In this document: positions 1-44,708 of the stretch, piece after piece
Numbering within the stretch: position 1 is the stretch's first letter
Layout: every line of letters begins with the position of its first letter
DNA from: Candidatus Falkowiibacteriota bacterium
GTDB lineage: Bacteria; Patescibacteriota; Patescibacteriia; Patescibacteriales; UBA12465
Direction: 5' to 3'
DNA: 44,708 bases
Assembly (NCBI GenBank): GCA_003554785.1
Contig: PWHG01000068.1
Span: 1 to 44,708 of the forward strand
Made by a program: the position numbers and the translations under genes
Notes under the pieces: generated by a model
Told to the model about the DNA's origin: nothing
The model's database searches: none
Seen by the model: only the letters and a program-made list of their open reading frames with translations

Positions 1-3000
1 AACAAGAAAATGTATTATTACTTTGGCTATCATAAAATCGATTAAGAGATGGAATCCATATTTGATCTTGATTGGGGTCAGTCATTTCACCCCCAGGACC
101 ATGATCACATGTTTTATTTTGAATACAATTTGGATGCCCTTCAGCAAATACACAATTTTTATGAGAGTCATCATCGCCATTATCACCATCTCCTGGATCA
201 CCATAAGATCCATAAAATCCCCAATTATCATAAACAGAAATATCAAAATCATCATCAATATTACTTAAGTCTGAATAAAAATGAAAAAATCTATGTTCCT
301 TATCTTCTTCTGGTTTATGATCTTGGTTAACTATTACCTGACTATTCCCATCGCCCCAGTTTATTTCAATTCTATTTAATGGTTGCTGCTCTATATCTAC
401 TATTGAATTAAATTCTAAATAATATAAACCTGGGTCTTCAGGAAAATTTGTTCCACCACCTGAAAATTCAAAAGAATCTCCAGTTTCAACTGATACTAAT
501 CTAACATTTTCAATTCTTGGATAAACAGCAAACCAATCATCTGGTTCTGATCTTTGTGTGCCAGAAGGTATTTCATTATAATAATCTTCATTAGTTGCAC
601 TATAACCATCTCCTGAATTAAACCTATTTTTATCATAATCATACTCAAAGCCACCAAATGATTTCAAAAATATTGACCTAAGAGGATAATCAAAGAATCC
701 AGTTTTAGCAGACAATTCATCATAATCTCCTTTCCATAATGGCAAACATTGACCATAGCCACCCTTATAACATGAATCATAATTTATTCTATCATAATCT
801 CCTTCTTCTGAGTCTGGGTCATAAATACAATAAACATTAGGATTTGCACTACATTGACCTATATTTTCACAAGATTCTCCTGAGCATCCATAAGGACGAC
901 CTGCAAAAATTTCCTGATTATTTCTTTCTGAATATTGATTTTTAAATTTAATAGCTGAGCTAGTATAAAAATCAAAATTATCTGGTAAAACTGCTCCTCC
1001 ATATGGAACTTCTTCTCTCAATCGTCCATATCTAATCCAATAATCATTATCACCCTCAGTAGTAAAATTAGAGCTTGCAACTGCATTAGCCATAAAATTT
1101 GGTGTTAATTGTGCTGGAGCTGAAGGGCTAACTCTGCCAGTCCATGCTTTATTAACTCCAGTTGGATCAACTACTTCAACAAAACGATTACAAGTTAAAT
1201 CATATACTTTATCTAAATTATCATGAGCAATATGTTTTAAATCATCTTCATCTAAAGGAGGATTTTTATAATCAAAAACAGCTATCGGTGGGTCGTAATT
1301 ATTAGATTCATTTAGCTGGCGACAAATTTCATGGTCTGAATAGTCGTACCCATCAGCCTCACAATCTGTTATAAGGCCATCTGAACCTAAAATATCCTGT
1401 TTATCTCTTGCTGTATGTTCGTTTACATGGAGACCATCATAAACCGCCCAAACATCTCTGTATTGAATATCACAACGACTATACTCTTCCGCTTCAATTG
1501 TTTTCCAATCACTTTTTATCTTAATGTCGGATCTAATTGTAGAGCTAGTCGGCGGATATTCAGTCACCCTGGGAATACAATAAAAATACCAATCTATATC
1601 TTCTTCCCTGTAACCGGCTACGGCCACATAATTTTCATCACCTCCGCAAATAGCTTCATGAACCTCAGCATGCTGTATTTCGCAGCAATGACCGGACAAT
1701 CTGACGCCATGCCTTTCAACATCTTGATTCTCATAACATCGCATCCAATTATCACCATCACCTGTGCCACTGCCTAAGGTAACTCCATGGGTAGCGCCAT
1801 AATCATTATAATCATGCCTTACAACATCGCTTCCAAGCAAACCACTGCTTGAATAATAAGCTTTCCCCTGCCAGCTGGCTGTTCTTTTCTCTAATAATTC
1901 AAAATCAGCATTAGCTTCAGCACAGTAATATAGGGGTTGAGGACCTTGGTAGCCTAATTTTTTTCTAGAATCAAGTTGAGAAGATGAAATTTCATCAACT
2001 GGATACCAGGTTATACAGCTATCAAAATTTAATGAATCACGTTCTAAGCAATAACCTTCAAGGCCGTGACTTATAATCTCATCATTTTGACTAATACAAC
2101 TTAAACTATTAGTTTTAGGGTAGAGACGACAATCCTTGGCTACATAATTATCAGGCCCTACTTTTAAAACTGGTTCAATATGGATATCATCAAAATAAAC
2201 ATAACGTTGCCCTTCATTTCTAGTATCAGAAGTTAAATATAATTTTAAATTATTATAATCTTGATTTAAATTAATTTTATGAATTTGTCTTTCCCAACCA
2301 GTATTAGCACTAGCATAATCTTCCCATATTACTTCATAATCATCTTCACTGCTCTCATTTACCAACAAAACCCTAGCATTTAAACCAAAATCTTTAGTAT
2401 TTAATAAGTAATGTAAATAATAATCTTCACCTCCTTTTAAAGAGTAAGTATTATTAACAGAATGAGGAGACATTTGATGATAGGCTAAAACTTTTAGATA
2501 ACCTCTTCCTTGAGCTGGATAATCGGTAGTGGCTTTATCAGGCTCATTGATTAAACTGTCAGCAACAATATTGTCATTAAAAGAACAATCATCACTGGAA
2601 TCAGGAAAATCACTAAAGCCTGTTTCAATATCTCGACGACAATGAAGAGCTTGGTTGAAATGTTCAAAATCAAAATGAAATTCAGAGTTTAAACCAACTT
2701 CATACATCTCTCCAACAAAATAACGATCAAGTAAAGAATAACCGGTTAAATTATGAAAACTATACTCACGATAATCAAAAGTTTCTGCTTCACCGTCATC
2801 ACTTTGAAAATTTACAAAATTAATACATTCATTTTTATCATTTAAATGATTACATTCACTTATATTATAACAAGTTTCTTCTCCAGTATCTTGATCAATT
2901 GCATAAGTACTGCAATCCAACCAACGAGCACAAGTTCTATCAGGTCTAACTTTAATTAATTCATTAGCATTACAGTCATCACCAACACAAGTTTGAGGAG

Positions 3001-6000
3001 GACTATTTGAACTACCAGCAAAAGCGTCAATATTTAGTTGAGATAAACCACTGGCGCCATCATATGATCTTTCATTAAAAACCACACAACCCCTATCAAA
3101 GTTCACTAAGCCATCACATCCCTCATAATCAACATTTTGTTTTAATTGATAATCAATTACAATTGGTTTTACTTCAATTATATTACCTACTTCACCACCA
3201 ATTACTGTAGCTGAATCATTAAGTTGAGAGTGAAAATAAATTTTTTGATTTGAAGACTCTATTTCAAATTCATCTGTCAATTCACTGGAAAAATCATTAC
3301 TAGCTAATTGAAAAGGTCTAGCATCTTTTTCAAATTGTAATAAAGTTTCTGGATTTTTAGCTGTAAATAAGTATAAAGTATTGGGCGTTAAATTAATGTC
3401 TTGTTCATTGTCGTCCCAACCACTTACAGGACTTCCTTGATAATTAGGATTATTTATTAAATTGGGAGAAAACTGACTAACAGGGTCAATATATTCTGTG
3501 CATCCTGAATTATCTGTGTCACAAATTCCTGCCTGTAAATTGGGGGTGGCTACTCGATTAGTTAAACCACCAAGGCCTATAGTTTTAAAATATTCAACTG
3601 AGCAAGGATAATCAGTTTTATCAAGCACACAGTTAGTATTTCCAGAACAATCATCATCACTTGAACAAATATTTCCATAATCTCCATCTCCCAAATCACA
3701 ACGCTTAACATCTTTCATAAACCAGTATTTTTGTGTGTCTAAAAATTGATCATCACGTTGATCATCACGTTGATGCCTATAAACACAAGCATCATTACCC
3801 GGATCTTTAAAGTATTGATAACCAAAATCACTATCCCACTCTCGACAACCTACTGCATCCTCTGCACACAGAGAACTAAAATAGTCTTCTGGATTGTTTT
3901 TTCTATAAACACTAGTTATTGTTTGGTTTTGTCCTTCACCTTCAACTTGTCCCATTCTAGTACAACCCTTGTTATTACTAGAACAAACCTTATCTCTGTC
4001 ATAAATTGCTGATATAAATTGATCGCCAGGCACATCAACACAATAATCATTGTTTACATCACAAATTGAAGTCTCGCGCCAATCAGAATTATTGGCAGTA
4101 TCTATCATCATTTCACAACCAACTGATGACTGATGACACAGACTACTAATTTTTCTTAAAAAGTGAGTTGTTTCGGTTTGATCTGTCCACCTGGAGCAAC
4201 CTAAATTATAGTCAGCACCTCTGTATTCATCAAAGATGTCGTAATAACAAATATCGGGAATATCACTGCTATCAGAAATTAAATAATATTTATCACTAAC
4301 TTCATTGATTACAATATTGTCAATATAGAAATCATTATCGGATCTAATTAATAATGTTTCATCACTAGCTACTGTGCGATTTAATATTGGTAAATTAAGT
4401 TCATAAATTTGCCACTGATCAACTCTAATTTGAACTGGATCAGGATAAAATTCAATTGGCTCTAGTTCATTATCAGTGTTAGTAAGAGAAAATTTAACAT
4501 TAGCGTTTTGTTCATCAGCTCTAGCTAAAAGCTGAATAGAATATGATTTTCCTTGATTTAAATTATTTCCTAAATTCAAACCAATTCCTATGCCTAGCTC
4601 ATCATCACTACAACCCTGAGTTAAGTCAGCTTGATACCATAAAGATTGACCATTTTGAGAAACTGAAACATTGGAAAGCTCAGCTTCATGACAATAACCT
4701 TCCCAGTTACCTATATTAGCTTGAAAATCATAAGCATCTACTAAACGAACGTTGCTACCATCACTACCGCTGTACTCACGACAACCAGCCATATTAGCGC
4801 TACAAGTTTTACCTTCCCCGGGAATAGCTTGATAAAGACAAGAGTTGTGTTCATCGCTCCAAATACCATTGTTTTTACAAACTCTACAAACATCGCCATC
4901 CCAACTTTTTTCAATACCGGTACAATCGGCATGACTTAAATTAGGATCAAAATTTACATCAGTCATTCGGTAGGTATGGCAATTTTCTGAACAAGTAATA
5001 GTTTTTGATACCGAGTTATATGAAACCTGTCCGTCTTGATTATAGAACTGTCGGCAATCAGGATTAAAATCAGGATGCCATGGAGATAAATTATATATCT
5101 CTTCTGTACAACTTTCATCTTCTGAAGTTAGCTCTGGATGACCACCCTCTTCCTTTAAACTCATGGCCCTTAATTGATAACCATCTTCATCATCACCTTG
5201 CCAGGTATAGAAATTAGTACAAAGTGAATCATCTGGTTTTATGCAATGCTTTAAGTGAGTATAATGTTCTTTTCTTTCTCCACCTGAAGGTATATCATCT
5301 AAGTTAGTAAACTCTGTGCAACCAGAAGCATCAGCAGAACATACTTGACTATTATAAGGTATTAAGTTTTCTGAATGAGAATTATAAAAATGACTAGCTT
5401 GAGCAACATAGACATCATAGGCCTCACACTCTCTTGGACAATAATCACTTGTAGCTGGTTGAGCTGGAACTGAAATATTATTTTTTTCACTAGTTAACAT
5501 AATACAGCCCACTTCATCTTGATTACATTGTCTGGCAAAATCATAACAAACAGATGGCGCATCATCTCTTAAGCGATAATCTGGCGTAGCGCTACTGTTA
5601 TCTTCATAACAAACATTTTCTAAATATTGAGGAATTAATTTTTGATATATTTTATAACTTCCATATGGTGAATAATCATTCTCCCAAGAAGAAATTTCTA
5701 ATTTTGGATTTTTAATGTAAGCAACACCTGAAACGTCTATCCTAAATTCCAACTCATTAACTTGAGGAAATTCTGGATCTAGATGATAGGTTTGATAAAG
5801 TCTTTGCCAGCTACCGGCTCCACTAGTTTCTGAATTATTACCCTCTTCTCCAATTTTTAAAGTGGCACTGCCAGATTCAACATAGACATCAGCACTAAAG
5901 GTATATGAATAACCAGGAGTGATAAAGAAATTTTCTGGTAACAAGGAATTTTGGGCACTTGAATAAAGTCCATCACCTTCAATTTTCATTACTTTAGCTC

Positions 6001-8278
6001 CAGAAAGTCCAAAATCTTGCCCATCAACTATTTCCGCTTCTCCCCCTATTATTGGCCAATAATCATTTATTTTTCCATTTTCCACACTATCTCCAATTTC
6101 ATCATATTGAAAATCAGCTCCCATAATAAGGTTGCTACCCCAGCCCGACTTAACTCTCATGAGTTCTGAGCAACCTTCATTTTCTTGTGAGCAACTTGCT
6201 AAATCATTATTAAAATAACTGCTTGGACTAGTATTCCAATCAATTTGATTGTTGCTAGTATCATAAGCGCCACGTAAATAATACTCCAAACAACCGGCAT
6301 TTTCTTCACTACAAATACTGTAATCTAGAGTATTTTCTAAATAGGCAACTTTATCTCCTGAGGAGTCAGTAAAGGCAGTACAAGTATTATACTCCGGCTC
6401 ACAAGAAGCATGTTCAAAAGACCAAATCCTTTTTTCCTCATTGCAATAACCATAAGCTAAACAACCTCCAGAACTAGGATCTTCTTTTATACAAGTCATC
6501 TCATCAGCACAATAATCATCAGCTCTGGTGACACTTAAACGACTTGGAGTATCTGGCATATTAGGAATACCACTTTGACCATCTAAAACTTGTTCATCTA
6601 AAATTTGTCCACCTACTCCTTGTTTTTGACAAAAACTAAGTGGAGCTTTTAAAACCCAGTGTGGATCAACTAAGCCTTGACACCATGAAGCATCTCTTCT
6701 ATCAAAAGCAGAAGAAAATTCTTGATATTCATCTTCAGGATCAAAACAAGAAACAAGATCCATTAAAGTAGCATCTCTATCTTCACTCATTTCAGCTGCA
6801 ATCTCCCAACCAACAGGTAATATTCGATGTTTACGTAATACAGAAATATTTCGTAAAGTATAAGCATTATCTCTTCCTTTATTATTATCAGAAGTTAAAT
6901 TCCAATTTGAACGTAGAGAACCATCATTAATCGCTTCAATTACAGTCTTTTTTTCGTTTATAGCTTGAGAAAAATTAGTGTCAATAACACAATCCGTTGG
7001 ACCGGGATTTTCAGGATCAGGACAAATTGATAAATCTGAAGTTATATTATAGTCTGCTTGCTGAGAAAAAGCCGGTTCTAAAATTTGAGAAATTTTTTCT
7101 TCAACTTTAACATTACTATATTGAACACTTGGATCTCGATCAGCATCAGCTAAATCTACTTCTTCTTGAGCTTCATCAACTGTTTTTCCAAAACCTTGCA
7201 TCAAACGATTATAATATTGCATAGCTAAAGTATTGATAAAAATGTTAGCCGCATCAACAAAAGCATCACCAGTATACTTACCTAAATTTTCCATTCTACT
7301 TGTTGCCCCTATTTCTGCTTCCATTTCTGCTTGTCCAGGTAAACTCTCAGTGCTTCCAGATATACCCACAACATCTAACCAACGACCTGATTCTATCCAA
7401 TCACGATCAGCTGTCGCTGTTGCATCTCTTTGTGCTTGCCCTAAATCACTTTGCATGGTTAAAGCAATGCCAATATCACTTTGTCTAGGATTAAAAATAC
7501 CACTGACGCGATTTAGATAATCTCTATCATCCCAAGTACTTGGATCAAGTCGCTCTATCTCTTCTGACCAATTTCTAACTAATTCTGAGGCCGTACAGGT
7601 TGGTTGCCTTGGTCTGGTATGCTGAACCAGTCCCATACTAATTCTTAATTTAGCGTCTATTGAAGAAGGCTGACAAACTGCTACAGGCCGAGCAGTACTA
7701 CTAGCTTGTTTTTCTACACTGCCAATACATTGATTATATTGTTGCATGCATTCATTAATACATTCATCTATTTCCCCCGGCATTCCTGTTGTATCCATTC
7801 CCGCACTACAAGACATCTCACAAACTTGTAATTGTGAACTACAATCTTCCATACCAGCAACTTGATCATCATAATCATCAACTCGAGTTTGCGCCCAATT
7901 ATTAACAAAACCTTCAACGAAATCACCAGCGGCTTCATCGGCAATGTTGGCAAAATATTCTCCGGTGCCTTCAGTAATAAATAAAGGCTTCTGCCCTTTG
8001 TCGCCAGAAGCAATCCAAGTAGCAGAATCAATCGCTACTTTATTTAAAGCTTTCCGTAAGGTTTGTTGAAAAGCTAAAGCTCCTCCTTTATCCCATGCTC
8101 TACCAGCAAGCTCTCTAGCTTCAGAGGCAGCATATTTTATTCCATCCCAAGCAGCGCCCACTGCATCAACAACCGCAAATTGAGCTTTAACTGGCTTAGG
8201 TGGCAGGAAGGTAAAAGAAAAAGAAATTACAAATATTAATATTAGGAAAGTAAATTTTTTAAATTTTGCTTTATACAT
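1..8278 (-). CDS. Giant secreted Cys-rich modular protein, C-terminus outside window
   Basis: Reading the minus strand from the ATG at 8278, the frame stays open to the window edge: 2,759 full codons with no stop. Residues 1-32 are a signal peptide (basic start, hydrophobic core, PVKA then Q). Next comes a helical region containing IASGDKGQKPLF. A symmetric Cys hairpin follows (C146, C153, C157, C173, C177, C184). Nine C-x5-G-C motifs lie between residues 656 and 1593. Three beta-rich segments ending like carbohydrate-binding-module or jelly-roll domains lie near 712-862, 1181-1328 and 1898-2041. A PKD-like INWGDG stretch is near residue 2641. No internal membrane segment is evident. The gene is 18 nt downstream of the acidic membrane protein and probably cotranscribed with it. 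I recall similar uncharacterised giants beside type IV secretion or pilus genes in CPR genomes, but this is unverified. The function is unknown; a surface adhesin or filament component is an inference. Confidence 0.9.
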   Translation of the reverse strand, partial: MYKAKFKKFTFLILIFVISFSFTFLPPKPVKAQFAVVDAVGAAWDGIKYAASEARELAGRAWDKGGALAFQQTLRKALNKVAIDSATWIASGDKGQKPLFITEGTGEYFANIADEAAGDFVEGFVNNWAQTRVDDYDDQVAGMEDCSSQLQVCEMSCSAGMDTTGMPGEIDECINECMQQYNQCIGSVEKQASSTARPVAVCQPSSIDAKLRISMGLVQHTRPRQPTCTASELVRNWSEEIERLDPSTWDDRDYLNRVSGIFNPRQSDIGIALTMQSDLGQAQRDATATADRDWIESGRWLDVVGISGSTESLPGQAEMEAEIGATSRMENLGKYTGDAFVDAANIFINTLAMQYYNRLMQGFGKTVDEAQEEVDLADADRDPSVQYSNVKVEEKISQILEPAFSQQADYNITSDLSICPDPENPGPTDCVIDTNFSQAINEKKTVIEAINDGSLRSNWNLTSDNNKGRDNAYTLRNISVLRKHRILPVGWEIAAEMSEDRDATLMDLVSCFDPEDEYQEFSSAFDRRDASWCQGLVDPHWVLKAPLSFCQKQGVGGQILDEQVLDGQSGIPNMPDTPSRLSVTRADDYCADEMTCIKEDPSSGGCLAYGYCNEEKRIWSFEHASCEPEYNTCTAFTDSSGDKVAYLENTLDYSICSEENAGCLEYYLRGAYDTSNNQIDWNTSPSSYFNNDLASCSQENEGCSELMRVKSGWGSNLIMGADFQYDEIGDSVENGKINDYWPIIGGEAEIVDGQDFGLSGAKVMKIEGDGLYSSAQNSLLPENFFITPGYSYTFSADVYVESGSATLKIGEEGNNSETSGAGSWQRLYQTYHLDPEFPQVNELEFRIDVSGVAYIKNPKLEISSWENDYSPYGSYKIYQKLIPQYLENVCYEDNSSATPDYRLRDDAPSVCYDFARQCNQDEVGCIMLTSEKNNISVPAQPATSDYCPRECEAYDVYVAQASHFYNSHSENLIPYNSQVCSADASGCTEFTNLDDIPSGGERKEHYTHLKHCIKPDDSLCTNFYTWQGDDEDGYQLRAMSLKEEGGHPELTSEDESCTEEIYNLSPWHPDFNPDCRQFYNQDGQVSYNSVSKTITCSENCHTYRMTDVNFDPNLSHADCTGIEKSWDGDVCRVCKNNGIWSDEHNSCLYQAIPGEGKTCSANMAGCREYSGSDGSNVRLVDAYDFQANIGNWEGYCHEAELSNVSVSQNGQSLWYQADLTQGCSDDELGIGIGLNLGNNLNQGKSYSIQLLARADEQNANVKFSLTNTDNELEPIEFYPDPVQIRVDQWQIYELNLPILNRTVASDETLLIRSDNDFYIDNIVINEVSDKYYLISDSSDIPDICYYDIFDEYRGADYNLGCSRWTDQTETTHFLRKISSLCHQSSVGCEMMIDTANNSDWRETSICDVNNDYCVDVPGDQFISAIYDRDKVCSSNNKGCTRMGQVEGEGQNQTITSVYRKNNPEDYFSSLCAEDAVGCREWDSDFGYQYFKDPGNDACVYRHQRDDQRDDQFLDTQKYWFMKDVKRCDLGDGDYGNICSSDDDCSGNTNCVLDKTDYPCSVEYFKTIGLGGLTNRVATPNLQAGICDTDNSGCTEYIDPVSQFSPNLINNPNYQGSPVSGWDDNEQDINLTPNTLYLFTAKNPETLLQFEKDARPFQLASNDFSSELTDEFEIESSNQKIYFHSQLNDSATVIGGEVGNIIEVKPIVIDYQLKQNVDYEGCDGLVNFDRGCVVFNERSYDGASGLSQLNIDAFAGSSNSPPQTCVGDDCNANELIKVRPDRTCARWLDCSTYAIDQDTGEETCYNISECNHLNDKNECINFVNFQSDDGEAETFDYREYSFHNLTGYSLLDRYFVGEMYEVGLNSEFHFDFEHFNQALHCRRDIETGFSDFPDSSDDCSFNDNIVADSLINEPDKATTDYPAQGRGYLKVLAYHQMSPHSVNNTYSLKGGEDYYLHYLLNTKDFGLNARVLLVNESSEDDYEVIWEDYASANTGWERQIHKINLNQDYNNLKLYLTSDTRNEGQRYVYFDDIHIEPVLKVGPDNYVAKDCRLYPKTNSLSCISQNDEIISHGLEGYCLERDSLNFDSCITWYPVDEISSSQLDSRKKLGYQGPQPLYYCAEANADFELLEKRTASWQGKAYYSSSGLLGSDVVRHDYNDYGATHGVTLGSGTGDGDNWMRCYENQDVERHGVRLSGHCCEIQHAEVHEAICGGDENYVAVAGYREEDIDWYFYCIPRVTEYPPTSSTIRSDIKIKSDWKTIEAEEYSRCDIQYRDVWAVYDGLHVNEHTARDKQDILGSDGLITDCEADGYDYSDHEICRQLNESNNYDPPIAVFDYKNPPLDEDDLKHIAHDNLDKVYDLTCNRFVEVVDPTGVNKAWTGRVSPSAPAQLTPNFMANAVASSNFTTEGDNDYWIRYGRLREEVPYGGAVLPDNFDFYTSSAIKFKNQYSERNNQEIFAGRPYGCSGESCENIGQCSANPNVYCIYDPDSEEGDYDRINYDSCYKGGYGQCLPLWKGDYDELSAKTGFFDYPLRSIFLKSFGGFEYDYDKNRFNSGDGYSATNEDYYNEIPSGTQRSEPDDWFAVYPRIENVRLVSVETGDSFEFSGGGTNFPEDPGLYYLEFNSIVDIEQQPLNRIEINWGDGNSQVIVNQDHKPEEDKEHRFFHFYSDLSNIDDDFDISVYDNWGFYGSYGDPGDGDNGDDDSHKNCVFAEGHPNCIQNKTCDHGPGGEMTDPNQDQIWIPSLNRFYDSQSNNTFSC
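3746..3769 (-). repeat. 12-bp perfect tandem duplication inside the giant gene
   Basis: The 12-mer ttgatcatcacg occurs twice back to back (3746-3757 and 3758-3769), with a partial third copy. It encodes the duplicated residues RDDQ-RDDQ between two Cys-containing segments of the giant protein and keeps the frame. This looks like a small slippage duplication. Confidence 0.8.
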
Positions 8279-8296
8279 AAAAAGCTATAAAAATTA

Positions 8297-8815
8297 TTAA
8301 AATGATTGTCCTCCTAAAACTTCATCATAAACATCCATTAATTCTTCATCACTTAAACCCTCAACCATTGATGCTTCCATGCCACTGCTCAAAAGTAGTT
8401 CACGAAGAGCGTCAGGGTTAGCTTCACCACTTAAAGCTTCCATTAAAATATCTTCATGTTCGGAAGCATCGACTTCAAGTTCATCACCTGCCATTGGCTC
8501 TTCAAAGGGAATATCAACGGTTTCTTCTGGGACTTCATCAGGGTTAAATAATTTTTCATCTTCTTCTTCCGGGGTAGCAAAAATTGACTCTTCATTTTCT
8601 TCTACATGAGAATCAAAATCTTGAAATTCACTAAACATTTCTTGATCAGAAACTTCTACTTCACCACCTTCTCTTTCTGGTATTAAAGAAGAACTTAAAC
8701 GATAATTAAATTGCCAAGTCCATAAAACAATAATCCCTAAAGCTAGAAAGGATAAGAAATAAAAACCATAACGCTGTGGTTTAGGCATTTTTTTTATTGA
8801 AAATTTTTCACTCAT
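8297..8815 (-). CDS. Single-pass membrane protein with acidic extracytoplasmic region
   Basis: A 172-residue protein that I do not recognise. Residues 1-14 are basic (SIKKMPKPQR), residues about 16-36 form one hydrophobic membrane segment, and the rest is highly acidic and low in complexity (runs of E and D, FEEPMAGDELEVDASEHEDI). A short helical C-terminal part (about 125-172: ILMEALSGEANPDALRELLL, then LSDEELMDVYDEVL) may be the folded portion. The basic N-terminus predicts the acidic part lies outside. The gene has its own extended -10 promoter upstream and is 18 nt from the giant secreted protein, so it is probably a partner or anchor for it. That role is inference from position only. Confidence 0.75.
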   Translation of the reverse strand: MSEKFSIKKMPKPQRYGFYFLSFLALGIIVLWTWQFNYRLSSSLIPEREGGEVEVSDQEMFSEFQDFDSHVEENEESIFATPEEEDEKLFNPDEVPEETVDIPFEEPMAGDELEVDASEHEDILMEALSGEANPDALRELLLSSGMEASMVEGLSDEELMDVYDEVLGGQSF

Positions 8816-8838
8816 TTTTTTATTTATAAACTATAATT

Positions 8839-8847
8839 ATTATAGCA
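8839..8847 (-). promoter_or_regulatory. Extended -10 promoter for the acidic protein and giant gene
   Basis: The minus strand reads TGC-TATAAT, a TGn extended -10 with a perfect TATAAT. It lies in the 39-nt gap between rsmA and the acidic membrane protein. No good -35 lies 16-18 nt upstream. The predicted start near 8832 gives a leader of about 17 nt. It would let the surface genes be expressed apart from xth-leuS-rsmA. Confidence 0.55.
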
Positions 8848-8854
8848 TAAAAAA

Positions 8855-9715
8855 TTAATTCAAGCCAAATATAATTGAGTTTAAATTTTTCCAATCATTA
8901 ACAGACAAGTTTTGTGCACGACAATCTTCTTTTAAATTAGATTTTATTAAATAATTACGAATTATATCTTCTTTTATATTTAAGCCTGCTGATAAATTAT
9001 TTTTAAGCATTTTTCGTTTAGCACTAAAACCAATTTTTACAAGTTTAAATATTTTTTTATCTTCTTCTAATCTTTCTTTATCAACTAATCCGTTTTTAAG
9101 TCGTTTAGTTTTATATTCAATGCTAATTAAGGCGCTATCAACTTCAGGTTGAGGCCAAAAATTATCAGCTTTAATTGTTTTAATAATCTTAGCTTGAGCA
9201 AAATACTGGACTGAAAAAGCTAAAAGACTCATATTGGGTGGTTGAGCGATTATTCTCTCAGCTACTTCTTTTTGTAGCATTAAAAATAGAGACTGGGGAG
9301 GAAAAGGGTGGCTTAGATAAGTTCTAAGAAAAATTGAAGTAATATTGTAGGGCAGATTAGCTACAACTTTATAGCTTTTCTCTGGAGAAAAATAATCAAA
9401 AACATTAAATTTTAATATATCTTGATTAACTATTTCTAAATTCTTTTCATCTTTAGTTAACTTGGCAGTTTGTAAATATTTTGCCAAATTATCATCCATT
9501 TCAACTGCTACCACTTTTTTAGCTTTGCCACTTAAATAAAATGAAAGAAAACCCAGTCCTGGCCCAACTTCTAAAACCTGACAATCTTCTATTTTAGAAA
9601 AATTGATAATATCTTGATAAACATTTTCATTAATTAAAAAGTTTTGACCTTTGGTTTTTTGTGGGTAGATATTATATAATCGACAAATATCTTTGGTTTT
9701 TTTTAAAAGTGACAT
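8855..9715 (-). CDS. rsmA: 16S rRNA (adenine1518-N6/adenine1519-N6)-dimethyltransferase
   Basis: RsmA (KsgA) dimethylates the two adjacent adenines in the 3'-terminal helix of 16S rRNA, using S-adenosylmethionine, late in 30S assembly. The 286 residues include the substrate-entry motif KGQNFLINE (22-30), the SAM-binding VLEVGPGLGF (about 47-56), an acidic residue for ribose in VAVEMDD, and the catalytic NLPYNI near residue 120. The C-terminal part is the helical RNA-binding domain. Length is close to the family norm. The ATG directly abuts the leuS stop codon (TAA then ATG), so the two are cotranscribed and probably translationally coupled. Confidence 0.95.
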   Translation of the reverse strand: MSLLKKTKDICRLYNIYPQKTKGQNFLINENVYQDIINFSKIEDCQVLEVGPGLGFLSFYLSGKAKKVVAVEMDDNLAKYLQTAKLTKDEKNLEIVNQDILKFNVFDYFSPEKSYKVVANLPYNITSIFLRTYLSHPFPPQSLFLMLQKEVAERIIAQPPNMSLLAFSVQYFAQAKIIKTIKADNFWPQPEVDSALISIEYKTKRLKNGLVDKERLEEDKKIFKLVKIGFSAKRKMLKNNLSAGLNIKEDIIRNYLIKSNLKEDCRAQNLSVNDWKNLNSIIFGLN

Positions 9716-12151
9716 TTATTTAACTACTATATTAAATATCTTTTGAGGCACATAAATTTTCTTAACTACCTCTTTGCCTTCTAGCCATTTCTTTAATGTC
9801 TCATTTTGATTTATTTTCTCCCAAACATCTTTTTCTTTGTCTGTGCTGTTAACTAAAATTCTTGCTCTTAGTTTTCCATTTACTTGCACACCAATTTCAA
9901 CTTCCTGATCACTTAAAAGCTCTTTTTTATATTTTGGCCAAGTTGAGCGGAAGATAGATTTTTTTTGACCAAGACCTTGCCACAACTCTTCACTAATATG
10001 AGGAGCAAAAGGCGCTAGGATTTGTAAAAAAGCTTTTCTTTCATCTTTATTAATTGGCCAACAATCATGTTTTTTTAAATAATCATTTAAAAGATTAGTT
10101 AAAATCATCAGTGAAGAAACAGCTGTATTGAATTTTAGATCAACAATGTCATTTTCTATTTTTTTAATAGTTTTATGCAATTGTTTTTGAACTTTAATAT
10201 CTAATTTTTCTTTTTTGTTATTGTAGTTTGTGTAGATATTAAAGATTTTTTCTAAAAATTTATAGGCACCATTTAAACTGCGACTATTCCAAGTATTAAC
10301 TTGTTCAAAAGGACCCATAAACATAGCATAGACTCGCAAACTATCGGCTCCATATTTTTTAACCATATCATCTGGATTAACTACATTCCCCCATCTTTTG
10401 CTCATCTTTCTACCATCTTCTCCCATTATCAAACCAACTGAGCGAAATTTTTTAAAAGGCTCTAGCTCACTTACTACACCTATATCATAGAGAAACTTAT
10501 GCCAAAACCTGGCATAAATTAAATGTCTTGTAGCATGTTCAGCGCCACCAATATAGAAATCAACTGGAGACCAATATTTTTCTTTTTCCTTGCTAACTAA
10601 CTCTTTATCATTTTTAGAATCCATGTAGCGCAAATAATACCAACAAGAACCAGCCCATTGAGGCATAGTATTGGTTTCACGTTTAGCTGGTTTTTGACAT
10701 TTAGGACAAGATACATTTACCCAACTATCAATTTTTTCCAATGGTGACTGACCAGTACCTGTTGGTTGATAATTTTTTACAATAGGTAATTTTACTGGCA
10801 AATCTTTTTCCGGTACTGGCACCACGCCACAACTTTTACAATGAATAATTGGAATTGGCTCTCCCCAGTATCTTTGGCGAGAAAATACCCAATCATTTAA
10901 TTTGTAGTTTACTTTTTCTTTCCCTAGTTTTTTTTGCTTTAAAAAGGCGAGCATTTTTTCTCTAGCCTCTTTAGAATGGAGCTTAGAATATTTTCCTGAA
11001 TCTTTTAGATAGCCTTCGCCAGTATAAACTAAAGAGTCATCATAGTTTTTTTCATCTGGTCTAACTACATATTTAATAGCTAAATTATATTTTTGCGCAA
11101 ACTGAAAATCCCTTTCATCATGAGCTGGCACTGCCATGACCGCACCTGTGCCATAGGAAGATAGAACGTAGTCAGCAATAAATATGGGGATTTCTTCTTT
11201 AGAAAAAGGATTAATGGCTGACAAGCCTGTTAGCTTAACTCCGGTTTTTTCATTATTGTTTTTAGTTCTTTCTAAATCACTTTTTTGCTGACAGCTTTTA
11301 ATATATTCTTCTGTCTCTGACCAATTATCTATTTTAGCTGATAATTTCTCAATTAATGGATGCTCGGGGGAAAGTACTAAATAGCTGCAACCATAGATAG
11401 TGTCTAAGCGGGTGGTAAATACATCTACACTTTCACTGTCCTCTTTTATTTTAAAATTTATCACCACTCCATGACTGCGACCAATCCAATTTCTTTGCAT
11501 TTCTAAAATTGCTTCTTCCCACTGATTTAATTTATCTAAGTCTTTTAGCAATCTTTCCGCATAGTCTGTAATTTTTAAAACCCACTGACGTATAGATTTT
11601 TTCTCAACTAAAGAATTACATCTTTCACAACGACCATCTTCTAAATCTTCATTGGCTAGACCAGTTTTACAATCAGGACACCAATTAATTGGCTCATTTG
11701 ACTGATAGGCTAAGCCTTTTTTATACATTTGCAAAAAGATCCATTGAGTCCATTTGTAATAATCAGGGTCAGTGGTTCTTATCTCTCTTGACCAATCATA
11801 GCTAAAACCTAAAATTTCTAATTGTTTTTTATAAACTTTAATATTTTTTTCTGTGGAAGTTTTAGGATTTACCTTATTTTTAATAGCATAATTTTCAGCC
11901 GGCAAACCAAAGGCATCAAAACCCATTGGATGAAGTACACTGTAGCCTTGCATCATTTTAAGGCGTGAAATAATATCGGAAGCAATATAACCTTTGGGAT
12001 GACCGACATGAAGACCATCTCCAGATGGATATGGAAACATGTCTAGAATATAATACTTTTCCTTTTTTTTATCTTTTTGGCTTAAATATAAATTGCTATC
12101 TTGCCAATTTTTTTGCCATTTTTTTTCAATTTTTAAATGTTTATATGACAT
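9716..12151 (-). CDS. leuS: Leucyl-tRNA synthetase
   Basis: Class I aminoacyl-tRNA synthetase charging tRNA-Leu in the cytoplasm. The 811 residues carry the HIGH signature as HVGH (48-51, in PYPSGDGLHVGHPKGY), a zinc-type CPDC/CERC knuckle, a CP1 editing domain containing TTRLDTIYG, a second Cys pair (CKSC, CPKC), the KMSKS loop as KMSKR near residue 580, and a C-terminal anticodon-binding and tail domain ending in VKKIYVPQKIFNIVVK. It is somewhat shorter than the E. coli enzyme but appears complete. Xth ends 4 nt upstream and rsmA follows without a gap, so it is the middle gene of a three-gene operon. Confidence 0.97.
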   Translation of the reverse strand: MSYKHLKIEKKWQKNWQDSNLYLSQKDKKKEKYYILDMFPYPSGDGLHVGHPKGYIASDIISRLKMMQGYSVLHPMGFDAFGLPAENYAIKNKVNPKTSTEKNIKVYKKQLEILGFSYDWSREIRTTDPDYYKWTQWIFLQMYKKGLAYQSNEPINWCPDCKTGLANEDLEDGRCERCNSLVEKKSIRQWVLKITDYAERLLKDLDKLNQWEEAILEMQRNWIGRSHGVVINFKIKEDSESVDVFTTRLDTIYGCSYLVLSPEHPLIEKLSAKIDNWSETEEYIKSCQQKSDLERTKNNNEKTGVKLTGLSAINPFSKEEIPIFIADYVLSSYGTGAVMAVPAHDERDFQFAQKYNLAIKYVVRPDEKNYDDSLVYTGEGYLKDSGKYSKLHSKEAREKMLAFLKQKKLGKEKVNYKLNDWVFSRQRYWGEPIPIIHCKSCGVVPVPEKDLPVKLPIVKNYQPTGTGQSPLEKIDSWVNVSCPKCQKPAKRETNTMPQWAGSCWYYLRYMDSKNDKELVSKEKEKYWSPVDFYIGGAEHATRHLIYARFWHKFLYDIGVVSELEPFKKFRSVGLIMGEDGRKMSKRWGNVVNPDDMVKKYGADSLRVYAMFMGPFEQVNTWNSRSLNGAYKFLEKIFNIYTNYNNKKEKLDIKVQKQLHKTIKKIENDIVDLKFNTAVSSLMILTNLLNDYLKKHDCWPINKDERKAFLQILAPFAPHISEELWQGLGQKKSIFRSTWPKYKKELLSDQEVEIGVQVNGKLRARILVNSTDKEKDVWEKINQNETLKKWLEGKEVVKKIYVPQKIFNIVVK

Positions 12152-12155
12152 ATAT

Positions 12156-12935
12156 TTATTTTATATTTTCTTTTAACTCAAGACCGACTGGCGCATGATC
12201 AGAACCTAAAACCTTATCTAAAATATAGGCTTTTTCTAAATTTTTACTAAACTTTTTTGAGAGCCAAAAATAATCAATCCGCCAACCAACATTTCTCTGT
12301 CTGGCTAGAGCTCTAAAACTCCACCAAGAATATTGAATTTTTTTAGGATGAAAAAAACGAAAAGAGTCTATAAAATTTTCTTTTTCTAACTTATCAAGCC
12401 AAGATCTTTCTTCTTTAGTAAAACCAGCTGATTGTTCATTTGCTTTTGGTCGGGCTAAATCAATTTCTCTATGAGCAACATTGAAATCACCACTTACAAT
12501 CACTGGTTTTTTTTCTTCCAGTTTTTTTATATAAACAAGCAAGGATTGATTAAATTTCATTTTATATTTAAGTCTAGAAAGTTCAGCGTTAGCGTTGGGA
12601 AAATAGATATTTAGTAAATAAAATTTAGGAAATTCTAAGGTTTGCACTCGACCTTCTCTGTCAAATTCAGCTTCTCCTAAACCTTCCACATATTTTATTT
12701 TCTTGCTTAAACTATCTTTAACTAAAAAAAGCGTACCACTGTATCCTGGACGAAGGGCACTATTCCAATAGGCAGTATAACCAGCAAAAGAAAGATCTAT
12801 TTTCTCTCTAGCTTCTTTGGATATTTTAATTTCTTGTAAACCTAAAACATCTGGTTTTTGTTTTTTTAAAAAATCAAGTAAACCTTTTTTAAGTACGGCT
12901 CGAAGACCATTTATGTTCCAAGTTAGAAGCTTCAT
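12156..12935 (-). CDS. xth: Exodeoxyribonuclease III family AP endonuclease
   Basis: A metal-dependent AP endonuclease/3'-5' exonuclease of the ExoIII (EEP) family for base-excision repair. The 259 residues contain the metal-binding Asn in TWNINGLRA (5-13), the catalytic Glu in LGLQEIK (33-39), YFPNAN, the catalytic GDFNVAH, the substrate-binding RIDYFWLSK and the terminal SDHAPVGLEL. All expected active-site residues are visible. It leads the xth-leuS-rsmA operon, with a good sigma70-type promoter (-35 TTGAAA, 17 nt, -10 TATACT) in the divergent spacer. Confidence 0.95.
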   Translation of the reverse strand: MKLLTWNINGLRAVLKKGLLDFLKKQKPDVLGLQEIKISKEAREKIDLSFAGYTAYWNSALRPGYSGTLFLVKDSLSKKIKYVEGLGEAEFDREGRVQTLEFPKFYLLNIYFPNANAELSRLKYKMKFNQSLLVYIKKLEEKKPVIVSGDFNVAHREIDLARPKANEQSAGFTKEERSWLDKLEKENFIDSFRFFHPKKIQYSWWSFRALARQRNVGWRIDYFWLSKKFSKNLEKAYILDKVLGSDHAPVGLELKENIK

Positions 12936-12965
12936 AATAAAATTATTTTAAGAATTGTTTATATA

Positions 12966-12974
12966 TGATATAAT
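12966..12974 (+). promoter_or_regulatory. Extended -10 promoter for the DsbA-POR operon
   Basis: The plus strand reads TG-A-TATAAT, a perfect extended -10 element, 48 nt before the ATG of the DsbA-like gene. No consensus -35 is seen. The predicted start is near 12981. It is only 3 nt from the -10 of the opposing xth promoter. Confidence 0.55.
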
Positions 12975-12977
12975 ATT

Positions 12978-13006
12978 AGTATACTTAAAAATATTATATT
13001 TTTCAA
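12978..13006 (-). promoter_or_regulatory. Promoter of the xth-leuS-rsmA operon
   Basis: Minus strand: -35 TTGAAA (13006-13001), 17-nt spacer, -10 TATACT (12983-12978). The predicted start near 12971 leaves a leader of about 36 nt before xth. Its -10 almost touches the -10 of the divergent DsbA-POR promoter, so the two polymerase sites cannot be occupied at once. Confidence 0.6.
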
Positions 13007-13022
13007 TGTTTAAAATAAATAT

Positions 13023-13781
13023 ATGGCTCTTGAATATAGAATGAAATATGCGCAAATGAAAGCGCGTCAAAGAAAAAAAATCAAACCTTGGTATCTAAAA
13101 CCTTGGGGTATTTTTTCTTTAGTTATAATTGTTATGGTAATTTCCTTTATTATCGCTGCCTCAATTTATATTGTCAGAACTGCTAAAGAATATAATGAGC
13201 AGCAATTAGTTGAACAAACTAAACGTGAATTTGTTAGATATGAGCAAGCAATTGAAGGCGATATTAACAACATTAGCTTTGGTCCAGAAGATGCTACAAT
13301 AACTGTAGTAAAATTTACTGACTTTGCCTGTCCAATTTGTGCTCAAAGTGCTCCAATTGTTTTAAATTTAAAAGAAAATTATGAAGATAAAATTAAATTT
13401 ATTCACCGTGATTTTCCCACACAAGAAAATTCAGTTGACTTGTCCTCTGGCGCTTACTGCGCTAATGAACAAAATTCTTTTTGGCAATATTATCAACAAC
13501 TATTTAATCAACAAGAACGCTTCAAGAATTTACAAGATGAAGATTTATATATTGAACTAAGCTCACTTAGCAAAGAGCTAAACTTAGATTCCACTCTTTT
13601 TGCTGAATGTTTAAGTGAACAGCGATACATTAGTATTGTAGCCAATGACTTTCAAGACGTTGAATATTTAAATCTAAAAGGCTCTCCTACTTGGTTTGTA
13701 AATAGTCATCCAATAGAAGGTCATGTTAGCCAAGATCAGTTTATACTACTAATTGATACATTAATAAGAGAATTAAATTAA
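13023..13781 (+). CDS. Membrane-anchored DsbA-like thiol:disulfide oxidoreductase
   Basis: A 252-residue protein: a basic cytoplasmic N-terminus (1-23), one membrane anchor (about 28-52), a short linker, then a thioredoxin/DsbA-like domain outside the membrane. The active site is CPIC (103-106, in FTDFACPICAQSAP), and the cis-proline loop is in KGSPTWFVN near the C-terminus. A helical insertion between them carries additional Cys residues (GAYCANE, AECLSEQ). The family (DsbA/BdbD, Thioredoxin_4) oxidises or isomerises disulfides in exported proteins. No DsbB or VKOR partner is in the window. It leads the POR operon, ending 1 nt before the gamma-subunit gene, and a Cys-rich pilin lies further down the same operon. 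That suggests a substrate, though this is inference. Confidence 0.9.
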   Translation: MALEYRMKYAQMKARQRKKIKPWYLKPWGIFSLVIIVMVISFIIAASIYIVRTAKEYNEQQLVEQTKREFVRYEQAIEGDINNISFGPEDATITVVKFTDFACPICAQSAPIVLNLKENYEDKIKFIHRDFPTQENSVDLSSGAYCANEQNSFWQYYQQLFNQQERFKNLQDEDLYIELSSLSKELNLDSTLFAECLSEQRYISIVANDFQDVEYLNLKGSPTWFVNSHPIEGHVSQDQFILLIDTLIRELN

Positions 13782-13782
13782 T

Positions 13783-14349
13783 ATGATAAAAATAAGAATC
13801 CACGGACGTGGCGGACAAGGTGTTGTAACTGCTGCTGAGCTAATTGCTTTAGCGGCCTTTAATGATGGTATAAAAGCTTTTGCTTTTCCGGTTTTTGGAG
13901 TTGAGAGAACCGGTGCTCCCATTCAATCTTATGTCCGTCTAGATAAAGAAAAAATTCTTTCCAAGGAACAAATTTATCATCCCGACATCATTATCGTTCA
14001 AGATCCAACTCTTCTTGGCGAAGATGATACATTAAGTGGGAGCAATAAAGATACTCAATTAATAATTAATTCTGAAAAAAGCGGTCAAGAAATTGAAAAA
14101 ATCATTAAATCTAAAATAAAAGAAGAAAATATTTTTTCCACTCCAGCTACTAAAATCGCCTTGGAGGTAATCGGAAAAAATCTTGTAAATACAGTAACTT
14201 TAGGTATTTTTGCACGACATACTAAATTAATATCTCTGGCTTCTTTAAATAAAGCGGTTAAGGAAAAATTTAGTGAAAAAAGTCAAAAAATAATTAATGA
14301 AAATTGCCAAGCAATTAAACTTGCATACAATTATGAAAAAAAACAATAA
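13783..14349 (+). CDS. porG: Pyruvate/2-oxoacid:ferredoxin oxidoreductase, gamma subunit
   Basis: Gamma subunit of a four-subunit 2-oxoacid:ferredoxin oxidoreductase, which converts a 2-oxoacid plus CoA to acyl-CoA and CO2 and reduces ferredoxin. The 188 residues start with the hallmark IRIHGRGGQGVVTAAELIA (3-21). FPVFGVERTGAPIQSYVR follows, and a VNTVTLGIFA segment lies near the C-terminus. Length is typical. The delta, alpha and beta genes follow on the same strand. Pyruvate is the most likely substrate from overall subunit similarity, but the sequence alone does not exclude another 2-oxoacid. Confidence 0.93.
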   Translation: MIKIRIHGRGGQGVVTAAELIALAAFNDGIKAFAFPVFGVERTGAPIQSYVRLDKEKILSKEQIYHPDIIIVQDPTLLGEDDTLSGSNKDTQLIINSEKSGQEIEKIIKSKIKEENIFSTPATKIALEVIGKNLVNTVTLGIFARHTKLISLASLNKAVKEKFSEKSQKIINENCQAIKLAYNYEKKQ

Positions 14350-14632
14350 ACATAAAAAAACTAGCCTAAAAACTCCGCGACCATACTGCGGTCCGAAAGG
14401 CTCTTTGGTTAATAAAACTGGTAATTGGCGAACTAATCGCCCCGAAGTTGATTTCAATAAATGTGTCGGCTGCTCACTTTGTGCTAAGCTTTGTCCTGAA
14501 CCTTGTATAGAAATGAAAAAAATAAATAAACAACTAAAGCCAGTAATTGATTATAATTATTGTAAAGGTTGTGGTTTATGCGCTAAAGAATGTCCAGTAA
14601 AAGCTATAAAAATGAAAAAAGATTATAAATAA
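14333..14632 (+). CDS. porD: Pyruvate/2-oxoacid:ferredoxin oxidoreductase, delta (ferredoxin) subunit
   Basis: A small 2[4Fe-4S] ferredoxin-type subunit that passes electrons from the POR catalytic core to free ferredoxin. Two cluster motifs are visible: CVGCSLCAKLC followed by PEPC, and CKGCGLCAKEC followed by P. Before them is the family-typical GNWRTNRPEVDFNKC. I chose the ATG at 14333, which gives 99 residues and a 17-nt overlap with the gamma gene. An in-frame ATG at 14297 would add 12 residues and overlap by 53 nt. Neither has a Shine-Dalgarno sequence, so the start is uncertain. The alpha gene begins 4 nt after the stop. Confidence 0.92.
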   Translation: MKKNNKHKKTSLKTPRPYCGPKGSLVNKTGNWRTNRPEVDFNKCVGCSLCAKLCPEPCIEMKKINKQLKPVIDYNYCKGCGLCAKECPVKAIKMKKDYK

Positions 14633-14636
14633 AAAA

Positions 14637-15812
14637 ATGAAAAAAGAAAAAATCTTAAAAAACAATAAAAAAGAAGAATTACTTGAAGGTTCAATGGCAA
14701 TTGCTAAAACCGTAAACAACCTTGAACCAAATGTAGTTTCTGCTTACCCTATAACCCCCCAAACCCATATTGTAGAAGAGTTGGCCAAGTTTAAAGCCGA
14801 TGGAAAATCCAAATATGAGTACTTATTAGCAGAAAGTGAATTTGCAGCTGCTTCTATCATTCTTGGTGCTAGCGCTGCCGGTGTTCGCGCCTATAGCGCC
14901 ACCAGCTCTCAAGGACTGCTACTTATGACCGAAGTTTTATATAATATCTCTGGACTGCGCCTACCAGTAGTTATGACCATTGCTAACCGAGCTATTGGTG
15001 CGCCAATTAATATTTGGAACGACCACAGTGACGCTATGGCAATTCGTGATGCTGGCTGGATTATGCTATTTGCTAGCGATCATCAAGAAGCCGCTAATCA
15101 ACATGTTTTAGCTTTCAAGGTTGCTGAAACCCTAAGATTGCCAGTAATGGTAAATGTTGACGGCTTTATTATCACTCATTCCTACGACTCAGTAATAATT
15201 CCTAAAAAAACCGATATCAAGAAATTTCTGCCTAAATATAGCCCTGCTCTTGGAACTTATTTAAACTCTAAAAATCCAATTACTATTGGCGCCTTTTTTA
15301 CTCCTGACAAATACTGGATAGAGAGAAAAACTATTCACCGAGATCTAGATTATGCCAAAAAAACCATTAACTCAGCCTTTAACACTTGGCAGAAAATATT
15401 TAAAACTAACTCTTCACCGCTTTCTAAACTAAACACCGGTCTTTTAGAATACATTGGCTCTAAAAATGCTAAAAAAATAATTATTGCTATGGGATCAATG
15501 TGCTCAACTATTGAAGAAGTTTTAAAACAAGAAAAAAACACTGCTTTAATTAAAATAAAAACATATCGACCGTTTCCTTTTGAGGAAATACAGGAAATAC
15601 TTAAAAACAAAGAACAAGTATTTATATTGGAAAAATCAATTGCGCCTGGTAGTCAAGGTGGTCCTTTATTTTTAGATATTGCTTCAAGTTTTAAAAAAGA
15701 AAAACCAGAAATTACAAACTACATTGTCGGTTTAGGCGGAAAAGATGTTAGTGAAGAGATAATAACTAAGATAACTAGAAACGATACAAAAAAACTAGTT
15801 AATTTTCTTTAA
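14637..15812 (+). CDS. porA: Pyruvate/2-oxoacid:ferredoxin oxidoreductase, alpha subunit
   Basis: The alpha subunit carries the TPP pyrimidine-binding and transketolase C-terminal domains. The 391 residues include SAYPITPQTHIVEELAKF, the E of LLAESEFAAASI (which in this family contacts TPP), the loop YSATSSQGLLLMTEVLYNIS, and MTIANRAIGAPINIWNDHSD. A C-terminal Rossmann-like part contains IAMGSM and KTYRPFPFEEI. Length matches the four-subunit type. The stop is only 10 nt before a pilin gene, which separates alpha from its obligate partner beta. Confidence 0.95.
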   Translation: MKKEKILKNNKKEELLEGSMAIAKTVNNLEPNVVSAYPITPQTHIVEELAKFKADGKSKYEYLLAESEFAAASIILGASAAGVRAYSATSSQGLLLMTEVLYNISGLRLPVVMTIANRAIGAPINIWNDHSDAMAIRDAGWIMLFASDHQEAANQHVLAFKVAETLRLPVMVNVDGFIITHSYDSVIIPKKTDIKKFLPKYSPALGTYLNSKNPITIGAFFTPDKYWIERKTIHRDLDYAKKTINSAFNTWQKIFKTNSSPLSKLNTGLLEYIGSKNAKKIIIAMGSMCSTIEEVLKQEKNTALIKIKTYRPFPFEEIQEILKNKEQVFILEKSIAPGSQGGPLFLDIASSFKKEKPEITNYIVGLGGKDVSEEIITKITRNDTKKLVNFL

Positions 15813-15822
15813 TTTAAAAAAT

Positions 15823-16620
15823 ATGAAAAAGTTTAAAAAAATAGCCATAATTAGCTTTTTATGCCTTTTTATTGTTTCCATATATTCTATAGCTAATGCA
15901 GAAGTAAGAGAAATTGAATTTAAACCAAATATAGATATTCCAGGTTTTGAAGAAAAAGTAACTTTTGGAGATAGCACTACAGAAAATATTGCCAAGTATG
16001 TTAAAGCTATATACGATTATGGAATTAGTATTGGAGCTATTTTAGCCACGGTAGTTTTAATGGCGGCTGGGGTAATTTGGCTTACATCCGGTGGTAGTCA
16101 AGACAAAATTGGACAAGCTAAAAATATGATATCAGGAAGTATTATTGGCCTAGTCTTACTTTTTGGCTCTTACACTATTTTAAATTTAGTTAATCCTGAG
16201 TTGGTGGATTTTAATATTCTTGATATTGATAATATTGCTGAACTACAAACAATTTATTATTGTGATAAACAACTCGGAGGGACTGAAAAAGTTACAATAA
16301 ATCTTGAACAAAGAGATAATGGAACAATTTATAATACTGAAAAACGAGAGGTTGTTGGAAAACTTTGTAATTGGGACACCGAGACTTGTCAATTAAATGA
16401 AGATACCAATAAATGGATTTGTAAAGAAGCATTTGGATGTTGTATTACAAGAAATTCGACTAATGGTAATTTTATTAACTGTCACTCACCTACAGGCATG
16501 AACAAAAAAGATTGTGATGACTATATAAAAACAGGAACAACAGCTAGTTTTATAGATAATGCAAAATGTAAATGGAATGATCAATATACAAACGCATTCT
16601 GTGAAAAAATTGAAGATTAA
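15823..16620 (+). CDS. TrbC/VirB2-like pilin with Cys-rich C-terminal extension
   Basis: A 265-residue exported protein. A signal peptide (about 1-26, ending SIANA) precedes a short linker. Two hydrophobic segments follow, near 65-90 (GAILATVVLMAAGVIWLTSG) and 102-125 (SGSIIGLVLLFGSYTILNLV), separated by the polar loop SQDKIGQAKNM. This is the arrangement of TrbC/VirB2 pilins of type IV secretion systems. Beyond it lies an unusual extension of about 130 residues with ten cysteines, including the pair GCC. No other secretion gene is adjacent. The gene is embedded between porA and porB, 10 nt and 26 nt away. The pilin assignment rests on topology and the loop motif, so a membrane protein with another role is possible. 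Confidence 0.75.
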   Translation: MKKFKKIAIISFLCLFIVSIYSIANAEVREIEFKPNIDIPGFEEKVTFGDSTTENIAKYVKAIYDYGISIGAILATVVLMAAGVIWLTSGGSQDKIGQAKNMISGSIIGLVLLFGSYTILNLVNPELVDFNILDIDNIAELQTIYYCDKQLGGTEKVTINLEQRDNGTIYNTEKREVVGKLCNWDTETCQLNEDTNKWICKEAFGCCITRNSTNGNFINCHSPTGMNKKDCDDYIKTGTTASFIDNAKCKWNDQYTNAFCEKIED

Positions 16621-16646
16621 TATTTTAACATTAATAAATAACAAAA

Positions 16647-17525
16647 ATGAATAAAATAAATAATAAAAATAAACTTTCACCCGGCCACAGCGCTTGCGCT
16701 GGTTGTGGACAATTGTCAGCCGTTCAGTCAGTTATGCGGGCCTTAAGCGATGATACTATCATTGTTAATGCTACCGGTTGTCTGGAAGTAACCACTACAA
16801 AATTTCCTGAAAGTGCCTGGAGTCTTCCTTGGCTTCACTCACTCTTTGCCAATGCTTCGTCTATTGCTAGTGGAGTGAAGGCGAGTTTAAAAAACCAAGG
16901 TAACAGTAAAACCAAAGTAGTAGTTCAAGCTGGAGATGGTGGAACCTATGACATCGGAATGGGACAAATTAGCGGTATGTGGGAAAGAGACGATAATGTT
17001 TTATATGTTTGCTATGACACTGAAGCCTATTCTAATACTGGAATTCAAGCTTCTGGTTCAACTTCATATGGTGCTAGTACTACTACTACTCCAGCTGGAG
17101 AAAAAAGTATTGGTTCAAGTAATCATAAAAAGGATATGATAGGAATTGCTTTAGCTCATGGTTTAAAATATGTAGCTCAATCAATATCTGGTTTTCCTGA
17201 AGATATTGAAAATAAGGTAAAAAAAGCCATAAAGACTAAAGGCTCAAGTTATATTCAAATACTTACACCTTGTATTCCTGGTTGGAAACTACAAAGCGAT
17301 CAAGCTGCCTATGTGGGCAAACTTGCAGTTGAAACTGGACTATACCCTCTACTTGAATATGTTGATGGAAAATTAACTAAGTCTAGTATTAACTCTAAAT
17401 TTAAAATCAAATCAATTGATAAATACTTAAGTGTTCAAAAAAGATTTAATCACTTAAAACAAAAAGACAAAGAAAAAATTCAGGAAATTGCTAAGGAAAA
17501 TATCAAAAAATATAAGTTAAAATAA
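16647..17525 (+). CDS. porB: Pyruvate/2-oxoacid:ferredoxin oxidoreductase, beta subunit
   Basis: The beta subunit binds the TPP diphosphate and a [4Fe-4S] cluster. The 292 residues show cluster ligands in HSACAGCGQLSAVQ (CxxC), NATGCLEVTT and the late TPCIPGW. The TPP/Mg2+ motif is GDGGTYDIGMGQ. The conserved YDTEAYSNTGIQASGSTSYG and the C-terminal PLLEYVDGKL are also present. It closes the DsbA-POR operon 13 nt before a strong terminator. Functional POR needs alpha, beta, gamma and delta, and all four are here. Confidence 0.95.
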   Translation: MNKINNKNKLSPGHSACAGCGQLSAVQSVMRALSDDTIIVNATGCLEVTTTKFPESAWSLPWLHSLFANASSIASGVKASLKNQGNSKTKVVVQAGDGGTYDIGMGQISGMWERDDNVLYVCYDTEAYSNTGIQASGSTSYGASTTTTPAGEKSIGSSNHKKDMIGIALAHGLKYVAQSISGFPEDIENKVKKAIKTKGSSYIQILTPCIPGWKLQSDQAAYVGKLAVETGLYPLLEYVDGKLTKSSINSKFKIKSIDKYLSVQKRFNHLKQKDKEKIQEIAKENIKKYKLK

Positions 17526-17537
17526 TAAATGAATTAT

Positions 17538-17571
17538 AAAAACACGCCAGTTATAGCTGGCGTGTTTTTTT
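17538..17571. terminator. Bidirectional intrinsic terminator between porB and the RNase HI gene
   Basis: A perfect 10-bp stem (aacacgccag, 17541-17550, with ctggcgtgtt, 17557-17566) and a 6-nt loop are flanked by an A-run on the left and a T-run on the right. It serves the plus-strand POR operon and the convergent minus-strand recJ-RNase HI transcript. Confidence 0.92.
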
Positions 17572-17584
17572 ATTTAATAAATTT

Positions 17585-17983
17585 CTATTGTTTATCCATC
17601 GCCTGATTAGCTAGTTGATCAGCTCTTTTGTTAAACTCTCTTCTTACATGAAAGAAACTAATATTTTCAAAGTTAATACTTAAGTTATGAACTTGCATAA
17701 AAAGCTTAGCTAAATCTTTATCTTTTACTTTATATTCTCGATTAATTTGCTTTACAATTAATTCACTATCAAGATAAACTTTCAACTCATTAATATTTAA
17801 ATCCTTGGCTTTTTTTAAAGCGGCGATTAAAGCTTCATATTCAGCTTGATTATTGGTAGCATTTCCAAGAAATCGTGATATGGTGGCAATTTCTTTTTTA
17901 TTGTTATCATAGATAACTGCCCCAATACCAGCTGGACCGGGGTTTCCTCTGGCGCCACCATCGCTATAAATTGTTGCTTGCAT
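17585..17983 (-). CDS. rnhA: Ribonuclease HI
   Basis: A 132-residue RNase H fold enzyme cleaving RNA in RNA:DNA hybrids. The catalytic acidic set is D8 (in YSDGGARGNPGP), E48 (in NNQAEYEAL), D72 (in YLDSELIVKQI) and D122 (in FNKRADQLANQAM). It is shorter than E. coli RNase HI and lacks an evident basic-handle helix, resembling the minimal archaeal/Bacillus YpdQ-like branch. It is the last gene of the murJ-lepA-recJ series, 4 nt after recJ, and stops just before a bidirectional terminator. Confidence 0.92.
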   Translation of the reverse strand: MQATIYSDGGARGNPGPAGIGAVIYDNNKKEIATISRFLGNATNNQAEYEALIAALKKAKDLNINELKVYLDSELIVKQINREYKVKDKDLAKLFMQVHNLSINFENISFFHVRREFNKRADQLANQAMDKQ

Positions 17984-17987
17984 ATAA

Positions 17988-19787
17988 TTATTGTGATTTT
18001 TTTATATCAATTATTTTAAGTTGTACTTCTCTTTTGCCGTTGTATTCATTGATGTCTAGGTAAAAAACTAGGTCATATTCTTTACCAATCTCTAAATTCT
18101 CACAAAGCGCTTGACCGTTAAAAAATATAGCAGGAACAGAAAACTTATCTTGAGAAAAACGTAATTTAACATGTTGACCATCACTGCCTACATAGGAAAC
18201 ATCTTCTAATAATGTTTTCTGAGAAGCTAATTTTGGTTGCCAATTATTTTGTCCAAAAGGAGCTAGTTTTTCAATTTCTAATACTAAATCATTGCTAATT
18301 TCTGAAAACGAAATCAGGGCATCAATTTTTAACTTAGGAATCAAGTTTTTGGGATCAATTTTTCTAGTTTCTTGTTTTATAACTTCAACAAATTTTTTAT
18401 AATTTTCTTCATCTTTTATTGAAAAGCCACAAGCCATTGGATGACCCCCATATTTATCTAAAAACTCTGCTCCTTTTTCAACGGCTTCAATTAAATTAAA
18501 ACCTTCAATTGAGCGACCTGAGCCTTTAAAGCTAGTTTTAACTGCCTTCATGGTTTTTTCTTTTTCATCATATTTAGCTTCTTCAACAATTCTAGAGATT
18601 ATAAGAGAGGGGCGGTGATATTTATCAGTTATTTTACCAGCTACCAAACCAATTACACCTTCATTCCAAAATTCTTCTTCACTAGCAGTGCCGATAATTA
18701 CTGGTTCTAAATTTTCAGGATCAATACTAGCTTCTACTTGTGCCATTATATTTTTAGTAATTTCTTGTCTTTCTATATTTCTTTTATTTAACTCGCTGGC
18801 TAATTCTTTAAGCTCAAAAATATCTTCTGAGCTAAGAAGAGAAAAGGCGCTATTGGCATGACCAATACGAGAAGCAGCGTTAAGTCTAGGGGCAAGTTGC
18901 CAAGCCACATTCCAGGCTTTTAAATCTTTGTCACTGCGGCTAATTATTTTAATTAAGGCGTTTAAACCTTGACGCTTATTTTTATTTAAAACCTTTAAGC
19001 CCTTTTCAACCAATAATCTATTTTCACCAACTAGGGGTACTAAGTCAGCGATTGTGCCCAGAGCAACTAAATCAAGATTTTTTTCTAATATTTGTTTTCT
19101 GTTTTCCCTATCTAATTTTGACTTATATATTAGAGCCGAAACTAACTTAAAAGCTACTCCAACTCCCGCTAAAAGTGAAAAAGGATAACCACTATTTGGA
19201 TCAGCACTATCAATTACAAGGCACTTGGGTATTTCTTCTTCATTTTCTGGTAAAACATGGTGATCGGTGACAATAATATCTAAACCCAATGATTTAGCAT
19301 AATCAACTTCTCTGAAATTGCGAATACCATTGTCAACAGTGATTATTAATTTAGTTCCATCTTCACTTATTTTATCAATTGCCTCTTTATTTAAACCATA
19401 ACCTTCACTAACTCTATCGGGTAAATAAATATCTACACTAGCTCCTAAGATTTTAAGGGTTTCTAAAACTAAAACCGTAGCTGTTACTCCATCAACATCA
19501 TAGTCACCATAAACTAATATTTTTTCTTGATTTTTTATCTTTTCAATAATTAGCTCTACCGCCTTTTGCATGTCTTTGAATAAAAAAGGATTATGAGAAA
19601 AAAACCAATCACCAACCGGATCAAAGTCAGCGTCTTTTAAAGATATAGATAAAAATTCTTCCATTTCTTGAATGGACTTTAGATTGCGATTATATAAAAG
19701 CTGACGAATTAAAAGAGGTATATAACTATCAGCTTGTTTGAGATCTTCTGGTAAACTTGGATAATACTGCCAATTTTTTTCAAGCAT
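17988..19787 (-). CDS. recJ: Single-stranded-DNA-specific exonuclease RecJ
   Basis: A DHH-family 5'-3' single-strand exonuclease for recombination and mismatch/base-excision repair. The 599 residues contain the phosphoesterase motifs YGDYDVDGVTATVL, ITVDNG, VTDHHVLPE and ALGTIADLVPL, then the DHHA1 motif GGHPMACGFSI. A C-terminal OB-like domain follows. Length is typical. The start ATG lies 3 nt after the stop of a 34-codon membrane microprotein, and an RNase HI gene follows 4 nt downstream. Both neighbours are transcribed in the same direction. Confidence 0.96.
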   Translation of the reverse strand: MLEKNWQYYPSLPEDLKQADSYIPLLIRQLLYNRNLKSIQEMEEFLSISLKDADFDPVGDWFFSHNPFLFKDMQKAVELIIEKIKNQEKILVYGDYDVDGVTATVLVLETLKILGASVDIYLPDRVSEGYGLNKEAIDKISEDGTKLIITVDNGIRNFREVDYAKSLGLDIIVTDHHVLPENEEEIPKCLVIDSADPNSGYPFSLLAGVGVAFKLVSALIYKSKLDRENRKQILEKNLDLVALGTIADLVPLVGENRLLVEKGLKVLNKNKRQGLNALIKIISRSDKDLKAWNVAWQLAPRLNAASRIGHANSAFSLLSSEDIFELKELASELNKRNIERQEITKNIMAQVEASIDPENLEPVIIGTASEEEFWNEGVIGLVAGKITDKYHRPSLIISRIVEEAKYDEKEKTMKAVKTSFKGSGRSIEGFNLIEAVEKGAEFLDKYGGHPMACGFSIKDEENYKKFVEVIKQETRKIDPKNLIPKLKIDALISFSEISNDLVLEIEKLAPFGQNNWQPKLASQKTLLEDVSYVGSDGQHVKLRFSQDKFSVPAIFFNGQALCENLEIGKEYDLVFYLDINEYNGKREVQLKIIDIKKSQ

Positions 19788-19790
19788 AAT

Positions 19791-19895
19791 TTAAAAATTC
19801 AAAACTGCCACGCCCACTGACCAGGCAACCATAGAAACCATAACAGTTATAGAAATTATTAACCAAATAACTTTAATAATTTTTTTTCTTTTCAT
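19791..19895 (-). CDS. 34-residue membrane microprotein between lepA and recJ
   Basis: The ATG at 19895 (2 nt after the lepA stop) opens a 34-codon frame ending TAA at 19791-19793, 3 nt before the recJ ATG. It therefore fills the lepA-recJ gap almost exactly. The peptide begins with a basic run (MKRKKIIK), continues with one strongly hydrophobic helix (VIWLIISITVMVSMVAWSVG) and ends VAVLNF. That is the architecture of a small single-pass inner-membrane protein, N-terminus inside. No Shine-Dalgarno is seen, as elsewhere in the window. I recognise no named family. Exact tiling and the basic-then-hydrophobic profile support a real gene, but a chance frame remains possible. Confidence 0.65.
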   Translation of the reverse strand: MKRKKIIKVIWLIISITVMVSMVAWSVGVAVLNF

Positions 19896-19897
19896 AT

Positions 19898-21685
19898 TTA
19901 TTTTTTTAATATTTTAACTAAAGCTTCATCGGGAATATCTACTCCCCCTCTACCTGATTGCATCATTTTCTTTTTTCCCTTTTTTTGTTTTTCAAGTAAT
20001 TTTCTTTTTCTGGTAACATCTCCACCATAGAGCTTAGCCGTTACATCTTTTCGCATAGCACTTAATCTTTCCGAGGCAATAATTTTTCCTCCGACTGATG
20101 CTTGCAGTTTTAAAACAAACATTTGTTTAGGTAAAGTCTCTTTTAGAATTTTAACAATTTCTTTACCTTTTTTAAATGCTTCGTCACGATAAACGATGGT
20201 TGCCAAAGACTCAACTACCTCTTCAGCTACTAAAATATCCATTTTAACTACATCAGCTTGGCGATAATCTAGATATTCATAATTAATTGAAGCAAAGCCA
20301 GAGCTAACGCTTTTAATTTTGTCGTAAAAATCAGTTAAAATTGAAGACAGGGGAATTTCATAATGAAGAATTGCTCGCTTGTCTTCACTACTTGAGGATA
20401 TATACTCAATATTTTTATAAACTGCTCGTTTTTCTTGAGCTAGTGACATGATATTGCCAATAAAATCTTGGGGGGTGATAATATCAAGCTTTACCCATGG
20501 TTCATATATAGCTTCTAAATGGTTTGGTTCTGGTAATTTCTGAGGGGTGCGAATAATTTCTTCTTGATTGTCTTTTTTTATAACCTGATAAGCAACGCTG
20601 GGGATAGTAACAATTAAATCTAGTCCATACTCTCTTTTTAGTCTTTCTTGAAAAATTTCCAAATGAAGCAGTCCTAAAAAACCACAACGAAAACCAAAAC
20701 CCAAGGCATCTGATCTTTCCGGTTCATAAACTAAAGCTGCATCATTTAACTTTAATTTATCCATAGCTTCTCTTAGTTTCTCCAAATCATTGCCTTCACG
20801 TGGAAAAACACCAGCAAAAACCATTGGTTTAACCTCCTTGTAGCCTTCAAGGGGTTTAACCTCCTCCTTACCAACACTGACAGTATCACCCACTCGACAG
20901 TCAGCTACATCCTTAAAACCGGTTACTAAATAACCAATTTCCCCAATATTTAAACTTTCCGTTTTATGGTATGAAGGGGTAAATATACCAGTTTCCAAAG
21001 CTTCACTAACTGATTTAGTAAAAGACATTTTAATTCTATCGTTCTTTTTTATTTGCCCAGAAAAAACTCGGATATAGGCTACTACACCTTTATATTCATC
21101 ATATTTAGAATCAAAAATTAATGCCCGAGTTTTTTCATTTTCATCCATTTCTGGCGCTTCACCTTTTTCAATAACCGCATCCATTATATCTTTCACCCCT
21201 TGCCCAGTTTTACCAGATGCTAAAATTATATCACTCTCACTGCAACCTAAAAGCTTAATTAATTCTTTTTTACACTTTTGAGTATTGGCAGCTGGTAGAT
21301 CAATCTTGTTAATTACCGGAATAATTTGCAAGTCTTGCTCTAGAGCTAAATAAAGATTGGCTAAAGTTTGAGCTTGAATACATTGACTGGCGTCAACTAA
21401 TAAAATAGCAGTTTCAACTGCCGCTAAGGAGCGAGAAACTTCATAGGAAAAATCAACATGACCAGGGGTGTCAATTAAGTTTAATTGATGTTCTTTGAAA
21501 TTCATGCTAACTGGTTGTAATTTTATAGTAATTCCTCTTTCTCTTTCTAGTTCCATACCATCTAGAATTTGCTCTTTCATTTTCCGCTCTTCTACAGTCT
21601 TAGTTTGCTCAAGCATTCGATCAGCTAAAGTAGATTTTCCGTGATCAATATGGGCAATAATACAAAAATTTCTAATTTTCTTCAT
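19898..21685 (-). CDS. lepA: Elongation factor 4 (ribosomal back-translocase LepA)
   Basis: A translational GTPase that acts on ribosomes and in 30S biogenesis. From the ATG at 21685 it is 595 residues: MKKIRNFCIIAHIDHGKSTL (G1 P-loop) followed by the DTPGHVDF (G3) and NKIDLP (G4) GTPase motifs. EF-G-like domains II, III and V follow, then the LepA-specific C-terminal domain ending around RKRKLLEKQKKGKKKM. An upstream in-frame ATG at 21736 would add 17 non-conserved residues and overlap murJ by 49 nt. The shorter start sits 2 nt after the murJ stop and matches the family N-terminus. Confidence 0.96.
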   Translation of the reverse strand: MKKIRNFCIIAHIDHGKSTLADRMLEQTKTVEERKMKEQILDGMELERERGITIKLQPVSMNFKEHQLNLIDTPGHVDFSYEVSRSLAAVETAILLVDASQCIQAQTLANLYLALEQDLQIIPVINKIDLPAANTQKCKKELIKLLGCSESDIILASGKTGQGVKDIMDAVIEKGEAPEMDENEKTRALIFDSKYDEYKGVVAYIRVFSGQIKKNDRIKMSFTKSVSEALETGIFTPSYHKTESLNIGEIGYLVTGFKDVADCRVGDTVSVGKEEVKPLEGYKEVKPMVFAGVFPREGNDLEKLREAMDKLKLNDAALVYEPERSDALGFGFRCGFLGLLHLEIFQERLKREYGLDLIVTIPSVAYQVIKKDNQEEIIRTPQKLPEPNHLEAIYEPWVKLDIITPQDFIGNIMSLAQEKRAVYKNIEYISSSSEDKRAILHYEIPLSSILTDFYDKIKSVSSGFASINYEYLDYRQADVVKMDILVAEEVVESLATIVYRDEAFKKGKEIVKILKETLPKQMFVLKLQASVGGKIIASERLSAMRKDVTAKLYGGDVTRKRKLLEKQKKGKKKMMQSGRGGVDIPDEALVKILKK

Positions 21686-21687
21686 AA

Positions 21688-23298
21688 TTATAATCCACGC
21701 GCCTCCCCTGAATCTAGAGCTTGTGTCTTTTTCCACGGTAAGCGTTTTTTAATAGTTTCTAAAAATTCCATAACTTCTGGGTTTTTTAAATAATAGCAGA
21801 TAGAAAAATAAGTTAACAGTCCTAAACTAGCACAAACTGCTAATTGAATAAAGACCCCCCAAAAAGTACTCATATCAATAAAGGGCCAAATGGCTAATTT
21901 ACTAATTTGAACCACTATTCCACAAAAAAGGGCCGCTAAAGTATAGACAAATACTGCTGACATAATTTTAGACAAATTTAGATCTCCCACTACTACATTT
22001 AAGCGCAGCCATAAAAGGAAAAATTGAAAAATTGCTGCAATTGAGAAAGCCAAAGCTAGTCCGGCTACTCCCAGTCTATCTCCTAAAATAAAGGCTAAAA
22101 CCACATTTAAAGCCACTGATATTAAACCTAAATAAAATGGAGTTTTAGAGTCATGGCGAGCATAAAACATTCTAATAAGCAGTGGAATACTAGCTTGAGC
22201 AAACAGTGATAGAGCAAAAAATCCTAAAGTATCCATAGTCATAATAGTGTCTCGCCAGCTAAAAGCTCCAGTTCCTAAAATTACCCGAATAATTTGCGCT
22301 CTTAGGGTAATTAATAAAACTGTAGCCGGAACAATAAAAAACAAAATTTTTCTAATGGTATTGGAAAATATTTCCTTATAGATTTTTTGATCATTAACTT
22401 TTTCCGACAACAATGGAAAAACGGCTATAGCAAAAGAAATTCCAAACAAACCAATAGGAAAAAACTGTAAATTATTAGCTAAATTAAAAACTGTTAGTGA
22501 GCCACTTTCAAGTCTGGTAGCAATAATTGTTATTACCACTAAATTAATTTGCACCACCCCTAAACTCATAGTTCTTGGCACCATTAATCTGGCTAGCTTT
22601 CTAGTGGCTTTATCTTTAAGGTCAAAAATAAATTTAAAGCGCCAGCCTAGTGACCAGACTGCGGGAATTTGAATTAGCAAATGAAGAAAAGCTCCTAAAA
22701 CTACACCCCAGGCTAAACCAACTACCCCCTGTGACTCTACAAAAAACAAAGCGCCAATTATAATTCCTAAATTGTAAAAAATTGGTGCCAGTGAATAGGC
22801 AATAAAACGTCTAAATGATTGTAAAATTCCTCCTATTAAAGCTGAAATTCCCAAGATTATAGGTGACAAAAACATTATCATAGTTAACTGAGCCGTTTTT
22901 TCTCTAGCTAAATCATTAAATCCAGGAGTAATAAGAGCAGTCAATGGTTGAATAAAAATAATTCCCAAAATCGCTAAAACTATTAAAGAAACCAAAAGTA
23001 TATTTAAAGTATTGTTAGCTAAATGCCAAGCTGATTCTTTTTTTTCTTTTTTTAAACTGATAAATACAGGAATAAATCCAGCTGACAGAGCTCCTAAAAC
23101 TAATAAATTATAAACTAAATCAGGAATACGAAAAGCCGCATAATAAATATCTAAAGTTTCTCCAGCTCCAAAACTACCAGCCAATATTCTATCTCTTAAA
23201 ACTCCCAATACTCTGGAGGTAAGAGAGGTAATGGCAATTATAAAAGCAGCACCAGTAATACTTTCAATTGGATTTTTGAAAATTTTTCGCCAATTCAT
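21688..23298 (-). CDS. murJ: Lipid II flippase MurJ
   Basis: A MOP-superfamily integral membrane protein that flips lipid II across the cytoplasmic membrane for peptidoglycan synthesis. The 536 residues are almost entirely hydrophobic segments; the family has 14 helices. Family signatures include TSRVLGVLRDRILAGSFGAG near the N-terminus, AAFRIPDLVYNLLVLGALSA and the charged cytoplasmic loop SLKKEKKES. ARHDSKTPFYLGLISVALNV lies in the second half. The gene is 3 nt after a small membrane protein gene and 2 nt before lepA, so it sits in one continuous operon. Confidence 0.95.
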   Translation of the reverse strand: MNWRKIFKNPIESITGAAFIIAITSLTSRVLGVLRDRILAGSFGAGETLDIYYAAFRIPDLVYNLLVLGALSAGFIPVFISLKKEKKESAWHLANNTLNILLVSLIVLAILGIIFIQPLTALITPGFNDLAREKTAQLTMIMFLSPIILGISALIGGILQSFRRFIAYSLAPIFYNLGIIIGALFFVESQGVVGLAWGVVLGAFLHLLIQIPAVWSLGWRFKFIFDLKDKATRKLARLMVPRTMSLGVVQINLVVITIIATRLESGSLTVFNLANNLQFFPIGLFGISFAIAVFPLLSEKVNDQKIYKEIFSNTIRKILFFIVPATVLLITLRAQIIRVILGTGAFSWRDTIMTMDTLGFFALSLFAQASIPLLIRMFYARHDSKTPFYLGLISVALNVVLAFILGDRLGVAGLALAFSIAAIFQFFLLWLRLNVVVGDLNLSKIMSAVFVYTLAALFCGIVVQISKLAIWPFIDMSTFWGVFIQLAVCASLGLLTYFSICYYLKNPEVMEFLETIKKRLPWKKTQALDSGEARGL

Positions 23299-23301
23299 AA
23301 A

Positions 23302-23487
23302 TTAATTTCTAACAAATAAATAAACACTTAAAATTATCCATAAAACTAGAAAAAATAAAGGATTTAAATATATTAACACTAAACTAGGAAATAGTAATTC
23401 TAATATAAATACAATAAGAATAAGAAGACTAACAAAATACCAAACTTCAGTTATTATTTTTTCTTTTTTAAGAAATTTAAAATTCAT
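23302..23487 (-). CDS. Small two-helix membrane protein
   Basis: A 61-residue protein with a basic start (MNFKFLKKEK) and two hydrophobic helices (about 17-36 and 38-58) joined by a tight turn, ending VRN. It is not recognised as a named family. It overlaps the upstream exoprotein gene by 11 nt and ends 3 nt before murJ, so translation is probably coupled. Topology with both ends inside is likely. Its position suggests a membrane partner of either neighbour, which is inference only. Confidence 0.7.
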   Translation of the reverse strand: MNFKFLKKEKIITEVWYFVSLLILIVFILELLFPSLVLIYLNPLFFLVLWIILSVYLFVRN

Positions 23488-24901
23488 TTATTTTTTCTAT
23501 TAATGTTTTTCCTGAAAAATTTGCTTTTATATTTTTAATTTCTACAAAATTATCACTTTCATCTTTTACCCTTAAACCCGGAATTGAGATTATAAAGTTA
23601 TATTTATTATCTTCTCTGTAAACACCAGCTAAATTAAATTTAAGTTTAGCTAAAAAGTAGCCATCATCTAAGCGTTTAACTTTTTCATAGTCAGTTAAAA
23701 CAAACTTTGCTCTTTCTTCATAAAACCTATCAAGACGAGAGTAATTGGGATTAAACAACTCATCTTCATTTAAGGCAAACACTCCTGGCCCTTCAAGTAA
23801 AAGGCCACCTCTTTTTAGAGAAATATCATAAGTTAAATCATTATATTCATGGCCAAGTATTGCTTCATATTGTCTATAAAGCTCATCTAAAACTAAATCT
23901 TGGTCAGAGAATTTTAAGCTTTGATAGGCAATTGGGTCTTGAACTTTTATTTGCAAAGCTTTAGCGTCAGTAACTAAATCAATATTTTGCTCACTGCTTT
24001 CATGAAGCCAGAGACGTCGGCGCCAAGATAAAATACTGGAACTTACAGATAAATTATTGAAAACTATATCATCATTAGCTTTTAAATCAACCCTATAGAC
24101 CCCCTCAGGGAGAGAAGCTAAGCTAAGATCTAAATCAAAATAATCAGACTCCTCACCACTGCCTTCTTTCTCTGGTCGATCATCAGCCAAGCTTTCAGTG
24201 TAAATTAAATCATTATTGGTGTAAACATCTACAGTTATTGGACTTCTGTCTTGATTAATATTTAAATCTTTAGCTTCCAGTTTTAAATCAAGATCATTTT
24301 TAATATAAACATAGAAACTATGATGACCTCTTAGCGCTAAATCATGGTTTATATTTTTTTCTTCTCTTTCAATAAAAAATTCTGGCAATATATTTCTGTC
24401 TGTTTGATCTAAGTTATACTGAGCTAGACAATAATTTATAGAAATCTCCTGACAATTTTCTTTTAACAGCTCTTCAACATTGTCTTTCAAACTAAGTTCT
24501 TGCCAGTCACTACTATAGTCTTCTAGCCAGTAATTATATACGGGTTTTAGTTGATAATGCCACAAATCTTTATCTACCAACAAACCAGCCTCAATTACAG
24601 GTGTATTTTTGTCTAAATTGGGTTTAAATTTAATCTCTAATTCTAGTTCATCAAAATTTCTAGGACTATACAAGGAAAAATACAAGGGATCACCTACCAT
24701 CTTTATATTTCTTTCATCTAAAAAACGATCATTTGGTGAAGGCTGAGAAAAACAACCACGACCTAAAAATAAATGATTAAAGTTATTAAATCTAGATTTA
24801 CACTCCCAGGTTCCCAGTGGTGATACTTTAAGATAAACAAAAAGCAGTAAAAATAGAAAACTTAAAAATAGAAAAAAAATTCTCAATTTCTTTAACTTCA
24901 T
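23477..24901 (-). CDS. Membrane-anchored exoprotein of unknown function
   Basis: A 474-residue protein with a basic N-terminus, one hydrophobic anchor (about 7-26) and a long predicted-beta extracytoplasmic region containing a few Cys (TWECKSRF, GRGCFSQP, ENCQEISINYCLAQ). No enzymatic motif is visible. The text reads like repeated beta-sandwich material (for example ELELEIKFKPN, YRVDLKANDDIVFNN, FVEIKNIKANF). It is the first gene of the murJ-lepA-recJ-RNase HI operon. A consensus promoter lies so close to the ATG that the mRNA is probably leaderless. The position before murJ suggests an envelope role, but the function is unknown. Confidence 0.75.
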   Translation of the reverse strand: MKLKKLRIFFLFLSFLFLLLFVYLKVSPLGTWECKSRFNNFNHLFLGRGCFSQPSPNDRFLDERNIKMVGDPLYFSLYSPRNFDELELEIKFKPNLDKNTPVIEAGLLVDKDLWHYQLKPVYNYWLEDYSSDWQELSLKDNVEELLKENCQEISINYCLAQYNLDQTDRNILPEFFIEREEKNINHDLALRGHHSFYVYIKNDLDLKLEAKDLNINQDRSPITVDVYTNNDLIYTESLADDRPEKEGSGEESDYFDLDLSLASLPEGVYRVDLKANDDIVFNNLSVSSSILSWRRRLWLHESSEQNIDLVTDAKALQIKVQDPIAYQSLKFSDQDLVLDELYRQYEAILGHEYNDLTYDISLKRGGLLLEGPGVFALNEDELFNPNYSRLDRFYEERAKFVLTDYEKVKRLDDGYFLAKLKFNLAGVYREDNKYNFIISIPGLRVKDESDNFVEIKNIKANFSGKTLIEKINEF

Positions 24902-24907
24902 AAGATT

Positions 24908-24936
24908 ATTATACTTTATTTAATTGAAAAAAACAA
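24908..24936 (-). promoter_or_regulatory. Promoter giving a probably leaderless mRNA
   Basis: Minus strand: -35 TTGTTT (24936-24931), 17-nt spacer, -10 TATAAT (24913-24908), then only 6 nt before the ATG at 24901. The expected transcription start therefore falls at or next to the start codon. It follows the rpoC terminator directly. Confidence 0.65.
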
Positions 24937-24948
24937 AGTTTTAAAAAT

Positions 24949-24979
24949 AAAAAAGTGACTATGTTTTAGTCACTTTTTT
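24949..24979 (-). terminator. Intrinsic terminator of the rpoB-rpoC operon
   Basis: A 7-bp stem gtgacta/tagtcac (24955-24961 and 24967-24973) with a 5-nt loop is extended by A and T runs on both sides, 21 nt after the rpoC stop on the minus strand. It separates rpoBC from the promoter of the next operon. Confidence 0.88.
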
Positions 24980-25000
24980 AAAGAAATATAATATAATAAA

Positions 25001-28000
25001 TTAATAAACACTTCTTTTCTTTTTGCCCTTATAGCCAGTTCCCGCTGGTATTAAACAACCAATAATAACATTTTCTTTTAAGCCTTCTAGGAAATCAACT
25101 TTACCATTAACAGCGGCATCAATTAATACTCTTGAAGTTTCTTGAAAGGAGGCCGCAGATAAAAAGCTATCAGTTGAAAGTGAGGCTTTAGTTATACCAA
25201 GAAGTAATCTATCGGCCTTAGCTGGTTTTTCAATTAAAGAGTTAGCTTGACTTAATACTTCTTCTTCAACAGTTTCGCCTGGTAAGAGCTGACTATCACC
25301 GGATTCGGTAATTAAGTAACGAGAGAAAAGCTGTCTAGCAATAATTTCCACATGCTTATCATTTAAAGGTTGACCTTGTGAAGAATATACATATTGAATT
25401 TCTGAAATAATATATTTCTGCGTTGCCAAACGTCCTCTTAAGCGATAGAGTTCTCTTAAGTCTAAACTACCCTCAGTTAACTGGTCGCCTTTTTTAACTT
25501 CTTGACCGTCTTTGACCATTAACATAGTGCCCTTGTAGATAGAAAATTCTTTTGTTTTAGTAACATTTTTTAAGATACTAACGAATTTTTCACTAATACT
25601 AACTTGTCCGGCTGATTTAGCTTTAACTACTTCTGTACCAATTTTAAAGAGATCACTGCCCTTGTTAACTTTATCACCATCTTTTGCTAATACTTTTAAC
25701 TCAATTTTTTTCTTATCTTTTGCTGTTGCTCCGGTGGCTAGCTTTACTTCATTGATTTTTTCAGAAAAATAATATTTTTCCTGAGCTTGCCCTTTGTATG
25801 ATAGACTAAGTATTTTTTCTTGTGGATTATCTACTAAGATATCTTTTCCTTTACTGTCTTTAATGGTTTTTTGAGCAAATTCAATTTTTACCTTGGCATC
25901 AACGTCAGCCATTATCGCTTTCTTTTTCGGACTACGAGCTTCAAAGATTTCTTCAACCCTTGGCAGACCTTGTGTAATATCATCATGACCAGCTACACCA
26001 CCACTATGGAAAGTTCTCATAGTTAACTGAGTGCCGGGCTCACCAATTGACTGAGCGGCAATCACTCCAACAGTCGCTCCTAATTTAACTGGTTTATTGT
26101 AAGATAAATCCCAACCATAACATTTAGCACAAATTCCTTTATGAAGTAAACATGAAAGAGAAGAACGTACAAAAACCGAATCAATTTCTTTTTCTTTTAA
26201 CTCTTCTATCATTTTTTGGTCAATTACTTCATTTTTCTTTAAAATAATTTTTTTATTTTTATCTTTTAAATCTTTGACTAAATATCTACCTTGGATTTTG
26301 TCATAAAAATCTTCACCAGCTTTTTCTGTTTCAATTTTATTAATTTCTACCCCTGCTTTTTCACCACAATCATCGGCTGTAATAATCACATCCTGAGATA
26401 CATCAACTAACCTTCTAGTTAAATAACCGGCATTAGCAGTTCTTAGCGCTGTATCCGATAAACCTTTACGCACACCATGAGTGGAAATAAAGTATTCCAA
26501 AACACCAAAACCTTTTTTGAAATTACCTTTTACAGGTAACTCTATAATTGCCCCAGAGGGAGAAATTACTAAACCTTTCATACCTAAAATTTGTACTGGT
26601 TGCGCCCAAGAACCACGAGCTCCTGAATCAATCATTGAGTAAACAGGTAAATTGTCTTGTAAACTTTCTTTACAAACTTCTGATATTTCATCTTTGGTAT
26701 TTGACCACTCTTCAATAACTTTTGAATATCTCTCTGAGTCAGTTAATAATCCTTCGTCATATTGAGTTTGAATCATTTCTACTTGTTGAATGGCTTTTTC
26801 AATAAGGCGATCTTTTTCTGATAATTCAGGTAAATCACCAAAGCCCCAAGAAAGTCCAGATTTAGTGATAAAATCTAAACTCTTATTTTTCATATCATCA
26901 ATAAATTTGACAGTTTCTTCACGATTATATTGACGCAGACAATCTCTAATTAAGTCTTTTAATTTTCCTTTACCAATAACTTGATTAACAAATCTTAATT
27001 TTTCTGGTAGCACTAAATTAAATATCACTCTCCCAACAGTAGTTCTAACTCTTTCTTTGTTAATATAGACTAAAATTGGTTGATGTAAATTAATAATTTT
27101 ATTTTGATAAGCTAATTGAGCTTCTTCGGTGTTTAAAAAATATTTTAATTCATTGTCTGGTTTATCTTTTAAATCTTGATTTTCATGAGTAATATAATAA
27201 GCTCCCCAAACAATATCTTGACTGGGAGCTACAATTGGCTCACCAGTGGCGGGTTTTAATAAATTCTTAGATGATAACATCAATTCTGCCGCTTCCTTAT
27301 TGGCTTCCTTAGTTAATGGCACATGAACTGCCATTTGATCACCATCAAAGTCAGCATTAAAAGCCGTACATACTAAAGGATGAATTTGAATAGCTTTCCC
27401 CTCAATTAAAACTGGTTTAAAAGCTTGAATACCTAAACGATGCAAAGTTGGAGCACGATTAAGTAAAACGTAAGCTTCTTTTACGATTTCTTCCAAAATA
27501 TCCCAAACCTCATCATGGCCAGCTTCAATAAAACGGGAGGCGCTACGAACATTATGAACAAATTCTTGCTTAATAAGTTGACTAATAATATATGGCTTAA
27601 AAAGCTCCAAAGCCATAGTTTTTGGAATTCCGCATTGATCTAAGTTTAATTTTGGATTTACCACAATTACACTACGACCGGAATAATCTACCCGTTTACC
27701 TAACAAGTTTTGTCTAAATCTGCCTTGCTTACCTTTTAGTGAGTCAGCCAGTGATTTAAGTTGTCTTTTTTGTCCGGTTGAAGCCGTGACAGTTTTAGTG
27801 TGACGAGCAGAATTATCTACTAAGGCATCAACTGCTTCTTGCAACATTCGTTTCTCATTGCGACAAATTACTTCAGGAGCATTAAGCTCAGTTAGCTGTT
27901 TTAAACGATTATTGCGATTAATTACTCGGCGATAGAGATCATTTAAGTCAGAAGCAGCAAATCTTCCACCATCAAGAGCTACCATTGGTCTTAAATCTGG

Positions 28001-28960
28001 TGGAATTACTGGAATATTATTTAAAATCATCCATTCCGGTCGCAAATCATTATTGCTAAAACTTTTTAGTAGTCTTAATCTTTTAATCAATTTTTCTCTT
28101 TTGGAGTCAACCGCGGTTTTAAGATTTTCATCAATATTTTTTATACTTTCCTCTAAATTAATTCGGGAAAGTAATTTTCTGATCGCTTCAGCTCCAATAC
28201 CAGCTTCAAAAATATGACCAAATTTTAAACTTAAATCTTGATACTGAGCTTCAGACAAAACTAGCATTGGTTTTAAGTCCTTTAAATCTTTGAAAACTTT
28301 AGCAAAATCTTCATCTAAACCACTTAGTCGATCTTCTTTTTTATCTTTTTCTTTTTGGCATTTTTGATTAAACTCTGTTTCTGCTACTTCTTTTTTAGTG
28401 CCGTTTTTTACCGCTTCTTCCTTTTCTTTCTTATATTTTTTTAAAGTTTGATTATAATCACTTTCAATACTTTTCTTTTTGCTTTTATGTTCTTGCTTAA
28501 CTTGATCTATAGCTTCTTCTTTAAGATTTTCATCAACATCGGTAACAATAAAGTTAGCAAAATAAATAACTTTTTCCAGAGATTGAATACCCAAATTAAG
28601 AAGTAAACCAATTTTAGAAGATATTCCCCTTAAAAACCAAATATGGGTTGCAGGAATTTCTAAGTCAATATGACCCATTCTCTCTCTTCTAACTACACTG
28701 CGAGTAACTTCAACTCCACATTTATCACAAACAATTCCTTTATATCTAATTTTTTTATACTTACCACAAGAACATTCCCAGTCTTTAGTGGGGCCAAATA
28801 TTTTTTCACAAAACAGACCATCTTTTTCTGGTTTTTGTGTACGATAATTGATAGTTTCTGGTCTAACGACTTCACCATGAGACCATTCTTTTATATTATC
28901 AGGTGAGGCTAATTTTAAACGAATGGCATCAAAATCGCTAGTTTTAATAGGGTTTAACAT
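25001..28960 (-). CDS. rpoC: DNA-directed RNA polymerase subunit beta'
   Basis: Largest RNA polymerase subunit, 1,319 residues. The first zinc ribbon has Cys at 63, 65, 78 and 81. The catalytic Mg2+ loop is [14 protein letters not shown], with DFDGD at 537-541. The bridge-helix and trigger-loop region includes [28 protein letters not shown] and [20 protein letters not shown]. The second zinc site is [16 protein letters not shown]. Between FANFIVTDV and [11 protein letters not shown] the clamp carries an extra charged coiled coil, about residues 143-230, where E. coli and B. subtilis have only a short loop. It starts 21 nt after rpoB and ends before a strong terminator. Confidence 0.98.
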
Positions 28961-28981
28961 ATAATTATATTAAAATTATTT

Positions 28982-31900
28982 TTATTTATCTTTTTTTTCT
29001 TCAGATTTTTTATCACCCTCTTTTTTTTCTTCGTCTTTATCATCTTCTTGCTTATCACCTAAAAGTTCAACGTTTAAACCTAAGCCTTTTAGTTCTCGCA
29101 AAAGAACATTAAAAGACTCGGGAACATTTTGTTTTTCAATTTCTTCTCCTTTAATAATTGCTTCATAAGCTTTACTACGACCCGGTACATCATCTGATTT
29201 AATAGTTAACATTTCTTGAAGCGTATGAGCGGCACCGTAACCTTCAAGCGCCCAAACTTCCATTTCTCCAAAACGTTGACCACCAAATTGAGCTTTACCA
29301 CCAAGAGGTTGTTGAGTGATTAGAGAATAAGGGCCAATAGATCTTTGGTGAATTTTATCCTCAACCATGTGGTTTAATTTCAAGACATATTTATAACCAA
29401 CGGTTACTTTTTCATCAAAAGGTTCACCAGTTTTTCCATCAATTAACTTTACCTTACCATCTTCAGGAAGACCGGCTTTTTTCAGCTCTTCTTTAATTTG
29501 TTCTTCACTTAAACCATTTAGTGCTGGAGTAGCAACTTTATAATTTAATTTTTCAGCAGCAAAACCTAAATGAGTTTCCAGTAATTGACCCAAGTTCATA
29601 CGAGAGATAATACCCAGTGGTGATAATATAACATCTATTGGTGTACCGTCTTCCATATAAGGCATATCTTCCACTGGAACTATTTTAGAAATAACCCCTT
29701 TATTACCATGACGACCAGACATTTTGTCACCTACTTGAATCTTACGTAAATTAGCGACTGAAACTTGAATTGATTTTAAAACCCCAGCTGCTAATTTATC
29801 TCCCTCTTCTCGGGAAAACACTTTTACATCTACAACTTTTCCGTATTCTCCGTGCTCTAAATAAAGAGATGAATCACGCACATCTTTAGCCTTTTCACCA
29901 AAAATAGCTCTCAGTAATTTTTCTTCAGAGGAAAGAGTGGTTTCTCCTTTGGGAGTAATTTTTCCAACTAAAATATCACCGGAGGAAACTTCTGCTCCAA
30001 TTCTAATTATTCCCTCTTCATCTAAGTTTTTTAATTTTTCTTCACTAATATTGGGAATATCATTGGTAATTACTTCAGGACCTAATTTTGTGTCACGAAC
30101 ATCAATAGTATAGTTTTCAATATGAGTAGAGGAATAAACATCATCTTTAACTAATCGTTCTGAGATAATAATGGCGTCTTCAAAGTTAAAACCTTCCCAA
30201 ATCATAAAAGCCACAAAAACATTTTTTCCCAGTGATAATTCACCATTATCAATTGAAGGGCCATCAGATATTACTTGACCTGCTTTTACTTTATCTCCAA
30301 CATTGACTATCGGTTTTTGATTTAAACAAGTAGAATAATTGGAACGAATAAATTTGTTTAAACTATATTTTTGTATTTTTCCTTTACTATTTTTTATTTC
30401 AATTCTTTCACCATCAACTGCTATTACCTCACCAGCCTCTTTAGCTAAAACCACATGACCACTATCAATTGCCGCTCGTCCTTCCACTCCAGTGCCAACA
30501 ATTGGCGCTTCATTTTTTACCAATGGAACTGCTTGGCGTTGCATGTTTGTGCCCATAAGTGATCTTTGACCATCATTGTGCTCTGCAAAAGGAATAAGGG
30601 AGGTAGCAATTGAGATAATTTGATTAGCAGCAACTGCCACAAAATCAATCTTTTTTACATCACTGACTCCTGGATTGCCATGTAAACGCACCTCATATTT
30701 TTCTACTAAAAAACGATTTTTCTCATCAACCGGAATGGTAGAGTCAGAGGTAATATACTTTTCTTCTTCAAAAGCATCAAGAAAAACAATTTCATCACTA
30801 ATTCGGCTAGAGCGACTATCATGAATTACTTTACGGTATGGGGTTTCTATAAAACCATAACTATTTATTCTGGCATAACTGGCTAAGTGACCAACTAAAC
30901 CAATATTTGGACCTTCTGGCGTAGCAATCGGACAAATTCTGCCATAATGAGTAGTGTGAACATCACGAACCTCAAAACCAGCTCGTTCCCTAGTTAAACC
31001 ACCAGGACCCATAGCTGATAATCTTCTTTTATGCTCTAGTTCTGCCAGTGGATTAGTTTGATCCATAAATTGCGATAACTGAGAGGACATGAAAAATTCT
31101 TTAATCACTCCAATTACTGGACGAGCATTGATTAATTTATTTGGAGTCAAGCCAGAAATATCTGTAGTCGACATTTTATCTTTAATAATTCTCTCCATTC
31201 TAGCCAATCCTACCCGAAAACGATTTTGAATTAAACCACCAATAGCTCTAATACGACGATTGCCAAGATGATCAATATCATCTTCAGGTTCTTTGGTAAT
31301 ATTTAAACGAATAATTTCTTTTAAAATTAAAATTAAATCCTCACGTCGCAGAACTCTATTTTCTGGTTTGTTGGCTAAATCTAATTCAAAGCGACGATTT
31401 AATTTATAGCGACCAACTCTTCCAAAATCATAACGATCAAAACGGAAAAACATGGAATGAATAAGTTGCCTGGCATTTTCCTCCGAAGCTAAATCACCAG
31501 GTCGAATGCGACGATAGACTTCTTGTAAACCTTCAGCCTCATCTTGAGCTAAATCCTTTTCTAAGGTAGCTTCAATAAAACTTGGTTCATCTTTATTTTC
31601 ATCAACTAAGTCTACATCAGTAAATAGTTTTTTTATTTCCTCATCACTACTATAGCCAAAAGCTCTCAAAAGCGAAGTAACTGCCACTTTGCGCTTTCTG
31701 TCAATACGCACCCAAATTACTTTATTGGAATCAGTTTCAATTTCAAGCCAAGCTCCCCGATTAGGAATTACTTTTGCGCCATAACATTTTTTCCCTTTAT
31801 TAAATTCAGATGAAAACATTACCCCCGCACTTCTAATTAATTGAGAAATTACCACCCTTTCAATTCCATTGACAATAAAGGTGCCTTTATCGGTCATTAA

Positions 31901-32251
31901 AGGGAAATCACCTAAATAAACTTCTTGTTTAATTTCTTGTTTAGTCTTTTTATTAACTAATCTAGTTTTTACCCTAATAGGCGCCTCATAAGTAATATTT
32001 TTTTGCCTGCTTTCAAGTTCAGTAAATTTAGGTTCATCTAAAAAATAATCATCAAGATAAAGTTCTAAATCACGACCAATAAAGTCAGTAATAGGGTTGA
32101 TTTCCTCAAAAAGCTCATTAATCCCCTCCTGTAGAAACCATGAATATGAATCTTTTTGTACTTCTATTAAATCTGGCATGGGAATCGCTTCCTTGAAATC
32201 ATTAAAAAAACGACGTTCAGATATTTTTTGATTAACTTTTGTTTTAGGCAT
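28982..32251 (-). CDS. rpoB: DNA-directed RNA polymerase subunit beta
   Basis: Second-largest RNA polymerase subunit, 1,089 residues. It begins with the characteristic [20 protein letters not shown] near residue 24. The rifampicin-pocket region reads [20 protein letters not shown] and [19 protein letters not shown]. Others are [13 protein letters not shown]-like [13 protein letters not shown] and the C-terminal [20 protein letters not shown]. It is shorter than the E. coli protein, lacking its large lineage insertions. It ends with a low-complexity Lys/Glu/Asp tail ([13 protein letters not shown]). The usual rplJ/rplL genes are not upstream; instead there is a dedicated promoter and a structured leader of about 210 nt. 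Confidence 0.98.
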
Positions 32252-32295
32252 ATTGTTTGATAAAGCAATAATAAATTATTTTGACAAGTTTCAAC

Positions 32296-32323
32296 AAAAA
32301 AATCTCAAGCCACTAGGATTGAG
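32296..32323 (-). terminator. Terminator-like hairpin in the rpoB leader
   Basis: The minus strand folds CTCAA-T-CC-TAGT-GG-C-TTGAG (32323-32304), followed by ATTTTTTT (32303-32296), 44 nt upstream of the rpoB ATG. It has the form of an intrinsic terminator inside a leader, so it may act as an attenuator of rpoBC. Confidence 0.5.
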
Positions 32324-32394
32324 TTGTGAAAATAAAATTTTGCTTAAAAAATAAGAGACACTTTTTTAAAAATAAAGTGAATTTTTAAAAATGA

Positions 32395-32437
32395 TAAAAA
32401 AACGGTCTAAAATCACAATTTAACTGCCGTTTTTTTA
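32395..32437. terminator. Hairpin with A/T tracts between the MurE-like gene and rpoB
   Basis: An aaaaaaacgg/ccgttttttt stem of about 10 bp is separated by a 21-nt loop that can form a small inner stem (aaat/attt). On the minus strand it ends the MurE-like transcript but lies downstream of the predicted rpoB promoter, so rpoB transcripts must also pass it. Confidence 0.55.
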
Positions 32438-32468
32438 TTCTATAACAATATTTCACTTGGTAATTAAT

Positions 32469-32497
32469 ATATTATTACTTTATTTAATTTTTGTCAA
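32469..32497 (-). promoter_or_regulatory. Near-consensus promoter for rpoB-rpoC
   Basis: Minus strand: -35 TTGACA (32497-32492, perfect), 17-nt spacer, -10 TAATAT (32474-32469). It starts 8 nt after the stop codon of the MurE-like gene. The predicted start is near 32462, giving a leader of about 210 nt with two or three hairpins. Confidence 0.7.
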
Positions 32498-32504
32498 CCA
32501 CAAA

Positions 32505-33905
32505 TTATCCACAAATTTTCTCCAACTCTTGTCTGGCTACTTTCCTGTCATCCCAAGCTATTTTTTGACTTTTTGTTGAACATATAAATTGCTCCGCCCC
32601 TTTGCCGGTAATTAATACAAGATCATCTTTTTTTGCTTGTTTTAAGGCAAAATTAATAGCTTCTCGTCTATCTAAAATTTTAAACAAATCTACTTCTTCC
32701 TTTTTTCCAACTAAATTAGCTCCACTAGCTACTTGATCAATGATTAGTTGCGGATCCTCATCATAGGGATCTTCATTGCTAACTACAACCAAATCAGCTT
32801 TAGCACCAGCTATTTTTCCTAATTTTGGTCGCCTAGCTTTATCTCTCCCACCACCTGCTGAACCTAAAACGTGGATTATGCGATTATAATTAAAAACTGA
32901 AATTAATTGATATAACTTTTCTAAAGCAACCGGTTCAAAAGCATAATCTACTATTGTTAAAAATTCTTGACCAGCATTAATTTTTTCCATTTTTCCCGCT
33001 AAAGCACTAATTTTTTCTAAACCATCTTTTATTTGACCGAAATCTGCTCCATAAGAATGAGTAGTTATAGCTGCCAGTGATGCATTATCAGCTTGAAAAT
33101 CTCCATACAATTTTAAATCAAAATTATTATCTTCCAAAGAAAAACTGGTTCCTTGATTACTAGTTTTTACATTATCTTGTTTATAAGTTTGTAAATTTTT
33201 ATTTTCTTCAAGTAAAGCTTTCTTTTCTTCTTCAGTTTTTATTAAAGCCATTTTATTATCAGCTAAAAAAGAAAGAAAATATTGGCCATGTTTGTCACTA
33301 CCATTTACAATTAAAGTCTTTTTTACTCGGTTCAATTCTAACTTATTTAATTTACCCTTAGCTTTTACAACTTGCCTACCTTCATTAATATATTTTTGTG
33401 GATATTTTTTTAAATGGCTACAGAGTTTTCCTTTGGCTTTTTTATAATTTTCAAAACTTCCATGAGCTTCAATATGTTCACTGTAAAGCCCAGTTACTAC
33501 CACTGTGTCATAATTAATAAAACGATGACGAAATTGTTCAATACCCTGAGAAGTTGTCTCAATTACTGCAAAACGACAACCATTTTTAACCATCCTTCTT
33601 AAAAGTTTGGGTAGAAAAAATCTACCCGGCATTGTCATTTTTTTGTCATTTAACCATTCTCTTTGTCCATCAGAAAATTGAGTAGTAGAACTATAACCAG
33701 CTGGCCAACCCGCCTCCTCCAGAGCCCGAACAATTAAATAAACTACCGAAGTTTTTCCGGCTGTTCCCGTGACTCCAATTACAATTATTTTTTTAGAAGG
33801 AAAAGCATAAATTAAATTCGCTAGCCAAGCTAAAATATAATGATAAATTGGTTGGAGTTTTTTAAATATGTTAACGGGAATTAATCTTTTCAAGTATGAA
33901 ATCAT
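32505..33905 (-). CDS. MurE-like Mur ligase lacking the N-terminal UDP-binding domain
   Basis: An ATP-dependent amide ligase of the Mur family, 466 residues, most like UDP-N-acetylmuramoyl-tripeptide synthetase (MurE), which adds the third stem-peptide residue. The ATP P-loop GVTGTAGKTS is already at residues 44-53. A central TTSQGIEQFRHRF segment corresponds to the MurE TSSHAL-type region. The C-terminal domain has LGSAGGGRDKARRPKLGKIA, SNEDPYDEDP and ITGKGAEQ. The usual N-terminal substrate-binding domain is missing, replaced by about 40 residues with a hydrophobic patch (YHYILAWLANLIYAF). The DNPR motif that selects meso-diaminopimelate in MurE is absent, so the amino acid added is uncertain. 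It follows ftsK by 17 nt. A related Mur ligase of other specificity is possible. Confidence 0.85.
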   Translation of the reverse strand: MISYLKRLIPVNIFKKLQPIYHYILAWLANLIYAFPSKKIIVIGVTGTAGKTSVVYLIVRALEEAGWPAGYSSTTQFSDGQREWLNDKKMTMPGRFFLPKLLRRMVKNGCRFAVIETTSQGIEQFRHRFINYDTVVVTGLYSEHIEAHGSFENYKKAKGKLCSHLKKYPQKYINEGRQVVKAKGKLNKLELNRVKKTLIVNGSDKHGQYFLSFLADNKMALIKTEEEKKALLEENKNLQTYKQDNVKTSNQGTSFSLEDNNFDLKLYGDFQADNASLAAITTHSYGADFGQIKDGLEKISALAGKMEKINAGQEFLTIVDYAFEPVALEKLYQLISVFNYNRIIHVLGSAGGGRDKARRPKLGKIAGAKADLVVVSNEDPYDEDPQLIIDQVASGANLVGKKEEVDLFKILDRREAINFALKQAKKDDLVLITGKGAEQFICSTKSQKIAWDDRKVARQELEKICG

Positions 33906-33922
33906 AAATTATAATTTTTAAA

Positions 33923-36439
33923 TTAACGGGAAAAAAATATCCCTTCTTCATCATCATCACTAAAAGCTCTTGGGGTTGGTTTATCATCTTCATCTTCATC
34001 TTTATTTTTTTTATCTTCCTGATTTTTGTTGTCATCTTCTGGTTTGCGAGTTTCTTTTACAATTTCTCCGCTATTTTTTACTTCATCATCTGGCCCATCA
34101 TCTTCTTTTAGAAATTTTGGCACCTCGCTATCTTCTTTTTCATCTTCATCTTCTTTTTCTTCTTCATTGAAAGACAAGCTACCATCATCACCTTCGTCTT
34201 GATTAGAAAAATAACTATCAGGACTGGAAGCCTCGTCTTTTTTATGCAGTGGAGTAGCACTGGGAGTATTATAATTTTCTTGCTCTTCTTGGCTAATTAA
34301 AATTTCTCGTGGTTTGGAACCGTTTGAAGGGCCAACAACACCGGCTTGTTCTAGCATATCTAAAATTTTAGCCGCTCTTCCATAGCCAATTGATAATCGA
34401 CGTTGCAAAAGAGAAGTGGAAGCTTTGTTAGCTTTTATAATAATTTCTCTAGCTTCTGAGAAAAGCTCATCTTCATCTCCATGAGTACCATCTAAACCAA
34501 CTCCAGCTACTCCACTAACTTTTTGTCGATCAGTTATTCCTTCTAAATATTCTGCATCACCACCTTTTTCTTTTATATAATTAATAATATTTTTAATTTC
34601 CTGATCGCTTATAAAAGCTCCTTGAATTCTTTTGGTTTTAGACAATTCAGCGGTAGTAAGTAACATATCTCCTTGTCCTAATAATTTTTCCGCCCCTGAT
34701 ACATCTAAAATTGTTTTTGAATCAACTAGGGATGTAACTGAAAAAGCAATTCTAGCAGGAATATTAGCTTTAATTAATCCAGTAATAACATCTACACTAG
34801 GCCTTTGAGTGGCTAGGATTAAATGTATACCCACAGCTCTTGACATTTGTGCTAAACGAATAACCGCTGCTTCCATTTCTTTTCCAGAGGTCATCATAAA
34901 ATCAGCTAACTCGTCTACAATAAAAACAATATAGGGCATTTTTTCTTTAGCATTTAAATTATAGCTTTGAATATTTTTACGATCGGCTTGATTTAAAACA
35001 TCATAGCGTCTATCCATTTCATTTAAACACCATTTTAGCGCATTAATTGTTTTAGAAACGTCAGTAATAACTGGAGTTAATAAATGAGGAATTCCATTAT
35101 AAGCTGGCAATTCCACTCTTTTGGGATCAACCATAATAAAGCGAAGATCTTCAGGGTTGTTTTGATAAAGAAGACTAATAATAATTGTATTTAAGCAAAC
35201 TGATTTACCAGAATTAGTGGCTCCCGCCACCAACAAATGAGGCATTTTAGTTATATCATAAACCCAAGAGTAACCAGCCACATCTTTGCCTAAAACAATT
35301 GACATATTATTTTTACGTTTCTTAAATACTTCATCTTCTAAAACCTCTCTTAGCGAAACTACTGCCTTTGTTTTATTTGGTACTTCGACTCCCACCAATG
35401 ACTTACCAGGAATTGGCGCTTCAATTCTTAAAGGATGAGCGGCTAGAGCTAAAGATAAATCGTTGCTCAGTGTTGTTATCCTAGATAACTTTACACCCTC
35501 TGCTGGTTTAAAGGCATACTGAGTTACCGTTGGTCCTACTTTACTTTCTACTATCTCTACATCAATACCAAAATTTTCTAAAGTTTTTCTAATTATCTCT
35601 CCATCTGTTTTAGTGTCACCACTTATCGCCTTTCCCACTTTACTATTTAAAAGATTGAGAGGTAAATCAATTTTAACTTTCTTTTTGGGCCAAACAATTT
35701 GTTCTTGAAATTTTTCCTTCTCCTCTATTTCCTCTTCTTTGTCTTCTTCATCATCCTCCTTTGGTTCATCGCCAATTTCTCTGGCTTGCCAAGAATTTAA
35801 AACTTTTTCACGAGCTTGATCTAAAACATTTTTTGCATCCTTTTCTTCTTTTTCTTCAATATTTTTTTCTTTTTTCTTGAAACTAAACATCTTAGAAAAA
35901 AGTCTTCCCATTAAACTTTCACTCCCAATAATTGAATTAAGAGAGGTATTAAAAACTAATACTAAAGATATTAAAAAAAGAGAAATAAGTATTAAAACGC
36001 CACCCCAGAAACCAAATATATTAAGGAAAAAATGACTCAAATAATAACCAACATAACCTCCGCCAACTCCTTCTTTAACCATTAATAAATGATTTTCTCT
36101 GGGAAAAAAGAAGTGAAATAAGGTTTGATAAGATATAAATAACAAAAATACGCCTAAATAATCACTAAATTTTAAACAAATATTTTTTTTGACAATAAGG
36201 AGTATCGCCCAGAAGAATAAAAGAAACGGAACCACCCACTTACCAAAACCAAAAATCATACTAAGCCAATGAGATAAAAACTGCCCAAATTTACCAGACA
36301 AATCAAACAATGCCAAAATTGCCAGCAAACTAAAAACTAAAACAATGACAATTGCAATACTTTTTTTAGCATTGGAATTTAAGCCAAAAGTCGGTAGTTT
36401 TAAATACTCATCAGATTTTTTTCTTTTTCTTCTTGCCAT
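33923..36439 (-). CDS. ftsK: DNA translocase FtsK
   Basis: A septal DNA pump that segregates chromosome termini and loads dimer resolution, 838 residues. There are about four N-terminal membrane helices (residues about 28-175) and an acidic/basic linker. The FtsK motor domain has Walker A GATNSGKS (406-413), Walker B-like IVFIVDELADFM and LILATQRPSVDVITGLIKAN. The gamma winged-helix domain is SLLQRRLSIGYGRAAKILD. Past gamma it has an extra tail of about 125 residues dominated by D, E and K, absent from model FtsK proteins. A TGT-TATAAT element 7 nt before the ATG implies a leaderless mRNA. The MurE-like gene follows 17 nt downstream. Confidence 0.95.
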   Translation of the reverse strand: MARRKRKKSDEYLKLPTFGLNSNAKKSIAIVIVLVFSLLAILALFDLSGKFGQFLSHWLSMIFGFGKWVVPFLLFFWAILLIVKKNICLKFSDYLGVFLLFISYQTLFHFFFPRENHLLMVKEGVGGGYVGYYLSHFFLNIFGFWGGVLILISLFLISLVLVFNTSLNSIIGSESLMGRLFSKMFSFKKKEKNIEEKEEKDAKNVLDQAREKVLNSWQAREIGDEPKEDDEEDKEEEIEEKEKFQEQIVWPKKKVKIDLPLNLLNSKVGKAISGDTKTDGEIIRKTLENFGIDVEIVESKVGPTVTQYAFKPAEGVKLSRITTLSNDLSLALAAHPLRIEAPIPGKSLVGVEVPNKTKAVVSLREVLEDEVFKKRKNNMSIVLGKDVAGYSWVYDITKMPHLLVAGATNSGKSVCLNTIIISLLYQNNPEDLRFIMVDPKRVELPAYNGIPHLLTPVITDVSKTINALKWCLNEMDRRYDVLNQADRKNIQSYNLNAKEKMPYIVFIVDELADFMMTSGKEMEAAVIRLAQMSRAVGIHLILATQRPSVDVITGLIKANIPARIAFSVTSLVDSKTILDVSGAEKLLGQGDMLLTTAELSKTKRIQGAFISDQEIKNIINYIKEKGGDAEYLEGITDRQKVSGVAGVGLDGTHGDEDELFSEAREIIIKANKASTSLLQRRLSIGYGRAAKILDMLEQAGVVGPSNGSKPREILISQEEQENYNTPSATPLHKKDEASSPDSYFSNQDEGDDGSLSFNEEEKEDEDEKEDSEVPKFLKEDDGPDDEVKNSGEIVKETRKPEDDNKNQEDKKNKDEDEDDKPTPRAFSDDDEEGIFFSR

Positions 36440-36446
36440 ATATTAT

Positions 36447-36455
36447 ATTATAACA
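36447..36455 (-). promoter_or_regulatory. Extended -10 promoter directly before ftsK
   Basis: The minus strand reads TGT-TATAAT, with the -10 at 36452-36447. Seven nt separate it from the ftsK ATG at 36439, so the transcript should start at about the start codon. A second overlapping TATAAT (36447-36442) is too close to the ATG to serve. No clear -35 is seen. Confidence 0.55.
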
Positions 36456-36480
36456 ATAATAATGATTTTTAAAAACTTAT

Positions 36481-37527
36481 TTAGTCTTGAGCTAATTTAT
36501 TATTTTTATCAATTTCTTTTAATGTTTGAAAAATTTCTTCCGCCTTATGTGGTTCAGGATTGTCTTTCATTAACCAATAAGCAGTAGTTCTAAGAGCTGT
36601 CCATTTATAGTAATTATTAATTCTTTCTTGAATACTATCATTTAGCTGTATATTAGCTTCCTTTAAATATTCATTTAAAAACAACTGCTTCATTTCTCTA
36701 ATAAAATCTTTTTCATATAAAAATTTCAGCTCTAATGCATAGCCTAGTTGTTGAAGAAAGGTTCCAACATCACGAGCAAAGTCCGATAAACTAAAATCAG
36801 TAAAATCTATCAAACCTATTTTTCTTTTACTAACTCTAATAATATTTTCAGTATGGGCATCGCCATGAATTAAACAAAGTCGGGGATTTTTATTTAAATA
36901 CTCCTCTTCTTTTTTAATACATTTATAATATTGTTCACTTATTTTTCTATACATCTCATTACCGTATTCTTGTTTTACTCTTTTTTCAATTTTTTTAATT
37001 CCTGGTATAACTGTCGCAATTCTGCTGTTGCTTTCTTCAAATTTAGGCAATCTATATTTATCACCATTTAAACGATGCAATCTAGCAAATAATATGCCAG
37101 ATTTCTTAGTTAAATCATAAATAGTTTCTCTATCTCTTTTTAAAATGTAGTAAAATAAATCTTTACCATCAAGAGCTCTATAAAAACAACCACGAAATTC
37201 TGGGCAATAAAATAGAGGTCGAGGTAAAACCACACCTTTACCAAGTCGTCTTTTCCATAAATACTCTAAAACTGAAAAAGCAGTATCTCTGGGTTCACTA
37301 CTATGGGCTGAGCAAATTATATGAGTTTTACGACTTTTATTTTCCTGTAATTTAAATTCAACATAAAAATCTAAGACTACATGGTAAGTTTCCTGCCAGA
37401 TCATTTTTTTATATGGCTTTATTTTTATCTCACCAATATCTATTGCCTCTGGATAAAGGGGTAAAACTTTTTCTATAAACAAATTTCTAACAAAATCTTT
37501 ATCAAATAATTTATTAATTTTATTCAT
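36481..37527 (-). CDS. Aminoglycoside-phosphotransferase-family kinase
   Basis: A 348-residue protein kinase-like fold enzyme. It has the catalytic loop LIHGDAHTENII (Brenner's motif, with the HGD Asp as base) and the metal-binding IDFTDFSLSDFARDVGTFLQ. The N-terminal lobe is weaker in motif. Substrates in this family range from antibiotics to choline, homoserine and sugars (including maltokinase). Its position 6 nt after a GH57 gene and near glycogen synthase suggests a sugar or glucan substrate, but this is inference. It is the last gene of the yebC-ruvC-glgA operon, ending 42 nt before the ftsK start codon. Confidence 0.8.
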   Translation of the reverse strand: MNKINKLFDKDFVRNLFIEKVLPLYPEAIDIGEIKIKPYKKMIWQETYHVVLDFYVEFKLQENKSRKTHIICSAHSSEPRDTAFSVLEYLWKRRLGKGVVLPRPLFYCPEFRGCFYRALDGKDLFYYILKRDRETIYDLTKKSGILFARLHRLNGDKYRLPKFEESNSRIATVIPGIKKIEKRVKQEYGNEMYRKISEQYYKCIKKEEEYLNKNPRLCLIHGDAHTENIIRVSKRKIGLIDFTDFSLSDFARDVGTFLQQLGYALELKFLYEKDFIREMKQLFLNEYLKEANIQLNDSIQERINNYYKWTALRTTAYWLMKDNPEPHKAEEIFQTLKEIDKNNKLAQD

Positions 37528-37533
37528 AAAACA

Positions 37534-38697
37534 TTAAACTTTTGACCAATATTTTTCCCAGTGACTTTTCCATAATTCTTTTCTAATATCGCAAGCTAAA
37601 TCTTCAGCCAAAATTTTATCTTTTAAACTATTTATATTATGTATAGAGCGAATAGCTCTAACTAAATCATTAATACCTTTTTCCACTTGATCCGGGCTCC
37701 AAGCTAATGGACCATAATTAGAGGTAAAATCATAAGCACTAGCCCACCAAAACCAACAACTAGCTAACCCTCGATTTAAATGCCATCTAAAATCATTAAA
37801 CCCTTCATCATCTTTATACTCTTTCTTTAGACTTACAGCTAAGTCAGCTAATTTCCATAATTTTTGATGAATTGTGTTTTTTGGGTCATCCCAGAGAGCA
37901 TAAGGGTTATTGTTTTCAATTTCCTCCTCTGTTGACTCCCATGACGATGATCGTAAACTACATAAATCTCTTTTTTTATTTTTTTCAATAAACTCAGAAA
38001 CAGTTGCAGTTTTTAAGCCTGACCAAAAAACAATTCTTTCCAGTTCAGCGCTAGGATCAAGATGTCTTAGACCATAGAGTTCTGCATCGACTGCGGTAAT
38101 TATAGCGGGTGGTAAATCTTTTTGACGGCGTATTTTTTTAATTTCATCGGGTGGATAAATGGTTGATAGTTTTCTTTGTCTAAAAACTATATTTAAACCA
38201 CTGTCTTTATCTTCATATATCTTTTGATGATCCAGTTTTTCTTCTCCTTGATAGCTAATTTCATCTAGAATAAGCCAGCTATAGCCCATTTTTGATACCA
38301 CTTTAGCTACTTTTTTATGATAAGCCATCTCTGGAATAAAAAAGCCTTTCAGGCGAGTTAAATTAAATAATTCTTTTAATATTTTTTCTTGCTCAATGAT
38401 CTGCCACTTTATTTCTTCTTCATCTAAGTTTGGTAAAAAGGCGTGATATGAAGCTGAACCAACCAGTTCAATTCGTTTTTCATCAATTAACTTTTTAAAT
38501 CTTTCAATTAGATCACTATAGTTTTCCTCTTTTAATCTCTCTAGCAAGCAACCAGAAATATTCATAGTTACTTTTAATTCAGTCTTTTTTTCTAGTAAAG
38601 TTAAAAGACGACGATAGCTTTTCTTTACAGCTTCATTTATATAATAAGATTCAATATTGGCAGGTTGATATAAGTGTAGAAAGTTTATCCACCACAT
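37534..38697 (-). CDS. Glycoside hydrolase family 57-like protein
   Basis: A 387-residue (beta/alpha)7-barrel-type enzyme beginning MWWINFLHLYQPANIESYYI, equivalent to the GH57 HxHQP start. Other motifs are GFFIPEMAYHKKVAKVVS (the candidate nucleophile Glu lies in a PEMA motif of the GH57 type) and AITAVDAELYGLRHLDP-like AVDAELYGLRHL (motif 4, candidate acid/base Asp; the usual GHW is changed to GLR). A C-terminal helical part is rich in Trp. GH57 members act on alpha-glucans as amylases, branching enzymes or 4-alpha-glucanotransferases; a deacetylase-like role is less likely. It lies 12 nt after glgA, so a role in glucan building or trimming is plausible. The exact activity cannot be read. 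Confidence 0.82.
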   Translation of the reverse strand: MWWINFLHLYQPANIESYYINEAVKKSYRRLLTLLEKKTELKVTMNISGCLLERLKEENYSDLIERFKKLIDEKRIELVGSASYHAFLPNLDEEEIKWQIIEQEKILKELFNLTRLKGFFIPEMAYHKKVAKVVSKMGYSWLILDEISYQGEEKLDHQKIYEDKDSGLNIVFRQRKLSTIYPPDEIKKIRRQKDLPPAIITAVDAELYGLRHLDPSAELERIVFWSGLKTATVSEFIEKNKKRDLCSLRSSSWESTEEEIENNNPYALWDDPKNTIHQKLWKLADLAVSLKKEYKDDEGFNDFRWHLNRGLASCWFWWASAYDFTSNYGPLAWSPDQVEKGINDLVRAIRSIHNINSLKDKILAEDLACDIRKELWKSHWEKYWSKV

Positions 38698-38709
38698 AAA
38701 ATTTTCTAA

Positions 38710-40179
38710 TTAATTTCTTAAAAGATGACGATACAGATTAATATATTTCTTGGCAGGTATCTCCCAACTATTTGATTGCAACATTGCTTTGATAACCAGT
38801 TGTTCCCAAATAAATGGATAGCGATAAGTTTCAAGGGCTCTAATTAGTGCTCCATAAAAATCCAACAACTCATCACTTTTAAAAGTAAAGCCCAGTCCTC
38901 TACCACTACCGGGATTAAAGTTTTTTACCGTATCATAGAGTCCACCAACCTCTCTTACCACCGGGATTGAACCATAACGCATGGCAATTAATTGATTAAT
39001 ACCACAAGGCTCATGATTAGAAGGCAAAACAAATATATCAGAGGCAGCATAAATACTGGTTTCTATTTCTTGATCAAAAGGTAACCAAATAATTTTTTTC
39101 GGATATTTTCGCATTAATTTTTTTAAAGGATTTACATAATCCTTGCTACCATCACCCATTATTATAACTTGCAAATCATGCTTAAGCAGGGATACAAGAG
39201 CTTGCAGTATTAAATTAAAGCCTTTTTGAAATGTTAATCGTGAGGTAGTACACAAAACCGGTATTTTTTCATTCTCAGGCAAATTTAACTTTTTTTGCAC
39301 AACTAATTTATTTTTCCGCCTACTTTCCATTATTTGACTAGGGTTTTTATGAGAATATGGATATATTAATCCAAGATCTTTTTCTGGATTATAGGCATTA
39401 TAATCAATTCCGTTAATAATACCAAAAAGTCGATCTTCACGGTTTTTAAGAATTCGATGCAAATCTTGACCAAAACGTTTAGTCATAATTTCACTACGAT
39501 AATTTTCACTTACTGTGTTTATAGCATCAGCCGACAATATAGCTCGCTTGGCAAAATTAATATCTTCAATTCTTTCATCTGACAAATGAGGTAAGCGACT
39601 ACGACCATAATCACGTTTATTGAGAGGTATTTCCCACCAATTATGACCTAATTGAAATATTAAATTATGGATAGTAAAAACAGTTTTAACTTTTTTTAAA
39701 TTTTTAGAGTAAAGAAAATTAGTTTTTAGATAATACGGAATTAATCCGGTTTGCCAGTCATGGCAATGAATAATTTCTGGTTTACTACCTAAAAGAGAAA
39801 TTAGCTTTAATGCTGCTACGTTAAATGTTAAAAATCTGGCATTTTCATTGGAAAAACCATACATTTTTTTGTTTTTAGAAAAATGCTCAAAATTTTCTAT
39901 AAAATAAACGGGTAAACCCTCCATTAATTCACCTTGCCAAAAATTAACTTTAGTAGATTCTTTAGAGTTTAAAAATATTTCTACATCTTTATAGATTCTT
40001 TTTAAATTCCATTTTTCTTTGCTAATTTTTTTTCCATAAAGTGGGGTGATTATTGAAACATCATGACCTAGTCTTTTAAGAGCTTTTGGTAAACTTCTAG
40101 CAACATCAGCTAAACCACCAGTTTTAGAAAAGGGTGCCACCTCAGCACTAATATGAATAACTTTTAATTTATTTGACAT
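38710..40179 (-). CDS. glgA: Glycogen/starch synthase (GT5)
   Basis: A GT-B glycosyltransferase extending alpha-1,4-glucan from a nucleotide-glucose donor. The 489 residues have the N-terminal donor-binding KTGGLADVARSLPKAL (K19), CHDWQTGLIPYYLK, TIHNL and INGIDY. The C-terminal Rossmann half has TSRLTFQKGF and the acidic-loop signature PSNHEPCGINQLIAMRYGS, followed by REVGGLYDTV. Length is typical of GT5. The first codons overlap the 3' end of ruvC by 11 nt. Neither ADP-glucose pyrophosphorylase nor phosphorylase is in the window, so the donor source is not visible. Confidence 0.93.
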   Translation of the reverse strand: MSNKLKVIHISAEVAPFSKTGGLADVARSLPKALKRLGHDVSIITPLYGKKISKEKWNLKRIYKDVEIFLNSKESTKVNFWQGELMEGLPVYFIENFEHFSKNKKMYGFSNENARFLTFNVAALKLISLLGSKPEIIHCHDWQTGLIPYYLKTNFLYSKNLKKVKTVFTIHNLIFQLGHNWWEIPLNKRDYGRSRLPHLSDERIEDINFAKRAILSADAINTVSENYRSEIMTKRFGQDLHRILKNREDRLFGIINGIDYNAYNPEKDLGLIYPYSHKNPSQIMESRRKNKLVVQKKLNLPENEKIPVLCTTSRLTFQKGFNLILQALVSLLKHDLQVIIMGDGSKDYVNPLKKLMRKYPKKIIWLPFDQEIETSIYAASDIFVLPSNHEPCGINQLIAMRYGSIPVVREVGGLYDTVKNFNPGSGRGLGFTFKSDELLDFYGALIRALETYRYPFIWEQLVIKAMLQSNSWEIPAKKYINLYRHLLRN

Positions 40180-40651
40180 AGTTTAAACCAGCTGCACCGA
40201 TAGCGGTAGCTAAGGCATCTGCCGCGTCGTCAGGCTGGGGAATTTTTTTTAATTTTAATATTTTTTGTACCATTTTTTGTACTTGTTTTTTTGGTGCTTG
40301 ACCATAGGCACAAACAGCTTGCTTAACTTGTGGCGGTGTAAGACCTAAAAGAGGAAGATTTTTTTGTTTAAAAACCAATAAAACTACCCCTCTGGCTTGT
40401 CCGACGATTAAAGCTGTTTTTGTATTTTTGTTAAAATAGAGCTCTTCAATTACCACTAACTCAGGGTGATATTTATCCACTAAACTATTTAAGTCATTGT
40501 ATAAAATTAACAATCTATCAGCTAATTCTAATTTAGAACTAGTTTTTATCACTCCACAATCTAAAAAATTTAACTCTTGTCCATTTACCTCAATTAACCC
40601 ATAACCGGTATCAGCTATTCCGGGATCAATACCTAAAATTATTTTTTTCAT
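40169..40651 (-). CDS. ruvC: Holliday-junction resolvase RuvC
   Basis: An endonuclease that resolves Holliday junctions with RuvAB. The 160 residues begin IILGIDPGIADTGYGLIEV (catalytic D7), with the second acidic residue in VVIEELYFNKNTKTA. The KQAVCAYGQAPKKQVQKMVQ DNA-binding segment follows, then the terminal acidic pair in PDDAADALATAIG. The start overlaps the yebC stop as ATGA, a classic coupled arrangement, and the yebC-ruvC pair is common in bacteria. RuvA and RuvB are not in the window. Confidence 0.95.
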   Translation of the reverse strand: MKKIILGIDPGIADTGYGLIEVNGQELNFLDCGVIKTSSKLELADRLLILYNDLNSLVDKYHPELVVIEELYFNKNTKTALIVGQARGVVLLVFKQKNLPLLGLTPPQVKQAVCAYGQAPKKQVQKMVQKILKLKKIPQPDDAADALATAIGAAGLNYVK

Positions 40652-41376
40652 AAAATATTTTCAATATTATGATAATAATTATTTACATCTTCATTATCTT
40701 CAAGCTCAGCTAAAAATTTATCAAGTTTTTCTTTTTCAGTATCACTAACTTCTTGCTTTTCTTTGGCACTATAGCCGACTTCACTTGAATCTAAGTGAAT
40801 TCCTTGGTTTTTTAAAAATTTAGATATTTCAGATAAATCTTTTACAACAGTTAAAATAACAATTCCTTCAGAACTCTTTTTAAAATCTACAATATTTTTA
40901 TCAATTAACTCTAGTTGTAGGTTCTCTAAATTAATCTTATTTCTACTTAGCTCTGATAAGGAGAATTTTATTATTCCATATAAATTAAAATTCCAAATTA
41001 CCGATGCTAGTGAGCCTCCGTATTTTGTAAATATATGTCGCAGAGTAGCCACACTACGATTTTTATTATCCGTTAAACACTTAACTACAAACTGAGAATT
41101 ACCAGGACCAATTCCTTCATAAAATATTTCCTCAACCTCGGCGCCAGCTAACTCACCAGTTCCTTTTTTAATCGCCCTTTCAATATTATTTTTAGGCATA
41201 TTAGCTTCCTTGGCTTGTTCAATCGCTGACTTTAAAGCTGGATTCATTTCCGGATCACCACCTTCTTTAGCAGCCACAGTTATTACATTAGCTAATTTAG
41301 TAAAAGCAGCGCCACGCTTAGCATCAACTACTGCCTTTTGTCTTTTAATTGTTGACCATTTTGAGTGTCCAGACAT
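40648..41376 (-). CDS. yebC: YebC/PmpR family transcriptional or translational regulator
   Basis: A 242-residue YebC/PmpR-family protein starting MSGHSKWSTIKRQKAVVDAK, the invariant family N-terminus. NPALKSAIEQAKEANMPKNN and ERAIKKGTGE follow, then the two alpha/beta domains with YEGIGPG and RHIFTKYGGSL. The family acts as a DNA-binding regulator and, in recent work, as a factor relieving ribosome pausing. An ATG 14 codons upstream (41418) was rejected: it precedes the conserved start and would lie at the predicted transcription start. The gene ends in TGA within the ruvC ATG. Confidence 0.95.
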   Translation of the reverse strand: MSGHSKWSTIKRQKAVVDAKRGAAFTKLANVITVAAKEGGDPEMNPALKSAIEQAKEANMPKNNIERAIKKGTGELAGAEVEEIFYEGIGPGNSQFVVKCLTDNKNRSVATLRHIFTKYGGSLASVIWNFNLYGIIKFSLSELSRNKINLENLQLELIDKNIVDFKKSSEGIVILTVVKDLSEISKFLKNQGIHLDSSEVGYSAKEKQEVSDTEKEKLDKFLAELEDNEDVNNYYHNIENIL

Positions 41377-41426
41377 AATTTTAAACAAAAAATACAAGAA
41401 ATTACTTTCTTTTTTCAATTTGATTA

Positions 41427-41454
41427 ATTATAATCATTTTAATTTAAATTGCAA
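41427..41454 (-). promoter_or_regulatory. Promoter of the yebC-ruvC-glgA operon
   Basis: Minus strand: -35 TTGCAA (41454-41449), 16-nt spacer, -10 TATAAT (41432-41427). The predicted start near 41420 gives a leader of about 44 nt to the yebC ATG at 41376. The -35 hexamer is self-palindromic and is also the -35 of the opposing promoter. Confidence 0.65.
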
Positions 41455-41477
41455 CAAAAAGCAATCTCTTCTATAAT
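41449..41477 (+). promoter_or_regulatory. Promoter of the SIS-domain isomerase gene
   Basis: Plus strand: -35 TTGCAA (41449-41454), 17-nt spacer, -10 TATAAT (41472-41477). The predicted start near 41484 leaves a leader of about 20 nt before the ATG at 41505. It shares its entire -35 hexamer with the divergent yebC promoter. Confidence 0.7.
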
Positions 41478-41504
41478 ACAATTATATAATAATAAAATAA
41501 ATTT

Positions 41505-42425
41505 ATGATAAAAAATATTCCTAATTTAAATCAAACTGTAATTGAAGCTCTAGATTTTCTTAGCCAAAATCCACCAAAAAATTTAAAACTTAAAAAAAGT
41601 CAGTTAACCCTAGCAATTGGTAGTGTTAATGCTTTAAGCACAGCCAAAATTTTACTACACAATCAAGCAAGCATTTTTGCTGATGAAAGTAATTTGAAAG
41701 AAGTTTTAAAGGTCTATAAACCACTAATAAAGAAAAAAATTGTTGACAGAGCTATTATTATCTCTGCTTCAGGAGAAAAAGATGCTATCTGGGAAACAAA
41801 AGCTGCTTCAAGCATGGGACTTAAAACCACTCTTTTAACTTGTAACCCTGATGCTAGCACTATTAAGCTAGCAGATAATTATTATGTTTTTAAAAAAATA
41901 ACTGAACCTTATTCATACAATTTTTCTACTTATCTTTCTATGATTTTAGCCTATTTCAAAGAAGATCCTAAAAAAATTAAAAATTATTTAAAGAAAATAA
42001 AGACACCAAAAAACTTTGATAATTTTAAATACTTTACTTTTATTTTACCTGATAAATATCGAGCCATTTCTGATATGATAAAAGTTAAAGACGATGAGCT
42101 CTTTGCTGCTAAATCATCTTTGCGAGCCTTTTCTTTTGGACAAGCTAGACACGCCAAGTTTATTCACCAAGACAAAGATGAAATGGTGATTAGTTTTGGG
42201 AAAAACCCATATTTTGGTCACAGCAAAAATCGCTGGCAAATAGAAACTTCAAAATATGAAAACTTTGCCTTTATGCTATCTCTAGCTTATTATTTAGTCG
42301 GCTTAATACAGCAGCAAAAACCTGATTATTTTAAAAAGGGCTTAAAAGAATATTGCACAAATCACGGTCCAAAACCTTATGGAAGGAAAAATGAATTTAA
42401 TCTTTTAGTGCCCGGAGATAATTAA
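41505..42425 (+). CDS. SIS-domain protein, phosphoglucose/phosphomannose isomerase-like
   Basis: A 306-residue protein with two sugar-isomerase (SIS) domains. The first has LTLAIGSVNALSTAKILL and AIIISASGEKDAIWETKAAS (the phosphosugar Ser motif), then TTLLTCNPDASTIKLADNYY. The second, after residue about 170, includes FTFILPDKYRAISDMIKVK and AFSFGQARHAKF, where the Glu/His catalytic region of bifunctional phosphoglucose/phosphomannose isomerases would lie. A C-terminal HGPKPYGRKNEFNLL closes it. Interconversion of fructose-6-phosphate with glucose- or mannose-6-phosphate is likely, but divergence is high. It is monocistronic, with its own promoter and a strong terminator. Confidence 0.75.
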   Translation: MIKNIPNLNQTVIEALDFLSQNPPKNLKLKKSQLTLAIGSVNALSTAKILLHNQASIFADESNLKEVLKVYKPLIKKKIVDRAIIISASGEKDAIWETKAASSMGLKTTLLTCNPDASTIKLADNYYVFKKITEPYSYNFSTYLSMILAYFKEDPKKIKNYLKKIKTPKNFDNFKYFTFILPDKYRAISDMIKVKDDELFAAKSSLRAFSFGQARHAKFIHQDKDEMVISFGKNPYFGHSKNRWQIETSKYENFAFMLSLAYYLVGLIQQQKPDYFKKGLKEYCTNHGPKPYGRKNEFNLLVPGDN

Positions 42426-42437
42426 TTTATTCTAACT

Positions 42438-42469
42438 AAAAAAAGACCAAATATATGTTTGGTCTTTTT
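42438..42469. terminator. Bidirectional terminator between the SIS gene and gpmA
   Basis: A perfect stem of about 12 bp (aaaaagaccaaa with tttggtcttttt) and a 6-nt AT-rich loop lie between convergent genes. A and T tracts on both sides let it serve either strand. Confidence 0.9.
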
Positions 42470-42484
42470 ATTTATTTCTATTTT

Positions 42485-43222
42485 TTATTGAGTAGAGCCA
42501 GCTTTCTTGGTTTTACCGGTTGCTTCTTTTAACTCTTTTTGACTAGCTAAATAATAATGTTTTTTTGCCTTAAATTTTTTATCAAGCTCATAAACCAAAG
42601 GAATACCAAGAGGTATGTTTAAATTTACAATCTCCTTGTCTTGTATATTATCTAAATATTTAACTAAAGCTCGCAGACTATTACCTGATCCAAAAATTAT
42701 TATTTTTTTATCCTTTTTCAAATTAGGAACAATTTCTTGTTGCCAGAATTTCTTAATTCTTATCACTACATCTGCTAAACTTTCTGCTCTGGGGACATTA
42801 ATTCCTTCATAAGCTCTATGTTTTTTCTGATCAAACTTATTATTTTTCATTATTTCCGGTGGTCTCATATCATAACTTCTTCGCCAAATAAGCACTTGCT
42901 CTTTGCCAAATTTTTTAACCATTGCTGCTTTGTTTAAGCCTTGCAAATTCCCATAATGTCTTTCATTTAAGCGCCAATCTTTTTTAATAGGAATATAAAG
43001 CGAGTCTAACTCTTCTAAACTTATATGCGCTGTTTTTATAACTCTTTTTAAATAAGATACGTAAGCTAAATCAAATTCAAAACCATTTTTTTTAAGCTTT
43101 TCTCCGGCTATTTTTGCCTGTTTTTTTCCTAAAACACTTAAATCAACATCAGTCCATCCAGTGAACAAACCTTTTTTATTCCACAAACTCTCTCCATGGC
43201 GTAGCAATACTATTTTTGCCAT
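42485..43222 (-). CDS. gpmA: 2,3-bisphosphoglycerate-dependent phosphoglycerate mutase
   Basis: A glycolytic mutase interconverting 3- and 2-phosphoglycerate. The 245 residues begin MAKIVLLRHGESLWNKKGLF, with the phospho-accepting His in RHG, then TGWTDVDLS. WRLNERHYGNLQGLNKAAMV and the second catalytic His region in IIFGSGNSLRALVKYLD follow. In the last motif the canonical GHGNSLR reads GSGNSLR, so the second His is replaced by Ser, a notable change. The tail is Lys-rich (KKAGSTQ). It has its own extended -10 promoter and stops before a bidirectional terminator. Confidence 0.92.
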   Translation of the reverse strand: MAKIVLLRHGESLWNKKGLFTGWTDVDLSVLGKKQAKIAGEKLKKNGFEFDLAYVSYLKRVIKTAHISLEELDSLYIPIKKDWRLNERHYGNLQGLNKAAMVKKFGKEQVLIWRRSYDMRPPEIMKNNKFDQKKHRAYEGINVPRAESLADVVIRIKKFWQQEIVPNLKKDKKIIIFGSGNSLRALVKYLDNIQDKEIVNLNIPLGIPLVYELDKKFKAKKHYYLASQKELKEATGKTKKAGSTQ

Positions 43223-43254
43223 ATTTTTATTTATTATTTTCTAGAATTTATTAT

Positions 43255-43283
43255 ATTATAGCAAACATTTATTTAATTGACTA
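43255..43283 (-). promoter_or_regulatory. Promoter of gpmA
   Basis: Minus strand: extended -10 TGC-TATAAT (-10 at 43260-43255), a 17-nt spacer and a weak -35 TAGTCA (43283-43278). The leader is about 26 nt. The -35 overlaps the -35 of the divergent M23 peptidase promoter. Confidence 0.55.
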
Positions 43284-43305
43284 GAAAGTACTAACTTGCT
43301 ACTAT
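43277..43305 (+). promoter_or_regulatory. Promoter of the LysM/M23 peptidase gene
   Basis: Plus strand: -35 TTGACT (43277-43282), 17-nt spacer, -10 TACTAT (43300-43305) with TGC directly before it as an extended -10. The predicted start near 43312 gives a leader of about 68 nt to the ATG at 43380. Confidence 0.55.
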
Positions 43306-43379
43306 AATTCCAGTAATTTAGCAAATATATAGATACTAAAAATAAACCAAAATTTAATAAATGGCTACTTACTGCACTG

Positions 43380-44708
43380 ATGATAATCTTAAAAGTTTTA
43401 ATCCTTGTTAAAAACTCAATTTTTAAAATTATCAAAACTATATTCAGGCCTTTTAGCCTGATTTTTCGCTTTTTCTTTCTTAAAATAATTGTAAAAATAT
43501 ATTATTGGTTTTTTAAATTAAAAAAATACGAATTCAAAGGAAAGAATTTAAGCTTTATCTTCAACCAAAAAGCCATGCACTTCTTGGCAATTTTGTTAGT
43601 TGTTAGTATGTTAATTTTCAGTCTAGGTGCTAGAACTCAGGCTGGTTTTAATCCAGAGAGAATGAGAGAAAGTATTATGGCAAAAGCAGTAATTAGTGAT
43701 CTTGATATGCTTGGCCAAGAAGAATTAGTGGTAGAAACCGCTGATGAATTCTCTTTTAAACAAAGTGGCCAAGTTATCAACTATTTATCTGATTCACAAA
43801 TGAAGCGACCAATGAATTATTTGGGAATGGAAGAAAAAACTGCTAAAACTTTAATTAATGGCGAATCAGATGAAAGTTTAGTGTTAACTAGACCACAACA
43901 AATTGATCTTTCCTATGAAGAGGGTATAAGCTATGAAACTGAGGCTAAAACTAGAACAGATATTGTTGAATATGAAATTCAAAGTGGGGACACTATAAGT
44001 AGTATTGCTCAAAAATTTGGCCTAAGAACCAATACAATCCTATGGGCAAACAACCTTAGTTCCTTTAGTTTAATTAGACCAGGTGATACTTTAACAATCC
44101 TACCAACTGATGGTGTTTTACATACTGTAAAAAGTGGTGAAAACCTTAGCTATTTAGCTCAGAGATACAGTGTTGCCACTCAAGAAATATCAGATTATAA
44201 TAATGTCAGAGCTGATTCTTTGTCAATTAATCAAAAATTAATTATTCCTGGTGCTTCCAGAGTTAAAACCCCCACACGAACTACTACTCCAAGTCCAACA
44301 CCTACACCTACGCCTACGCCTACGCCAAGCCCAACACCAAGCCCAGCACCAAGCACTCCTGGTAAAATGGTATGGCCAACTGAAGGTCATCGAATTACTC
44401 AATATTTTTCTTGGCGTCACAAGGGTCTTGATGTTGCCAATAAGACTGGAACTCCTATTTATGCTTCAGAAGCTGGAGTAGTTGAATACTCTGGTTGGAG
44501 CACTGGTTATGGTAATAATATTTTAATTGATCACGGTGGTGGTAAAAAAACTCGCTACGCTCATATGTCTAGACTATTTGTATCTGTAGGTCAAAGTGTA
44601 GGAAGAGGGGCACACATTGCAGCTATGGGTTCTACTGGTTGGTCAACTGGACCCCACCTTCACTTTGAAGTTATAGTTAATGGATCTAAACAAAATCCTT
44701 TAAATTAT
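43380..44708 (+). CDS. Membrane-anchored LysM/M23 peptidoglycan peptidase, C-terminus cut by window
   Basis: An open frame of 443 codons to the window edge. It has a basic, hydrophobic N-terminal region and a clear membrane segment (about 66-85, MHFLAILLVVSMLIFSLGA). An extracytoplasmic linker is followed by two LysM repeats (from YEIQSGDTISSIAQKFG, about 198-242, and HTVKSGENLSYLAQRYS, about 246-290). A Pro/Thr/Ser linker precedes an M23 domain. Zinc ligands are visible: H347 and D351 in RHKGLD, and H426/H428 in HLHFE. Another His lies in RYAHMS. M23 enzymes cut peptidoglycan cross-bridges or stem peptides, and LysM binds glycan. The text ends NPLNY, where such proteins usually stop, so little is missing. 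The start is the first in-frame ATG after an upstream stop at 43314. Confidence 0.9.
   Translation, partial: MIILKVLILVKNSIFKIIKTIFRPFSLIFRFFFLKIIVKIYYWFFKLKKYEFKGKNLSFIFNQKAMHFLAILLVVSMLIFSLGARTQAGFNPERMRESIMAKAVISDLDMLGQEELVVETADEFSFKQSGQVINYLSDSQMKRPMNYLGMEEKTAKTLINGESDESLVLTRPQQIDLSYEEGISYETEAKTRTDIVEYEIQSGDTISSIAQKFGLRTNTILWANNLSSFSLIRPGDTLTILPTDGVLHTVKSGENLSYLAQRYSVATQEISDYNNVRADSLSINQKLIIPGASRVKTPTRTTTPSPTPTPTPTPTPSPTPSPAPSTPGKMVWPTEGHRITQYFSWRHKGLDVANKTGTPIYASEAGVVEYSGWSTGYGNNILIDHGGGKKTRYAHMSRLFVSVGQSVGRGAHIAAMGSTGWSTGPHLHFEVIVNGSKQNPLNY
44276..44356 (+). repeat. Pro-Thr/Ser low-complexity linker repeat in the M23 peptidase
   Basis: Short tandem units of the type cctacg and ccaagc encode alternating PT and PS dipeptides, joining the second LysM to the M23 domain. 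The bias explains the spurious Trp/Arg-rich frame on the other strand. Such hexamer arrays can vary in copy number by slippage without loss of frame. Confidence 0.8.

Follow-up and report, generated by a model that had tools for sequence, protein, structure and literature searches.

The window analyzed here, 44,708 nucleotides in length, is the entire contig C54 of a genome assembled in 86 contigs (911 kb, 82% complete). Its first 8.3 kb are filled by a minus-strand frame that opens with the ATG at 8278 and runs to base 2, comprising 2,759 codons and zero stops. A sequence-only reading had reported a stop-free secreted frame of at least this length among heavily interrupted alternatives, and rereading of the strand upheld both points: the remaining five frames of the region contain 151-491 stops apiece. 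The chance of a random frame so long is ~10^-89 at the local G+C content of 34.8%, and the G+C content by codon position 1/2/3 (0.48/0.39/0.17) is coding-like, with a strongly A+T-biased third position. The encoded protein (hereafter the giant) also begins with the signal peptide noted in that reading. Residues ~1-33 are Sec-signal-like, with lysines, a hydrophobic core (Kyte-Doolittle 2.1) and then KPVKA/Q, and a hydrophobicity scan of the whole frame found no second clear membrane segment. The frame is truncated at base 1 by the contig end. In complete copies from relatives the stop lies 5-57 residues past the C-terminal DNWG motif, and the window giant already extends 72 residues past it, so little should be missing and the protein is probably complete except for its last residues. 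The features of the locus are collected in Table 1.

Table 1. Features of the giant and its upstream neighbors in the window (X, ordinary-sized protein of type IV secretion system (T4SS) loci in another class; residue numbers refer to the giant).
Feature	Coordinates	Strand	Remarks
Giant secreted protein, 2,759 codons	2..8278	-	stop-free frame, C-terminal end cut by contig end
Sec-type signal peptide (predicted), residues 1-33	8180..8278	-	only strong hydrophobic segment; also in relatives
T4SS-locus module, residues ~70-330	7289..8071	-	homologous to X, hhalign 99.4
Cysteine-rich modules, residues 410-715	6134..7051	-	best conserved part, 44-50% identity; C-x5-GC at 656, 696
Jelly roll 1, residues 715-869	5672..6136	-	predicted beta sandwich; hhalign 96.4% to jelly roll 2
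Cysteine-rich module 2, residues 870-1159	4802..5671	-	46% identity; related to modules 1 and 3
Jelly roll 2, residues 1160-1334	4277..4801	-	PF02018 (CBM_4_9), residues 1183-1293, E 2.3e-6, above gathering score
Cysteine-rich module 3, residues 1335-1609	3452..4276	-	42% identity; C-x5-GC at 1381, 1432, 1471, 1586
Variable beta-rich segment, residues 1610-1719	3122..3451	-	28% identity; length 20-336 in relatives
Cysteine-rich module 4, residues 1720-1839	2762..3121	-	41% identity to relatives
Jelly roll 4, residues 1840-2044	2147..2761	-	PDB profile matches 4d0q E 6e-6, 1gui E 9e-5; hhalign 93.5% to jelly roll 1
Cysteine-rich module 5, residues 2045-2129	1892..2146	-	45% identity to relatives
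Variable C-terminal region, residues 2130-2599	482..1891	-	22-29% identity; most variable in sequence and length
C-terminal domain, WGDG (2641), DNWG (2684)	197..481	-	35% identity, in most relatives
Partner, membrane-anchored, 172 aa	8297..8815	-	18 bases upstream of giant; hydrophobic segment at residue 18
ksgA/rsmA	8855..9715	-	conserved upstream neighbor, 44/51 loci
leuS	9716..12151	-	frequent upstream neighbor, 31/51 loci
DsbA/thioredoxin-like, membrane-anchored, CPIC motif	13023..13781	+	PF13462, E 4.6e-27

Cysteine-rich modules alternate with jelly rolls along the body of the giant. A C-x5-G-C motif recurs nine times, 61 of the 98 cysteines are at least 80% conserved, and the cysteine modules (41-50% identity) are better kept than the jelly rolls (28-34%). 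Cysteine modules 1, 2 and 3 are related to one another (hhalign 80-94%), as are jelly rolls 1, 2 and 4, so the giant has grown through internal duplication. The DsbA-like protein encoded further upstream is a candidate disulfide-forming enzyme. Of 39 giant loci, 27 have such a gene upstream; among 19 loci of the class in which X is found, none has one labeled.

No characterized family had been recognized in the sequence-only reading, and the core of the giant is covered by no Pfam or NCBIfam model, a result that extends to X. The full-length similarity to a known protein against which that reading had staked its proposal was not encountered; a whole-protein PDB search with the giant was empty. 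The segment-wise structure and profile searches that it had recommended did recognize carbohydrate-binding-type jelly rolls in the body of the protein. Two stretches, residues 34-1165 and 1150-2150, were modeled with AlphaFold2 at medium quality (mean pLDDT about 69-71); the beta modules came out well and the helical N-terminal module poorly. Foldseek recognized only CBM4/16/22-type jelly rolls in these models, in agreement with the profile searches; the best match, of jelly roll 2 to CBM22, had a TM-score of 0.74 by target length, and CBM_4_9 is the giant's only Pfam match. The likeness to CBM4/9, CBM16 and CBM22 thus consists of a common jelly-roll fold and a weak sequence profile match, and the modules of the giant are not attached to a recognized enzyme. 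In a profile alignment to 1h6y, read by eye, the aromatic and charged sugar-binding residues of CBM22 were not evident, and the jelly rolls may therefore be structural. Pfam gave no catalytic domain in the giant, and neither Pfam nor NCBIfam gave a toxin domain. Kinship to binary toxins and Cry/Vip3 proteins was considered and rejected, since those Foldseek matches span jelly-roll modules only, with low TM-scores.

The giant is a member of a large family. Colinear homologs were found in 35 of the 40 nearest genomes (best 38-47% identity), and a class-wide search with a profile of residues 34-1165 detected homologs in 259 of 286 genomes, or 227 of the 241 of good quality, which gives substance to the earlier remark that the N-terminal part resembles unnamed CPR giants. 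Within the class the homologs mostly lie in open frames of ~2,400 to >4,600 aa, those at the short end often being close to where a contig stops, and complete giants in a first set of 20 loci measure 2,518-2,932 aa. Outside the class, 3 of ~347 Patescibacteria genomes in a phylum-wide sample gave a match, each to fragments only. Named relatives with a giant are nearly all Candidatus Falkowbacteria, with Magasanikbacteria and Parcubacteria in addition. The class is presumably ABY1, because giant-bearing relatives include the family UBA917, which has been placed in ABY1 (PMC11809585). A phage or plasmid origin was rejected, as no relatives of the giant were found in viral contigs or plasmids and the protein has no PHROG match. 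One Gastranaerophilales genome includes a 3.5-kb contig that bears a giant fragment (L100), probably through a binning error.

Across the family, the giant occupies a fixed place in a T4SS locus, with the order ksgA, partner, giant, small membrane protein, VirB6-like, two unnamed genes, PrgI (VirB3), TrsD-like and VirB4. Neighbors were counted from 73 named giant loci, with denominators of 51 upstream and 38 downstream. The partner precedes the giant in 48 of 51 loci, ksgA and leuS do so at the frequencies given in Table 1, and downstream a small membrane protein is found in 28 of 38 loci and a VirB6-like protein within six genes in 32 of 38. VirB4 is located on the same strand, downstream of the giant and 14-41 kb away from start to start, in all 48 genomes listing both on one contig, so that the virB4 and virB6 neighborhood suspected from the sequence is indeed present among relatives. 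The VirB6-like and TrsD-like labels were assigned from position, hydrophobicity and the published Patescibacteria T4SS order (PMC12102498), neither protein having a significant Pfam match. Co-occurrence of giant and VirB4 is strong, not strict: 14 of 17 tested genomes without a detectable giant, mostly fragmented assemblies, retain VirB4, and a giant is present with no VirB4 match at 1e-60 in G430, G222, the single-contig G525 and others. Most relatives' partners carry TSP3 calcium-binding-type repeats between the membrane anchor and a conserved C-terminal motif; the partner in the window is free of these repeats.

In the genome of the window, the upstream neighbors of the giant can be seen, whereas its downstream side falls beyond the end of the contig. 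Its T4SS operon is found on contig C1, in the order small membrane protein, VirB6-like, 343 aa, 490 aa, PrgI (PF12666), TrsD-like and VirB4-type ATPase (PF19044), and VirB2-like pilins are also present in the genome. Since giant and operon are on separate contigs, their linkage here rests on homology. Direct joining of C54 to C1 was considered, and the comparison of ends gave it no support (no common 21-mer, no end overlap, and no recognizable giant tail at the end of C1).

The origin of the giant was traced through a single weak phylum-wide match, between the A2 profile and a 576-aa secreted protein at locus L118 (E 1e-8). This protein, X (L118:8654-10384), is part of the order ksgA-partner-X-VirB6-like-PrgI-TrsD-VirB4, and relatives of it were detected in 64 of the 142 genomes of its class. 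In 19 of 19 loci inspected, X adjoins the VirB6-like gene of the T4SS operon, with one 342-aa ORF between them in L161; these loci were chosen as matches to one X protein, and the count therefore informs on position, not prevalence. The N-terminus of the giant (~260 residues) aligns with X at an hhalign probability of 99.4 (E 5.2e-22, 203 columns), pairing two conserved cysteines together with G-x-P-x-F and AD-x-A-x-G-x-F motifs. Giant and X have in common an operon position flanked by the partner and VirB6-like genes, a homologous N-terminal module and a predicted Sec signal peptide, but X is 425-1,700 aa long with 4-18 cysteines, whereas the giants sampled are ~2,500-3,700 aa long with 98-142 cysteines. 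The PDB searches gave no T4SS match; PDB matches of the X profile were of coiled-coil type, confined to the variable tail of X, and were discarded. Similarity to the VirB5/TrbJ minor pilins was likewise absent from the Pfam and NCBIfam matches of giant and X. On this profile evidence, the N-terminal module of the giant is homologous to an ordinary-sized T4SS-locus protein of another class, and because the homology coincides with a matching operon slot, the giant is best described as a roughly five-fold, class-wide enlargement of a T4SS-locus component. Its membership in the T4SS locus is well supported. The class-wide family, the ordinary-sized counterpart and the CBM-type folds all go beyond what had been read from the window.

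PrgB of pCF10 and TraN of F are large extracytoplasmic proteins that stabilize cell contact for T4SSs, and TraN is cysteine-rich. For the giant a similar way of working is proposed, but Pfam and NCBIfam gave no sequence match to either, and membership in their families is not claimed. PrgB-type adhesin domains are not matched in the giant, and no cell-wall sorting signal is visible in the complete C-termini of relatives. The T4SSs of Patescibacteria are MPF-FATA-like, and the loci described here resemble them in their PrgI/VirB3, TrsD, VirB4 and VirB6-like genes (PMC12102498, PMC10633639). In these systems a PrgB-type adhesin is reported as not detected (PMC12102498), and neither a giant secreted component nor a protein at the X slot is described in the available portions of PMC12102498 and PMC10633639. 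The Saccharibacterium S. epibionticum, the sole genetically tractable Patescibacterium, cannot grow epibiotically without its T4SS (PMC10633639), and PMC10633639 and PMC11665869 give the substrate, role and means of host contact of this T4SS as unknown. A secretion system that is essential in one epibiont and has no recognized adhesin makes an unnamed contact component plausible.

In a system of this kind, what would so large a secreted protein do? Our proposal, which we hold to be somewhat more probable than its alternatives taken together, is that the giant is a T4SS-locus component exported by Sec and serving as an extracellular host-contact arm. It draws on the open frame, the class-wide family, the T4SS gene order, the N-terminal homology, the module architecture and the combination of a conserved skeleton with a variable end; the CBM-type folds, the linkage of a DsbA-like gene in the giant-bearing class only and the need for a T4SS in S. 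epibionticum also speak for it. The enlarged component would be exported through its predicted signal peptide, and its N-terminal module would dock, at the surface of the cell, with the membrane complex of the T4SS (VirB6-like protein and membrane-anchored partner). The alternating cysteine-rich modules and jelly rolls would then form a disulfide-stiffened chain projecting outward, whose variable C-terminal end may touch the host cell surface by binding the host or its glycans, and the arm would hold the secretion channel in place for transfer. The adhesin role that we infer for the giant leads to a broader and more tentative suggestion, to which we give somewhat less than even credence: one class of ultra-small bacteria, within the Patescibacteria, may have remodeled its host-directed T4SS about a giant surface arm, disulfide-stiffened and ~2,500-4,600 residues long, which arose as an unnamed ancestral T4SS component was enlarged by duplication of cysteine-rich and jelly-roll modules, and this arm could be the missing contact organelle of a T4SS with no known adhesin.

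The chief rival, unlikely in our estimate, is a conduit with no binding role, in which the giant would be a disulfide-stiffened extension of the T4SS channel across the S-layer and host gap and the jelly rolls would be purely structural. The conservation pattern, in which the cysteine skeleton outlasts the jelly rolls, fits a conduit too, as do the sugar-binding residues that are not evidently retained and the conserved slot beside VirB6. Known channel proteins, however, are not built like the giant, and the length range within the class is more readily squared with a flexible arm than with a fixed conduit. A glycan-capture or S-layer-like protein at the surface, whose sole tie to the T4SS is a common operon and whose function lies in nutrition or envelope structure, would explain the CBM-type folds, the secretion and the presence in nearly all genomes of the class. 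We regard it as rather improbable, since Pfam finds no catalytic domain, the N-terminal module is conserved on its own, as a short protein, in the T4SS operon of a different class, and the gene order is consistent over very diverse genomes. A T4SS substrate or effector, delivered into the host cell with the variable C-terminal region as payload, would account for that region and for the linkage; but the giant does not look like a T4SS substrate, having a Sec signal, conserved cysteines in extreme number and, past the variable region, a further conserved domain. In addition, no toxin domain was found and the position beside VirB6 is maintained across lineages, so this reading is very improbable. 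An assembly chimera or chance open frame, to which only the end of the frame at the contig end might point, has a negligible probability given the odds against such a frame and the full-length, colinear, stop-free homologs known from dozens of independent assemblies, single-contig genomes among them, and the existence of the family excludes artefact as a general explanation.

Giant exoproteins have been described before in class ABY1. Those of Patescibacterium danicum are of the FhaB type (4,939-6,025 aa), were proposed for host adhesion, and had no full-length homologs among Patescibacteria (PMC11809585). Both sets are giant, secreted and of the same class, but the family described here is near-universal in the class and FhaB-free, Pfam giving CBM_4_9 and no FhaB or haemagglutination repeat domains. 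The Vampirococcus giants were rejected as a match because their domains differ, and a literature search for cysteine-rich or CBM-bearing CPR giants linked to a T4SS found none. The host-contact proposal concerns a conserved secreted T4SS-locus component that has no family model, whose operon place is now given and whose growth in one class has been traced. The short X form of the other class offers a tractable test object, the giant's variable end is a candidate for setting host specificity, and the giant itself, present in nearly every genome at a fixed place, is a practical class marker.

Several minor observations concern the T4SS genes and their surroundings. Small Bacteroidota-like lipoproteins (LxSCxKDxxxP) are encoded beside the giant in L022, L023, L025, L026, L029 and L037, and one is also found on contig C1 (L043:11141-11425), upstream of the T4SS operon, which shares this contig with a type IV pilus operon (pilB-, pilC- and pilM-like genes and pilins; L044:1908-8852). 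In the window, a protein resembling T4SS pilins (PF18895; 15823-16620), whose long tail contains cysteine, sits within a 2-oxoacid:ferredoxin oxidoreductase cluster (13783-17525). At L110:9983-20752, a 3,589-aa giant is directly followed by a VirB6-like protein of 2,082 aa, far above the usual length, hinting that this neighbor has been enlarged in parallel.
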